In this document: piece by piece, positions 1-43,577 of the stretch
Numbering within the stretch: position 1 is the first letter of the stretch
Layout of the letters: every line of letters begins with the position of its first letter
NCBI GenBank assembly: GCA_020696395.1
Contig: JAEHCN010000004.1
Span: 1 to 43,577 of the forward strand
Direction: 5' to 3'
DNA length: 43,577 nucleotides
Source: Thermoplasmata archaeon
GTDB lineage: Archaea > Thermoplasmatota > Thermoplasmata > UBA10834
Notes under the pieces: generated by a model
What the model was told of the DNA's origin: nothing
Database searches by the model: none
The model's input: only the letters and a program-made list of their open reading frames with translations
Made by a program: the position numbers and the translations under genes

Positions 1-5
1 TCAGC

Positions 6-533
6 ATGACCTCGATCTGCGCGGAGTACCGCAACAGGGGCTACTTCAAGCTCCTTGCGACGACCAGGATAGCGAAATGGGAGTGGCTCGTGTCCAAGTT
101 CATATTCTTCACGCTCCTGCTGATCGGGTCCCTCCTGGTCACATATGCCGTGGGGATAGCCGTGTTCAACATGGAATCGTCCCTGACACTGGTCTCTTTC
201 GTTCTGATTGCCGCGGGTGCTTTCCTGTTCGTGTCCATGGGCATGCTCCTGGGGGTCGTCATCAGGGATCCGGAGTCGGGAGCCGCAGCCGCCAACGCGA
301 TAGGCTTCCCGATGATGTTCCTGTCCGGTGCGTTCTTCCCGCTGGAATCCATGCCCGAGTACCTCCAACTTATCGCGAAGGTGCTTCCTCTGACCTACCT
401 GAATGAAGGCCTGAGAGACACGATGGTGTACTCGAACAACGAGAGCGCGTTCGTCAACCTCGCGGTCGTGGTCGCCCTCGGCCTGGTGTTCTTCGTGCTC
501 GCCAGTCGACTCATGTCCTGGAAGGAGAAGTGA
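6..533 (+). CDS. ABC-2 type transporter permease (C-terminal part; likely continues upstream of the window)
   Basis: Hydrophobic multi-TM ORF with 'GFPMMFLSGAFFPLESMPEYLQLIAKVLPLTYLNEGLRD', typical of ABC-2 permeases; begins at the window edge. Confidence 0.85.
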   Translation: MTSICAEYRNRGYFKLLATTRIAKWEWLVSKFIFFTLLLIGSLLVTYAVGIAVFNMESSLTLVSFVLIAAGAFLFVSMGMLLGVVIRDPESGAAAANAIGFPMMFLSGAFFPLESMPEYLQLIAKVLPLTYLNEGLRDTMVYSNNESAFVNLAVVVALGLVFFVLASRLMSWKEK

Positions 534-625
534 GTCCCCGGACGATTGCGTGTCCAAGGGCCGCACTTACTCTAAATAGGGGAACCCTATATCCTCGTAG
601 AAATGGGCCATTTGGAGGGTCGGTC

Positions 626-1921
626 ATGAGAAATTACAGGGACATACCACTCTGGAAAAAGGTCAGCCCGAAGCAATGGGCTGACTGGAAGTGGCAGGTA
701 AGGAACAGAATAACCGATGTTGACACGCTGGCCAAGGTCATCAACCTGACTGCTGAGGAGCGGGAGGAGATAGCCAACTCGACCAAGCATCTCAGGATGG
801 CGATAACGCCGTACTACGCTACTCTCATGGACCCTGACAACCCCGAGTGTCCAGTGAGGAGACAGGCGGTCCCGACGAGCAACGAGCTCCACATCTCCAA
901 GGACGACATGGAGGACACCGTCGGAGAGACCACCGACGCCCCGCACGAGGGGCTGACGCACAGGTATCCCGACAGGGTGCTTCTCCTAATCACGGACCAG
1001 TGCAGCATGTACTGCAGGCATTGCTGCAGGCGGAGGATCGTGGGGATCACGGACCGCGCGCGCTCGTGGGAGGAGATCAAGGCCGGAATCGACTACGTGC
1101 GCCGAACCCCTCAGGTCAGGGACGTGCTGCTCTCCGGCGGCGATCCGCTGTTGGTGTCCGACGCGCTTCTGGAGAAAGTACTCCGCGAGCTCAGGAAGAT
1201 CAAGCATGTAGAGATCATCCGCCTCGGTTCGAGGACCCCCGTCGTGCTGCCGCAGAGGATCACCCCAGGTCTGGTGAAGATGTTGAGAAAGTACCATCCC
1301 GTCTGGCTGAATGTGCACTTCAACCATCCGAACGAGGTGACACCCGCCTCCAAGAGGGCGGTCGAGATGATTGCCGATGCCGGGATACCCGTCGGCAACC
1401 AGAGCGTCCTGCTGAAGGGCGTCAACGATTGCCCGACGGTGATGAAGAAGCTGTGCCAAGACCTCGTCAACATCCGCTGCAGGCCGTACTACATCTATCA
1501 ATGCGACATCGCGAAAGGGCTGGAGCATTTCCGGACGGCGACGGCGAAAGGTATCGAGATAATCGAGCACATGAGAGGCCACACATCCGGCTTCGCTGTG
1601 CCTGAGTTCGTGATAGACGCTCCGACCGGCGGAGGGAAGATACCTGTCGGTCCGCAGTACCTGATATCGATGTCCGACAAACGCGTCATACTACGGAACT
1701 ACGAAGGCGGCATTTTCCAGTTCCCGGAGGTCGAGGGCGACCGCACCAGCAGGTGCCCGTTCGGCTGCACGCTCTGCAAGGACCTGAGCCACCTGGAGTC
1801 CGTCGAAGGCGTCGCGGGCGTGCTGTCCGGGAAGAAACTGTGCCTTATACCCGAGGGCACGATCAGGGCCGAGCGCAGGAAGGCCTACGAAAAGAAGCCC
1901 CCGAAGTGCGGCGAGTGCTGA
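626..1921 (+). CDS. kamA: KamA family radical SAM protein (lysine 2,3-aminomutase-like)
   Basis: CxxxCxxC radical SAM motif 'CSMYCRHC', 'DVLLSGGDPLLVSD', 'YQCDIAKGLEHFRT', 'IDAPTGGGKIP'. The ATG at 626 (MRNYRDIPLWKKV) fits better than the ORF-track start at 530. Confidence 0.9.
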   Translation: MRNYRDIPLWKKVSPKQWADWKWQVRNRITDVDTLAKVINLTAEEREEIANSTKHLRMAITPYYATLMDPDNPECPVRRQAVPTSNELHISKDDMEDTVGETTDAPHEGLTHRYPDRVLLLITDQCSMYCRHCCRRRIVGITDRARSWEEIKAGIDYVRRTPQVRDVLLSGGDPLLVSDALLEKVLRELRKIKHVEIIRLGSRTPVVLPQRITPGLVKMLRKYHPVWLNVHFNHPNEVTPASKRAVEMIADAGIPVGNQSVLLKGVNDCPTVMKKLCQDLVNIRCRPYYIYQCDIAKGLEHFRTATAKGIEIIEHMRGHTSGFAVPEFVIDAPTGGGKIPVGPQYLISMSDKRVILRNYEGGIFQFPEVEGDRTSRCPFGCTLCKDLSHLESVEGVAGVLSGKKLCLIPEGTIRAERRKAYEKKPPKCGEC

Positions 1922-1939
1922 TCCATCCCTGGTCGGATG

Positions 1940-2617
1940 TCATGTGCGTTCATCGATCAGCGAAGCCTCTCTGATGACGAACGTGCCGGAATCCCGCGAG
2001 ACCAGTTTCTCCGCTCGGTCTATCCTTATGCCGCTCCTGAAGGCCGGGCCGTCGGTGACGAACGTCTCGATCTCCCCGCCTTCGCCCGACACGCTGAGCC
2101 TGTGTTCATCCCCGATCCCGCAGAGTTCCCGGAACGCCTGCTGGTCAATCTCCCTTCCAAGCCACCCCTCGTCGAGGCCGTGGGCATAGGTTCCCGAGAC
2201 GATGACCCTGAAGCCCGCGTCCAGCATGTCTTTGAACACCATCCGCTGGTCCTTACGCCAGAGGGGGGAGAACAACGGTTTTCCCAGTCTGTGGCAGATA
2301 TCGTTGATACGCGACCATTGGTAGTCGGAGGCGATGGCCCCTGAGACGAATCCGTCGACGTCCTCATCCGCCATCAACCGCTCGAGGTCCGCTAGCTCCG
2401 TCTCCTGCTCGCAGTCGCTCTCGGTCGTCCTGATGTCGATCCCGAGCGCGTCAGCCTGGAGCGTCGTCCATCGTATGTTGGGACAGTGGTACATGTACGA
2501 GTCATCGGTGGTCGGGCATACCGTGAGCAGTCTCACGACCTCCCAGCCCTGCTGTTGGAGCAGGTACAGCGCGTATGTCGAGTCCTTCCCACCTGAGAAC
2601 AGCGCGGAGATCCTCAT
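1940..2617 (-). CDS. dph6: Diphthine--ammonia ligase (Dph6-like ATP pyrophosphatase)
   Basis: N-terminal PP-loop 'MRISALFSGGKDSTYALYLLQQQGWEV'; 'GAIASDYQWSRINDICHRLGKPLFSPLWRKDQ' and 'GEGGEIETFVTDGP' are family hallmarks. Confidence 0.9.
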   Translation of the reverse strand: MRISALFSGGKDSTYALYLLQQQGWEVVRLLTVCPTTDDSYMYHCPNIRWTTLQADALGIDIRTTESDCEQETELADLERLMADEDVDGFVSGAIASDYQWSRINDICHRLGKPLFSPLWRKDQRMVFKDMLDAGFRVIVSGTYAHGLDEGWLGREIDQQAFRELCGIGDEHRLSVSGEGGEIETFVTDGPAFRSGIRIDRAEKLVSRDSGTFVIREASLIDERT

Positions 2618-2689
2618 CGATTCACGGCCCTGATATTGTCCGTGGTCGACATAACTCTTTCAGCGGTTCGCTCCTCCCGGATTGCGTTT

Positions 2690-2917
2690 ATGTATCAGCA
2701 TGCCAATGCATACGACGTGTATTACTGTCCGAAGTGCGACCGCAGCATCTCGAAGGAGCAGCTCCTCGAGATAGACACGGAGCTGAGGGAGCGGTTCGGT
2801 AGAAGCTGTCTGCCTAGCTTGAAATGCCCCGTGTGTGAGACGGGTTTCATAGACCTGGAGAGGATCGAGCCTGGAGGAGAGAGGCATGTCGGAGAGGTCC
2901 GGAGGAAGCAAGCGTAA
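2690..2917 (+). CDS. Small zinc-ribbon protein, unknown function
   Basis: ORF with two Cys pairs (CPKC, CPVC); ATG at 2690; overlaps the next ORF by about 32 bp. Confidence 0.55.
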   Translation: MYQHANAYDVYYCPKCDRSISKEQLLEIDTELRERFGRSCLPSLKCPVCETGFIDLERIEPGGERHVGEVRRKQA

Positions 2918-3665
2918 CATAGATGAGCTGACGAGCCCCGAGTTCGCAGCACTCGTCAAGGGGAACCCGCTCGTGATACTGCCGATAGGGGCCACAGAGG
3001 AGCACGGCTCTCACCTTCCGCTCGGGACTGATTCGATGCAGTGCGAGGAGGTCGTGTCGAGGGTCGCCGACGAGTTCGGCGCCCTCGTACTGCCCGCTGT
3101 AAGATATGGCGAGTGCAGGACGACTAGGAACTTCCCGGGGACGCTGTCCCTTAGGTCCGAGACAGTCCAGTCACTGGTGGTCGACATCGTTGGCGAGCTG
3201 GCCAGGAACGGCGTCAGGAGGGTCCTCGTCCTGTCGGGCCACGCCGGTAGCGGACACATGGCCGCTATCCGGCTTGGGGTCCAGAGGGTCGTGGGGGACC
3301 ATCCCGAACTAAAGGTGATGGTGCTCTCCGACTACGACATCGCGTACGACCTCGCCGGGAAGGAGTTCCCCAGGGATGACGGCCACGCCGGGCAGATCGA
3401 GACGTCAAGGATGCTGGGCATAAGGCCGGACCTGGTGGGCCGAACACGACCGGTCGGAAAGACCCGTCCTCCGAAGTACATGATACTGAGCGACCCCGAG
3501 AGGCACATACCCACGGGCGTTATGGGCGACCCCAGAGGTTCATCGGCAGAGAAGGGAGTGCGGATCGACAAGTACATCGCGGAGAACCTCTGCGAGTCCG
3601 TAGCGCGCAATTTCGGCCTCAGGAAGGCGAAAGGTAGGACGAGAGGCAGGAGCCCTAGGAGTTGA
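2886..3665 (+). CDS. Creatininase family protein
   Basis: 'VILPIGATEEHGSHLPLGTDSMQCEEV' and 'VLVLSGHAGSGHMAAIRLGVQ' match creatininase/MftE-type metal-binding motifs. Confidence 0.85.
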   Translation: MSERSGGSKRNIDELTSPEFAALVKGNPLVILPIGATEEHGSHLPLGTDSMQCEEVVSRVADEFGALVLPAVRYGECRTTRNFPGTLSLRSETVQSLVVDIVGELARNGVRRVLVLSGHAGSGHMAAIRLGVQRVVGDHPELKVMVLSDYDIAYDLAGKEFPRDDGHAGQIETSRMLGIRPDLVGRTRPVGKTRPPKYMILSDPERHIPTGVMGDPRGSSAEKGVRIDKYIAENLCESVARNFGLRKAKGRTRGRSPRS

Positions 3666-3669
3666 TCTG

Positions 3670-4362
3670 TTGGACCTGAAGGAGATGGCGGCAAGAGAAG
3701 CTGTGAAGTACGTCGAGGACGGAATGGTCATTGGCCTGGGGAGCGGTTCCACGGCGAACAAGGCGATACAGCTCATAGGTCAGAGGATCAAAGAGGAAGA
3801 GATCGAGGTCGTCGGGATACCCACCTCGACCGGGTCGGACCTGCTCGGCCGCGCTGTCGGCATCCGAATGGGCGAGTTGGACGACCATCCGCAGGTCGAC
3901 CTGACCATAGACGGCGCCGACGAGGTGGACCCGAGCCTGAACCTCGTCAAGGGACTCGGAGGCGCCCTAGTGCGCGAGAAGATCGTCGCGGCGTCATCCA
4001 ATGTCGAGATGATTGTGGTCGACGATTCCAAGATGGTGGACTATCTGTGCCAGAAGTCTCCCCTCCCCGTGGAGATAGTCACATACTCTCGAAAGAGCAC
4101 CATGCGGAAGCTTGCTGCCCTGGGCTGCGTTCCGGAGTTGCGCATGACCGAGGACGAGCCTTTCGTCAGCGACAACCTCAACTACATCGTGCACTGCAGG
4201 TTCGGACGGATAGACGACCCGAGGGCCATGGAAGCGGAGATATGCATGACACCAGGAGTGGTGGACTGCGGCCTGTTCATCGGCCTGGCCAGCAAAGTCA
4301 TAGTTGCGTCGGCCGAGGGTGTGAGAATCCTCGAGCGGGCAGAACGGTCGTACGAGGAGTGA
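3670..4362 (+). CDS. rpiA: Ribose-5-phosphate isomerase A
   Basis: 'GLGSGSTANKAI', 'TIDGADEVDPSLNLVKGLGGALVREKIVA'; TTG start. Confidence 0.95.
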   Translation: MDLKEMAAREAVKYVEDGMVIGLGSGSTANKAIQLIGQRIKEEEIEVVGIPTSTGSDLLGRAVGIRMGELDDHPQVDLTIDGADEVDPSLNLVKGLGGALVREKIVAASSNVEMIVVDDSKMVDYLCQKSPLPVEIVTYSRKSTMRKLAALGCVPELRMTEDEPFVSDNLNYIVHCRFGRIDDPRAMEAEICMTPGVVDCGLFIGLASKVIVASAEGVRILERAERSYEE

Positions 4363-4370
4363 GATCCGGT

Positions 4371-4736
4371 CTACTTCGCGATCTCCTTGAGATGCTTGAT
4401 GTTGCTCTCGATCGATTCGATCTTCTTCTTCTCCTCCGCCTCGATCGTCTCGATGATCTTCTCAAAAGGTATTGCGAGTTTGTTGGAGTGGACTGGCCTT
4501 CCCTTTCCCTCCTTCTTTATGTCTCGCTTGGACACCCACTTCCTCCTGCGGAGATCCTGCATGGCTATGGACACTTCGGGCTGTCTAAGCCCCGTCGCGC
4601 TCTCGATCTCGACAGACGTCGTCTCCTCCTTCTTCCTGAGGTAGACCAGAGTCTTGGCCATGTTCTTGGACAGGCCCGTGCGCATGAGAAGCTCAACGAG
4701 CGTTTCGTCCTTTTTCGTGAGACCCTTGTCTGTCAT
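4371..4736 (-). CDS. HTH transcriptional regulator (TrmB/winged-helix-like)
   Basis: 'LSKNMAKTLVYLRKKEETTSVEIESATGLRQPEVSIAMQDLRRRKWV' reads as a winged helix. Confidence 0.75.
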   Translation of the reverse strand: MTDKGLTKKDETLVELLMRTGLSKNMAKTLVYLRKKEETTSVEIESATGLRQPEVSIAMQDLRRRKWVSKRDIKKEGKGRPVHSNKLAIPFEKIIETIEAEEKKKIESIESNIKHLKEIAK

Positions 4737-4950
4737 ATTTAGTGCCTAGCCAATTATTTATTACGTTATATTTATTGTTTACCATTAGAATGTGATTGTA
4801 CTATAAGTATCCCCGAGAAAATCCGACTGGCAAATCGTCGTTGAGTCTTTTAGTGCGCTGGACGGGGTGTGGCTGTCCACAGGAAACCGGCAATGCTTTA
4901 ATATGAGTTTCCGCTTACTCGTCAAATGTCCCACAGGGTCGCTGATTGAT

Positions 4951-5232
4951 ATGAAGAGACCGAGAGTTGTTAAAGGCTACTGTCCGAAATGCAAGAAACA
5001 CACGGACCAGGAGCTGGAGCGAGTCAAGACGAAGCCGAGGAGCGAGCTCAAGTGGGGACAGAGGAGATACCGCAAGGCCACATCTGGTTATGGCGGTTTC
5101 CCTAGGCCCAAGTACGAGGGCCGGCAGAAGCCGACCACACGGGTCAACCTTCGCTACAGATGCAAGACATGCAAGAAGGCCTACCAGAGACCCGGCATAA
5201 GAGCGAAGATTTTCGAACTCAAGGAGGCGTGA
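4951..5232 (+). CDS. rpl44e: Ribosomal protein L44e
   Basis: 'MKRPRVVKGYCPKCKKHTDQE...YRCKTCKKAYQRPGIRAKIFEL'; C2-C2 zinc ribbon. ATG at 4951, not 4867. Confidence 0.95.
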   Translation: MKRPRVVKGYCPKCKKHTDQELERVKTKPRSELKWGQRRYRKATSGYGGFPRPKYEGRQKPTTRVNLRYRCKTCKKAYQRPGIRAKIFELKEA

Positions 5233-5235
5233 CGA

Positions 5236-5421
5236 ATGAACGCCATCCCGTCTCCCAAGAGCAAGTTCATCGCCGTGAAGTGTCAGGACTGCGGCAACGA
5301 GCAGACGGCCTTCAACAAGCCCGCGACCCACGTGAAGTGCCACGTATGTGGCGCCACCCTGATCAAGCCCACGGGTGGCAAGGGCGAGGTGAGAGGAGAG
5401 TCGCTCGGAGAGGTAAAGTGA
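5236..5421 (+). CDS. rps27e: Ribosomal protein S27e
   Basis: '[40 protein letters not shown]'. Confidence 0.95.
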
Positions 5422-6206
5422 TGCTTCGGAAGGCCGATTTTCCGGAAGTCGGAGACCTGGTCCTGTGCAGCGTCCAGAACGTGAAGAACTTCGGCGCGTT
5501 CGTCACCCTCGACGAGTTTCAGAACCGTGAGGGGTTCATACATGTCCGGGATGTGGCGACCGGCTGGGTGAAGTACATACGCGACCACGTCCGCGAAGGA
5601 CAGAAGGTCGTGTGCAGGGTTCTTGGCGTCGATGCCGACAAGGGTCACATCGACCTCTCCCTGAAGCAGGTGAACGACCACCAGCGCAGGGAGAAGGTAC
5701 AGGAGTGGAAGAACGAGAAGAAGGCCGAGAAGCTCCTGGAGATGGCTGGAAGCAAGATCGACAAGTCTCTAGATGATTCGTATACTGAGGTCGGCGACAA
5801 ACTGCTCGAGGAGTTCGGGACGCTCTACGGGGCGTTCGAGGCGACGGCAGTCGACCAGGGCGTTCTGAAGGGTCTCGGCGTTGACAAGAAGTGGGTCGAC
5901 GCGCTATCGTCCATCGCGAACGAGAGCATCCAGCTTCCGTCGGTGACGATTGGCGGACTGATAGAGGTAACCAGCCCCGCCCCGGACGGGATAGACCGGA
6001 TCCGCGAGTCGCTCGAGTCCGGGCTCAAGGGCGATGTGGCTGAGATCGACATCCATTACCTCGGGGCACCGCGATACAGGCTGACTGTGACAGCCGAGGA
6101 CTACAAGATCGCCGAGGAGGAGTTGAAGGCCGCGATCGACAGGATCGTCGGTTCCATTGAGGGGAGCGGTGGCGCTGCCACTTTCAAGAGGAAGGAGGAG
6201 ACGTGA
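5421..6206 (+). CDS. Translation initiation factor aIF2 alpha subunit
   Basis: S1 domain 'FPEVGDLVLCSVQNVKNFGAFVTLDEF...GFIHVRDVATGWVKYIRDHVREGQKVVCRVL'. ATG at 5421 is in frame with the longer ORF-track entry 5160..6206. Confidence 0.95.
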   Translation: MLRKADFPEVGDLVLCSVQNVKNFGAFVTLDEFQNREGFIHVRDVATGWVKYIRDHVREGQKVVCRVLGVDADKGHIDLSLKQVNDHQRREKVQEWKNEKKAEKLLEMAGSKIDKSLDDSYTEVGDKLLEEFGTLYGAFEATAVDQGVLKGLGVDKKWVDALSSIANESIQLPSVTIGGLIEVTSPAPDGIDRIRESLESGLKGDVAEIDIHYLGAPRYRLTVTAEDYKIAEEELKAAIDRIVGSIEGSGGAATFKRKEET

Positions 6207-6370
6207 CGAAGACCCTCCTAAGACGGTGCTCGCCCTGTCGGAGGTACACGCTGGGGGAGACATGCCCTGTCTGCGGAGGCGCAACCTTCATGCCAATTCC
6301 AGCCAAGTACTCTCCGAGCGACAAATACGGCGAGTACAGGCGCAGACTCAAGAAGGAGATGTCGGGGTAG
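6203..6370 (+). CDS. nop10: H/ACA RNP component Nop10
   Basis: Read by hand, absent from the ORF track: VTKTLLRRCSPCRRYTLGETCPVCGGATFMPIPAKYSPSDKYGEYRRRLKKEMSG. GTG start overlaps the aIF2-alpha TGA (GTGA). Confidence 0.92.
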   Translation: MTKTLLRRCSPCRRYTLGETCPVCGGATFMPIPAKYSPSDKYGEYRRRLKKEMSG

Positions 6371-6376
6371 TCAATC

Positions 6377-7135
6377 ATGGATGACGTGGTCTTGGTCTAC
6401 AAGGAGAAACCGGAGCTCAACGCCCCTATCATGGTGGAGGGTCTACCCGGCGTCGGCAACGTGGGCAAGCTGGCGGCGGAGCATTTAGTCGACCAGCTGA
6501 AGGCCGTGAAGTTCGTGGAGATATTCTCGAAATATTTCCCGCCCCAGGTCCTGGTGAGCGACTCAGGCGTGATAAGGCTGGTCAGCAACGAGATGTACTA
6601 CGTCAAGAGGCCCGACGCCGAGAACGACCTCGTGATTCTGGTGGGTGACTATCAGGGCCTGACCCCTGACGGACAGTACGAGCTCTCCGACAGGATAATG
6701 AGGATGGCCCAGGACCTTGGAGTCAAGATGATATTCACGCTCGGGGGGTACGGTCTAGGCAAGCTCATCGAGACGCCAAGGGTGTTAGGCGCCGTGACCG
6801 AGGATTCCCTCGTGGAGGAGATGAAGAAGTACGGAGTGACCTTCTCCAAGGGCGAACCTGGAAGCGGCATAGTCGGCGTGAGCGGACTACTGCTAGGCCT
6901 AGGGAAGGTGATGGGCATGCGCAGCGTCTGCCTCATGGGCGAGACCTCGGGTTACTTCGTGGATCCCAAGGCCGCACAGGCGGTACTCGAGGTGCTGTCG
7001 AAGATTCTCGAGGCGAAACTCGATTACAAAGACCTCGAGGACAAGGCCCAACAGATCGACATGCTCACATCCAAGCTGAAGGAGTCGGAGCCTCAGTCGG
7101 AGCCGAGGAAGGAAGACCTGGGCTACATCGGTTAG
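6377..7135 (+). CDS. PAC2 / proteasome assembly chaperone family protein
   Basis: 'NAPIMVEGLPGVGNVGKLAAEHLVDQLKA', 'LGGYGLGKLIETPRVLGAVT'; follows Nop10 as in many archaea. Confidence 0.88.
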   Translation: MDDVVLVYKEKPELNAPIMVEGLPGVGNVGKLAAEHLVDQLKAVKFVEIFSKYFPPQVLVSDSGVIRLVSNEMYYVKRPDAENDLVILVGDYQGLTPDGQYELSDRIMRMAQDLGVKMIFTLGGYGLGKLIETPRVLGAVTEDSLVEEMKKYGVTFSKGEPGSGIVGVSGLLLGLGKVMGMRSVCLMGETSGYFVDPKAAQAVLEVLSKILEAKLDYKDLEDKAQQIDMLTSKLKESEPQSEPRKEDLGYIG

Positions 7136-7263
7136 GTACGTGGTGCGTACTAGACTGGATACCTCCCGGTATCTCAATTAAAAATGAAAAAATAGGGGGG
7201 AGGTAATCCTGATTCGGTGAGGTGAGGAAAAGAGTAGTTAGAGTGCATCCCATCCCGTTCTGA

Positions 7264-7500
7264 CTACTTCTTCAGATATTCTTCCTCGTATGCTTTTATC
7301 GTGGCTAGCGACTGTTCTGCGTGCTCGAACTTCTTCATCCTGTCGACGACCAGTTCCAGACGGGAATAGATCAGGTCCCTGATGGCCGCACGGATCGCCT
7401 CGGATCTCGACGGGAAATCGTCGATCTCCACGAGGAAGTCCAAAGCGCGAAGATGTCGTTCAGGGATTCGTATGGTTGTCTTCTCGCTCCCGCGGTTCAT
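7264..7500 (-). CDS. Ribbon-helix-helix (CopG family) DNA-binding protein
   Basis: 'KTTIRIPERHLRALDFLVEIDDFPSRSEAIRAAIRDLI' RHH fold signature; ATG at 7500 (MNRGSEKTT). Confidence 0.85.
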   Translation of the reverse strand: MNRGSEKTTIRIPERHLRALDFLVEIDDFPSRSEAIRAAIRDLIYSRLELVVDRMKKFEHAEQSLATIKAYEEEYLKK

Positions 7501-7741
7501 TGCCTGTCGCCCCGTGCATAGCACGCCCTGCGCCCGACATCCTCTGTACCTCCTTTGTCTTACGTGTGTCGGACATTCCCCTTATAAAATTGTGAATATA
7601 TAAAACTTGGCTAATGGATGCGCGCAATCTAGAAGGAACCCCCGAATCGGTGTCGGTCCATGCCGACCGGTAGTTGCCGAAAAACGATTTATATGGAATT
7701 CATGATAGGGTGCTTAACACCAGCATTCTGGCTTGCGGAAC

Positions 7742-7851
7742 CCCGACTTAGCTCAGACTGGCTAGAGCGGCTGACTGTAGTGTGGAAGTCGGCACGACCG
7801 ATCTCAGTCGCCGAAATCAGCAGGTCCCCGGTTCAAATCCGGGAGTCGGGA
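7742..7851 (+). tRNA. tRNA-Tyr (GTA) with an approximately 35-nt intron (about 7781-7815)
   Basis: Acceptor cccgact/agtcggg (C1-G72), D-arm gctc/gagc, anticodon stem gctga/tcagc, loop c-t-GTA-g + a after intron removal, T-arm cccgg-ttcaaat-ccggg, A73, encoded CCA at 7852-7854. Confidence 0.88.
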
Positions 7852-7893
7852 CCACCCCGGTCCAAGCGCTCTGCGCCGATCGCTTATGAGCGG

Positions 7894-9201
7894 CTACAAT
7901 CTCTCAGAGGTGATGATCTCCTTGCCCTTCTCGAGCAACGCTATCTCCCTCGAGTCGAAAACCCTCGGGTCGAGGGAGATGATCAGCCGAGTCGCGCTCT
8001 CCATCGCTGCCTCAGCCCATCTGTCCACGGCCTTCAGTATCTTGGGGAAATCGTTGCTGCTCACAAGATACTCTATCCCCTCGACGAGCACCACGCCGTT
8101 CTGCGAGCGCTCCATGAAATTGACGAGCATGTCCGTCAGAAGGCTCAGCTTCGCGGGATCGAGGTTCTCACTCCCAGCAACCGAGGAGAGCCATATGATC
8201 GGCGTCGTTTGGAGGTAGAACTCGGACCTGATCTTCAGTGGGTGTTGTCTCGTCACCAACAAGCCCTGCGCCCTGCTGGCATATTTGCCGCACTCCCTGC
8301 ACGGACACGGGAGGTTGCATGTGCTGCAATCGATGCTCTCGCAGGGAAAGCTCTCGTCGTCCTCGCAGTCAAAGCATCTCCCCCTCAGGACATCGGCGAA
8401 TATTTCTAGCGAGAGCACAGGCTTCTCCTCTTCCACCAGGTAGATGCGTCGATGGAGAAGCTCATACGCTGCCTTGGAGCTGGAAGTCTTGGCTTCGGCG
8501 GCGGGCTCTCTTACCTGCATGTGTCCGCGGGCGATCGCGAAGGCAAACAGCAACCCCGACATGGCGATTCCAGTCACGACAGAAAGAGCGGATATCGAGA
8601 CGTCCCCGGTCATCCACGGCTCCCTCCCCTCGATGATAGCCGGGATCCCGCTCAGCGCGAATATCCACAACCCGGTCAGGTATATCAAACCAGAGTGTCT
8701 CTGAGTCTCGGTCGTGGTCTTCCTCGACGAGACAATGAATGTCATGGCAATCAGTATGGTCACCGCGGCGTAGAGAGCACCAAGGTTCTGATTCATCAGT
8801 GAGATGATAGCCCATTCTCCTGTCGCCCCCTCGATCTGCGAAGTGGAGGCCAGTATGGTTGCAGCACCGATCCCTGCGATCACGATCAGCCCGTATCTGT
8901 TCAGGGGTCTGAAGGTGATCCTACGTTTGGTCGGGAAGAGCATAGTGAGCTGCCAGAGGAAGGTCTCCGACAAGAGAGTGGCGAAGACGAAAACCGTCCC
9001 TATCGTCGTCCTGAGGTAGTGCTCCTCCACATCCATGAAAGGGTACATCGTCCCTGTGATGAGCGCGACAAAGGCTCCCCACATCGCCAAGAGAAAGACA
9101 AATGCTGCCGTCGATTTCGGATTCGACATCAGAGCCAGCAGCCCTGCACCGAAGCATATGGAACCGGCGACAAGTGACGCGAGCAACAACACCGCTTCCA
9201 T
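7894..9201 (-). CDS. Multi-TM membrane protein with a cysteine-rich segment and C-terminal DUF835 domain
   Basis: About seven hydrophobic segments, then 'CFDCEDDESFPCESIDCSTCNLPCPCREC', then 'NGVVLVEGIEYLVSSNDFPKILKAV...LIISLDPRVFDSREIALLEKG' (DUF835-type). Confidence 0.8.
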   Translation of the reverse strand: MEAVLLLASLVAGSICFGAGLLALMSNPKSTAAFVFLLAMWGAFVALITGTMYPFMDVEEHYLRTTIGTVFVFATLLSETFLWQLTMLFPTKRRITFRPLNRYGLIVIAGIGAATILASTSQIEGATGEWAIISLMNQNLGALYAAVTILIAMTFIVSSRKTTTETQRHSGLIYLTGLWIFALSGIPAIIEGREPWMTGDVSISALSVVTGIAMSGLLFAFAIARGHMQVREPAAEAKTSSSKAAYELLHRRIYLVEEEKPVLSLEIFADVLRGRCFDCEDDESFPCESIDCSTCNLPCPCRECGKYASRAQGLLVTRQHPLKIRSEFYLQTTPIIWLSSVAGSENLDPAKLSLLTDMLVNFMERSQNGVVLVEGIEYLVSSNDFPKILKAVDRWAEAAMESATRLIISLDPRVFDSREIALLEKGKEIITSERL

Positions 9202-9288
9202 GGACCCGTACCTCTAATGGATGTGGAACCCAACCAACGCCCCGGGACTCGTTATAGCGACTGAGAGCTGATTTGCCGAGTTCAGCCG

Positions 9289-9651
9289 CTACGCCGTCAT
9301 TGCCGCTCTGACGGCCTCCAACAGCCTCTCAACCTGGAAGGGCTTCGCGACGAAGTCTATCGCGCCAGCACGCATGGCCTCTTTCCTGAGAGCCTCTTTC
9401 ACCAGTGCGCTGACCACCACTATCTTCGCGCCTGTGTCCTGTTCGATGATCTTAGTAATCGCCGACAGCCCGTCCATTCCCGGCATGAGTATGTCCATGA
9501 GTACGATGTCCGGTTTGAGCGCCTTGTATTTCTCTATCGCCTCAAGACCGTTGGCTGCCTCACCGACAATCTCGTGGTCATGGGATTCAAGGATGTCACG
9601 GATCATCTCCCTGATGAACGGTGCATCCTCGACAATAAGAATCTTCGCCAT
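9289..9651 (-). CDS. CheY-like response regulator receiver protein
   Basis: 'MAKILIVEDAPFIREMIRDILESHDHEIVGEAANGLEAIEKYKALKPDIVLMDILMPGMDGLSAI...AIDFVAKPF'. The ORF track extends to 9690. Confidence 0.93.
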   Translation of the reverse strand: MAKILIVEDAPFIREMIRDILESHDHEIVGEAANGLEAIEKYKALKPDIVLMDILMPGMDGLSAITKIIEQDTGAKIVVVSALVKEALRKEAMRAGAIDFVAKPFQVERLLEAVRAAMTA

Positions 9652-9839
9652 CCTAAGCCCTGCCTGTCCACAAGCGCGTTTCCTCATCACTCATGGACTT
9701 AATCTAGTGAAAGAATCCACTGCATATATAAGTTGGCCACTTCGTATCGCAATTGACACCCGCGTTATGCGGTGGCCCAGATTGCCTCGGAAGCGCGACG
9801 AGGCCTCGACCCGACAGCGGCGGTTCCAGACCGTGCGAT

Positions 9840-9878
9840 CCGAATGCCTACGGCATTCCGTCTGACGGTTCACCGTCG
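9840..9878. repeat. Two tandem perfect inverted repeats (GAATGCC-TAC-GGCATTC; GACGG-TTCA-CCGTC)
   Basis: Arms 9842-9848/9852-9858 and 9864-9868/9873-9877, just upstream of a TATA-like element. Confidence 0.6.
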
Positions 9879-9896
9879 TTGTCCAGTCCTGAGAAG

Positions 9897-9906
9897 AAAT
9901 ATATAC
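9897..9906 (+). promoter_or_regulatory. Putative TATA box (AAATATATAC)
   Basis: Archaeal TATA consensus-like AT stretch in a GC-rich setting. Confidence 0.55.
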
Positions 9907-9961
9907 TATGGACGGCATTAGTATGAATCGTCCGACACTCGTCGGACTCAAGGGATGGGCA

Positions 9962-11248
9962 ATGGTATCAGGACTGAAGCTTAAGTCTGCTCGAGACGAA
10001 CAGGCATCACCTGACGCGAACAGAACGCCGTACCGGCTAGCCTCCTACGAGCACGATTACGAGGGCAAGAAGTTCAAGTCGAGCGGCGTGGTGTACAGTT
10101 TCTGGAGCGCTGCGAAGTACACGCTCGTGCTCTCCATCGTCCTGTGGTGGCTCCCACTCTTCGGTCAGATGATCGCGGGGTATGTCGGCGGGCGCAGGGC
10201 GGGAGGCCCCTGGAAGGGCGTCGCCGCTGCCATAGTGCCTGTCGCCTGCCTATATGTGGTCGTGACAGGGTTCGATAGCGGGTTCTTCCCGTCGCACATA
10301 CTTGGAGTCGCGGTGGCTCCCGCGGCCGTGTCCGCATCATTGAGCCAGAGCATCCCATTCATATCCCCGTACATACAGTTCTCTTCGGAGTACGTGGGTT
10401 CGTTCGTCGCCGCGCTGGCTGGCTCGAGCCCGTACGGCATCAACACGTACGTAGTGACCGTCGCCTTCGCCTACGTAGGAGGGATACTGGCCGAGCAGAG
10501 CAGGCGTGAGATCGCCTACACCTCCGGATCGGTCATGTCGAACACCACGGTCCTGGTGCATGACAGCAACAGGAACCGGTCGCACCCGTATCCTGAGCCG
10601 GCTCGCCCGGGTCTCGCCCATACGATATCATCTCATCTGCCGTGGTCAAGGGAGCACCTTGCTGCCCGCCAAGGGTCACACCAACACGTGTACGCGCTTC
10701 CGCCTGGCCGCGGTGAGAGTGCGGGGGGATGGCAACACGCGAATCAGATGGCGTTCCAGAACGAAGGTGGCCGCGCGCGAAACCAGATGGCGCCGCCTTC
10801 GTCATACGCGACGCGGGGGGCTCGCACCGAACCTCACAACCGTCGCAACGGTGGCGCGAAGGCCCCATCCAGGGGGGGCGATCCAAAGCGGCGTTCCAGT
10901 CGCAGGGTCAGGCAGCATTACTCTTCAGCTCGCAGGTTTGCGCCCGAATCGAGCATCGCCGCAGGGACGAGTTCCACCCGCTCCCGGAGGAACAAACAGG
11001 CACGGAGGCCGAGCACCCGCTCCCGGGCTCCGGCTGCGAAGTTCGCTCCATCTGACCAGAAATCCGTCAGAAAGGCGCGGAAGGCCATCGAGAAGGAGTG
11101 GCACTCGCGTTCGAAGTTCGTCGCTCCCGCTAGACAACAGGTCGACTTCGTCGACGATGATGACTTCGTGGACGCCCCTGCTGCCCGCAACCAGGGCAGG
11201 TCGAGGCACCCGAGACCTCCTCAGAAGCGACGGTGGGATACGATCTGA
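9962..11248 (+). CDS. Membrane protein with a long basic, low-complexity C-terminal tail
   Basis: ORF 9908..11248; N-terminal half has several TM segments, C-terminal half is R/S/A/P/Q-rich. A start at 9962 is preferred because the TATA box abuts the 9908 ATG. Confidence 0.55.
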   Translation: MVSGLKLKSARDEQASPDANRTPYRLASYEHDYEGKKFKSSGVVYSFWSAAKYTLVLSIVLWWLPLFGQMIAGYVGGRRAGGPWKGVAAAIVPVACLYVVVTGFDSGFFPSHILGVAVAPAAVSASLSQSIPFISPYIQFSSEYVGSFVAALAGSSPYGINTYVVTVAFAYVGGILAEQSRREIAYTSGSVMSNTTVLVHDSNRNRSHPYPEPARPGLAHTISSHLPWSREHLAARQGSHQHVYALPPGRGESAGGWQHANQMAFQNEGGRARNQMAPPSSYATRGARTEPHNRRNGGAKAPSRGGDPKRRSSRRVRQHYSSARRFAPESSIAAGTSSTRSRRNKQARRPSTRSRAPAAKFAPSDQKSVRKARKAIEKEWHSRSKFVAPARQQVDFVDDDDFVDAPAARNQGRSRHPRPPQKRRWDTI

Positions 11249-11373
11249 TGTATGGTCCTGCGCCGTCACGAGAGTGAGGAGCGAATCTATTTATTCGTCT
11301 AGTCGTTCGCCAGTCGATGGAGCGGAGCGTTGCGCTCAAGTAACGATCATCGTGTCGCACGGAGCTGGGAAGA

Positions 11374-11679
11374 ATGTTTTGCCCGAACTGCAAGTGTCTG
11401 TTGTTCCCGAAGGATGGGAAGTTGGTCTGCAGGAAATGCGGAACCGAGCAGGAGCAGTCATCTGCTCAGAAACCCAATGTGATCACCCACAGGGGTAGAG
11501 ACCGCGAGATGGCAGTCATAGAGGATGTGTCGGGCACCCTTCCGACAGCCGATGTGGAGTGCACGTCATGCGGGCATACGAAGGCCTACTGGGTCCTGAG
11601 GCAGACCAGGGCCGCGGACGAACCCGCGACAAGGATATACCGGTGCGTGAACTGTTCCCACTCGTGGCGCGAGTACTAG
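11374..11679 (+). CDS. tfs: Transcription factor S (TFIIS-like)
   Basis: 'MFCPNCKCLLFPKDGKLVCRKCG' and C-terminal ribbon 'VECTSCGHTKAYWVLRQTRAADEPATRIYRCVNCSHSWREY' with the RxxDEPxT loop. Confidence 0.95.
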   Translation: MFCPNCKCLLFPKDGKLVCRKCGTEQEQSSAQKPNVITHRGRDREMAVIEDVSGTLPTADVECTSCGHTKAYWVLRQTRAADEPATRIYRCVNCSHSWREY

Positions 11680-11701
11680 TGCACTGGATGGATGCGCAAA
11701 G

Positions 11702-11711
11702 CTATTTAAAA
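11702..11711 (+). promoter_or_regulatory. Putative TATA box for pcn (CTATTTAAAA)
   Basis: Consensus-like TATA about 40 nt upstream of the pcn ATG at 11750. Confidence 0.55.
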
Positions 11712-11749
11712 CAAAGAAGGATTACAGGTGTGTAACGGAAGGGGGGCCA

Positions 11750-12490
11750 ATGTTTCAGGCGAGAGCCAGAGCTGGAGTATTGAAGGAAGTCGTCAACGTC
11801 GTTTCGACCTTAGTGGACGAGGCCAAGTTCACCATGAACTCCGACGGTCTCACGCTCAGAGCGGTCGACCCAGCGCACATAGCAATGGTGGACCTGACGC
11901 TTGGCAAGGATGCCTTCGATGAGTTCAAGGCGGATGAGAGCGAGATCGGCATCGACATCGACAAGCTGAGCCAGTTCCTCAAGCTTGCGAGAGGCGATGA
12001 CATGGTCGATCTGAAGCACGACGAAGACAAACGACGGCTCAAGATCGTCGTCGGCGATATCACGAGGCACATGAGCCTCATCGACACAACAGGGATGAGC
12101 GACCCGAAGGTGCCGAACCTGGACCTCCCCGCCTCCGTGACCGTCAGGTCCGAAGACCTGATGCAGGGGATAAAGGCGAGCGAGACGGTCTCAGACCATA
12201 TAGCCTTGGTCGCCAGCCCCGAGGGTTTTGAGATGAGCTGTGAGGGTGACATGGACCAGGTCCACTGGAGGAAGGCCAAGAAGGACCTCTCCGCTCTGAA
12301 GGCACAGGGAAGCGTTAGGAGCCTGTTCCCGCTGGAGTATTTCTCCAACATGCTCAAGTCCGTCTCCTCGGGCAGTGAGGTCACGATGCATATGGGCAGC
12401 GATTATCCCGTCAGGATGGAGTTCAAGATCGCCGATGGGAAGGGTGAAGTGAGGTACCTGCTTGCTCCAAGGATCGAGAGCAGTGACTGA
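11750..12490 (+). CDS. pcn: DNA polymerase sliding clamp (PCNA)
   Basis: 'EAKFTMNSDGLTLRAVDPAHIAMVDLTL', 'YPVRMEFKIADGKGEVRYLLAPRIES'. Confidence 0.95.
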   Translation: MFQARARAGVLKEVVNVVSTLVDEAKFTMNSDGLTLRAVDPAHIAMVDLTLGKDAFDEFKADESEIGIDIDKLSQFLKLARGDDMVDLKHDEDKRRLKIVVGDITRHMSLIDTTGMSDPKVPNLDLPASVTVRSEDLMQGIKASETVSDHIALVASPEGFEMSCEGDMDQVHWRKAKKDLSALKAQGSVRSLFPLEYFSNMLKSVSSGSEVTMHMGSDYPVRMEFKIADGKGEVRYLLAPRIESSD

Positions 12491-12577
12491 AGTGTGTGCG
12501 TCGGGAACCGAAGCTCCCGCCGATGTCTGCGGCGAACACTCACACGGAGACCTCTCGAGAGGCTAGGCTGATCTGTC

Positions 12578-13204
12578 ATGAAGCGGCTTAGGATCGGAGT
12601 TCTGGCATCGGGTGGCGGAACGAACCTTCAGGCCATGATCGACTCGTGCGAGCGGGGAGAAATAGACGGCGACGTGGTCGTCGTGATATCCAACATTCCC
12701 AATGCGTTCGCGCTTGAGAGGGCGCGGAAGCACGGGATCGACGCATTCTGTTTCCCGCATGACGGTCTCACCCGGGAGCAGCACGAGACAGACGTCATCG
12801 AATGCCTCGGACAGCACCAGGTGGACGTGGTATGCCTCGCAGGATACCTGCGCATGCTGACTCCTCTAATGATAGACAAGTACGCTGGAAGGGTGATCAA
12901 CACGCATCCCGCCCTGCTACCGTCCTTCGGAGGGAAGGGCATGCATGGCCTCCACGTCCACAAAGCGGTCCTCGACTACGGATGCAAGGTCTCGGGATGT
13001 ACGATACATGTCGTGACGGCCGAGGTCGACGGCGGTCCGATACTGCTACAGAAGGCCGTCCCCGTCCTCGAGGACGACACACCGGAGACGCTCCAGGAAC
13101 GGGTCCTCAAGGAGGAGCACAGGCTTTATCCGAGGGCGGTCCAGCTCTTCGCGCAGGGAAAGGTCAAGATACACGGGAGAAAGGCGAGGATATTGGAGAG
13201 CTGA
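12578..13204 (+). CDS. purN: Phosphoribosylglycinamide formyltransferase
   Basis: 'IGVLASGGGTNLQAMIDSCE', 'VCLAGYLRMLTPLMIDKYAGRVINTHPALLPSFGGKGMHG'. Confidence 0.95.
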   Translation: MKRLRIGVLASGGGTNLQAMIDSCERGEIDGDVVVVISNIPNAFALERARKHGIDAFCFPHDGLTREQHETDVIECLGQHQVDVVCLAGYLRMLTPLMIDKYAGRVINTHPALLPSFGGKGMHGLHVHKAVLDYGCKVSGCTIHVVTAEVDGGPILLQKAVPVLEDDTPETLQERVLKEEHRLYPRAVQLFAQGKVKIHGRKARILES

Positions 13205-13225
13205 CCGTCCCGCGGTCACTGGAAT

Positions 13226-13233
13226 AATTTAAA
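13226..13233 (+). promoter_or_regulatory. Putative TATA box (AATTTAAA) for the transketolase operon
   Basis: AT-rich box only 3 bp upstream of the ORF-track GTG at 13237, implying a downstream start. Confidence 0.5.
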
Positions 13234-13287
13234 CTAGTGCGACCGTTATCCCGCCTTGAGGTCACAGCATCGCCAGGGGAGGAAATC

Positions 13288-14127
13288 TTGGAGATATACG
13301 ACGGTGAATTCATTGCAGAACTCGAGGCCGTTGCCAAGAGGGTGAGGTCTCACTCGATCACCATGATCTACCGGGCGGGCTCCGGTCACCCAGGCGGCTC
13401 GTTGTCGGGCGTCGACGTCATGGTCGCCCTCTACTTCCATATAATGAAGCACGACCCCAATCGACCGGACTGGCCGGAACGGGACAGGTTCGTCCTGAGC
13501 AAGGGCCACGCCGCCCCCTCTCTATACGCGGTCCTCTCAGAGGCGAAGTACTTCCCTGAGAAGGAGCTGGAGACACTGAGGAAGCTGGGTAGCAGGCTCC
13601 AGGGTCACCCGTGCATGCGCAAGACCCCGGGGGTCGAGATGTCCACGGGCTCCCTCGGACACGGCCTGGCAGCCGGGAACGGCATGGCGTTGGCGGCTAA
13701 GCTCGATCGCAAGCTGTACCGGATATACGTGCTCTGTGGGGATGGCGAGATGGACGTCGGCGAGACTTGGGAGGCCGCGATGCTCGCGTCACACTACAAG
13801 CTGGACAACATCACCATGTACCTCGACAGAAACAAGCTGCAGCTGGACGGCCCGACGGAGAAGATCATGTCGCTCGAACCCCTTGCCGACAAGTGGAAGG
13901 CCTTCGGGTGGCACGTGATCGAGATAAACGGGCATAGCATGAAGGAGATAATCCAGGCGACGAACGAGGCCAGGGGCGTCAAGGGCAGGCCGACTGTGAT
14001 CATCTGCCATACTATCAAGGGCAAGGGCGTGAGCTACATGGAGGGTTCGCTACACTTCCACGGCAAAGCGCCCACGGACGAGGAGTACAAGCAGGCGATG
14101 AAGGAACTGGGGACGGCGGACCAATGA
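13288..14127 (+). CDS. Transketolase, N-terminal subunit
   Basis: 'RAGSGHPGGSLSGVDVMVALYF', 'STGSLGHGLAAGNGMALAAKL', 'YRIYVLCGDGEMDVGETWEAAMLASHYKLDN' (TPP-binding). TTG at 13288 is preceded by 'aggggaggaaatc' (strong SD). Confidence 0.9.
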   Translation: MEIYDGEFIAELEAVAKRVRSHSITMIYRAGSGHPGGSLSGVDVMVALYFHIMKHDPNRPDWPERDRFVLSKGHAAPSLYAVLSEAKYFPEKELETLRKLGSRLQGHPCMRKTPGVEMSTGSLGHGLAAGNGMALAAKLDRKLYRIYVLCGDGEMDVGETWEAAMLASHYKLDNITMYLDRNKLQLDGPTEKIMSLEPLADKWKAFGWHVIEINGHSMKEIIQATNEARGVKGRPTVIICHTIKGKGVSYMEGSLHFHGKAPTDEEYKQAMKELGTADQ

Positions 14128-15068
14128 CGTGGAAGTGGGAGAGTCAGAGGGAGCAGTACGGTCGCGCACTCGTTGAACTGGGCAAGGAGAGGAGCGATAT
14201 CGTGGTGCTCGACGCGGACCTATCCAGCTCCACGAGGACCGCCGATTTCGCATCGGCGTTCCCCGAGCGGTTCTTCAACTGCGGCATCGCAGAGCAGAAC
14301 ATGATCGACACCGCCGCAGGCCTTGCTGCATCCGGCAAGACTGTCTTTGCCTCGACCTTCGCGGTCTTCGGCACAGGCCGTTGCTACGACCAGATCAGGC
14401 AATCTGTCGCGTATCCGAAACTGAATATCAAGATCGTGGCGTCGCACGCCGGTATCACAGTCGGAGGCGACGGCGCGTCCCACCAGATCATCGAGGACAT
14501 CGCCCTCATGCGCGTGCTCCCCAATATGGCTGTCATCGTGCCGGTCGATTCGAACGAGACATACAAGGTCATCAAGACCGTCGCGAAGACCGAGACCCCA
14601 GTGTATGTCCGGATCGGAAGGGCGGATGTGCCGACGGTGACGGACAAGGACACGCCTTTCGAGATGAACAAGGCGAAGGTTATGAGGGACGGTATGGACG
14701 TGACGCTGATAGGTTGCGGCATCATGGTCTCGAAGTGCCTCGAGGCGGCCGAGGAGCTGGCGAAGCACGGCATCGACGCCCGGGTAATCAACCTGCACAC
14801 CATCAAGCCGCTTGACGAGAAGACCATCGTCAAAGCCGCGCGCGAGACGGGCGGGGTCGTGACGGCGGAGGAGCACAGCGTGATGATGGGCATGGGCAGC
14901 GCGGTCGCGATGTGCCTGGTCGAGAACTTCCATGTACCGATGAAGCGCGTCGGTATACCTGACGTGTTCGGCGAGTCGGGAGCGTGCAACGAGCTGATGG
15001 AGAAATACGGGCTCACGATGGAGAACATAGTGGAGGCCGCACACGACGTGTTGAAGAGGAAGAAGTGA
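14124..15068 (+). CDS. Transketolase, C-terminal subunit
   Basis: '[36 protein letters not shown]', '[24 protein letters not shown]'; ATGA overlap with the N-terminal subunit. Confidence 0.94.
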
Positions 15069-15079
15069 GGGGTGGACAC

Positions 15080-15727
15080 ATGAAGATATTCATCGACACT
15101 GCGAATCTGGAGCACATACGAGAGGTCAACAGCTGGGGCATACTGGACGGCGTTACCACGAACCCGACCCTGGTCGCCAAGGAGGGGCGCAGCTTCGAGG
15201 ACCTCATCAACGAGATATGCTCGATAGTAGACGGGGACATCAGCGCCGAGGCTGTCTCGATGGACGCGGACGGCATGGTCAAGGAGGCCAGAAAACTCTC
15301 GAAGATGCACAAGAACGTCGTCGTGAAGATACCCATGACCTCTGAGGGCCTCAAGGCCGTGAAGGCCCTGTCTGGGGAGGACATCAGGACGAACGTCACG
15401 CTTGTCTTCTCATCCAACCAAGCGCTCCTCGCCGCGAAGGCCGGCGCGACATACGTATCGCCATTCGTCGGGAGGCTCGACGACATAAACCACACGGGCA
15501 TGGACCTGGTACGGGACATCGTCGAGATATTCGAAGTGCACGGCTACCACACGCAGGTCATCGCGGCGAGCATAAGGCATCCGCTTCATGTGACCGAGGC
15601 AGCGCTCGCAGGCGCTCATGTGGCCACCATACCGTACGATGTCCTGAAGAAGATGGTCAGACACAACCTGACCGATGCTGGCATCGAGCGCTTCCTGAAG
15701 GACTGGGAGACGGTCCCGGAGAAGTGA
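15080..15727 (+). CDS. tal: Transaldolase / fructose-6-phosphate aldolase family protein
   Basis: '[36 protein letters not shown]', '[25 protein letters not shown]'-like segment; ATG at 15080. Confidence 0.93.
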
Positions 15728-15746
15728 GCCATGAAGTACACGCGCC

Positions 15747-16262
15747 TTACCATATGTAAGGCGTCGTGCTAGACCTGTCGAACCCTTTCACGAGGTCTAT
15801 CGAGTATTCCTCGCTCGGCTTCCACCCATAGACTGGATACACTAGTTTCTGGATGTACTTCATAAGATTCCTCGCGAGGTCCGTGGCCAGGTGGTCTGGT
15901 CCGAACGTCTCGCGGCTAATCTGGAGGACCATGGATCTCGTGGCAGCTTCGTCGGTGATGCCCAGACTGTGGAGATACTCGTGCAGCAGCACGTGGAACA
16001 CGTACGGTTTGAACAGGTCGGGTTCTGTCTGCTTCACCCTCGCCAGGGGGAGGCTGTTGAGTACTATGATGTTGGTGGCCACAGGGTAGAACGCCCCCAC
16101 GAACCCGTCGAGTCCGCCGCCAAGGTTCGCGAGGCCGAGCATGAGGCCCGCGCGCCCCATGCCAGTGCAGGAGTTGACAGAAGCCTTCACCAGCTCGAAC
16201 ACGTCCGCAATGTCCTGAGCACCATCAAGTTTCTCGCCGAAACCCTGTCTCCTGTTCACCAT
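15747..16262 (-). CDS. Uncharacterised protein with an HExxH motif (putative small metallopeptidase)
   Basis: 'YVFHVLLHEYLHSLGITDEAATRSMV' carries HEYLH followed by LG. Confidence 0.65.
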   Translation of the reverse strand: MVNRRQGFGEKLDGAQDIADVFELVKASVNSCTGMGRAGLMLGLANLGGGLDGFVGAFYPVATNIIVLNSLPLARVKQTEPDLFKPYVFHVLLHEYLHSLGITDEAATRSMVLQISRETFGPDHLATDLARNLMKYIQKLVYPVYGWKPSEEYSIDLVKGFDRSSTTPYIW

Positions 16263-16360
16263 GCATCAACGTTGCACTCTCAAGGACTTATGCACATTGC
16301 TTGACGTATGATAATCGCCGCGGTCGTCGGCAAACATGAAATATTGCTGACGGCTCTCGG

Positions 16361-17524
16361 ATGCCCGTGCGGTCCGAGGCTTTGGTCGTCGGCGGAGGCC
16401 CTGCCGGCTCTATCGCGGCAACGAACCTTGCCGCCGATCACGATGTCGTCATAGTCGAGGAGCACGACTCCCTCGGTGAGCCCGTCCAATGCGCGGGGCT
16501 CGTCACTCCGAGAGGAGTGCCAGACTTCGCCCGAAAGAGCGTCGTGTCAAGTGTCAGGGGAGCGAGGATACACTCTCCGCTCGGCTTCGTTCTCACGATC
16601 GAGTCGAAGAAGCCGCGGGCACACGTCCTCGACAGGCGGGTTTTCGACACGCTGCTCTTCGAGCGTGCGCTCTCGGCCGGCGCAGTACCGTTCACCGGTT
16701 CTAGGATCAGGATGGTCAGGGACGAGGGAACATGTGTCAAGGCTGAGCTTGACCACCAAGGCAAGGAAGGCCATCTCGCCGCTGATGTGCTGATAGGCGC
16801 TGACGGCCATCGGTCATTGTGTCGACAGGCGGCGGGTCTCCGACCGCCGAAGCAGGTGCTCCGCGGACTCCAGGCAGAGTTGACAGGCGTCGAATCTGAC
16901 CCTGATTTCGTGGACCTTTACATCGGTTCGAAGGTCGCGCCAGGGTTCTTCGGATGGTCCATCCCGGCAGGTGATGTGACCAGGGTCGGTTTGTGCACTT
17001 GGGGCGAGAATGAACTGCCTTCGAAGTACCTCAATAGATTGTTGTCCCGGCCGGAGTTCGCGAACGCGTCGCAGGTATCGAGGTCCTCTGGACGTATCCC
17101 CGTCGGCGCCGGCAGGTCCGCGGTCTCCGGCAGGATCATGCTCGTCGGCGATGCGGCGTGTCACGCGAAGCCGTTGTCCGGTGGCGGCGTCTACACCGGC
17201 ATAAGAGGCGCGGAGCTCTGCTCGGATGTCGCGCGCCGTCACCTTGACGACGCGGATGGAACACCGCTTTCCGATTACGACACCCTCTGGAGGGAGGCGT
17301 TCGGCCACGAGCTGAGCAGAGCCTTCAGGATACGGAAGGTGTTCCTCACGCTCACTGACAGGAAGATGGACCGGGCCCTCCGCATGTTCGACGACCCGGA
17401 GGTGAGGGCTCTGATCGAGGAGACGGGGGACATAGACTATCCCTCAGCGCTTTCGAAAAACGTTCTCAAGCTTGCCCCTAAGCTCGCCAAGTTTTCCCCT
17501 CAGCTGATAAAATCGCTTCTCTAG
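16361..17524 (+). CDS. Geranylgeranyl reductase family FAD-dependent oxidoreductase
   Basis: 'EALVVGGGPAGSIAATNLA' Rossmann motif, 'GEPVQCAGLVTPRG', 'RIMLVGDAACHAKPLSGGGVYTGIRGAEL'. Confidence 0.92.
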   Translation: MPVRSEALVVGGGPAGSIAATNLAADHDVVIVEEHDSLGEPVQCAGLVTPRGVPDFARKSVVSSVRGARIHSPLGFVLTIESKKPRAHVLDRRVFDTLLFERALSAGAVPFTGSRIRMVRDEGTCVKAELDHQGKEGHLAADVLIGADGHRSLCRQAAGLRPPKQVLRGLQAELTGVESDPDFVDLYIGSKVAPGFFGWSIPAGDVTRVGLCTWGENELPSKYLNRLLSRPEFANASQVSRSSGRIPVGAGRSAVSGRIMLVGDAACHAKPLSGGGVYTGIRGAELCSDVARRHLDDADGTPLSDYDTLWREAFGHELSRAFRIRKVFLTLTDRKMDRALRMFDDPEVRALIEETGDIDYPSALSKNVLKLAPKLAKFSPQLIKSLL

Positions 17525-18253
17525 CTTTGGGTACTTGCCCGGGTTGTCCAGGACGAAGTAGTATGTCGCCGTGAACGCCGTCCCCACGCAGGCAATGATC
17601 AGTAGGGCCAACGGCCATCTCGGGATCGGGATCTTGAGCCCGAAGGAGGAGTCCGGTATGAGGCCGTCCACGCCCAGCTCGGACATGTAGGTCATGTCCA
17701 CGATGCTCTCCTCCGGGTCGAAGGACACCATCTCATCCCACTCTTCGTCCGAGAAGTAACCCCTCGACTGAAGGACCACCTGCGTGTCGTTCGCTTCGAA
17801 GGAGAACGCCATCCGGAAACGCATGAAGTAAGTGCTCTGCATGAAGTACGAGCCGTGGGGCGTATCCTTCCCTGTCACGATCGTGAGCGACACCCTCTCT
17901 GTCGAATTCAGCGGCAGCACCGCAAACTCAACGGCCGTCTCGGTGCCTCCTCCTTCGAACACGGGTGGTTCGTCGAAGTCTTCGTCGACGTCGCGTACCT
18001 CCTCCTGCGTCGCATACCTGTATATCCCGATGTCAAGCGTGACATTCACCATGGTGCACTCTGGGTCGTCGTAGGGGTTCGTCAGGTTGAACGCGAAAAC
18101 GAGCGATTCACCGGGGGCGACGGTCGGCGTGACAAAATCCGACAGCACGTTATTGGCATATTGCGGACGGCCGGGCTCGGGCACCGAGGCGGATGCCTGG
18201 CCTTGGATGATGAGGAGAGCTACGAACGTGAATGCCAGCCAACCGCGCGTCAT
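17444..18253 (-). CDS. Secreted/membrane-anchored protein of unknown function (signal peptide plus C-terminal TM)
   Basis: N-terminal 'MTRGWLAFTFVALLIIQGQASA', several NxT/NxS sequons, TM 'WPLALLIIACVGTAFTATYYFVL', basic cytoplasmic tail. Confidence 0.7.
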   Translation of the reverse strand: MTRGWLAFTFVALLIIQGQASASVPEPGRPQYANNVLSDFVTPTVAPGESLVFAFNLTNPYDDPECTMVNVTLDIGIYRYATQEEVRDVDEDFDEPPVFEGGGTETAVEFAVLPLNSTERVSLTIVTGKDTPHGSYFMQSTYFMRFRMAFSFEANDTQVVLQSRGYFSDEEWDEMVSFDPEESIVDMTYMSELGVDGLIPDSSFGLKIPIPRWPLALLIIACVGTAFTATYYFVLDNPGKYPKLEKRFYQLRGKLGELRGKLENVFRKR

Positions 18254-18361
18254 ACCGAGCGAGGAAAACCCCTAGGAGTTATATGTTTTTTGGCGACGGT
18301 GGTCCACGAAAGTCTCTCGACGTGGGGCCTCGTAAACCATTAAACTCTTGCCTGCGTTCAG

Positions 18362-19396
18362 ATGTCCGTGGACGGCGTAAGGGTCCCGAGAGGGCGGGCA
18401 GAGGAGACGAGACTGCGCTTGGCGGCTGTGCGTGCGGTGGACAAAACGAGGTCGATCATCGAGGAAGGCAGCCATGTCATCATCCCGATAGTGGACACAC
18501 GGGATATCAGCTCCTTGCTCGGGCCAGGGACCGAAGTCGTCGAGCGCGTCTTTCCTCACAGATGCTCCCGCAACGACCCCATCGACGACATCCGTGATAA
18601 GGTGGAGATACCAGAACCGATGAAACTGCTCCTACCCGTCAAGTGGGAGCAGTTCGGAGATGTCCTCGTGCTGCGACTACCGCACGAGCTGGACGAGCAC
18701 GAGGAGGAGGTGGCAGCGGCCTATGCGTCTGTCCTGCGCGTGAAATCGGTCCTCAGAGATGAGGGAGGCGTCACTGGTGACTTTAGGACGCCTGTCGTGC
18801 GCCTGTTGCTCGGCACAGACGTCGTAACGGTACACAGGGAGAACGAGGTCCTGTACAAATTCGACGTTTCGAAACTGATGTTTTCGTCAGGAAACACCGA
18901 TGAGAGGGCTCGGATGGCAGGCATCGCCTGCGACGACGAGGTGGTCGTGGACATGTTCGCCGGCATCGGATACTTCTCCCTTCCGTTGGCCGTGCACCAG
19001 CAGCCCAGGAAGATAATCGCCTGCGAGCTCAATTCGGTATCCCACAGCTACCTCGTCGAGAACATCGGTATCAACCACGTCGAGGGTATCGTCGAACCGG
19101 TCCTCGGAGACAACCGCTCCCTGGAGGGCGAGTCCATCGCCGACAGGGTGTTGATGGGCTATGTGAAGACGACCCACGAGTACCTGGACACGGCGTTCCG
19201 GTTGGTCAAGAGCGGAGGCGTCATACATTACCACGAGACGTGTCCGTGCGAGCTGCTTCCCGCCCGCCCGCTCGAGAGGTTGCGGGCCGCGAACCCGCTT
19301 GGACGCGTGGATGTCCTCAGGTTCAGAGAGGTGAAATCTTACTCACCGGGCGTGAGCCATGTCGTGGTGGACGCGAGGGTCGTCAAACGCGCGTGA
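18362..19396 (+). CDS. taw2: Class I SAM-dependent methyltransferase of the Trm5/TYW2 (Taw2) family
   Basis: 'KLMFSSGNTDERARMAGIACDDEVVVDMFAGIGYFSLPLAVH', 'RVLMGYVKTTHEYLDTAFRLVKSGGVIHYHET'. Confidence 0.85.
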   Translation: MSVDGVRVPRGRAEETRLRLAAVRAVDKTRSIIEEGSHVIIPIVDTRDISSLLGPGTEVVERVFPHRCSRNDPIDDIRDKVEIPEPMKLLLPVKWEQFGDVLVLRLPHELDEHEEEVAAAYASVLRVKSVLRDEGGVTGDFRTPVVRLLLGTDVVTVHRENEVLYKFDVSKLMFSSGNTDERARMAGIACDDEVVVDMFAGIGYFSLPLAVHQQPRKIIACELNSVSHSYLVENIGINHVEGIVEPVLGDNRSLEGESIADRVLMGYVKTTHEYLDTAFRLVKSGGVIHYHETCPCELLPARPLERLRAANPLGRVDVLRFREVKSYSPGVSHVVVDARVVKRA

Positions 19397-20945
19397 ACTC
19401 CTCGGTCACGCCCGCCTCCCGCACGAACGCCACGAAGGCCTTGTGATGATCGTCGGGTCCTTCGCTCTGGATGAGCTTGGACGCGTACTGCTTCAGATGC
19501 TTGCCGAGTTCCTTCTCCTCTTTTGTGAGTCTCCAGGCCCTCGTGGTGATCCCCAACGAGAGGTCGAACGCGTGGGCGATCGCCCTCATCCGGTGGTCTG
19601 CTGACGATTCAGCCTCGAGGACAACACTAGCCTCAGAAGCCCCGCTCGTCTTGTACGCCCGAGCCGCATCGTCGATGAACTTGCCATAGGTGCCAAGTCC
19701 GTCATATCTCGGTATTCTAGAATCCACGGCTTCGCGCTCCGCCTTCTTCGCCGCCCGTCGTATAGTCTTCATGGGGGATCTCACGGCTTCGTCGCTGCCG
19801 TCGAAATACTTCTCCGTCAGCTTGTCGGAGACGACCGCCTTCAGCGCGTTCCTGCCGTGCTCGAGCCAGTAGGTGGCCATCAGCTTGTTCACTGTGTCGC
19901 CGGAGTCGACCACGACCGGGTGTTTGACATCGGCCAGCAATCCCTTGAGCGCCTTCACTTCGAGCGGGTCGGTGGTGATAGTCTCGACGAAGGTGTCCAC
20001 ATCTTCGCCGAAGCATTGGTCGCCCCTGACGAACACCCTCCGACTCTGCTTAGTCAGCTCGGCCTTGACATCCTCCAGGTGCTTGTCTATCAGCTCTCGG
20101 TCTCCGATCTTACCCGAGGAGTAGTCCTCCAGCAGCCCCTTGTCGACCGGAAGGTCCAACAGGTCCTCGCACCCGCTCGCGGAGGAGGTCGTCTTCAGTG
20201 GACGCTTTATCGATATTTCGATGCTGTCGAGCACTTCGGGGACCGCCATGCCCTCGGCGAGTTTCGACAGGACGTTCTTCGACCGCGTCGCGCACGCGTC
20301 GCAGAGGTGTACGGTCTTGCCCGCTCCGACCCACGCGTATTCTAGATGGTTGGTCGCCCGAGGGTCGTGAGCGCACTGGAAGCCGCTGTCGTCCTCCTTC
20401 GTCGCCCCTACCGAGCCAGCGGCGATCCTGATGTACTCGATCGGAGGGCTGGGGGCCCGTCCGGTGCAGATGAAGTTGTCACCGTACGAGTAGAAATGGA
20501 GCCTTCTCTTCTTCACATGGTCGAGGACGGACAACACCCTCCACCGAGGGGAATCGTAGTTCTGTACAGCGATCAACTTCTCACGCGAGGTCTTCCCTCG
20601 AAGCGCGAACATGACAGTTCCCTTGGGATACTTCGCGGACGCGAGATACGGGGCCTTCTTGTCGTGCGCAAGGCCGACGGTCGCCGCGTAGGCCCTGGCC
20701 AGTTTGTCCCCCTTGCATGCCAGCTTCTCAAGCCTCCTAGGGTCGTCCTTGGACCTCGACACCCTCTCCAGATGCACCCGTGTTCTGATGAAGGGGCAGC
20801 CCCGGCACTTCAGGGAGCAGGTGGGGAGCACCAGCTCGTAGTCCTCCTTCAGCGCTTCCGCCTTTGCGAGCAGGTCCTTCTCCCTCACCTTGGAGGTGAT
20901 ACGGGCGTTGACCCTCAGTCTCATGTTCTTCTTGTTGATGGGCAT
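19383..20945 (-). CDS. Conserved-looking cysteine-motif protein, unknown function
   Basis: Long clean ORF (520 aa) with 'CSLKCRGCPF' and 'CAHDPRATNHLEYAW...HLCDACATRSKN'. Confidence 0.7.
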   Translation of the reverse strand: MPINKKNMRLRVNARITSKVREKDLLAKAEALKEDYELVLPTCSLKCRGCPFIRTRVHLERVSRSKDDPRRLEKLACKGDKLARAYAATVGLAHDKKAPYLASAKYPKGTVMFALRGKTSREKLIAVQNYDSPRWRVLSVLDHVKKRRLHFYSYGDNFICTGRAPSPPIEYIRIAAGSVGATKEDDSGFQCAHDPRATNHLEYAWVGAGKTVHLCDACATRSKNVLSKLAEGMAVPEVLDSIEISIKRPLKTTSSASGCEDLLDLPVDKGLLEDYSSGKIGDRELIDKHLEDVKAELTKQSRRVFVRGDQCFGEDVDTFVETITTDPLEVKALKGLLADVKHPVVVDSGDTVNKLMATYWLEHGRNALKAVVSDKLTEKYFDGSDEAVRSPMKTIRRAAKKAEREAVDSRIPRYDGLGTYGKFIDDAARAYKTSGASEASVVLEAESSADHRMRAIAHAFDLSLGITTRAWRLTKEEKELGKHLKQYASKLIQSEGPDDHHKAFVAFVREAGVTEEFTRV

Positions 20946-21070
20946 TTGCAGTCATCGCAATACAGGCGGTGTTAATAGGTTTTTTCCAGCCTACAGGCAA
21001 CCTTTCACGGAGTTCCATCCGGAAAAGGTTATTAGTCTGGCCTAGCCATAGGGAACATTGAAAGAGACGG

Positions 21071-21808
21071 ATGGGGCAGATGGCTGAGGATGAGGATTTC
21101 GCCAAGGGGTTCCTGAGGGGATTCCAGGAAGGTCTGCAGGACGCTTGGGACGAGATAATCAAGCTTTCCACCAAAGGCTACACCTCCAGAGAGCTCCAGA
21201 TCATGGCCAAGACGAAGAAGTCGATGCTCTCCCGACAGGTGGACGCGAAAGCTGAGGAGCTCGAGCGCAGGGTTGGGAAGAAGCTCTTTGCCCCAGAATC
21301 AGCCGGGAGTAACCTCCGCCCTTCAGCGGTTGAACTGCTTCCCGGATGGAGCTATGTGGTTAGGGAGGAACGACCTGAAAGGAGCTTCGCGATGTTTTCG
21401 AAGCTGCTCTCGGAGGGCGGGACTGGTCTCTGCATATCGCGTACGCACCCGGACCTCCTCAAGCAGAAGTACGAGTTCGAGGCGCAGAGCCTCTGGCTCA
21501 CGAAGACCGAGAAATCGCAGGGCAAGAAGTCCGCGAAGTCCTTCGAATACGTGTCCCCGAACAACCTCGCGCGCCTCGCCTCGGTCGTCAGGGAGTTCCT
21601 TTCGAGGAACGAGAACGGCGCCGTGATAGTTGAAGGTCTTGAGTATCTCCACACTCAAAACGATTTCAAGAGCGTCCTCAAATTCATCCAATTGATCAAC
21701 GAACAGGTGGTGCTCGACAAGGGTTACCTGTTGGTGCCGCTTGACAAGGCGACGATGGACACACGTGAGTTCTCCCTCGTCGAAAGGGAGATGAGCCAAG
21801 TCATTTAG
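21071..21808 (+). CDS. Soluble DUF835 domain protein
   Basis: 'GWSYVVREERPERSFAMFSKLLSEGGTGLCISRTHPD...NGAVIVEGLEYLHTQNDFKSVLKFIQLINEQVVLDKGYLLVPLDKATMDTREFSLVERE' with a helical N-terminus. Confidence 0.82.
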   Translation: MGQMAEDEDFAKGFLRGFQEGLQDAWDEIIKLSTKGYTSRELQIMAKTKKSMLSRQVDAKAEELERRVGKKLFAPESAGSNLRPSAVELLPGWSYVVREERPERSFAMFSKLLSEGGTGLCISRTHPDLLKQKYEFEAQSLWLTKTEKSQGKKSAKSFEYVSPNNLARLASVVREFLSRNENGAVIVEGLEYLHTQNDFKSVLKFIQLINEQVVLDKGYLLVPLDKATMDTREFSLVEREMSQVI

Positions 21809-21896
21809 ATCTCTCAGATTCCGACTCGAGGGAGTGAGTTTGTCGGCCGGCAACCGTGGATTGCGGTCTCTCGCCATTCAAACCTTCTGAGTATAG

Positions 21897-21905
21897 CTTA
21901 TATAG
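21897..21905 (+). promoter_or_regulatory. Putative TATA box (CTTATATAG) upstream of the PKD/permease genes
   Basis: TATA-like element about 110 nt upstream of the 22014 start. Confidence 0.5.
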
Positions 21906-21946
21906 AGCGAATGCTGTGAACCGCCGTCGTGATCATCTCGGTGTCT

Positions 21947-21980
21947 GGTAGCAGCTGATACCTGGATAGCAGCTGATGCC
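21947..21980. repeat. Tandem near-palindromic direct repeat, TAGCAGCTGAT(A/G)CC, 18-bp period
   Basis: TAGCAGCTGAT at 21949-21959 and 21967-21977; the first copy sits in the near-palindrome GGTAGCAGCTGATACC. Confidence 0.65.
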
Positions 21981-22013
21981 TTATCTCTGACGTGCGGGGG
22001 GACAGAGATTTCA

Positions 22014-24008
22014 GTGATTGGAGCAGTGGCTCAAACCAAGGGCAGAAACGGGTTGAGGACAGCGAGTCTTCTTGCTTCAGCCATTCTGCTTACTGGTTTT
22101 GCCGCAGGCGCTTTCTTCGGGTTGAATTCAGTGGGCCCTTCCCCAGACGAAGAACTCCGCTGCGGCACCATGGCTGCGAGCATTCTGAGCTTCACCGCCA
22201 GCCCGAACAGGGTGTACGTGGGGGAGGAGGTCACCTTCACCGCCACTGCAACCAGCACAAGCAGTGCAAGCCTCACTTTCACCATATACTACGACGCGAT
22301 CTTGCCGCCATACCCGGAAAACAACACACAAAGCCCCTACTCCGAACACATGACTGACAGCCCGGGTACGGTGACGACGACTTTCACTTATGAGCAACTT
22401 GGAAATTTGACGCTTGGCACCGATACATTCTACGTTGTGCGGCTCGTTGTCAGTGACGGTTCTGCCACTACCGCAACGGAACTACTGAGCGTCTACGTGA
22501 TAGAGAATAGGGCTCCCACATTTGATGAGTCGCTCATGGCAGAGCTGCCAGATTTGAATCCTGGAGAAGAAGCGAACCTGTCTATCACTGTCTCCGATCC
22601 CGATGGCGACCCCTTAGTTGTGACTTGGGATTTCGGAGATGGATCGGTTGTTGTCGACACGATTGGACCTGCACTGTCTGGAGTCTACGTCAATCAGACC
22701 TACGCATGGTATCCCGTAACCGGTCCCGGCATAGGGGGTGACATGTTCTTTTCGCTTGTTATCACCCTGGAAGATCCTTACGCAAATTCGAGAACGGCAA
22801 CCAGTCTAGTTACCGTTGTGTTGCCTCCAAACGGAACTCCTTCTACCAGACTTGCAGCTTCGGAAACACTGATTGACCCGACGGAAGAGGTGTCTTTCTA
22901 CGCTAACGCAACCGATCCTGAGGGGGAGGCGTTGACGTGGACATTCGTGTTCAACAATGGCGTCGAGGATGTTCATGTGGTGGTCCATAACACGGATGTC
23001 ACTATACCTGGCGCGAAGATATGGAACAACATCACGTACACTTTCGAATCACCCGCAAACTACACTGTGCGGCTCTATGTCTGTGACGGGTTGGTACCAT
23101 ACCAGAACTTGGCTCACAACGTGACCAAGGAGGTCTCGGTCACAGTGGTCGGTAACTCGCTCCCATCGATTGTTGATGAGATTGTCATGTCCGAAGAGAG
23201 CCCGCAAATCAACGTCACTGTTGGTTATGTCCAAGTAACGTTCACGATAAAGACGTATGATGCCGATGGAGAAGTCATCACCGCGACTTGGAATCTCGAC
23301 GACGGAGAGGGTTCCAAGGTGAATGCCTCTGCCGGAGGACTGGCCATATACACCTTCAGGCAGGAGAGATACTTCGACCAGACTGGCGTATACAACGTTT
23401 CAGTCGTCATCTCCGATGACATTCTCGGACATGAAGTTGTGAGATACAGGGAATTCACCGTTACCTCCGACAATCTGCCGCCCAGCGTCGTCAGTTTCAA
23501 CTTCACATATGATGCTGGCAATTACGCAGCTCCAGGAGAGAAGATCGAGTTCTCCATCAAGTTGTTGGATCCGGAGATGGACGTTATCGAGATAACGTGG
23601 GATTTTGGTGATAACAGCTCCATCCTTAGCTTCAACCTGACAGAATATGTGGATGGAAACGTCACTTGCGTCGTTAATCACTCGTACTCGGAAGTAGGGA
23701 TGTATAACGTAACGATAAGGTATTCAGACAATGAGATATTTGGCATTCTCACGCACGAACGGATCAAAACGGCAGAAGTGATCGTCGACACGCCGTTCGA
23801 TAGGGTTGCCGATCCATGGAGCTGGTGGGATTACACCGCTCTGATCTTTGTTCTGATGATTCCAGTCGCGCTGGCACTGAATCTAGTTCGAACAAGACAG
23901 CGACGGAAACGGCTCGAGGCGCAGGGCATTTCTCTTGAAGAGCTGGAGCTCAGAGAGAGCATCCTGTTGGATGAGCCTGACGACTATTCTGAGGAGGAGG
24001 TGGACTGA
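22014..24008 (+). CDS. Membrane-anchored surface protein with about five PKD-like repeats
   Basis: GTG start, signal/TM N-terminus, repeats with 'DPDGDPLVVTWDFGDGS' and 'ITWDFGDNSS', many N-glycosylation sequons, C-terminal TM plus basic/acidic tail. Confidence 0.85.
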   Translation: MIGAVAQTKGRNGLRTASLLASAILLTGFAAGAFFGLNSVGPSPDEELRCGTMAASILSFTASPNRVYVGEEVTFTATATSTSSASLTFTIYYDAILPPYPENNTQSPYSEHMTDSPGTVTTTFTYEQLGNLTLGTDTFYVVRLVVSDGSATTATELLSVYVIENRAPTFDESLMAELPDLNPGEEANLSITVSDPDGDPLVVTWDFGDGSVVVDTIGPALSGVYVNQTYAWYPVTGPGIGGDMFFSLVITLEDPYANSRTATSLVTVVLPPNGTPSTRLAASETLIDPTEEVSFYANATDPEGEALTWTFVFNNGVEDVHVVVHNTDVTIPGAKIWNNITYTFESPANYTVRLYVCDGLVPYQNLAHNVTKEVSVTVVGNSLPSIVDEIVMSEESPQINVTVGYVQVTFTIKTYDADGEVITATWNLDDGEGSKVNASAGGLAIYTFRQERYFDQTGVYNVSVVISDDILGHEVVRYREFTVTSDNLPPSVVSFNFTYDAGNYAAPGEKIEFSIKLLDPEMDVIEITWDFGDNSSILSFNLTEYVDGNVTCVVNHSYSEVGMYNVTIRYSDNEIFGILTHERIKTAEVIVDTPFDRVADPWSWWDYTALIFVLMIPVALALNLVRTRQRRKRLEAQGISLEELELRESILLDEPDDYSEEEVD

Positions 24009-25027
24009 CGACGAGGAAGCGATCCTTCAGAGGAATTATTGCGCGCCGAATCGTCAACGTCGTCATCACGATATTCGGCGTGATGGCCCTCAACTTCTTC
24101 CTTATCCATATGATGCCGGGCGAACCGGTACTTAACATGGTTCCGCGTGATCCGAAATTCGACGAATCGCTCAGGTTTGAGCTGATGGAGAAATTCCATC
24201 TTAATGAGAGTATTCCTGAGAAGTTCGTGATTTACCTCTACAACACGATCACGCTTGATTGGGGCACTTCGTACATGGCAAATGCGCGCCCTGTGGTGGA
24301 TATAATTGCCAATGATATGCGATGGACTTTATTGCTAGTTGGGGCTTCGACAATCTTCACGATTCTCATTGGGATGGCTATAGGCGCGTATGCCGCGTTC
24401 AGGCGAGGAGGGGCGTTCGATCTCGGCTCCAGCGCCTTGTCCCTCTTCTTCTACGGAATGCCAGTCTTCTGGTTCGCAATGATACTGCAGCTATTATTCA
24501 ATTCACACCCCCTCGGGCTCAATTGGTGGCCTCAGTTCCCTCTTGCTGGATACTACGACACAGATGCTTTCGGATCAGAGTTCAGATGGACTCTTCCGAT
24601 AATGCTTAGCGTTGCAGAATACCTGATCGTGCCGTCGTTAACTCTCGCCCTTGCTACAGTCGCCGGCATATCGCTCGTTATGCGGAGTGCCCTTATCGAC
24701 GTGTTCACCGAGGATTATATCCTAACCGCAAAAGCGAAGGGATGCAGTGATTACGTCGTGCTTAGAAAGCATGCCCTTCCTAATGGATTGCCACCGATGA
24801 TCGCCTTGATTGCCATGTATATCGCGTTCATAATCGGAGGTGCCTATCAGGTAGAGGTCATATTCAATTACCAGGGGATTGGCTGGCGGACGATCAAGGC
24901 TATTGAAGAGCTGGATTTCCCCATTCTGCAGTTCATCATCGTGATTGGTGGCGTCGCAGTTGTCATTGCGAACTTCCTCGCTGACCTCCTGCTATTGTAC
25001 ATTGACCCGAGGATCAAGATCTCATAG
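24005..25027 (+). CDS. Peptide/nickel-type ABC transporter permease (DppB-like)
   Basis: 'IARRIVNVVITIFGVMALNFFLIHMMPGEP', EAA loop 'EDYILTAKAKGCSDYVVLRKHALPNGLPPMI'. The ORF track begins at ATG 24080, but the conserved N-terminus reads in frame back to CTG 24005. Confidence 0.88.
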   Translation: MTTRKRSFRGIIARRIVNVVITIFGVMALNFFLIHMMPGEPVLNMVPRDPKFDESLRFELMEKFHLNESIPEKFVIYLYNTITLDWGTSYMANARPVVDIIANDMRWTLLLVGASTIFTILIGMAIGAYAAFRRGGAFDLGSSALSLFFYGMPVFWFAMILQLLFNSHPLGLNWWPQFPLAGYYDTDAFGSEFRWTLPIMLSVAEYLIVPSLTLALATVAGISLVMRSALIDVFTEDYILTAKAKGCSDYVVLRKHALPNGLPPMIALIAMYIAFIIGGAYQVEVIFNYQGIGWRTIKAIEELDFPILQFIIVIGGVAVVIANFLADLLLLYIDPRIKIS

Positions 25028-25037
25028 GGATGGTAAG

Positions 25038-26630
25038 ATGTCTGCTAAGCTTGATTCGATGGGCAAACCTGCCAAGATGCCGTTCCTGAATGAGATTCGG
25101 ATCGAGAAGCTCCGTCTGACTACTGAACGGGCTTTGGATGTCGCCACGCAGATTCTTAGAAACCCGATGGGAGTGGTGGGCGTAGGAATACTTGTAGTCT
25201 TTCTAATACTTGCTGCGTTTGGTCCGGAAATTGCCCCATACGACACAAGCAACCTCGACGAGGGTAAATGGTCGTTGCCATCGGACTTCGCCACTGATGC
25301 CCCATTATCCGCGGAGTTCATATCTCTGATTCTGCTGCCACTTGTGAGCATTGTGGCTTCGGCGGTTGCGCTGATAGCTGCGTTCATAAGGAATCCCGAA
25401 TGGAAGCTGAATAAAACACTTCAGGTCGCGGCGTTAGTTGCATCGTCAGCTCTTATGGGCGTGCTAACGTTCGCATACCTGTCGTTGGTCTACTCCGGTG
25501 AGGAATATGGTTTCTGGGGTAGAATAACAACAGAGTGGAGTAACTGGCTCTATCCTGCATCGGTAGTGGGCGCATGCCTTATTATGCTCTCATATGGCAC
25601 GAGGCGGCGGGTCAGCAGGAAGAGGAGTGTTAGAAGGTGGTTCGGGATCGGGTGCGCTGTCGCTCCCTTGGTTATCATGTCCATATTTATTGTTGTCAAT
25701 CCTCCCCAGGAGCACGCGGGATATGCCCTTCTTACAGGGTATGTGATATGTGGGCTCTTCCTCTTGATCAGTGGCATGAGTTTCCATAGCGCTTATGTCC
25801 GACCAGCTACAGTGGTCACCAGACCTGAGAAGAGAGGCGTCAGATTCCCGACGAGAATCGCTCCCTTGGCCAGAGGCACGGCGATTCTGCTGGCTTCGGT
25901 TTTGATTATCACAGGCGTTTCCGTGTATCTGGTGGAGAACTGGACGACTCACTGGATGGGGACGGATTCTTTCGAGGCAGACATCTTCAGCAAGCTTCTG
26001 TACGGAGCACGAACATCCATAATTGTCGGCGTGTTCTCTGCAATCATCGCGTCTGTCCTCGGAGCGGTGGTCGGTCTGTACTCGGGCTATGCTGGTGGAC
26101 GTATCGATGAGGTTTTGATGCGTGCGAATGACGTCATCCTGTCTATCCCATGGTTAGTCCTGATGATCGTCATCGTTGCAATGATCGGAAAGATCGATCT
26201 CCTTGGGATCATTCTGATCATAGGATTCACGGGATGGTCCCCAACTGCAAGGATGGTTAGAGCGCAGGTGCTTTCCATCAAGGAGCGTCAGTACATTGAG
26301 CGCGCTCGAGCGATTGGAGCCTCGGACTTTGGAATCATTCGCCGGCACGTGCTGCCGAACTCGTTTCCACTCGTATTTGCGAACACGATTCTAACGGTCG
26401 CTTATGCCATTCTCGCAGAGGCTACTCTGGGTTTCTTCGGAATGAGGCCAGTCGGAGTCGTCACTTGGGGAACGATGCTATCATACGCCTCAGATGCAGG
26501 CGCATTCACTATAGGCCTGCACTGGTGGATAATTGCGCCCGGGCTTTGCATAGTATTCGTTGTGCTCGGATTCACTCTCCTAGGATATGCTCTTGACGAT
26601 ATTCTGAACCCGAAGCTGAGAAAGCGCTGA
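25038..26630 (+). CDS. Peptide/nickel-type ABC transporter permease (DppC-like) with a large extra-TM insertion
   Basis: 'NPMGVVGVGILVVFLILAAFGPEIAPYD' at the N-terminus, 'MGTDSFEADIFSKLLYGARTSIIVG' and EAA loop 'RQYIERARAIGASDFGIIRRHVLPNSFPLVF'; about 230 residues separate the first two. Confidence 0.88.
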   Translation: MSAKLDSMGKPAKMPFLNEIRIEKLRLTTERALDVATQILRNPMGVVGVGILVVFLILAAFGPEIAPYDTSNLDEGKWSLPSDFATDAPLSAEFISLILLPLVSIVASAVALIAAFIRNPEWKLNKTLQVAALVASSALMGVLTFAYLSLVYSGEEYGFWGRITTEWSNWLYPASVVGACLIMLSYGTRRRVSRKRSVRRWFGIGCAVAPLVIMSIFIVVNPPQEHAGYALLTGYVICGLFLLISGMSFHSAYVRPATVVTRPEKRGVRFPTRIAPLARGTAILLASVLIITGVSVYLVENWTTHWMGTDSFEADIFSKLLYGARTSIIVGVFSAIIASVLGAVVGLYSGYAGGRIDEVLMRANDVILSIPWLVLMIVIVAMIGKIDLLGIILIIGFTGWSPTARMVRAQVLSIKERQYIERARAIGASDFGIIRRHVLPNSFPLVFANTILTVAYAILAEATLGFFGMRPVGVVTWGTMLSYASDAGAFTIGLHWWIIAPGLCIVFVVLGFTLLGYALDDILNPKLRKR

Positions 26631-26913
26631 AGCAAGATCCCGACGAGTCAATCGGGCAGTTCTGTCAGAATCTCATCGCACGGTCGTTGTTCAGCGTCGG
26701 AAGGCTGGGTGTTGACGGTCGTACCCGTCTCGAAGCGAGAAGTTGTCGTTATGGTTGTGTGAAACCGCATCGGTCGCCGCTCGATCGTGTCGCCAATTCA
26801 GAGCTACGGTCTCGTTTCTACATCCGGAAGCGGTAGAAGCATGCGAAGAAGGTCTCCTCTACAACAGCATTCCCAGCTGCGCTGCATTTGCGCGGCTCAG
26901 ATGGCGTAAAATG

Positions 26914-26922
26914 CTTTATATC
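26914..26922 (+). promoter_or_regulatory. Putative TATA box (CTTTATATC) upstream of the SBP-PKD gene
   Basis: TATA-like element in the about 450-bp gap after the DppC-like gene. Confidence 0.5.
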
Positions 26923-27081
26923 ATTGAATGATTAGCACCTGTACCGGATTCAATGTCCGTACTGACCACGGAGGTAGAGAGCCATACTCGAGTCCGAATG
27001 GGCCGGTCTTGTGTCAGGCGCCGGCAAGTGGAAGGACTTTGTACTGTTTGGTTGGTGGCGAATGAAGGGGGAAGGAGACAG

Positions 27082-30000
27082 ATGGAGAATGGTGATATTG
27101 TTCGTGTTTCGAGAACCACGATGATTGCTGCGGTGTTTCTTGCGGTCCTGATGCTTGGTCTGCCGTCATTTGCAGAGAACGGCATCAGCCCTGTGGGAAA
27201 GGCGGCGGCCCTGCCTGATGTGGATCGGTTGTATAAGATCGGCACCTTGGATCTAGCCATCGCGACACTGAACCTGTTCGAGTATACGATGGTCGACGAG
27301 TCAATGTGCATCTGGCCGTGTATGAGCACGATGCTCACGTATGATCTGGACATGGAGATCACGGGCGACTTAGCCAAGTCATGGGACGTATCCGACGATG
27401 GTCTGACGTGGACCTTTGAGATCGTTGACAACGCTTACTTCTGTGACCCAGACGACCCGGAAACAAGGGATGAAGATCGCAAGCTGACGGTGGATGACGT
27501 AATTTTCACGTATAATGTGATACAGGACTACAAGAGCAATCTGCATTATTTCCCCGGTCCGGTTGATGGGCCTGATGTGCCTCCAACGATTGCGTCGATG
27601 ACCCCTGATGGTGACTATAAGCTGACGATTCAGCTTGACCATCCGTACGCTCCGTTTCTCGGCGCAATAACTTCCCTACCGATATTGCCGAGGTATTACT
27701 GGGAGCCTCAGGGCGGTGGAGACCCGACGAACCTCGCGAATGCACTACCTATTGGCTCTGGACCTTTCTATTACGGTCTTGACGGGCTCCCCGAGGCGGG
27801 AGAGGCTGTGTTGAAGAGGAATCCGATATGGTTCCAGGAGGAGAACAGAGGATGGCAGATCCATGTCGACACTCTGAAGTTCGTCTCGACTACGCATTCG
27901 GAAACCGGCTGGCTAATGCTCAAGGAAGGCGAGATTGACTGCCTGTTAGGAGTGACTCCGTCACAGTATATCGTGGATCTTCCTGGTGAGTCTAACCTCG
28001 AAGGCTTCGCGCAGAGCACAGGCTTCGTGTACGAGATAAGTCTAAACCAGCTCACTGTGGAAATGAGGGAAGACCTGGGCTTGACATCTGGCCCTGGTGC
28101 CTATAACAGTCAGATACTGCTGGATCCAGTCTTCAAGAAGGCCTTTGCGAGATGCATCGACAGGGACCAGTTCGTGGTGGATGTGTTAGAGGGCCTCGGA
28201 TCATACGCCGACTCGCTGATTCCTGAAGTGAATCCATGGTACCACAGATACGACGGCCCTGAGTTGGTATCGTTCGATCCCGACCTTGCAAGGCTTGAAT
28301 TGGAGGAGGCCGGATGGAAATATGACGCTGCGGGCAGGGACGTATCGGGGACAGATCAGTGTCCTCTGTACGACGACGAGGGCGTGCCTCTGGAATTCAG
28401 GTTCTTCACGCTGAGTACGACACAGGAATGGATTATGGCAGCTACCTTGATTGACGACTGGTGCAGCCTGGCCGGCATCCAGCTCAATACGGAATTGCTG
28501 AGCGTGAACCAGATGAACAATGTCTGGTACACGGGAGCTTACGATATCTGGCTGTGGGACTGGATATTCTCACCGCTGTCGGACCCGTCCACTGATATCC
28601 TTTCGGTCCTCACAACAATGGAGATTGGCACATGGAGTGGCGAGTACATGTCTATACCTGAGTATGATGCCCTCTACAACGAGTCTCTTGCCCTCATGGA
28701 CCCTGTTGCCAGACAGGTGATCGTGGACGAGATGCAGAACCTCGCCTACGAGGATTTCTGCTGTCAGTGCGTCGCGTACAGGAAGGATCTCTATGGAGTC
28801 AACTTCGGCGTATGGGAGGACTACGGCGACTGGGAAACCAATTTCATGCTGATGCCTGATCAGAGTTTCCCGTATGTGTTTATGATGATGTCGCCTAGCG
28901 GCCCTGATGCAGCGGACCCACCGAACCCTGCTCCTACGATAACTGGCGTTGATCCGTTGATCGAAGGGCTGGTGGACACCCCCATATCCTTCACCGGAAA
29001 CGCAAACGATGAATCGACTCTGGCCTACAAGTGGTTCTGGGGCGATGACAGCAGCACGGATTGGACGGCCTCTCCCGATGCCATGCACACCTACGCGGAG
29101 GACGGATACTATGACGTGTACTTCGCTGCTAAGGAGGTCAGCGAGGAAGACACTGCGGACTTCTTCATCTCGTGGACGAACACCACGGTGAAGGTTATCG
29201 ACAACAGCAACACGGCTCCGCATAGTCTGGAGATTTCGATCTCGCTCCCCACCCCGGATATTGGCGACGTCGTGACCTTCACGGGTAGCGCTATCGACGA
29301 TGACGGCGACGACCTCTCCTTTTCTTGGTCCTTCGGCGATCTGTACTCCGCAAAGGGGATGGAGGTGACACACCAGTACACGAAGACTGGTTCGTACACT
29401 GTTACGATGTACGTGACAGACAACCGCGTTGGAGAGCAGGACAGGCCCGTGAGCACGAACGAATTGATCGTCGTTTCCGGCAACGTCCCGCCGACAGTAG
29501 ACGTTCCGGACTTCGCAGACGTTATAAGAGACGAATCGTATGATTTTTCGGTCACCCTGTCGGATGGCGATGGCGATCCGTTGACTCTGACATGGGATTG
29601 GGGTGATGGTACGGAGACTGTAACGTCGGCGGACACTGCGTCTCATGCGTACTCAGCTCTGGGCGAACATACACTGACTGTCTATGTAGATGATGGAACC
29701 GACTTGGACGGACACAACGTCTCCGATACCGGATTGGTGACTGTCACTTCGCCAGACAATTCTGCGCCAGAAATCGTATCGCTGGTCCCAAGCAATTCGG
29801 ATCCATATACGGGCGAGGAGATTATGTTCACTGGCACCGCAAGCGATAGTGACGGTGACGCTCTGCGGTTCACATTCGCCTTTGGCGACGGTGCATATGC
29901 GGTACTCGATAACCCGGCAACTGACCCCGACACCACGGTCGAGTTCACCGTGGTACACACGTATGAATCGGCTGAGACACTCTCTGCCTACCTGTACGTT

Positions 30001-31041
30001 ACGGACTACCAGGACAACAGCAGTTCAAGCCCAGAGTCGATCACGGTGATCGCGAATGCTGCACCACTTCTTGGCGAGCTTGCCGACGTGAATGTGCTCA
30101 TCGACGATGAAGTGACGTTCACAACCTCCCCGTTCGATCCAGATGGTGACGAGATGTCTATCTGGTGGGATTTCGGCGACGGGTCTGACATGGCTGAGGG
30201 CGCCTCGGTGATGCACTCTTACGATGCCGTTGGTGAATATGTCTACCGCGTCTACGTCAATGACAGCCACGGCCATAACGAGACCACGGCCGCGATTGTC
30301 AATGTGTTAGACCCGAGCACGAATCTGCCACCCGAGATCATCGCACTTGAGGACAGGACTGAACTGGTCCACGCTCAAATCACATTCAATGTGACGGCGA
30401 GCGACCCGAACGACGACGTACTGACATACACCTGGGATTTCGGCGATGACAGCGCCCTCAAGGTTGGCGAAACCGTTCAGCACACGTACACATCTACGGG
30501 AAACTTCACCTTCGTCGTTCATGTTGGCGATGGTGAATTCAACGAGACCTCGTCGGCGACAATCACTGTCAACGCTAGCGAGCCGCCGGTGGCGGACGCG
30601 GGGGTCAACCAGACCGTGGCAGTCGACGAGGACGTGACCTTCGACGGTTCTGGGTCGAGCGACGATGTCGGCGTCGTGAACTACACTTGGAAGGTTACCT
30701 ACAGCGGCAGTACCGTGACGCTGTACGGGATGAACCCAGAGTTCACGTTCGAGGCGGCGGGGGAGTACAATGTGACCCTCACAGTGAAGGACGCCGAAGA
30801 CCAGAGCGCGACGGCCAGCGTGATGATCACGGTCGAGGGGGATGAGAAGACGTTCCTCGAGTCTTACGGCCTGCCTCTCGGCATACTGCTCGCAGTGGTT
30901 ATCGTGGCGCTTGTGGCGGTCTTCGCCATGAAGGGCAAAAAGGGCGGAAAGGCGCCCTCCTCAGCAGAGATCGAGGGGCGGCCTTCGGGCGAGTCGGGGC
31001 TTGAGGATCCCGGACCGCCCACTGACGAGCAGCCACAGTAG
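27082..31041 (+). CDS. Family-5 extracellular solute-binding protein fused to about seven PKD-like domains and a C-terminal TM anchor
   Basis: SBP segment 'GDLAKSWDVSDDGLTWTFEIVDNAYF...LTVDDVIFTYNVI'; PKD repeats with 'LTLTWDWGDGTETV', 'MSIWWDFGDGSDM', 'LTYTWDFGDDSAL'; C-terminal TM 'GLPLGILLAVVIVALVAVFAMKGKKGG'. ATG at 27082 has an SD (ggaaggagacag); the ORF track starts at 26953. Confidence 0.9.
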   Translation: MENGDIVRVSRTTMIAAVFLAVLMLGLPSFAENGISPVGKAAALPDVDRLYKIGTLDLAIATLNLFEYTMVDESMCIWPCMSTMLTYDLDMEITGDLAKSWDVSDDGLTWTFEIVDNAYFCDPDDPETRDEDRKLTVDDVIFTYNVIQDYKSNLHYFPGPVDGPDVPPTIASMTPDGDYKLTIQLDHPYAPFLGAITSLPILPRYYWEPQGGGDPTNLANALPIGSGPFYYGLDGLPEAGEAVLKRNPIWFQEENRGWQIHVDTLKFVSTTHSETGWLMLKEGEIDCLLGVTPSQYIVDLPGESNLEGFAQSTGFVYEISLNQLTVEMREDLGLTSGPGAYNSQILLDPVFKKAFARCIDRDQFVVDVLEGLGSYADSLIPEVNPWYHRYDGPELVSFDPDLARLELEEAGWKYDAAGRDVSGTDQCPLYDDEGVPLEFRFFTLSTTQEWIMAATLIDDWCSLAGIQLNTELLSVNQMNNVWYTGAYDIWLWDWIFSPLSDPSTDILSVLTTMEIGTWSGEYMSIPEYDALYNESLALMDPVARQVIVDEMQNLAYEDFCCQCVAYRKDLYGVNFGVWEDYGDWETNFMLMPDQSFPYVFMMMSPSGPDAADPPNPAPTITGVDPLIEGLVDTPISFTGNANDESTLAYKWFWGDDSSTDWTASPDAMHTYAEDGYYDVYFAAKEVSEEDTADFFISWTNTTVKVIDNSNTAPHSLEISISLPTPDIGDVVTFTGSAIDDDGDDLSFSWSFGDLYSAKGMEVTHQYTKTGSYTVTMYVTDNRVGEQDRPVSTNELIVVSGNVPPTVDVPDFADVIRDESYDFSVTLSDGDGDPLTLTWDWGDGTETVTSADTASHAYSALGEHTLTVYVDDGTDLDGHNVSDTGLVTVTSPDNSAPEIVSLVPSNSDPYTGEEIMFTGTASDSDGDALRFTFAFGDGAYAVLDNPATDPDTTVEFTVVHTYESAETLSAYLYVTDYQDNSSSSPESITVIANAAPLLGELADVNVLIDDEVTFTTSPFDPDGDEMSIWWDFGDGSDMAEGASVMHSYDAVGEYVYRVYVNDSHGHNETTAAIVNVLDPSTNLPPEIIALEDRTELVHAQITFNVTASDPNDDVLTYTWDFGDDSALKVGETVQHTYTSTGNFTFVVHVGDGEFNETSSATITVNASEPPVADAGVNQTVAVDEDVTFDGSGSSDDVGVVNYTWKVTYSGSTVTLYGMNPEFTFEAAGEYNVTLTVKDAEDQSATASVMITVEGDEKTFLESYGLPLGILLAVVIVALVAVFAMKGKKGGKAPSSAEIEGRPSGESGLEDPGPPTDEQPQ

Positions 31042-31091
31042 ACACCGATTCGTGCGATGGCAAGCTCCTTCCAGGAAACCCTTTCCAATGG

Positions 31092-31113
31092 CTCTTCTTT
31101 CTTTGGAGAAGAG
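31092..31113. terminator. Stem-loop CTCTTCT-N8-AGAAGAG between the SBP-PKD gene and tRNA-Glu 3' ends
   Basis: Perfect 7-bp inverted repeat directly adjoining the tRNA 3' end in a convergent intergenic region. Confidence 0.4.
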
Positions 31114-31188
31114 TGCTCCCGCCGGGATTCGAACCCGGGTGTCCAGCTCGAAAGGCTGGAATGATTGACCGGACTACACTACGGGAGC
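31114..31188 (-). tRNA. tRNA-Glu (TTC)
   Basis: Reverse complement GCTCCCGTAGTGTAGTCCGGTCAATCATTCCAGCCTTTCGAGCTGGACACCCGGGTTCGAATCCCGGCGGGAGCA folds as a cloverleaf; anticodon loop CTTTCGA; no encoded CCA. Confidence 0.95.
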
Positions 31189-31318
31189 ATGGAGGTGATG
31201 GCCGGCAGACCGGCCTATGGCCTGTCCATATTTAATCATTCTCGGCACACGACGGGGCCGAAGCCAATAAGAAGCCGGCCAAAGGGTTTAAGGCAGACCC
31301 TGGGGATTCGTCTTTCGC

Positions 31319-32002
31319 ATGGAGAAGCCAAAGGGAAAGCCCACCGTGGCGGAGGTTACGCGGAAGTACATCGACCGCCACCCGAGCATTCGCGACTGCA
31401 TCAGCAAGGACCTGGTCAACTACTCATCCCTGGCGAGGCTAATCATGAGCGAGACCAGGGTCAAGCACGAAGAGGCCGTGCTCGCCGCTAGCAGGAGATA
31501 TGCCGCTAAGCTGTCCAAGACGGACTTCGAGGGCGCGATAATGGACGTCTTCGAGCAGAGCAGGCTGGAGCTCAAGACCAGGATATGCATAGTCGTCGCG
31601 AAGAACGATTGGATAGTCCTCAAGAACCTGGAGGACGTCGTCAAGAGAATCCTCTCAGAGAAGCACATAATGCAGGTCATGCAGAGCGCGAACGCCATCA
31701 CGGTGGTATCTGAGGACAAGCACCTGCCAAGCATAACGAAGGCCATCGGGCAGGACTACATAATCAGCATCAAACAGAACCTGGCGGAGATAACCGTCAA
31801 GAGCCCCGCGAGGATCGAGGAGACCCCGGGCGTCTTTGCCTACATCATGTCTATGCTGTCCGAGCAGGGAATCAATATGCTCGAGGCCATTAGCTGCTAC
31901 ACCGACACGATATTCATCGTAACAAGGGACGATATGATGAGGGCGTTCGATATCCTCTCCGGTTGCATCGAGGACAGGATAATCGCGGGCAACGACGGTT
32001 GA
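31319..32002 (+). CDS. ACT-domain-like protein, putative regulator
   Basis: C-terminal 'AEITVKSPARIEETPGVFAYIMSMLSEQGINMLEAISCYTDTIFIVTRDDMMRAFDIL' is ACT-like. Confidence 0.75.
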   Translation: MEKPKGKPTVAEVTRKYIDRHPSIRDCISKDLVNYSSLARLIMSETRVKHEEAVLAASRRYAAKLSKTDFEGAIMDVFEQSRLELKTRICIVVAKNDWIVLKNLEDVVKRILSEKHIMQVMQSANAITVVSEDKHLPSITKAIGQDYIISIKQNLAEITVKSPARIEETPGVFAYIMSMLSEQGINMLEAISCYTDTIFIVTRDDMMRAFDILSGCIEDRIIAGNDG

Positions 32003-32008
32003 ACACCG

Positions 32009-33445
32009 TCACGACAGCAGCTCGTCCACTGCCGCCACATCGGAGCGCATCTTCTGCAGGAGCGCGAAGGTCCCCTTGGCGCTGGCGTTCGCCTTCTCCA
32101 TCTGGGTCTTCACTGATTTGGATGAGGTCCCGCCCTCGACCGATCGTCTTTCGATGGCGTTCTCCAATGTCAGGAATTCAAGGTCCTTCAGGTCGAGCTT
32201 CCCGTCATGCGTGGAGAGTCTCTCGAGCGCAAGTTCCCTGAACCTCCCCTCGTTCCCTTCCGAGAGCTCGGCCAGCTCTTTCACCAATCCGTGGGCCGCC
32301 CTGAAAGACATTCCACGAGTTGTGAGGAAGTCGGCGAGATCGGTCGCGGTCATCAACCCGGTCTCGGCCGACTCCCTCATCCTCGCCCTGTCAAACTCCA
32401 ATCCTGCAAGGAAGGGTGTGAGGGCATGGAGCGAGGCCCCAACGGTGTCGAAAACATCGAAGAGGTTCTCCTTGTCTTCCTGCAGGTCGCGGTTGTACGC
32501 GAGGGGAAGAGATTTCAGCAAGGCGAGGATTGTGACGAGCCCTCCGAGGGCCCTTCCGGACTTCGCTCTGACGAGCTCCGGTATGTCCGGATTCCTCTTC
32601 TGCGGCATCATGCTGGAGCCGCCGGAGAGGGTTCTTGGTAGCCTGATGAACTTGAATTCGTGGGACGACCACAGTATCAGCTCCTCGCTTAAGGACGATA
32701 GGTGCATCGCGAGCAATGATGCCGCGAACGCGCCTTCCGCCACGAAGTCCCTGTCTGAGACGGCGTCGAGGGAGTTCTCAGTGACCGCCCTCATGCGCAG
32801 CATCTCCGCTGCCTGCGACCTTTCGAGCGGGAACGCCGTCCCAGCAAGTGCGCCCGCGCCGAGAGGAGACACATTTGCCCTGTCGTAACAATCGACGAGC
32901 CGGTCGATGTCGCGCTGTAACTTCCAGAAGTACGAGAGTAGATGGTGCGAGAGCAGTACCGGCTGTCCGTGCTGCAGATGAGTGTAGCCCGGCAGGATCG
33001 TACGGCGCTCCTCGCCAGCCTTCCGCATAAGCGTCTCTTGAAGGGCGATGGCTTCCTCCATGATGTGCGTGAGCGCCTCTCGGACATAGAGCCTCATGTC
33101 GAGCGCTACCTGGTCGTTCCTGCTTCTCCCGGTGTGCAGCCTCGCCCCCGCGTCCCCCACGCGATCCGTGAGCTCCTTCTCGACCGCCATGTGGACGTCT
33201 TCAGCTGAGGCGGGGAGCGTTAGACTACCTGCTCGCATGTCCGCCGCGATGGCTCGGAGGCCGCTCACAATCTTCTCGTGGTCGGCGCGAGTGATGACAT
33301 CTGCTTCGGCAAGCATGCTAGCATGGGTTATGCTACCCGCTATGTCGTATCGCCACAGCCTGCTGTCGAATGCGACAGAGGAGGTGAATGCCAGGAACCC
33401 GTCATTTGCAGACGCCTGAGGGTTCCTCTCTGACCGCGACCTCAT
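32009..33445 (-). CDS. argH: Argininosuccinate lyase
   Basis: 'DVHMAVEKELTDRVGDAGARLHTGRSRNDQVALDMRLYVRE', 'GGSSMMPQKRNPDIPELVRAKSGR'. Confidence 0.95.
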   Translation of the reverse strand: MRSRSERNPQASANDGFLAFTSSVAFDSRLWRYDIAGSITHASMLAEADVITRADHEKIVSGLRAIAADMRAGSLTLPASAEDVHMAVEKELTDRVGDAGARLHTGRSRNDQVALDMRLYVREALTHIMEEAIALQETLMRKAGEERRTILPGYTHLQHGQPVLLSHHLLSYFWKLQRDIDRLVDCYDRANVSPLGAGALAGTAFPLERSQAAEMLRMRAVTENSLDAVSDRDFVAEGAFAASLLAMHLSSLSEELILWSSHEFKFIRLPRTLSGGSSMMPQKRNPDIPELVRAKSGRALGGLVTILALLKSLPLAYNRDLQEDKENLFDVFDTVGASLHALTPFLAGLEFDRARMRESAETGLMTATDLADFLTTRGMSFRAAHGLVKELAELSEGNEGRFRELALERLSTHDGKLDLKDLEFLTLENAIERRSVEGGTSSKSVKTQMEKANASAKGTFALLQKMRSDVAAVDELLS

Positions 33446-34682
33446 TCATCACACCGTTTCCGTTCTTTACTGCGCTTGCCAGGCTCGTCATCTTCAGGGG
33501 CAGCCCCCATACGTAGATGAAGCCCTTGGCAGCCGAGTGGTCGAACTCGTCTTCCTTATCGTAAGTCGAGAGGGCAGTGCTGTACAGGGAATGCGGTGAC
33601 TCTCTTCCCACGACCACCGCGCTGCCCTTGAACAGCTTGACCCTAATCATCCCCGTGACGCTCTGTTGAGTGTCATCTATGAACGCATCCATCGCCCTGC
33701 AAAGCGGCGAGAACCAGAGCCCGTTGTACACGTGGTCCGCGTACTGCTGCTCCATCGTCCGCTTGTAGTGCATCAGGTCCTTCGGCATGACCATGCTCTC
33801 CAGGTGCTGGTGAGCCTTCGTGATGACGATCGCAGCGGGCGCCTCGTAGACCTCCCTCGACTTGATGCCTACCAGGCGGTTCTCGATGTGGTCGATCCTA
33901 CCGACGCCGTGGTTTCCGGCGATGTCATTGAGCGAGGAGACGAGGTCCAGCAGGTCCATTGCCGTGCCGTTCAGACTTACGGGCAGACCGCCCTCGAAGC
34001 CGATTTCGACGTATTCGGCCGAGTCCGGGGACCTGTCGGCACCCTTGGTCCACTCGAATATGGCTTCCGGCGGTTCGGCCCACGCGTCCTCCAGCATCCC
34101 GCATTCTATCGCTCGGCTCCAAATGCTCTCATCTATGCTGTACGGGGCGTCGCATGTGACTGGTATCGGGATGCCGTGCTCCTTGGCATACCCTATCTCC
34201 TCATCCCTGGACATGTTCCAGTCTCTCGTGGGAGCGAGTATCTCCATCCCGGGCGCGAGCGCCATTATGGACACTTCGAACCTGACCTGGTCGTTACCCT
34301 TGCCGGTGCAGCCGTGTGCGATAGCATCGGCCCCGAGCCGCTCCGCCATCTCGACGAGCTTCTCCGCCATCAACGGTCTCGCGAGCGCAGTGCCGAGAGG
34401 GTAGTTGCCTTCGTACAGCGCGTTTGCCTTGATCGCGGGAGCGATGTATTCCTCCGCGAACTCCTTCTTCGCGTCGATCACCCATGCCCGCGACGCTCCG
34501 ATCGCCTTCGCCCTCCTCATGGCCTCTTTGAGGTCGTCAGATTGACCGACATCCACGGTCACGGCGACGACCTCACAACCGTACTTCTCCTTGAGCCAGT
34601 GGATCGCCACTGACGTGTCAAGGCCGCCTGAGTACGCGAGCAGGATCTTCTTCTGCTCTTTCTTCTTCGAAGGGTTGTGCAT
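33402..34682 (-). CDS. argG: Argininosuccinate synthase
   Basis: 'KKILLAYSGGLDTSVAIHWLKEKYGCEVVAVTVDVGQ', 'AHGCTGKGNDQVRFE'. ATG at 34682 (MHNPSKKKEQKK), not 35375. Confidence 0.95.
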   Translation of the reverse strand: MHNPSKKKEQKKILLAYSGGLDTSVAIHWLKEKYGCEVVAVTVDVGQSDDLKEAMRRAKAIGASRAWVIDAKKEFAEEYIAPAIKANALYEGNYPLGTALARPLMAEKLVEMAERLGADAIAHGCTGKGNDQVRFEVSIMALAPGMEILAPTRDWNMSRDEEIGYAKEHGIPIPVTCDAPYSIDESIWSRAIECGMLEDAWAEPPEAIFEWTKGADRSPDSAEYVEIGFEGGLPVSLNGTAMDLLDLVSSLNDIAGNHGVGRIDHIENRLVGIKSREVYEAPAAIVITKAHQHLESMVMPKDLMHYKRTMEQQYADHVYNGLWFSPLCRAMDAFIDDTQQSVTGMIRVKLFKGSAVVVGRESPHSLYSTALSTYDKEDEFDHSAAKGFIYVWGLPLKMTSLASAVKNGNGVMNEVAVREEPSGVCK

Positions 34683-34886
34683 AGGTCTTACCACGATTCC
34701 GCACAATCCTCCGGGGGTTATTTGGGGATGGTGACTTCCGCGGAACATCCCACGACGGGACTTGTCTGATTCTGGACACGGATCTTCTGCACGAGCGCCG
34801 ATTCGGGGGCGAAACCAATGGTCTGGATGCACGTCCAGGAGTCCACTAACCATTAAGTATGGGCAGAATATTACTTCGTTCATCGG

Positions 34887-35255
34887 TTGGATCGCGTGGC
34901 AGGTAGATACAGAGGCAGGAAGGAGCCCGAGCCAATTCAGTTGGGCCCGGACGGAGAACCCGAGTTCGTCAGAGTACGTCTTCCGAGGAAGAGGGACGGC
35001 GAGATGTTCGGGATAGCCGACCAGCTTCTGGGCGCATCGAGGATACGTGTCATGTGTGCCGACGGGAAACACCGCATGGGGCGCATACCTGGCAAGATAA
35101 GGAAGCGCATGTGGATCAGGGAGGGCGACTTGGTCATAGTCCAGCCCTGGGAGTTCCAGGACGAGAAGTCGAACATACTCTACAGGTACACGAGGACGCA
35201 GGCGATGTACCTGAGCAGGAAGAAGATGATACCGAAATCGATAGACATCTTCTGA
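34887..35255 (+). CDS. Translation initiation factor aIF1A
   Basis: '[64 protein letters not shown]'. Confidence 0.95.
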
Positions 35256-35280
35256 CTCGGTCACGAGAGGGTGTACGTCC

Positions 35281-36063
35281 ATGCCTCGTATCGACGACGG
35301 TTTTCGAGGATTCGAGCGCAGAATCGAGCGTGAGGTCGATTCGTGGAGGGTCCGCAGGAAGGACTCCGACGACAAGAAGACCTACGACGAGGTGTTCGAC
35401 AAGAAGAACCTCCTGAGGATATACAAACTGTTCTCAGACGGGGTCATCGACACAATCGAATTCCCCATATCCACGGGCAAGGAGGGCAACGTCTTTCGTG
35501 CACTGACTTCTGGTGGTGTCTTCCTAGCCGTGAAGATATACCGCACATCAACCGCCACCTTCAGAGACATGGCGAAGTACATCCAGGGCGATCCGAGGTT
35601 CAAGGGCATCAGTGCTAACAGGCGGAACCTCATCATGGCCTGGTCCGCCAAGGAGTTCAGGAACTTGCATAGGTTCACCGAGGCCAAGATCCGGGTCCCC
35701 AGGCCCGTGGCCTGTCACGAAAACATCGTGGTAATGGAGTACATCGGGACCGAGACATCTCCCGCGCCTATGATGAAGAACGTGGTTCTCGACGATCCTG
35801 AGCACTTGGCGAATACGCTCCTTGAGTATGTACGTCGGGGCTATCAGGACGCGGAACTCGTCCACGGTGATCTGAGCGAATACAACGTGCTCATGGACGG
35901 TGAAGACCCCGTGATAATCGATGTCGGACAGTCCGTCCTGATCAAGCATCCACTCGCCGAGGAGCTGCTAGTCAGGGATATCACGAACGTGGCAAGGTTT
36001 TTCAGCAAGCATGGCCTGGACATCGACGTGGAGCAGCAGCTGCGGGAGATCAGGAAGCGATGA
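35281..36063 (+). CDS. rio1: RIO1 family serine protein kinase
   Basis: 'ISTGKEGNVFRALTSGGVFLAVKIYR', 'LVHGDLSEYNVLMDGEDPVIIDVGQSV'. Confidence 0.95.
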   Translation: MPRIDDGFRGFERRIEREVDSWRVRRKDSDDKKTYDEVFDKKNLLRIYKLFSDGVIDTIEFPISTGKEGNVFRALTSGGVFLAVKIYRTSTATFRDMAKYIQGDPRFKGISANRRNLIMAWSAKEFRNLHRFTEAKIRVPRPVACHENIVVMEYIGTETSPAPMMKNVVLDDPEHLANTLLEYVRRGYQDAELVHGDLSEYNVLMDGEDPVIIDVGQSVLIKHPLAEELLVRDITNVARFFSKHGLDIDVEQQLREIRKR

Positions 36064-36608
36064 CCAGTCAGTCCGTCAAGATACCCAGGGATCGGATAGG
36101 CGCCCTCATCGGCAGGAACGGTGATGTGAAGGCCAAGGTCGAGGCTCGCACAGGCGTAAGGATCACCGTCGATTCCGAGGAGGGCGATGTGACGATCGAC
36201 TACTCCAGGGCCGAGGACCCGTCGTTTGTCCTCGCCGTGATGGACTTCGTCGTAGCGATTGGCAGGGGCTTCTCCCCCGAGAAGGCAACGATGTTGCTCG
36301 ATGACGACTGGTACCTCGAAGTCGTCGACATCCGCGATTATGTCGGGAAGAAACCGGCGCATATCGCACGCATGCGCGCCCGCGTCATAGGCACCAGGGG
36401 GAAGACCAGACAACTCTTCGAGGAGCTCACAGGCGTCTATGTGTCCGTCTACGGGAACACGGTCGCGATAATCGGCGACATCCTCCAGCTGCAGATCGCC
36501 CGGCGGGCTCTGGACATGTTGTTGGCCGGGAGCGAGCATTCGGCCGTCTACAAGTTCTTGGAGAGCAAGAGGGCGGTTATCAAGATAGACGGCATGGGTT
36601 TCCGATAG
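36060..36608 (+). CDS. KH-domain RNA-binding protein (Dim2/Pno1-like)
   Basis: 'VKIPRDRIGALIGRNGDVKAKVEARTGVRITVDSEEGDVTI', second KH-like 'VIGTRGKTRQLFEELTGVYVSVYGNTVAIIGD'; follows rio1 with overlap. Confidence 0.9.
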   Translation: MTSQSVKIPRDRIGALIGRNGDVKAKVEARTGVRITVDSEEGDVTIDYSRAEDPSFVLAVMDFVVAIGRGFSPEKATMLLDDDWYLEVVDIRDYVGKKPAHIARMRARVIGTRGKTRQLFEELTGVYVSVYGNTVAIIGDILQLQIARRALDMLLAGSEHSAVYKFLESKRAVIKIDGMGFR

Positions 36609-36635
36609 TGGGCACGGCACGATTGAAATACCAAG

Positions 36636-37199
36636 ATGGACATACTTCCGGACACGATGGCTGACGACATTTCGCAGAGCTTCCGCAACGACTTGAAAAC
36701 GATAGCTCCAGAAGCACTGACAGGTATGGACGAGCGCGCTCGTGTGATGTCTCTGGTGTCCCATCTTTTTCTCAGACTGTGGACGAGGCTGGCGTTGGAG
36801 ACTGGGCAGAAACTGCGCATGTCGCCGCCCCAGTTCGAGCTGGGGACTTACAAGGGACAGATGAAGTGGATCGTCAACGAGGGCGCCCTGGCCGACTTGG
36901 ACAGCATCAAGATCGCCTCGATCCTCGGGAAAGGGCACTCGCTGGTCGCTGAGGTGTACGAGCTCAGACGAGTGCTCCGTGCCCGCGTCTACTACTCTCT
37001 AGAAGAGGAAGAGATGAAAGGCGAGCCGGTGTTCGTCAACTACCTCGTTTATGACGAGGCGGGAAGCAACTTCGACCTCGGAAGTCTTGCCGAAGCCATC
37101 TCACCCGCCTTGCCGAAATGGTCCGAGACCCTGACGACGAACAAGGAAGAGCCCCTGTGGGACTACTCCAAGGAGCATTTCGAGTGCGTGGGCGTCTGA
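36636..37199 (+). CDS. Protein of unknown function in a translation/ribosome-biogenesis gene cluster
   Basis: Clean 187-aa ORF; no family recognised by eye. Confidence 0.65.
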   Translation: MDILPDTMADDISQSFRNDLKTIAPEALTGMDERARVMSLVSHLFLRLWTRLALETGQKLRMSPPQFELGTYKGQMKWIVNEGALADLDSIKIASILGKGHSLVAEVYELRRVLRARVYYSLEEEEMKGEPVFVNYLVYDEAGSNFDLGSLAEAISPALPKWSETLTTNKEEPLWDYSKEHFECVGV

Positions 37200-37216
37200 C
37201 ACGGATGTACGCGTGA

Positions 37217-38476
37217 ATGTCAGATAACGATAAATATCAGTTTGACCTCGTACCGACCAGTACCATGTCCAGAAGGCTAGAGATCGCAGGGTGTGCGCTC
37301 GAGCGGCCCCTGTGCAACCATTGCCTTGGAAGACTGTTCGCCGGCGTCTCCACGGGCTTGTCCAACCGGCAGAGGGGCGCGATAATCCGGTATCTTATGG
37401 GCGCCCCGATGCAGGAGAGCGGAGACTGTCATATCTGTAGGGGCCTTTTCTCGGAGGTGTCCAAGTTCGGGGGGTTGGTGGAGAAGTCCTCCGCGCCTTT
37501 CGAGCACGAGAACTTCCTTGTCGGGTCGAAGGTGGATCCTTCCGTCATCGAACGGGAGGAGCAGCTCTGGGCCGATTCCGGCGCCTCTGAAACCGAGTCG
37601 ATAAAGGGCGAAATGAACAGGGAGGTCGGCAAGGTGGTGGAGGCCGCCTTGGGCAAACCCGTCGAGTTCAAGAACCCAGACATCGTCTTTGTCATCGACA
37701 CCATGTTCGACCGCGTGACGGCGGATGTGACCCCGGTGTTCTTCTATGGACGGTATCGGAAGTTCAGTAGGGAGCTGCCTCAGACCAGATGGCCGTGCCG
37801 TGATTGTCGTGGCAAGGGTTGTCCCAGGTGCAACGGCATGGGAAGGATGTACGGGTCGAGCGTCCAGGATTTGATATGCCCAATCCTGATGAGGCGCGCG
37901 GAAGGGGGCGAGGAATATTTCCATGGCATGGGGCGGGAGGACATAGACGCCCTCATGCTGGGCAACGGCAGGCCGTTCGTGGCTGAGGTCAGGAACCCTA
38001 GGAAGCGGTCCATAGACCTCGCCGCAGCCGAGGATGAGATGAACGCTTCGGCCAATGGCCTGGTCGTGGTCGAAGGGCTCAGACCCTCGACCAGAGGTGA
38101 GATGCGGGCGATAAAGAGCGCCGCCTGTCCCAAGACGTACAGGGTCAGGGTGCGGTTCCAGCAGGAATTCGACCACAGAAAGCTTAATGACATACCTCGT
38201 GTATTGGCCGAAAAACCTATAAGGCAGCACACCCCAAACAGGGTGGCCCACAGACGTGCCGATCTTGAACGCGTCAGGACCGTTCATAGGGTAGAGATTG
38301 AGACGGTCGACGGTCCGGAGGTCGTAATCGTCGTGGAGGCCGACAGCGGCACCTACATCAAGGAGCTGATGCATGGCGATGGTGGCCGGACGAAGCCGAA
38401 TGTCGCGGACATCGTCGGTGTGCCCTGCGAGGTGGCCGAGCTGGACGTGATATCTATAGGTGACAAGGGGGTCTGA
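37217..38476 (+). CDS. pus10: tRNA pseudouridine synthase Pus10
   Basis: 'LCNHCLGRLFAG', zinc ligands 'CHIC', 'CRDCRGKGCPRCNGMG', 'GREDIDALMLGNGRPFVAEVRNPRKR'. Confidence 0.93.
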   Translation: MSDNDKYQFDLVPTSTMSRRLEIAGCALERPLCNHCLGRLFAGVSTGLSNRQRGAIIRYLMGAPMQESGDCHICRGLFSEVSKFGGLVEKSSAPFEHENFLVGSKVDPSVIEREEQLWADSGASETESIKGEMNREVGKVVEAALGKPVEFKNPDIVFVIDTMFDRVTADVTPVFFYGRYRKFSRELPQTRWPCRDCRGKGCPRCNGMGRMYGSSVQDLICPILMRRAEGGEEYFHGMGREDIDALMLGNGRPFVAEVRNPRKRSIDLAAAEDEMNASANGLVVVEGLRPSTRGEMRAIKSAACPKTYRVRVRFQQEFDHRKLNDIPRVLAEKPIRQHTPNRVAHRRADLERVRTVHRVEIETVDGPEVVIVVEADSGTYIKELMHGDGGRTKPNVADIVGVPCEVAELDVISIGDKGV

Positions 38477-38480
38477 AGAC

Positions 38481-38774
38481 ATGGTCAAAGCTTCGAAAGG
38501 AGGACGGCGTCGGACGCGGTACGTGATGCAGAAGCGCGCGAGGGAGAGAGGACTCTCTCCACTCACGAGGATGTTCCAGAAGTTCGAAGTCGGTGACAAG
38601 GCTAGCGTCAGTCTCGACCCGAGCATACACAAAGGTCAGCCCCACGTCAGGTTCCACGGGAAGACTGGCACCGTCACTGGGCAGCGGGGTGACGCCTACC
38701 TGATGGACATAAGGGACGGCGACAAGATGAAGAAGATAATCGTCAGGCCTGAGCACCTGAGGAAGGCGGCTTGA
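38481..38774 (+). CDS. rpl21e: Ribosomal protein L21e
   Basis: 'MVKASKGGRRRTRYVMQKRARERGLSPLTRMFQKFEVGDKASVSLDPSIHKGQPHVRFHGKTGTV'; ATG at 38481. Confidence 0.95.
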   Translation: MVKASKGGRRRTRYVMQKRARERGLSPLTRMFQKFEVGDKASVSLDPSIHKGQPHVRFHGKTGTVTGQRGDAYLMDIRDGDKMKKIIVRPEHLRKAA

Positions 38775-38793
38775 CGATCGGGCTGGTGTTTTC

Positions 38794-39114
38794 ATGGCGG
38801 ACAAGAAGGTAGCCTCTCTGGCTGAGGTTAAGGAGATACTCCTCGAGAGACAGGAGGAGCAGGAGCTGACAGCAGAGCAGAAGCTAGCTCTCGAGCACTG
38901 CCAGAAGTTCTCCAGGTTGGAGCATAAGACGGTCAAGAAGCTCTTGAAGGAGCTTGGCGAGCTCGGGTTCTTGACGGAGGCCAACACCGTCAAGATAGCC
39001 GATGTGATGCCGACGCATCCGGACGACGTGAGGGTAATCTTCGCCAAGGAACGCGCGAACCTGGAGAAGAAGGACGTCGAAAAGATACTTAGCATAGTAG
39101 AGAAGTATCTCTGA
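38794..39114 (+). CDS. rpoF: DNA-directed RNA polymerase subunit Rpb4 (RpoF)
   Basis: Rpb4-like sequence and conserved position between L21e and the DUF655 gene. Confidence 0.9.
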   Translation: MADKKVASLAEVKEILLERQEEQELTAEQKLALEHCQKFSRLEHKTVKKLLKELGELGFLTEANTVKIADVMPTHPDDVRVIFAKERANLEKKDVEKILSIVEKYL

Positions 39115-39120
39115 CGAGCT

Positions 39121-39684
39121 TTGGGGGAATTCTCGTTGGAAGATTATGCACGCATTCTAGATTACCTCCCCCAGGGTCTGCCCGATGAACGTAAGTTCAA
39201 GCAGGAGCCAGTGGCGTATGCGCTGGGCGAGGTGCAGTTCAAGCTCTTCGAGCTCGTCCCTCGACCCGATGTCAGAATTACGGCCAGCGACAGGGTTTAC
39301 ATCGGAAAGGACCTCGATCTACGGCAGGAGATACTGCACGTGAAGCGCAGGATCAGCTACAACGAACTCACGAACGCTGCTCAGAGCGAGCTCCCGTACG
39401 TGGTCATGGATGTCATCAAAGCGAACGAACCGAGGTTCGTCAGATTCTTCAACGAGGCTCAGTCAATCACCACGCGCTTCCACATGCTGGAGTTGTTGCC
39501 AGGTTTGGGCAAGAAGACCATGTGGAGCATCATCGAGGAGAGGAAGAAGGGGCCGTTCAAGGACTTCGAGGACGTCGGGAAGAGGGTGCCAATGCCTCAT
39601 CAGGTGGACAAGCTCATAGCCAAGAGGGTCGAGGAGGAGCTTTCGAACCCGAACGAGAAGTACCGGCTGTTCGTCTCGCGATGA
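39121..39684 (+). CDS. DUF655 family protein
   Basis: 'LEDYARILDYLPQGLPDERKFKQEPVAYALGEVQFKLFELVPR', 'LELLPGLGKKTMWSIIEERKKGPFKDFEDVGKRV' (HhH-like); TTG start. Confidence 0.9.
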   Translation: MGEFSLEDYARILDYLPQGLPDERKFKQEPVAYALGEVQFKLFELVPRPDVRITASDRVYIGKDLDLRQEILHVKRRISYNELTNAAQSELPYVVMDVIKANEPRFVRFFNEAQSITTRFHMLELLPGLGKKTMWSIIEERKKGPFKDFEDVGKRVPMPHQVDKLIAKRVEEELSNPNEKYRLFVSR

Positions 39685-39709
39685 CTGCTGTGACGGAGAG
39701 GCACTCGAC

Positions 39710-40546
39710 ATGAGGGCCGAAGAGGTCAGGACCATCCTGGAGTCATTGGACAAGCGACCTTCGAAGCGACTCGGTCAACACTTTCTGCTTGACGAGAGGG
39801 TCATTAGCAGGCAGGTGGAGCTGGCCGGACTCGGACCCGGGGATGTGGTTCTCGAGGTCGGGCCCGGCATCGGCAACCTCACGGATGCGATTCTCGCCAC
39901 CGGGGCGAAAGTGGTGGCCGTCGAGGCCGACGGGTCCTTCAGCAGGTTCTTGAAACGCAGGTTCGGCGAGCGCGTCCGACTGGTCAACGGGGATGCGGTT
40001 AGCGCCTTCCTGCCTGAGTTCCAGAAGGTCGTGTCCAACCTTCCGTACCAGATCTCGTCGCCGATCACCTTCAGACTGCTCGAGATAGGATTCGAGAAGG
40101 CTGTCCTGATGGTGCAGCGTGAGTTCGCCGAGCGGATGACGGCCAGGCCTGGGACCAGAGACTATGGTAGGCTGTCTGTCGGTGTGTATTATCGGGCGCA
40201 TTGCGAGATAGCTATGAACGTGCCAAGGTCAGCGTTCTGGCCCCAGCCGAAGGTCGATTCGAGCGTCGTCGTATTGACCCCGAGGAGGCCGTCCTTCTCC
40301 GTGGCGGACGAGAAGGTCTTCTACGATGTCACGAAAGCCATCTTCTCCCACAGGAGGAAGAAGGTGATGAACGCGCTTGCGGTAGATCCTTCGTCAAGGG
40401 GGTACTTCGCCGGAGCGGCCGATACGCCTGGCTTCGGAGGCCTTCCCAACGCGTCGAAGCGGGCCGAACAGTTGACACCTGAGGAGATCGGCGAACTATC
40501 GGACGCCTTCCTCGACCTCGTCAGCTCCCTGAGAAGAACCGCTTGA
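39710..40546 (+). CDS. ksgA: 16S rRNA dimethyladenosine transferase
   Basis: 'KRLGQHFLLDERVISRQVELAGLGPGDVVLEVGPGIGNLTDAIL', 'VVSNLPYQISSPITFRLL'. Confidence 0.95.
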   Translation: MRAEEVRTILESLDKRPSKRLGQHFLLDERVISRQVELAGLGPGDVVLEVGPGIGNLTDAILATGAKVVAVEADGSFSRFLKRRFGERVRLVNGDAVSAFLPEFQKVVSNLPYQISSPITFRLLEIGFEKAVLMVQREFAERMTARPGTRDYGRLSVGVYYRAHCEIAMNVPRSAFWPQPKVDSSVVVLTPRRPSFSVADEKVFYDVTKAIFSHRRKKVMNALAVDPSSRGYFAGAADTPGFGGLPNASKRAEQLTPEEIGELSDAFLDLVSSLRRTA

Positions 40547-41591
40547 TTATCGCATCGACTATCTTGCCAGGACCATCGACCAGCACATCACATGCGGGAA
40601 GGCCGTACTTGTCCTCGTATTCCGCGGTGACTCGGACGATTTCTTCCCTCGTCAGCGACTCTGGGTTCAGGGCGATGCCAATTACATCGCAGCCCGCCCA
40701 GGCCTTTAGAAGTTCAGACTCGCGCTCAACCGTGCCGATGGGCAGGTACGGCACATCGTCCGTGTAGCTCCTGTACTTCCTTCCAGGAGCGTGCTGGAGG
40801 ACGACCGTCTGGGGCTGGGATGCGCTGACTATCGCTCTCGACCCTGTCACGTACGCAGGGTGGCTCAGCGCTCCTTGTCCCTCTATGATTATGACTTGAG
40901 GTCTCTCCTCTTCGTACGCCGTCACTATCGCATTCTCGATCTCACCGACGACATAGTCGCCCCTTATGGCATCCAACGGTATGCCGTACCTCGAACCCTG
41001 CATGAGCCCGGTCTGACCGGTGGCGACGAACGCAGTGCGTATGCCGCGTTCGTTGAGCGCCTTGACGAGGACGATCGCGGTGGTTCTCTTTCCGACAGCG
41101 GCGTCTGTCCCGAGGACCGGTATTCTGATGCAGTCCAGCTCTCCAGCCATGTTTCTGTATTTGTGAAGCTTGCGGAGTGGTGGCTCCTTCCGTATATCGA
41201 TGAGCGTGACTTTGTTCTTCGCAGCGAGTGCCATCAGCTCGTCGTCCTCGCCGAGCCACTCGTGAAGTCCCGACATAACACTGACACCTCCTTCGATGGC
41301 GTCCTTGACCGGCTGCCTGAATTCATCAGGGAGCATGCCACCGATCGTCGCTATCCCGATTATCATGAACTGCGGCTTCTCCTTCAGTTCGGAGAGCGCT
41401 GCGTTCACAGACGAGAATATAGGAATTCCGTTCTTCCCACCGTCTAGAACCTCGCCGGCGTCACGCCCGGCGGTGCTGCTGTCCACGATCCCGACTATCT
41501 CGAACCGCAGCGAATGTCTGACCAGCCCTGCAGCGGTCTTGCCCGCCGGCGTGCCGAACCCTCCTTCGCAGAGGATGATGGCCGTTTCCAT
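40521..41591 (-). CDS. DUF1611 family protein (P-loop; DgcN-like)
   Basis: 'IPVLGTDAAVGKRTTAIVLVKALNERGIRTAFVATGQTGLMQGSRYGIPLDAIRGDYVVGEIE'; ATG at 41591 rather than 41804. Confidence 0.85.
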   Translation of the reverse strand: METAIILCEGGFGTPAGKTAAGLVRHSLRFEIVGIVDSSTAGRDAGEVLDGGKNGIPIFSSVNAALSELKEKPQFMIIGIATIGGMLPDEFRQPVKDAIEGGVSVMSGLHEWLGEDDELMALAAKNKVTLIDIRKEPPLRKLHKYRNMAGELDCIRIPVLGTDAAVGKRTTAIVLVKALNERGIRTAFVATGQTGLMQGSRYGIPLDAIRGDYVVGEIENAIVTAYEEERPQVIIIEGQGALSHPAYVTGSRAIVSASQPQTVVLQHAPGRKYRSYTDDVPYLPIGTVERESELLKAWAGCDVIGIALNPESLTREEIVRVTAEYEDKYGLPACDVLVDGPGKIVDAIIKRFFSGS

Positions 41592-41740
41592 GGGTGCCCG
41601 CAACCGCGGTGGACGTATAAATCCCTTGACCCACGAAACTCGCAATAACCTGGCAGTAGCTGCGTCGCCAGCTTTAGTCGGTCTGAGCCACCGAGCAGTT
41701 TTTCTACGTATAGGGGCATTGAGCTTACTGGGGGAGCAGG

Positions 41741-42928
41741 ATGCTGGTAGGCATAGTTGGCAAGCCCAATGTTGGAAAGTCCACCTTCTTCTCCGCGCTG
41801 ACAATGGCCACCGCTCAGATCGCGTCGTATCCCTTCACGACCATAGAGGCGAACAAAGGCGTCGGCCACGTCAGAGGGCCGTGCCCGCACTCCGCCATCG
41901 GGAAGCCGTGCAACCCGAACAACTCGCTGTGCGAGAGCGGCACTAGGTTCGTGCCTATAGAGATGATCGATGTCGCCGGGCTCGTCCCGGACGCTCATTC
42001 CGGGAAAGGCCTGGGGAACAAGTTCCTGGATGACCTGCGTCAGGCGCACGCTTTCATCCACGTTGTAGACGCCAGCGGCGGGACCGACTTCGAGGGAAAC
42101 CCCGTGGGAGTCGGCTCACACGACCCTTCCATGGATGTCAGCTTCCTGGAGAAGGAGATATCCTTCTGGATATTCGGGATCCTCGAGAAGGACTTCATCA
42201 AGATCGCCCGGCAGTCCAAACTCGCAGGCAAGAAGTTCGAGAAGCTGCTTCAGGAGAAGCTGACTGGCCTGTCGGTAACGGAATCGCAGATACTCGCGGC
42301 CATCCGGCAGTCGGGGAACGATTCTGACGCGAGCCTGTGGAAGGACGATGAGCTGCTGAAGTTCTGTCAGGCGCTGCAGAAGATCAGCAAACCGATGATA
42401 GTCGCCGCCAACAAGGCCGACATCGCCCCTCCCGGGATTATGGAGAAGCTCGAGGCCACGGGTTACCCGATAGTGCCAACGAGCGCGGAGTTCGAACTCG
42501 CGCTGAGGAAGGCCACCAATGCTGGGCTGATCAGATACACCCCGGGAGACGAGGCGTTCGAGGTCACCGACCAAGGGAGCCTGAACGCCTCGCAGACGCA
42601 GGCCCTAGACAAGATGGCCGCGTGGCTCAAATCGTCGGGCGGGACGGGTGTGCAGACTGTCCTCGAGAGGGTGGTGTTCGAGGTGCTGGACCTGATTATC
42701 GTGTACCCAGTTGAGGACGAGACGAAGTGGGTCGACAAACAGGGACGCGTTTTGCCCGACGCGTACCTGATGACCCGCGGGAGCAACGCGAAGGACCTGG
42801 CGTTCAAGGTGCACACGGACCTGGGTGATAACTTTATTAGGGCGATAGACGGAAGGACCCACATGACAGTGGGCCACGACCACGTCCTCAAGGAGAACGA
42901 CGTGGTCAAGATCGTCGCGAGAGTATGA
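41741..42928 (+). CDS. ychF: Redox-regulated ATPase / Obg-like GTPase YchF
   Basis: 'MLVGIVGKPNVGKSTFFSALT', 'EMIDVAGLVPDAHSGKGLGNKFLDDLRQAHAFIHVVDASGG', C-terminal TGS 'RAIDGRTHMTVGHDHVLKENDVVKIVA'. Confidence 0.95.
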   Translation: MLVGIVGKPNVGKSTFFSALTMATAQIASYPFTTIEANKGVGHVRGPCPHSAIGKPCNPNNSLCESGTRFVPIEMIDVAGLVPDAHSGKGLGNKFLDDLRQAHAFIHVVDASGGTDFEGNPVGVGSHDPSMDVSFLEKEISFWIFGILEKDFIKIARQSKLAGKKFEKLLQEKLTGLSVTESQILAAIRQSGNDSDASLWKDDELLKFCQALQKISKPMIVAANKADIAPPGIMEKLEATGYPIVPTSAEFELALRKATNAGLIRYTPGDEAFEVTDQGSLNASQTQALDKMAAWLKSSGGTGVQTVLERVVFEVLDLIIVYPVEDETKWVDKQGRVLPDAYLMTRGSNAKDLAFKVHTDLGDNFIRAIDGRTHMTVGHDHVLKENDVVKIVARV

Positions 42929-43577
42929 TGCCGATGGATCGATGGGACATCCGACTGATCGGGGTGACCTCTCACCCCAAGTACGAAGCGTTCGAGGACA
43001 ATCTCGAGATGCATCTCTACGGCAAGACGCAGGACGGGAGGTCTGTCGCGGTCAGATATCCTGGGTTCGAGCCTTATTTCTTCATCGTGGAGCCCTCGGA
43101 CGAGGTCGTCAGCATACTCGAGGCCGACGAGAAACGGATCAGACGGACGGAAGCATGCGAGCTCCTGTACAAGGGGGAGATGAGACCCTGCCGGAAGGTC
43201 ATCGCCGTCCATCCGGGGTTGGTGCCGGGCATTCGGAGAAACCTGATGGACGCCGTGCCCGCCGTGCTCGCCGCCGACATACCGTTCCACTTCAGGTTCG
43301 TTTATGACAAGGACCTAGGAGCATGCGTTCGTGTGTTCGGGAAGGCCATCCAGGACGACAGGTTCACCACGGACGTCGTCGTCGAGGCGGAGCGGTTCGA
43401 AGAGATACCACCTTTCAGGCCGGACCTGAGGATACTCAGCTTTGACATCGAGACCAGCCTCAAGGAGCCCAAGATATACGCCATATGCTGCGTCATCAAG
43501 GAAGGCGACAAGATTGACACGCACCGGTTCCACGGTGACGAGGCGAAGATGATCGCGGACTTCTCGAAGCTGATAAT
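42925..43577 (+). CDS. polB: Family B DNA polymerase (N-terminal part, runs off the window)
   Basis: Read by hand, absent from the ORF track because no stop is in the window: MMPMDRWDIRLIGVTSHPKYEAFEDNLEMHLYGK...; ExoI motif 'LRILSFDIETS'; ATGA overlap with ychF. Confidence 0.9.
   Translation, partial: MMPMDRWDIRLIGVTSHPKYEAFEDNLEMHLYGKTQDGRSVAVRYPGFEPYFFIVEPSDEVVSILEADEKRIRRTEACELLYKGEMRPCRKVIAVHPGLVPGIRRNLMDAVPAVLAADIPFHFRFVYDKDLGACVRVFGKAIQDDRFTTDVVVEAERFEEIPPFRPDLRILSFDIETSLKEPKIYAICCVIKEGDKIDTHRFHGDEAKMIADFSKLI

Follow-up and report, generated by a model that had tools for sequence, protein, structure and literature searches.

We analysed a stretch of 43,577 nucleotides (the window), which is the whole of contig C6 (43.6 kb) of a Thermoplasmata archaeon genome (G000, 130 contigs, 86% complete). 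Between positions 22014 and 31041, the forward strand encodes a PKD membrane protein (PKDmem), a DppB-like permease, a DppC-like permease and a substrate-binding protein (SBP) of the SBP_bac_5 family (Table 1). The open reading frames and their Pfam domains agreed with an earlier note on this DNA, which had listed the same gene set on this strand. Five PKD repeats had been counted there in the first protein; Pfam matched PKD with E=4e-29 and four stretches over the threshold, and five beta-sandwich domains were seen structurally in the AlphaFold model. The SBP had been described as carrying about seven PKD repeats and a C-terminal TM, and seven PKD stretches and a C-terminal hydrophobic helix were indeed observed. 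The DppC-like permease (530 aa, starting at an ATG) matched BPD_transp_1 (E=7.5e-31) and OppC_N in Pfam, and extra TM segments are inserted after OppC_N. Downstream, the tRNA-Glu and the ACT gene named in the note are both present, the tRNA lying on the reverse strand; the ACT gene, which comes after it, carries a DUF7523 domain (Pfam). A DUF835 gene precedes PKDmem, and the eIF2-alpha, Pus10 and RIO genes mark the DNA as archaeal.

Table 1. Features of the locus, in positions of the window
Feature	Position	Strand	Evidence or remark
PKDmem (PKD membrane protein)	22014..24008	+	Pfam PKD/PKD_4, AlphaFold, alignments
Five PKD-like beta-sandwich domains of PKDmem	about 22176-23786	+	AlphaFold; preceded by a signal/TM segment
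PKDmem TM helix	23823-23924	+	AlphaFold, alignments; preceded by a conserved W-x-WWDY
PKDmem short cytosolic helix, RRR..E.G.[ST].EE motif	23934-23969	+	AlphaFold, alignments
DppB-like permease	24005..25027	+	BPD_transp_1 E=7e-37; listed ORF start GTG 24080
DppC-like permease: OppC_N, insert and canonical core	25038..26630	+	BPD_transp_1, OppC_N
DppC insert with predicted TM helices	about 25260-25937	+	after OppC_N
DppC coupling (EAA) segment MVRAQVLSIKERQYIERARAIGASDFGIIRRHVLPN	26253..26360	+	comparison of permease classes
dppC-SBP spacer	26631..27081	+	alignment of four relatives, sequence
SBP_bac_5 protein, whole gene	27082..31041	+	Pfam
SBP_bac_5 part	27082-28920	+	Pfam E=1.4e-46
Seven PKD domains of the SBP	28921 on	+	Pfam; 7 PKD stretches
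SBP C-terminal TM (hydrophobic helix)	about 30871-30927	+	predicted
tRNA-Glu	31113-31188	-	

The GTG listed as the start of DppB is probably internal to the gene; comparison of the PKDmem-dppB junction across loci favours the CTG at 24005, which overlaps the PKDmem stop codon (CTGA). The gap of about 450 bp between dppC and the SBP gene gave no Rfam match, and an alignment of four relatives revealed a conserved TATA-like box near 26918 (about 26913-26922). An RBS-like AAGGAG stands just before the SBP start. Given this box and the AAGGAG, the SBP gene may have a separate promoter of its own.

The earlier note had seen no local ATPase, and a search of the whole contig likewise found no ABC ATPase domain. 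The order PKD protein-dppB-dppC-SBP was found, wherever the flank is on the contig, at 17 further loci from three genera of one Thermoplasmata family (uncultured sediment archaea) and at a paralogous locus on contig C35 of G000, and no local ATPase was found at any of the 17 loci or at C35. This recurrence indicates that the locus is neither a chance arrangement nor a local oddity. DppB is 62-91% identical to 15 relatives and paralogues, and the DppB relatives traced at the 17 loci are 63-91% identical. The locus has decayed in two genomes: the orthologous SBP of G006 (L102 11001-12785) lacks the PKD tail and the C-terminal TM, and at the orthologous locus of G005 (L069) DppC is truncated and the SBP is absent. 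PKD domains were also found on the SBP tails of several G000 paralogues and at the N-terminus of DppC in several relatives and in the C114 paralogue; the tail of the C5 SBP (L029 9454-13890) consists of Big_1, Big_7 and macroglobulin-like domains instead. Among the DppC architectures compared (L110, L107, L109, L104, L111, L035 and the window), the additions vary on a constant core, being one or more N-terminal PKD domains, a TM-rich insert, a long insert, a long TM N-terminus or none at all. AlphaFold gave a poor model of DppC (mean pLDDT 49), which was excluded from interpretation.

The model of PKDmem (mean pLDDT 79.8) contains five beta-sandwich domains at residues 55-591 and one TM helix at residues 604-637. 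In the loci compared, the gene immediately precedes dppB, and the stop codon of the one and the start codon of the other often overlap or nearly touch. A search of 12 genomes for full-length homologues placed PKDmem next to dppB at every examined locus with a true homologue; two G008 matches lie at contig edges, so adjacency was not judged there. A PKD protein on contig C65 of G015 was considered as an unlinked homologue and rejected, as it is a distant, different protein without the WWDY end. A structure search with PKDmem returned generic multi-Ig strings only, with TM-scores near 0.2, and its sequence profile matched only the PKD domains of collagenases and proteases, so that no function could be drawn from the profile. 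The earlier note had named a PKD protein unlinked in every relative as an outcome that would count against its reading; the synteny across relatives shows instead that the linkage to dppB is kept. We infer that PKDmem is probably a linked accessory subunit of the importer, with a putative role only. The PKD domains shared by PKDmem, the SBP tails and DppC suggest extracellular contacts between the components. The surface-scaffolded machine proposed in the note is thus supported in part, by this linkage and by the PKD domains on the SBP and some DppC proteins. For the PKD stalks the note had conjectured that they might span the S-layer or bind polymer.

We then compared permeases with ATPases at the genome scale. 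G000 encodes seven Dpp-type permease pairs and eight SBP_bac_5 proteins, against no more than five oligo_HPY ATPase genes. Two of these genes form a pair next to the permeases of C5, the only local DppDF pair; one lies at the edge of contig C124 (4.9 kb); and two form a pair on C72, where no permease is close by. The orphan DppD/DppF genes that the earlier note had suggested looking for are therefore present in G000, and they were found in relatives as well. In the single-contig G006, nine complete permease pairs coexist with two DppDF pairs, one of which is beside its own permeases while the other is 88 kb from any permease pair, and for eight of the nine permease pairs the nearest DppDF is 88 kb to 1.2 Mb away. 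Similarly, six of the eight permease pairs of G002 are without local DppDF and two have it, and a third DppDF pair is lone. Further DppDF genes could be missing from G000, given its completeness and contig number; this is less likely in the single-contig relatives (G002, G005 and G006), which are metagenome-assembled like the others and are rated 65-90% complete.

The lone pair occupies one conserved site across the family, in the order MFS, RNase Z, dppD, dppF, S58 peptidase and M20-type (ArgE/DapE) deacylase, and these neighbours are in part kept in a second family of the order. Nearly every family member with this locus recovered has an intact pair. Where inspected, Walker A, signature and Walker B are intact in both lone ATPases, as is the H-loop of DppD; both carry the oligo_HPY domain, and in NCBIfam they match the OppD/DppD/DppF models best. 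The lone DppF of G006 (L084 9977-12121) bears a repeat-bearing insert of about 350 residues between Walker A and the Q-loop region, and that of G000 has a shorter one. Proteins of about 1300 aa with a DUF835-like segment are encoded near the lone dppDF locus (L084, L085, L086, L087 and L088).

Standard gene order is found outside the family. Permeases of the same kind still have dppD and dppF beside them, in the usual arrangement, in f23, another family of the class (for example at L257-L261), and in soil Thermoplasmata (L113, L114 and L117; genes of the GC-rich soil loci were located by tblastn), and in two of the f23 loci (L260 and L261) a PKDmem with the WWDY-TM end precedes dppBCDF. In trees built by quick searches with SH-aLRT support only, the DppC clade of the window (PKDmem) is sister to two soil loci that keep dppDF (support 99), the orphan DppD clade (98) adjoins the DppD of those same soil loci, and in either tree the C5 and C124 types stand apart, in clades of their own. 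The coupling segments of all ATPase-less DppC proteins are of one ERA[RK]x[IV]G type, which is common to the soil (sister-lineage) permeases, in contrast to VDAAxxAG in C5 and VEASRALG in C124; this similarity largely tracks phylogeny and is not independent proof of pairing. The earlier note had also counted against its reading an outcome in which relatives carry the standard dppBCDF order and this locus is a local rearrangement. The first half holds, as the standard order does occur in the sister family f23, but the arrangement of the locus is then a lineage-wide derived state and not a local rearrangement. The simplest history would be that local dppDF was lost from all these permeases and that one pair was retained, working in trans. 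Tandem dppD-dppF duplicates follow a standard SBP-dppBCDF cluster at L252 and L113, and such a spare copy could be the origin of the lone shared pair.

We consider it likely that the locus encodes a type I ABC importer of the Dpp/Opp class which has lost its dedicated ATPases, the lone C72 DppDF, shared with the other ATPase-less permease pairs, probably powering it in trans. The suggestion of the earlier note that the ATPases are encoded elsewhere or shared is well supported, by the conserved lone DppDF, by the several permease pairs without any ATPase and by the agreement of the DppC and DppD trees. We infer the pairing of the window permeases with the lone DppDF from sequence comparison. 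In the proposed mechanism, the SBP, fixed to the outside of the cell through its PKD stalk and C-terminal TM, would hand substrate to DppBC, the C72 DppD-DppF would energise the C6 permeases as well as the other ATPase-less pairs of G000, and the TM and cytosolic helix of PKDmem would sit with the permease while its five-domain ectodomain helps to hold or guide the SBP. The SBP family and the peptidase neighbours of the lone pair point to a peptide as the cargo; the permeases and ATPases score below all NCBIfam equivalog cut-offs, with no named substrate such as dipeptide, oligopeptide or nickel. We put forward, more tentatively and as a rather doubtful extension, that PKDmem may be a true extra subunit of the Dpp class, whose WWDY-TM helix packs on DppB/DppC, whose cytosolic helix helps to recruit the shared DppDF and whose ectodomain docks the PKD-stalked SBP, so that modular importers compete for one ATPase pair.

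Both G000 and most relatives examined possess the C5-type DppDF, which could energise some of the pairs. That it powers the window locus, leaving the lone pair to do something else, seems unlikely to us, since C5 DppD and DppC group in paired clades of their own, a long way from the ATPase-less ones, the C5 coupling segment is unlike that of the ATPase-less permeases, and a lone pair with intact motifs would then be partnerless. It is also very unlikely that the ATPase-less loci are no longer transporters and that DppBC and the PKD proteins merely sense, or anchor at the surface, without hydrolysing ATP. The missing local ATPase, the unusual ectodomain load, the variable DppC additions and the decay of the locus in G005 would all suit such a role, but conservation is strong in both the coupling segments and the permease cores, which is expected only with a bound ATPase, and nearly all family members whose lone-pair locus was recovered retain an intact lone DppDF.

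We give hardly any credence to an assembly or binning artefact, by which ATPases next to the permeases would have been lost from fragmented genomes. G000 is indeed in 130 contigs, and its C35, C102 and C124 loci end at contig edges; however, the window locus is internal to its 43.6-kb contig, the junctions are conserved in many assemblies, and the same pattern in the single-contig G002, G005 and G006 contradicts an artefact.

If one DppD/DppF pair serves six or more archaeal peptide importers, the shared-ATPase principle would reach the Dpp/Opp class and the archaea as well, and this would account for annotation pipelines treating such transporters as incomplete. With its peptidase neighbours, the lone pair offers a direct target for knock-out or reconstitution, and the sister family, having kept the ancestral order, provides a natural before/after comparison. 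Should its physical association with the importer hold true, PKDmem would represent a novel type of accessory protein for importers. A literature search, with most subscription papers outside its reach, found no description of a shared DppD/DppF, a PKD-bearing SBP or a PKDmem family, which leaves their absence from the literature unproven.

The system resembles DppABCDF/OppABCDF in its SBP_bac_5 protein, in its two BPD_transp_1 permeases with OppC_N and coupling segments (solved structures related to DppC are 8z1v, 8z21, 8j5q and 8wd9) and in the two oligo_HPY ATPases with intact motifs that exist in the genome. It differs in that the window operon is without oligo_HPY ATPases, the nearest candidate being the lone C72 pair, and in having a PKDmem linked to dppB, an SBP with seven PKD domains and, in the window and relatives, DppC with TM or PKD additions. 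The multitask ATPases MsmX/MsmK serve bacterial sugar importers (PMC7658222), and here, too, several ATPase-less permease pairs and ATPase genes without permeases of their own occur in one genome. However, MsmX/MsmK form a MalK-type homodimer, whereas the pair described here would be an archaeal DppD+DppF heterodimer of the Dpp/Opp class and not of the MalK/CUT1 type. In the lactococcal oppDFBCA-pepO operon, peptide-importer ATPase genes lie beside a cytosolic peptidase gene (PMC3138775); the lone ATPase genes similarly adjoin peptidase genes, but the S58 and M20-type genes have only dppD-dppF next to them, without permeases. Ca. Angelarchaeales, which are related Thermoplasmata, are reported to average more amino acid/peptide transport systems than any other group in the phylum (PMC9038741); neither PKD nor ABC is mentioned in the main text of that paper. 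The soil loci, which, to judge from sample names, are probably from Ca. Angelarchaeales, differ from the window locus in that they keep local dppDF.
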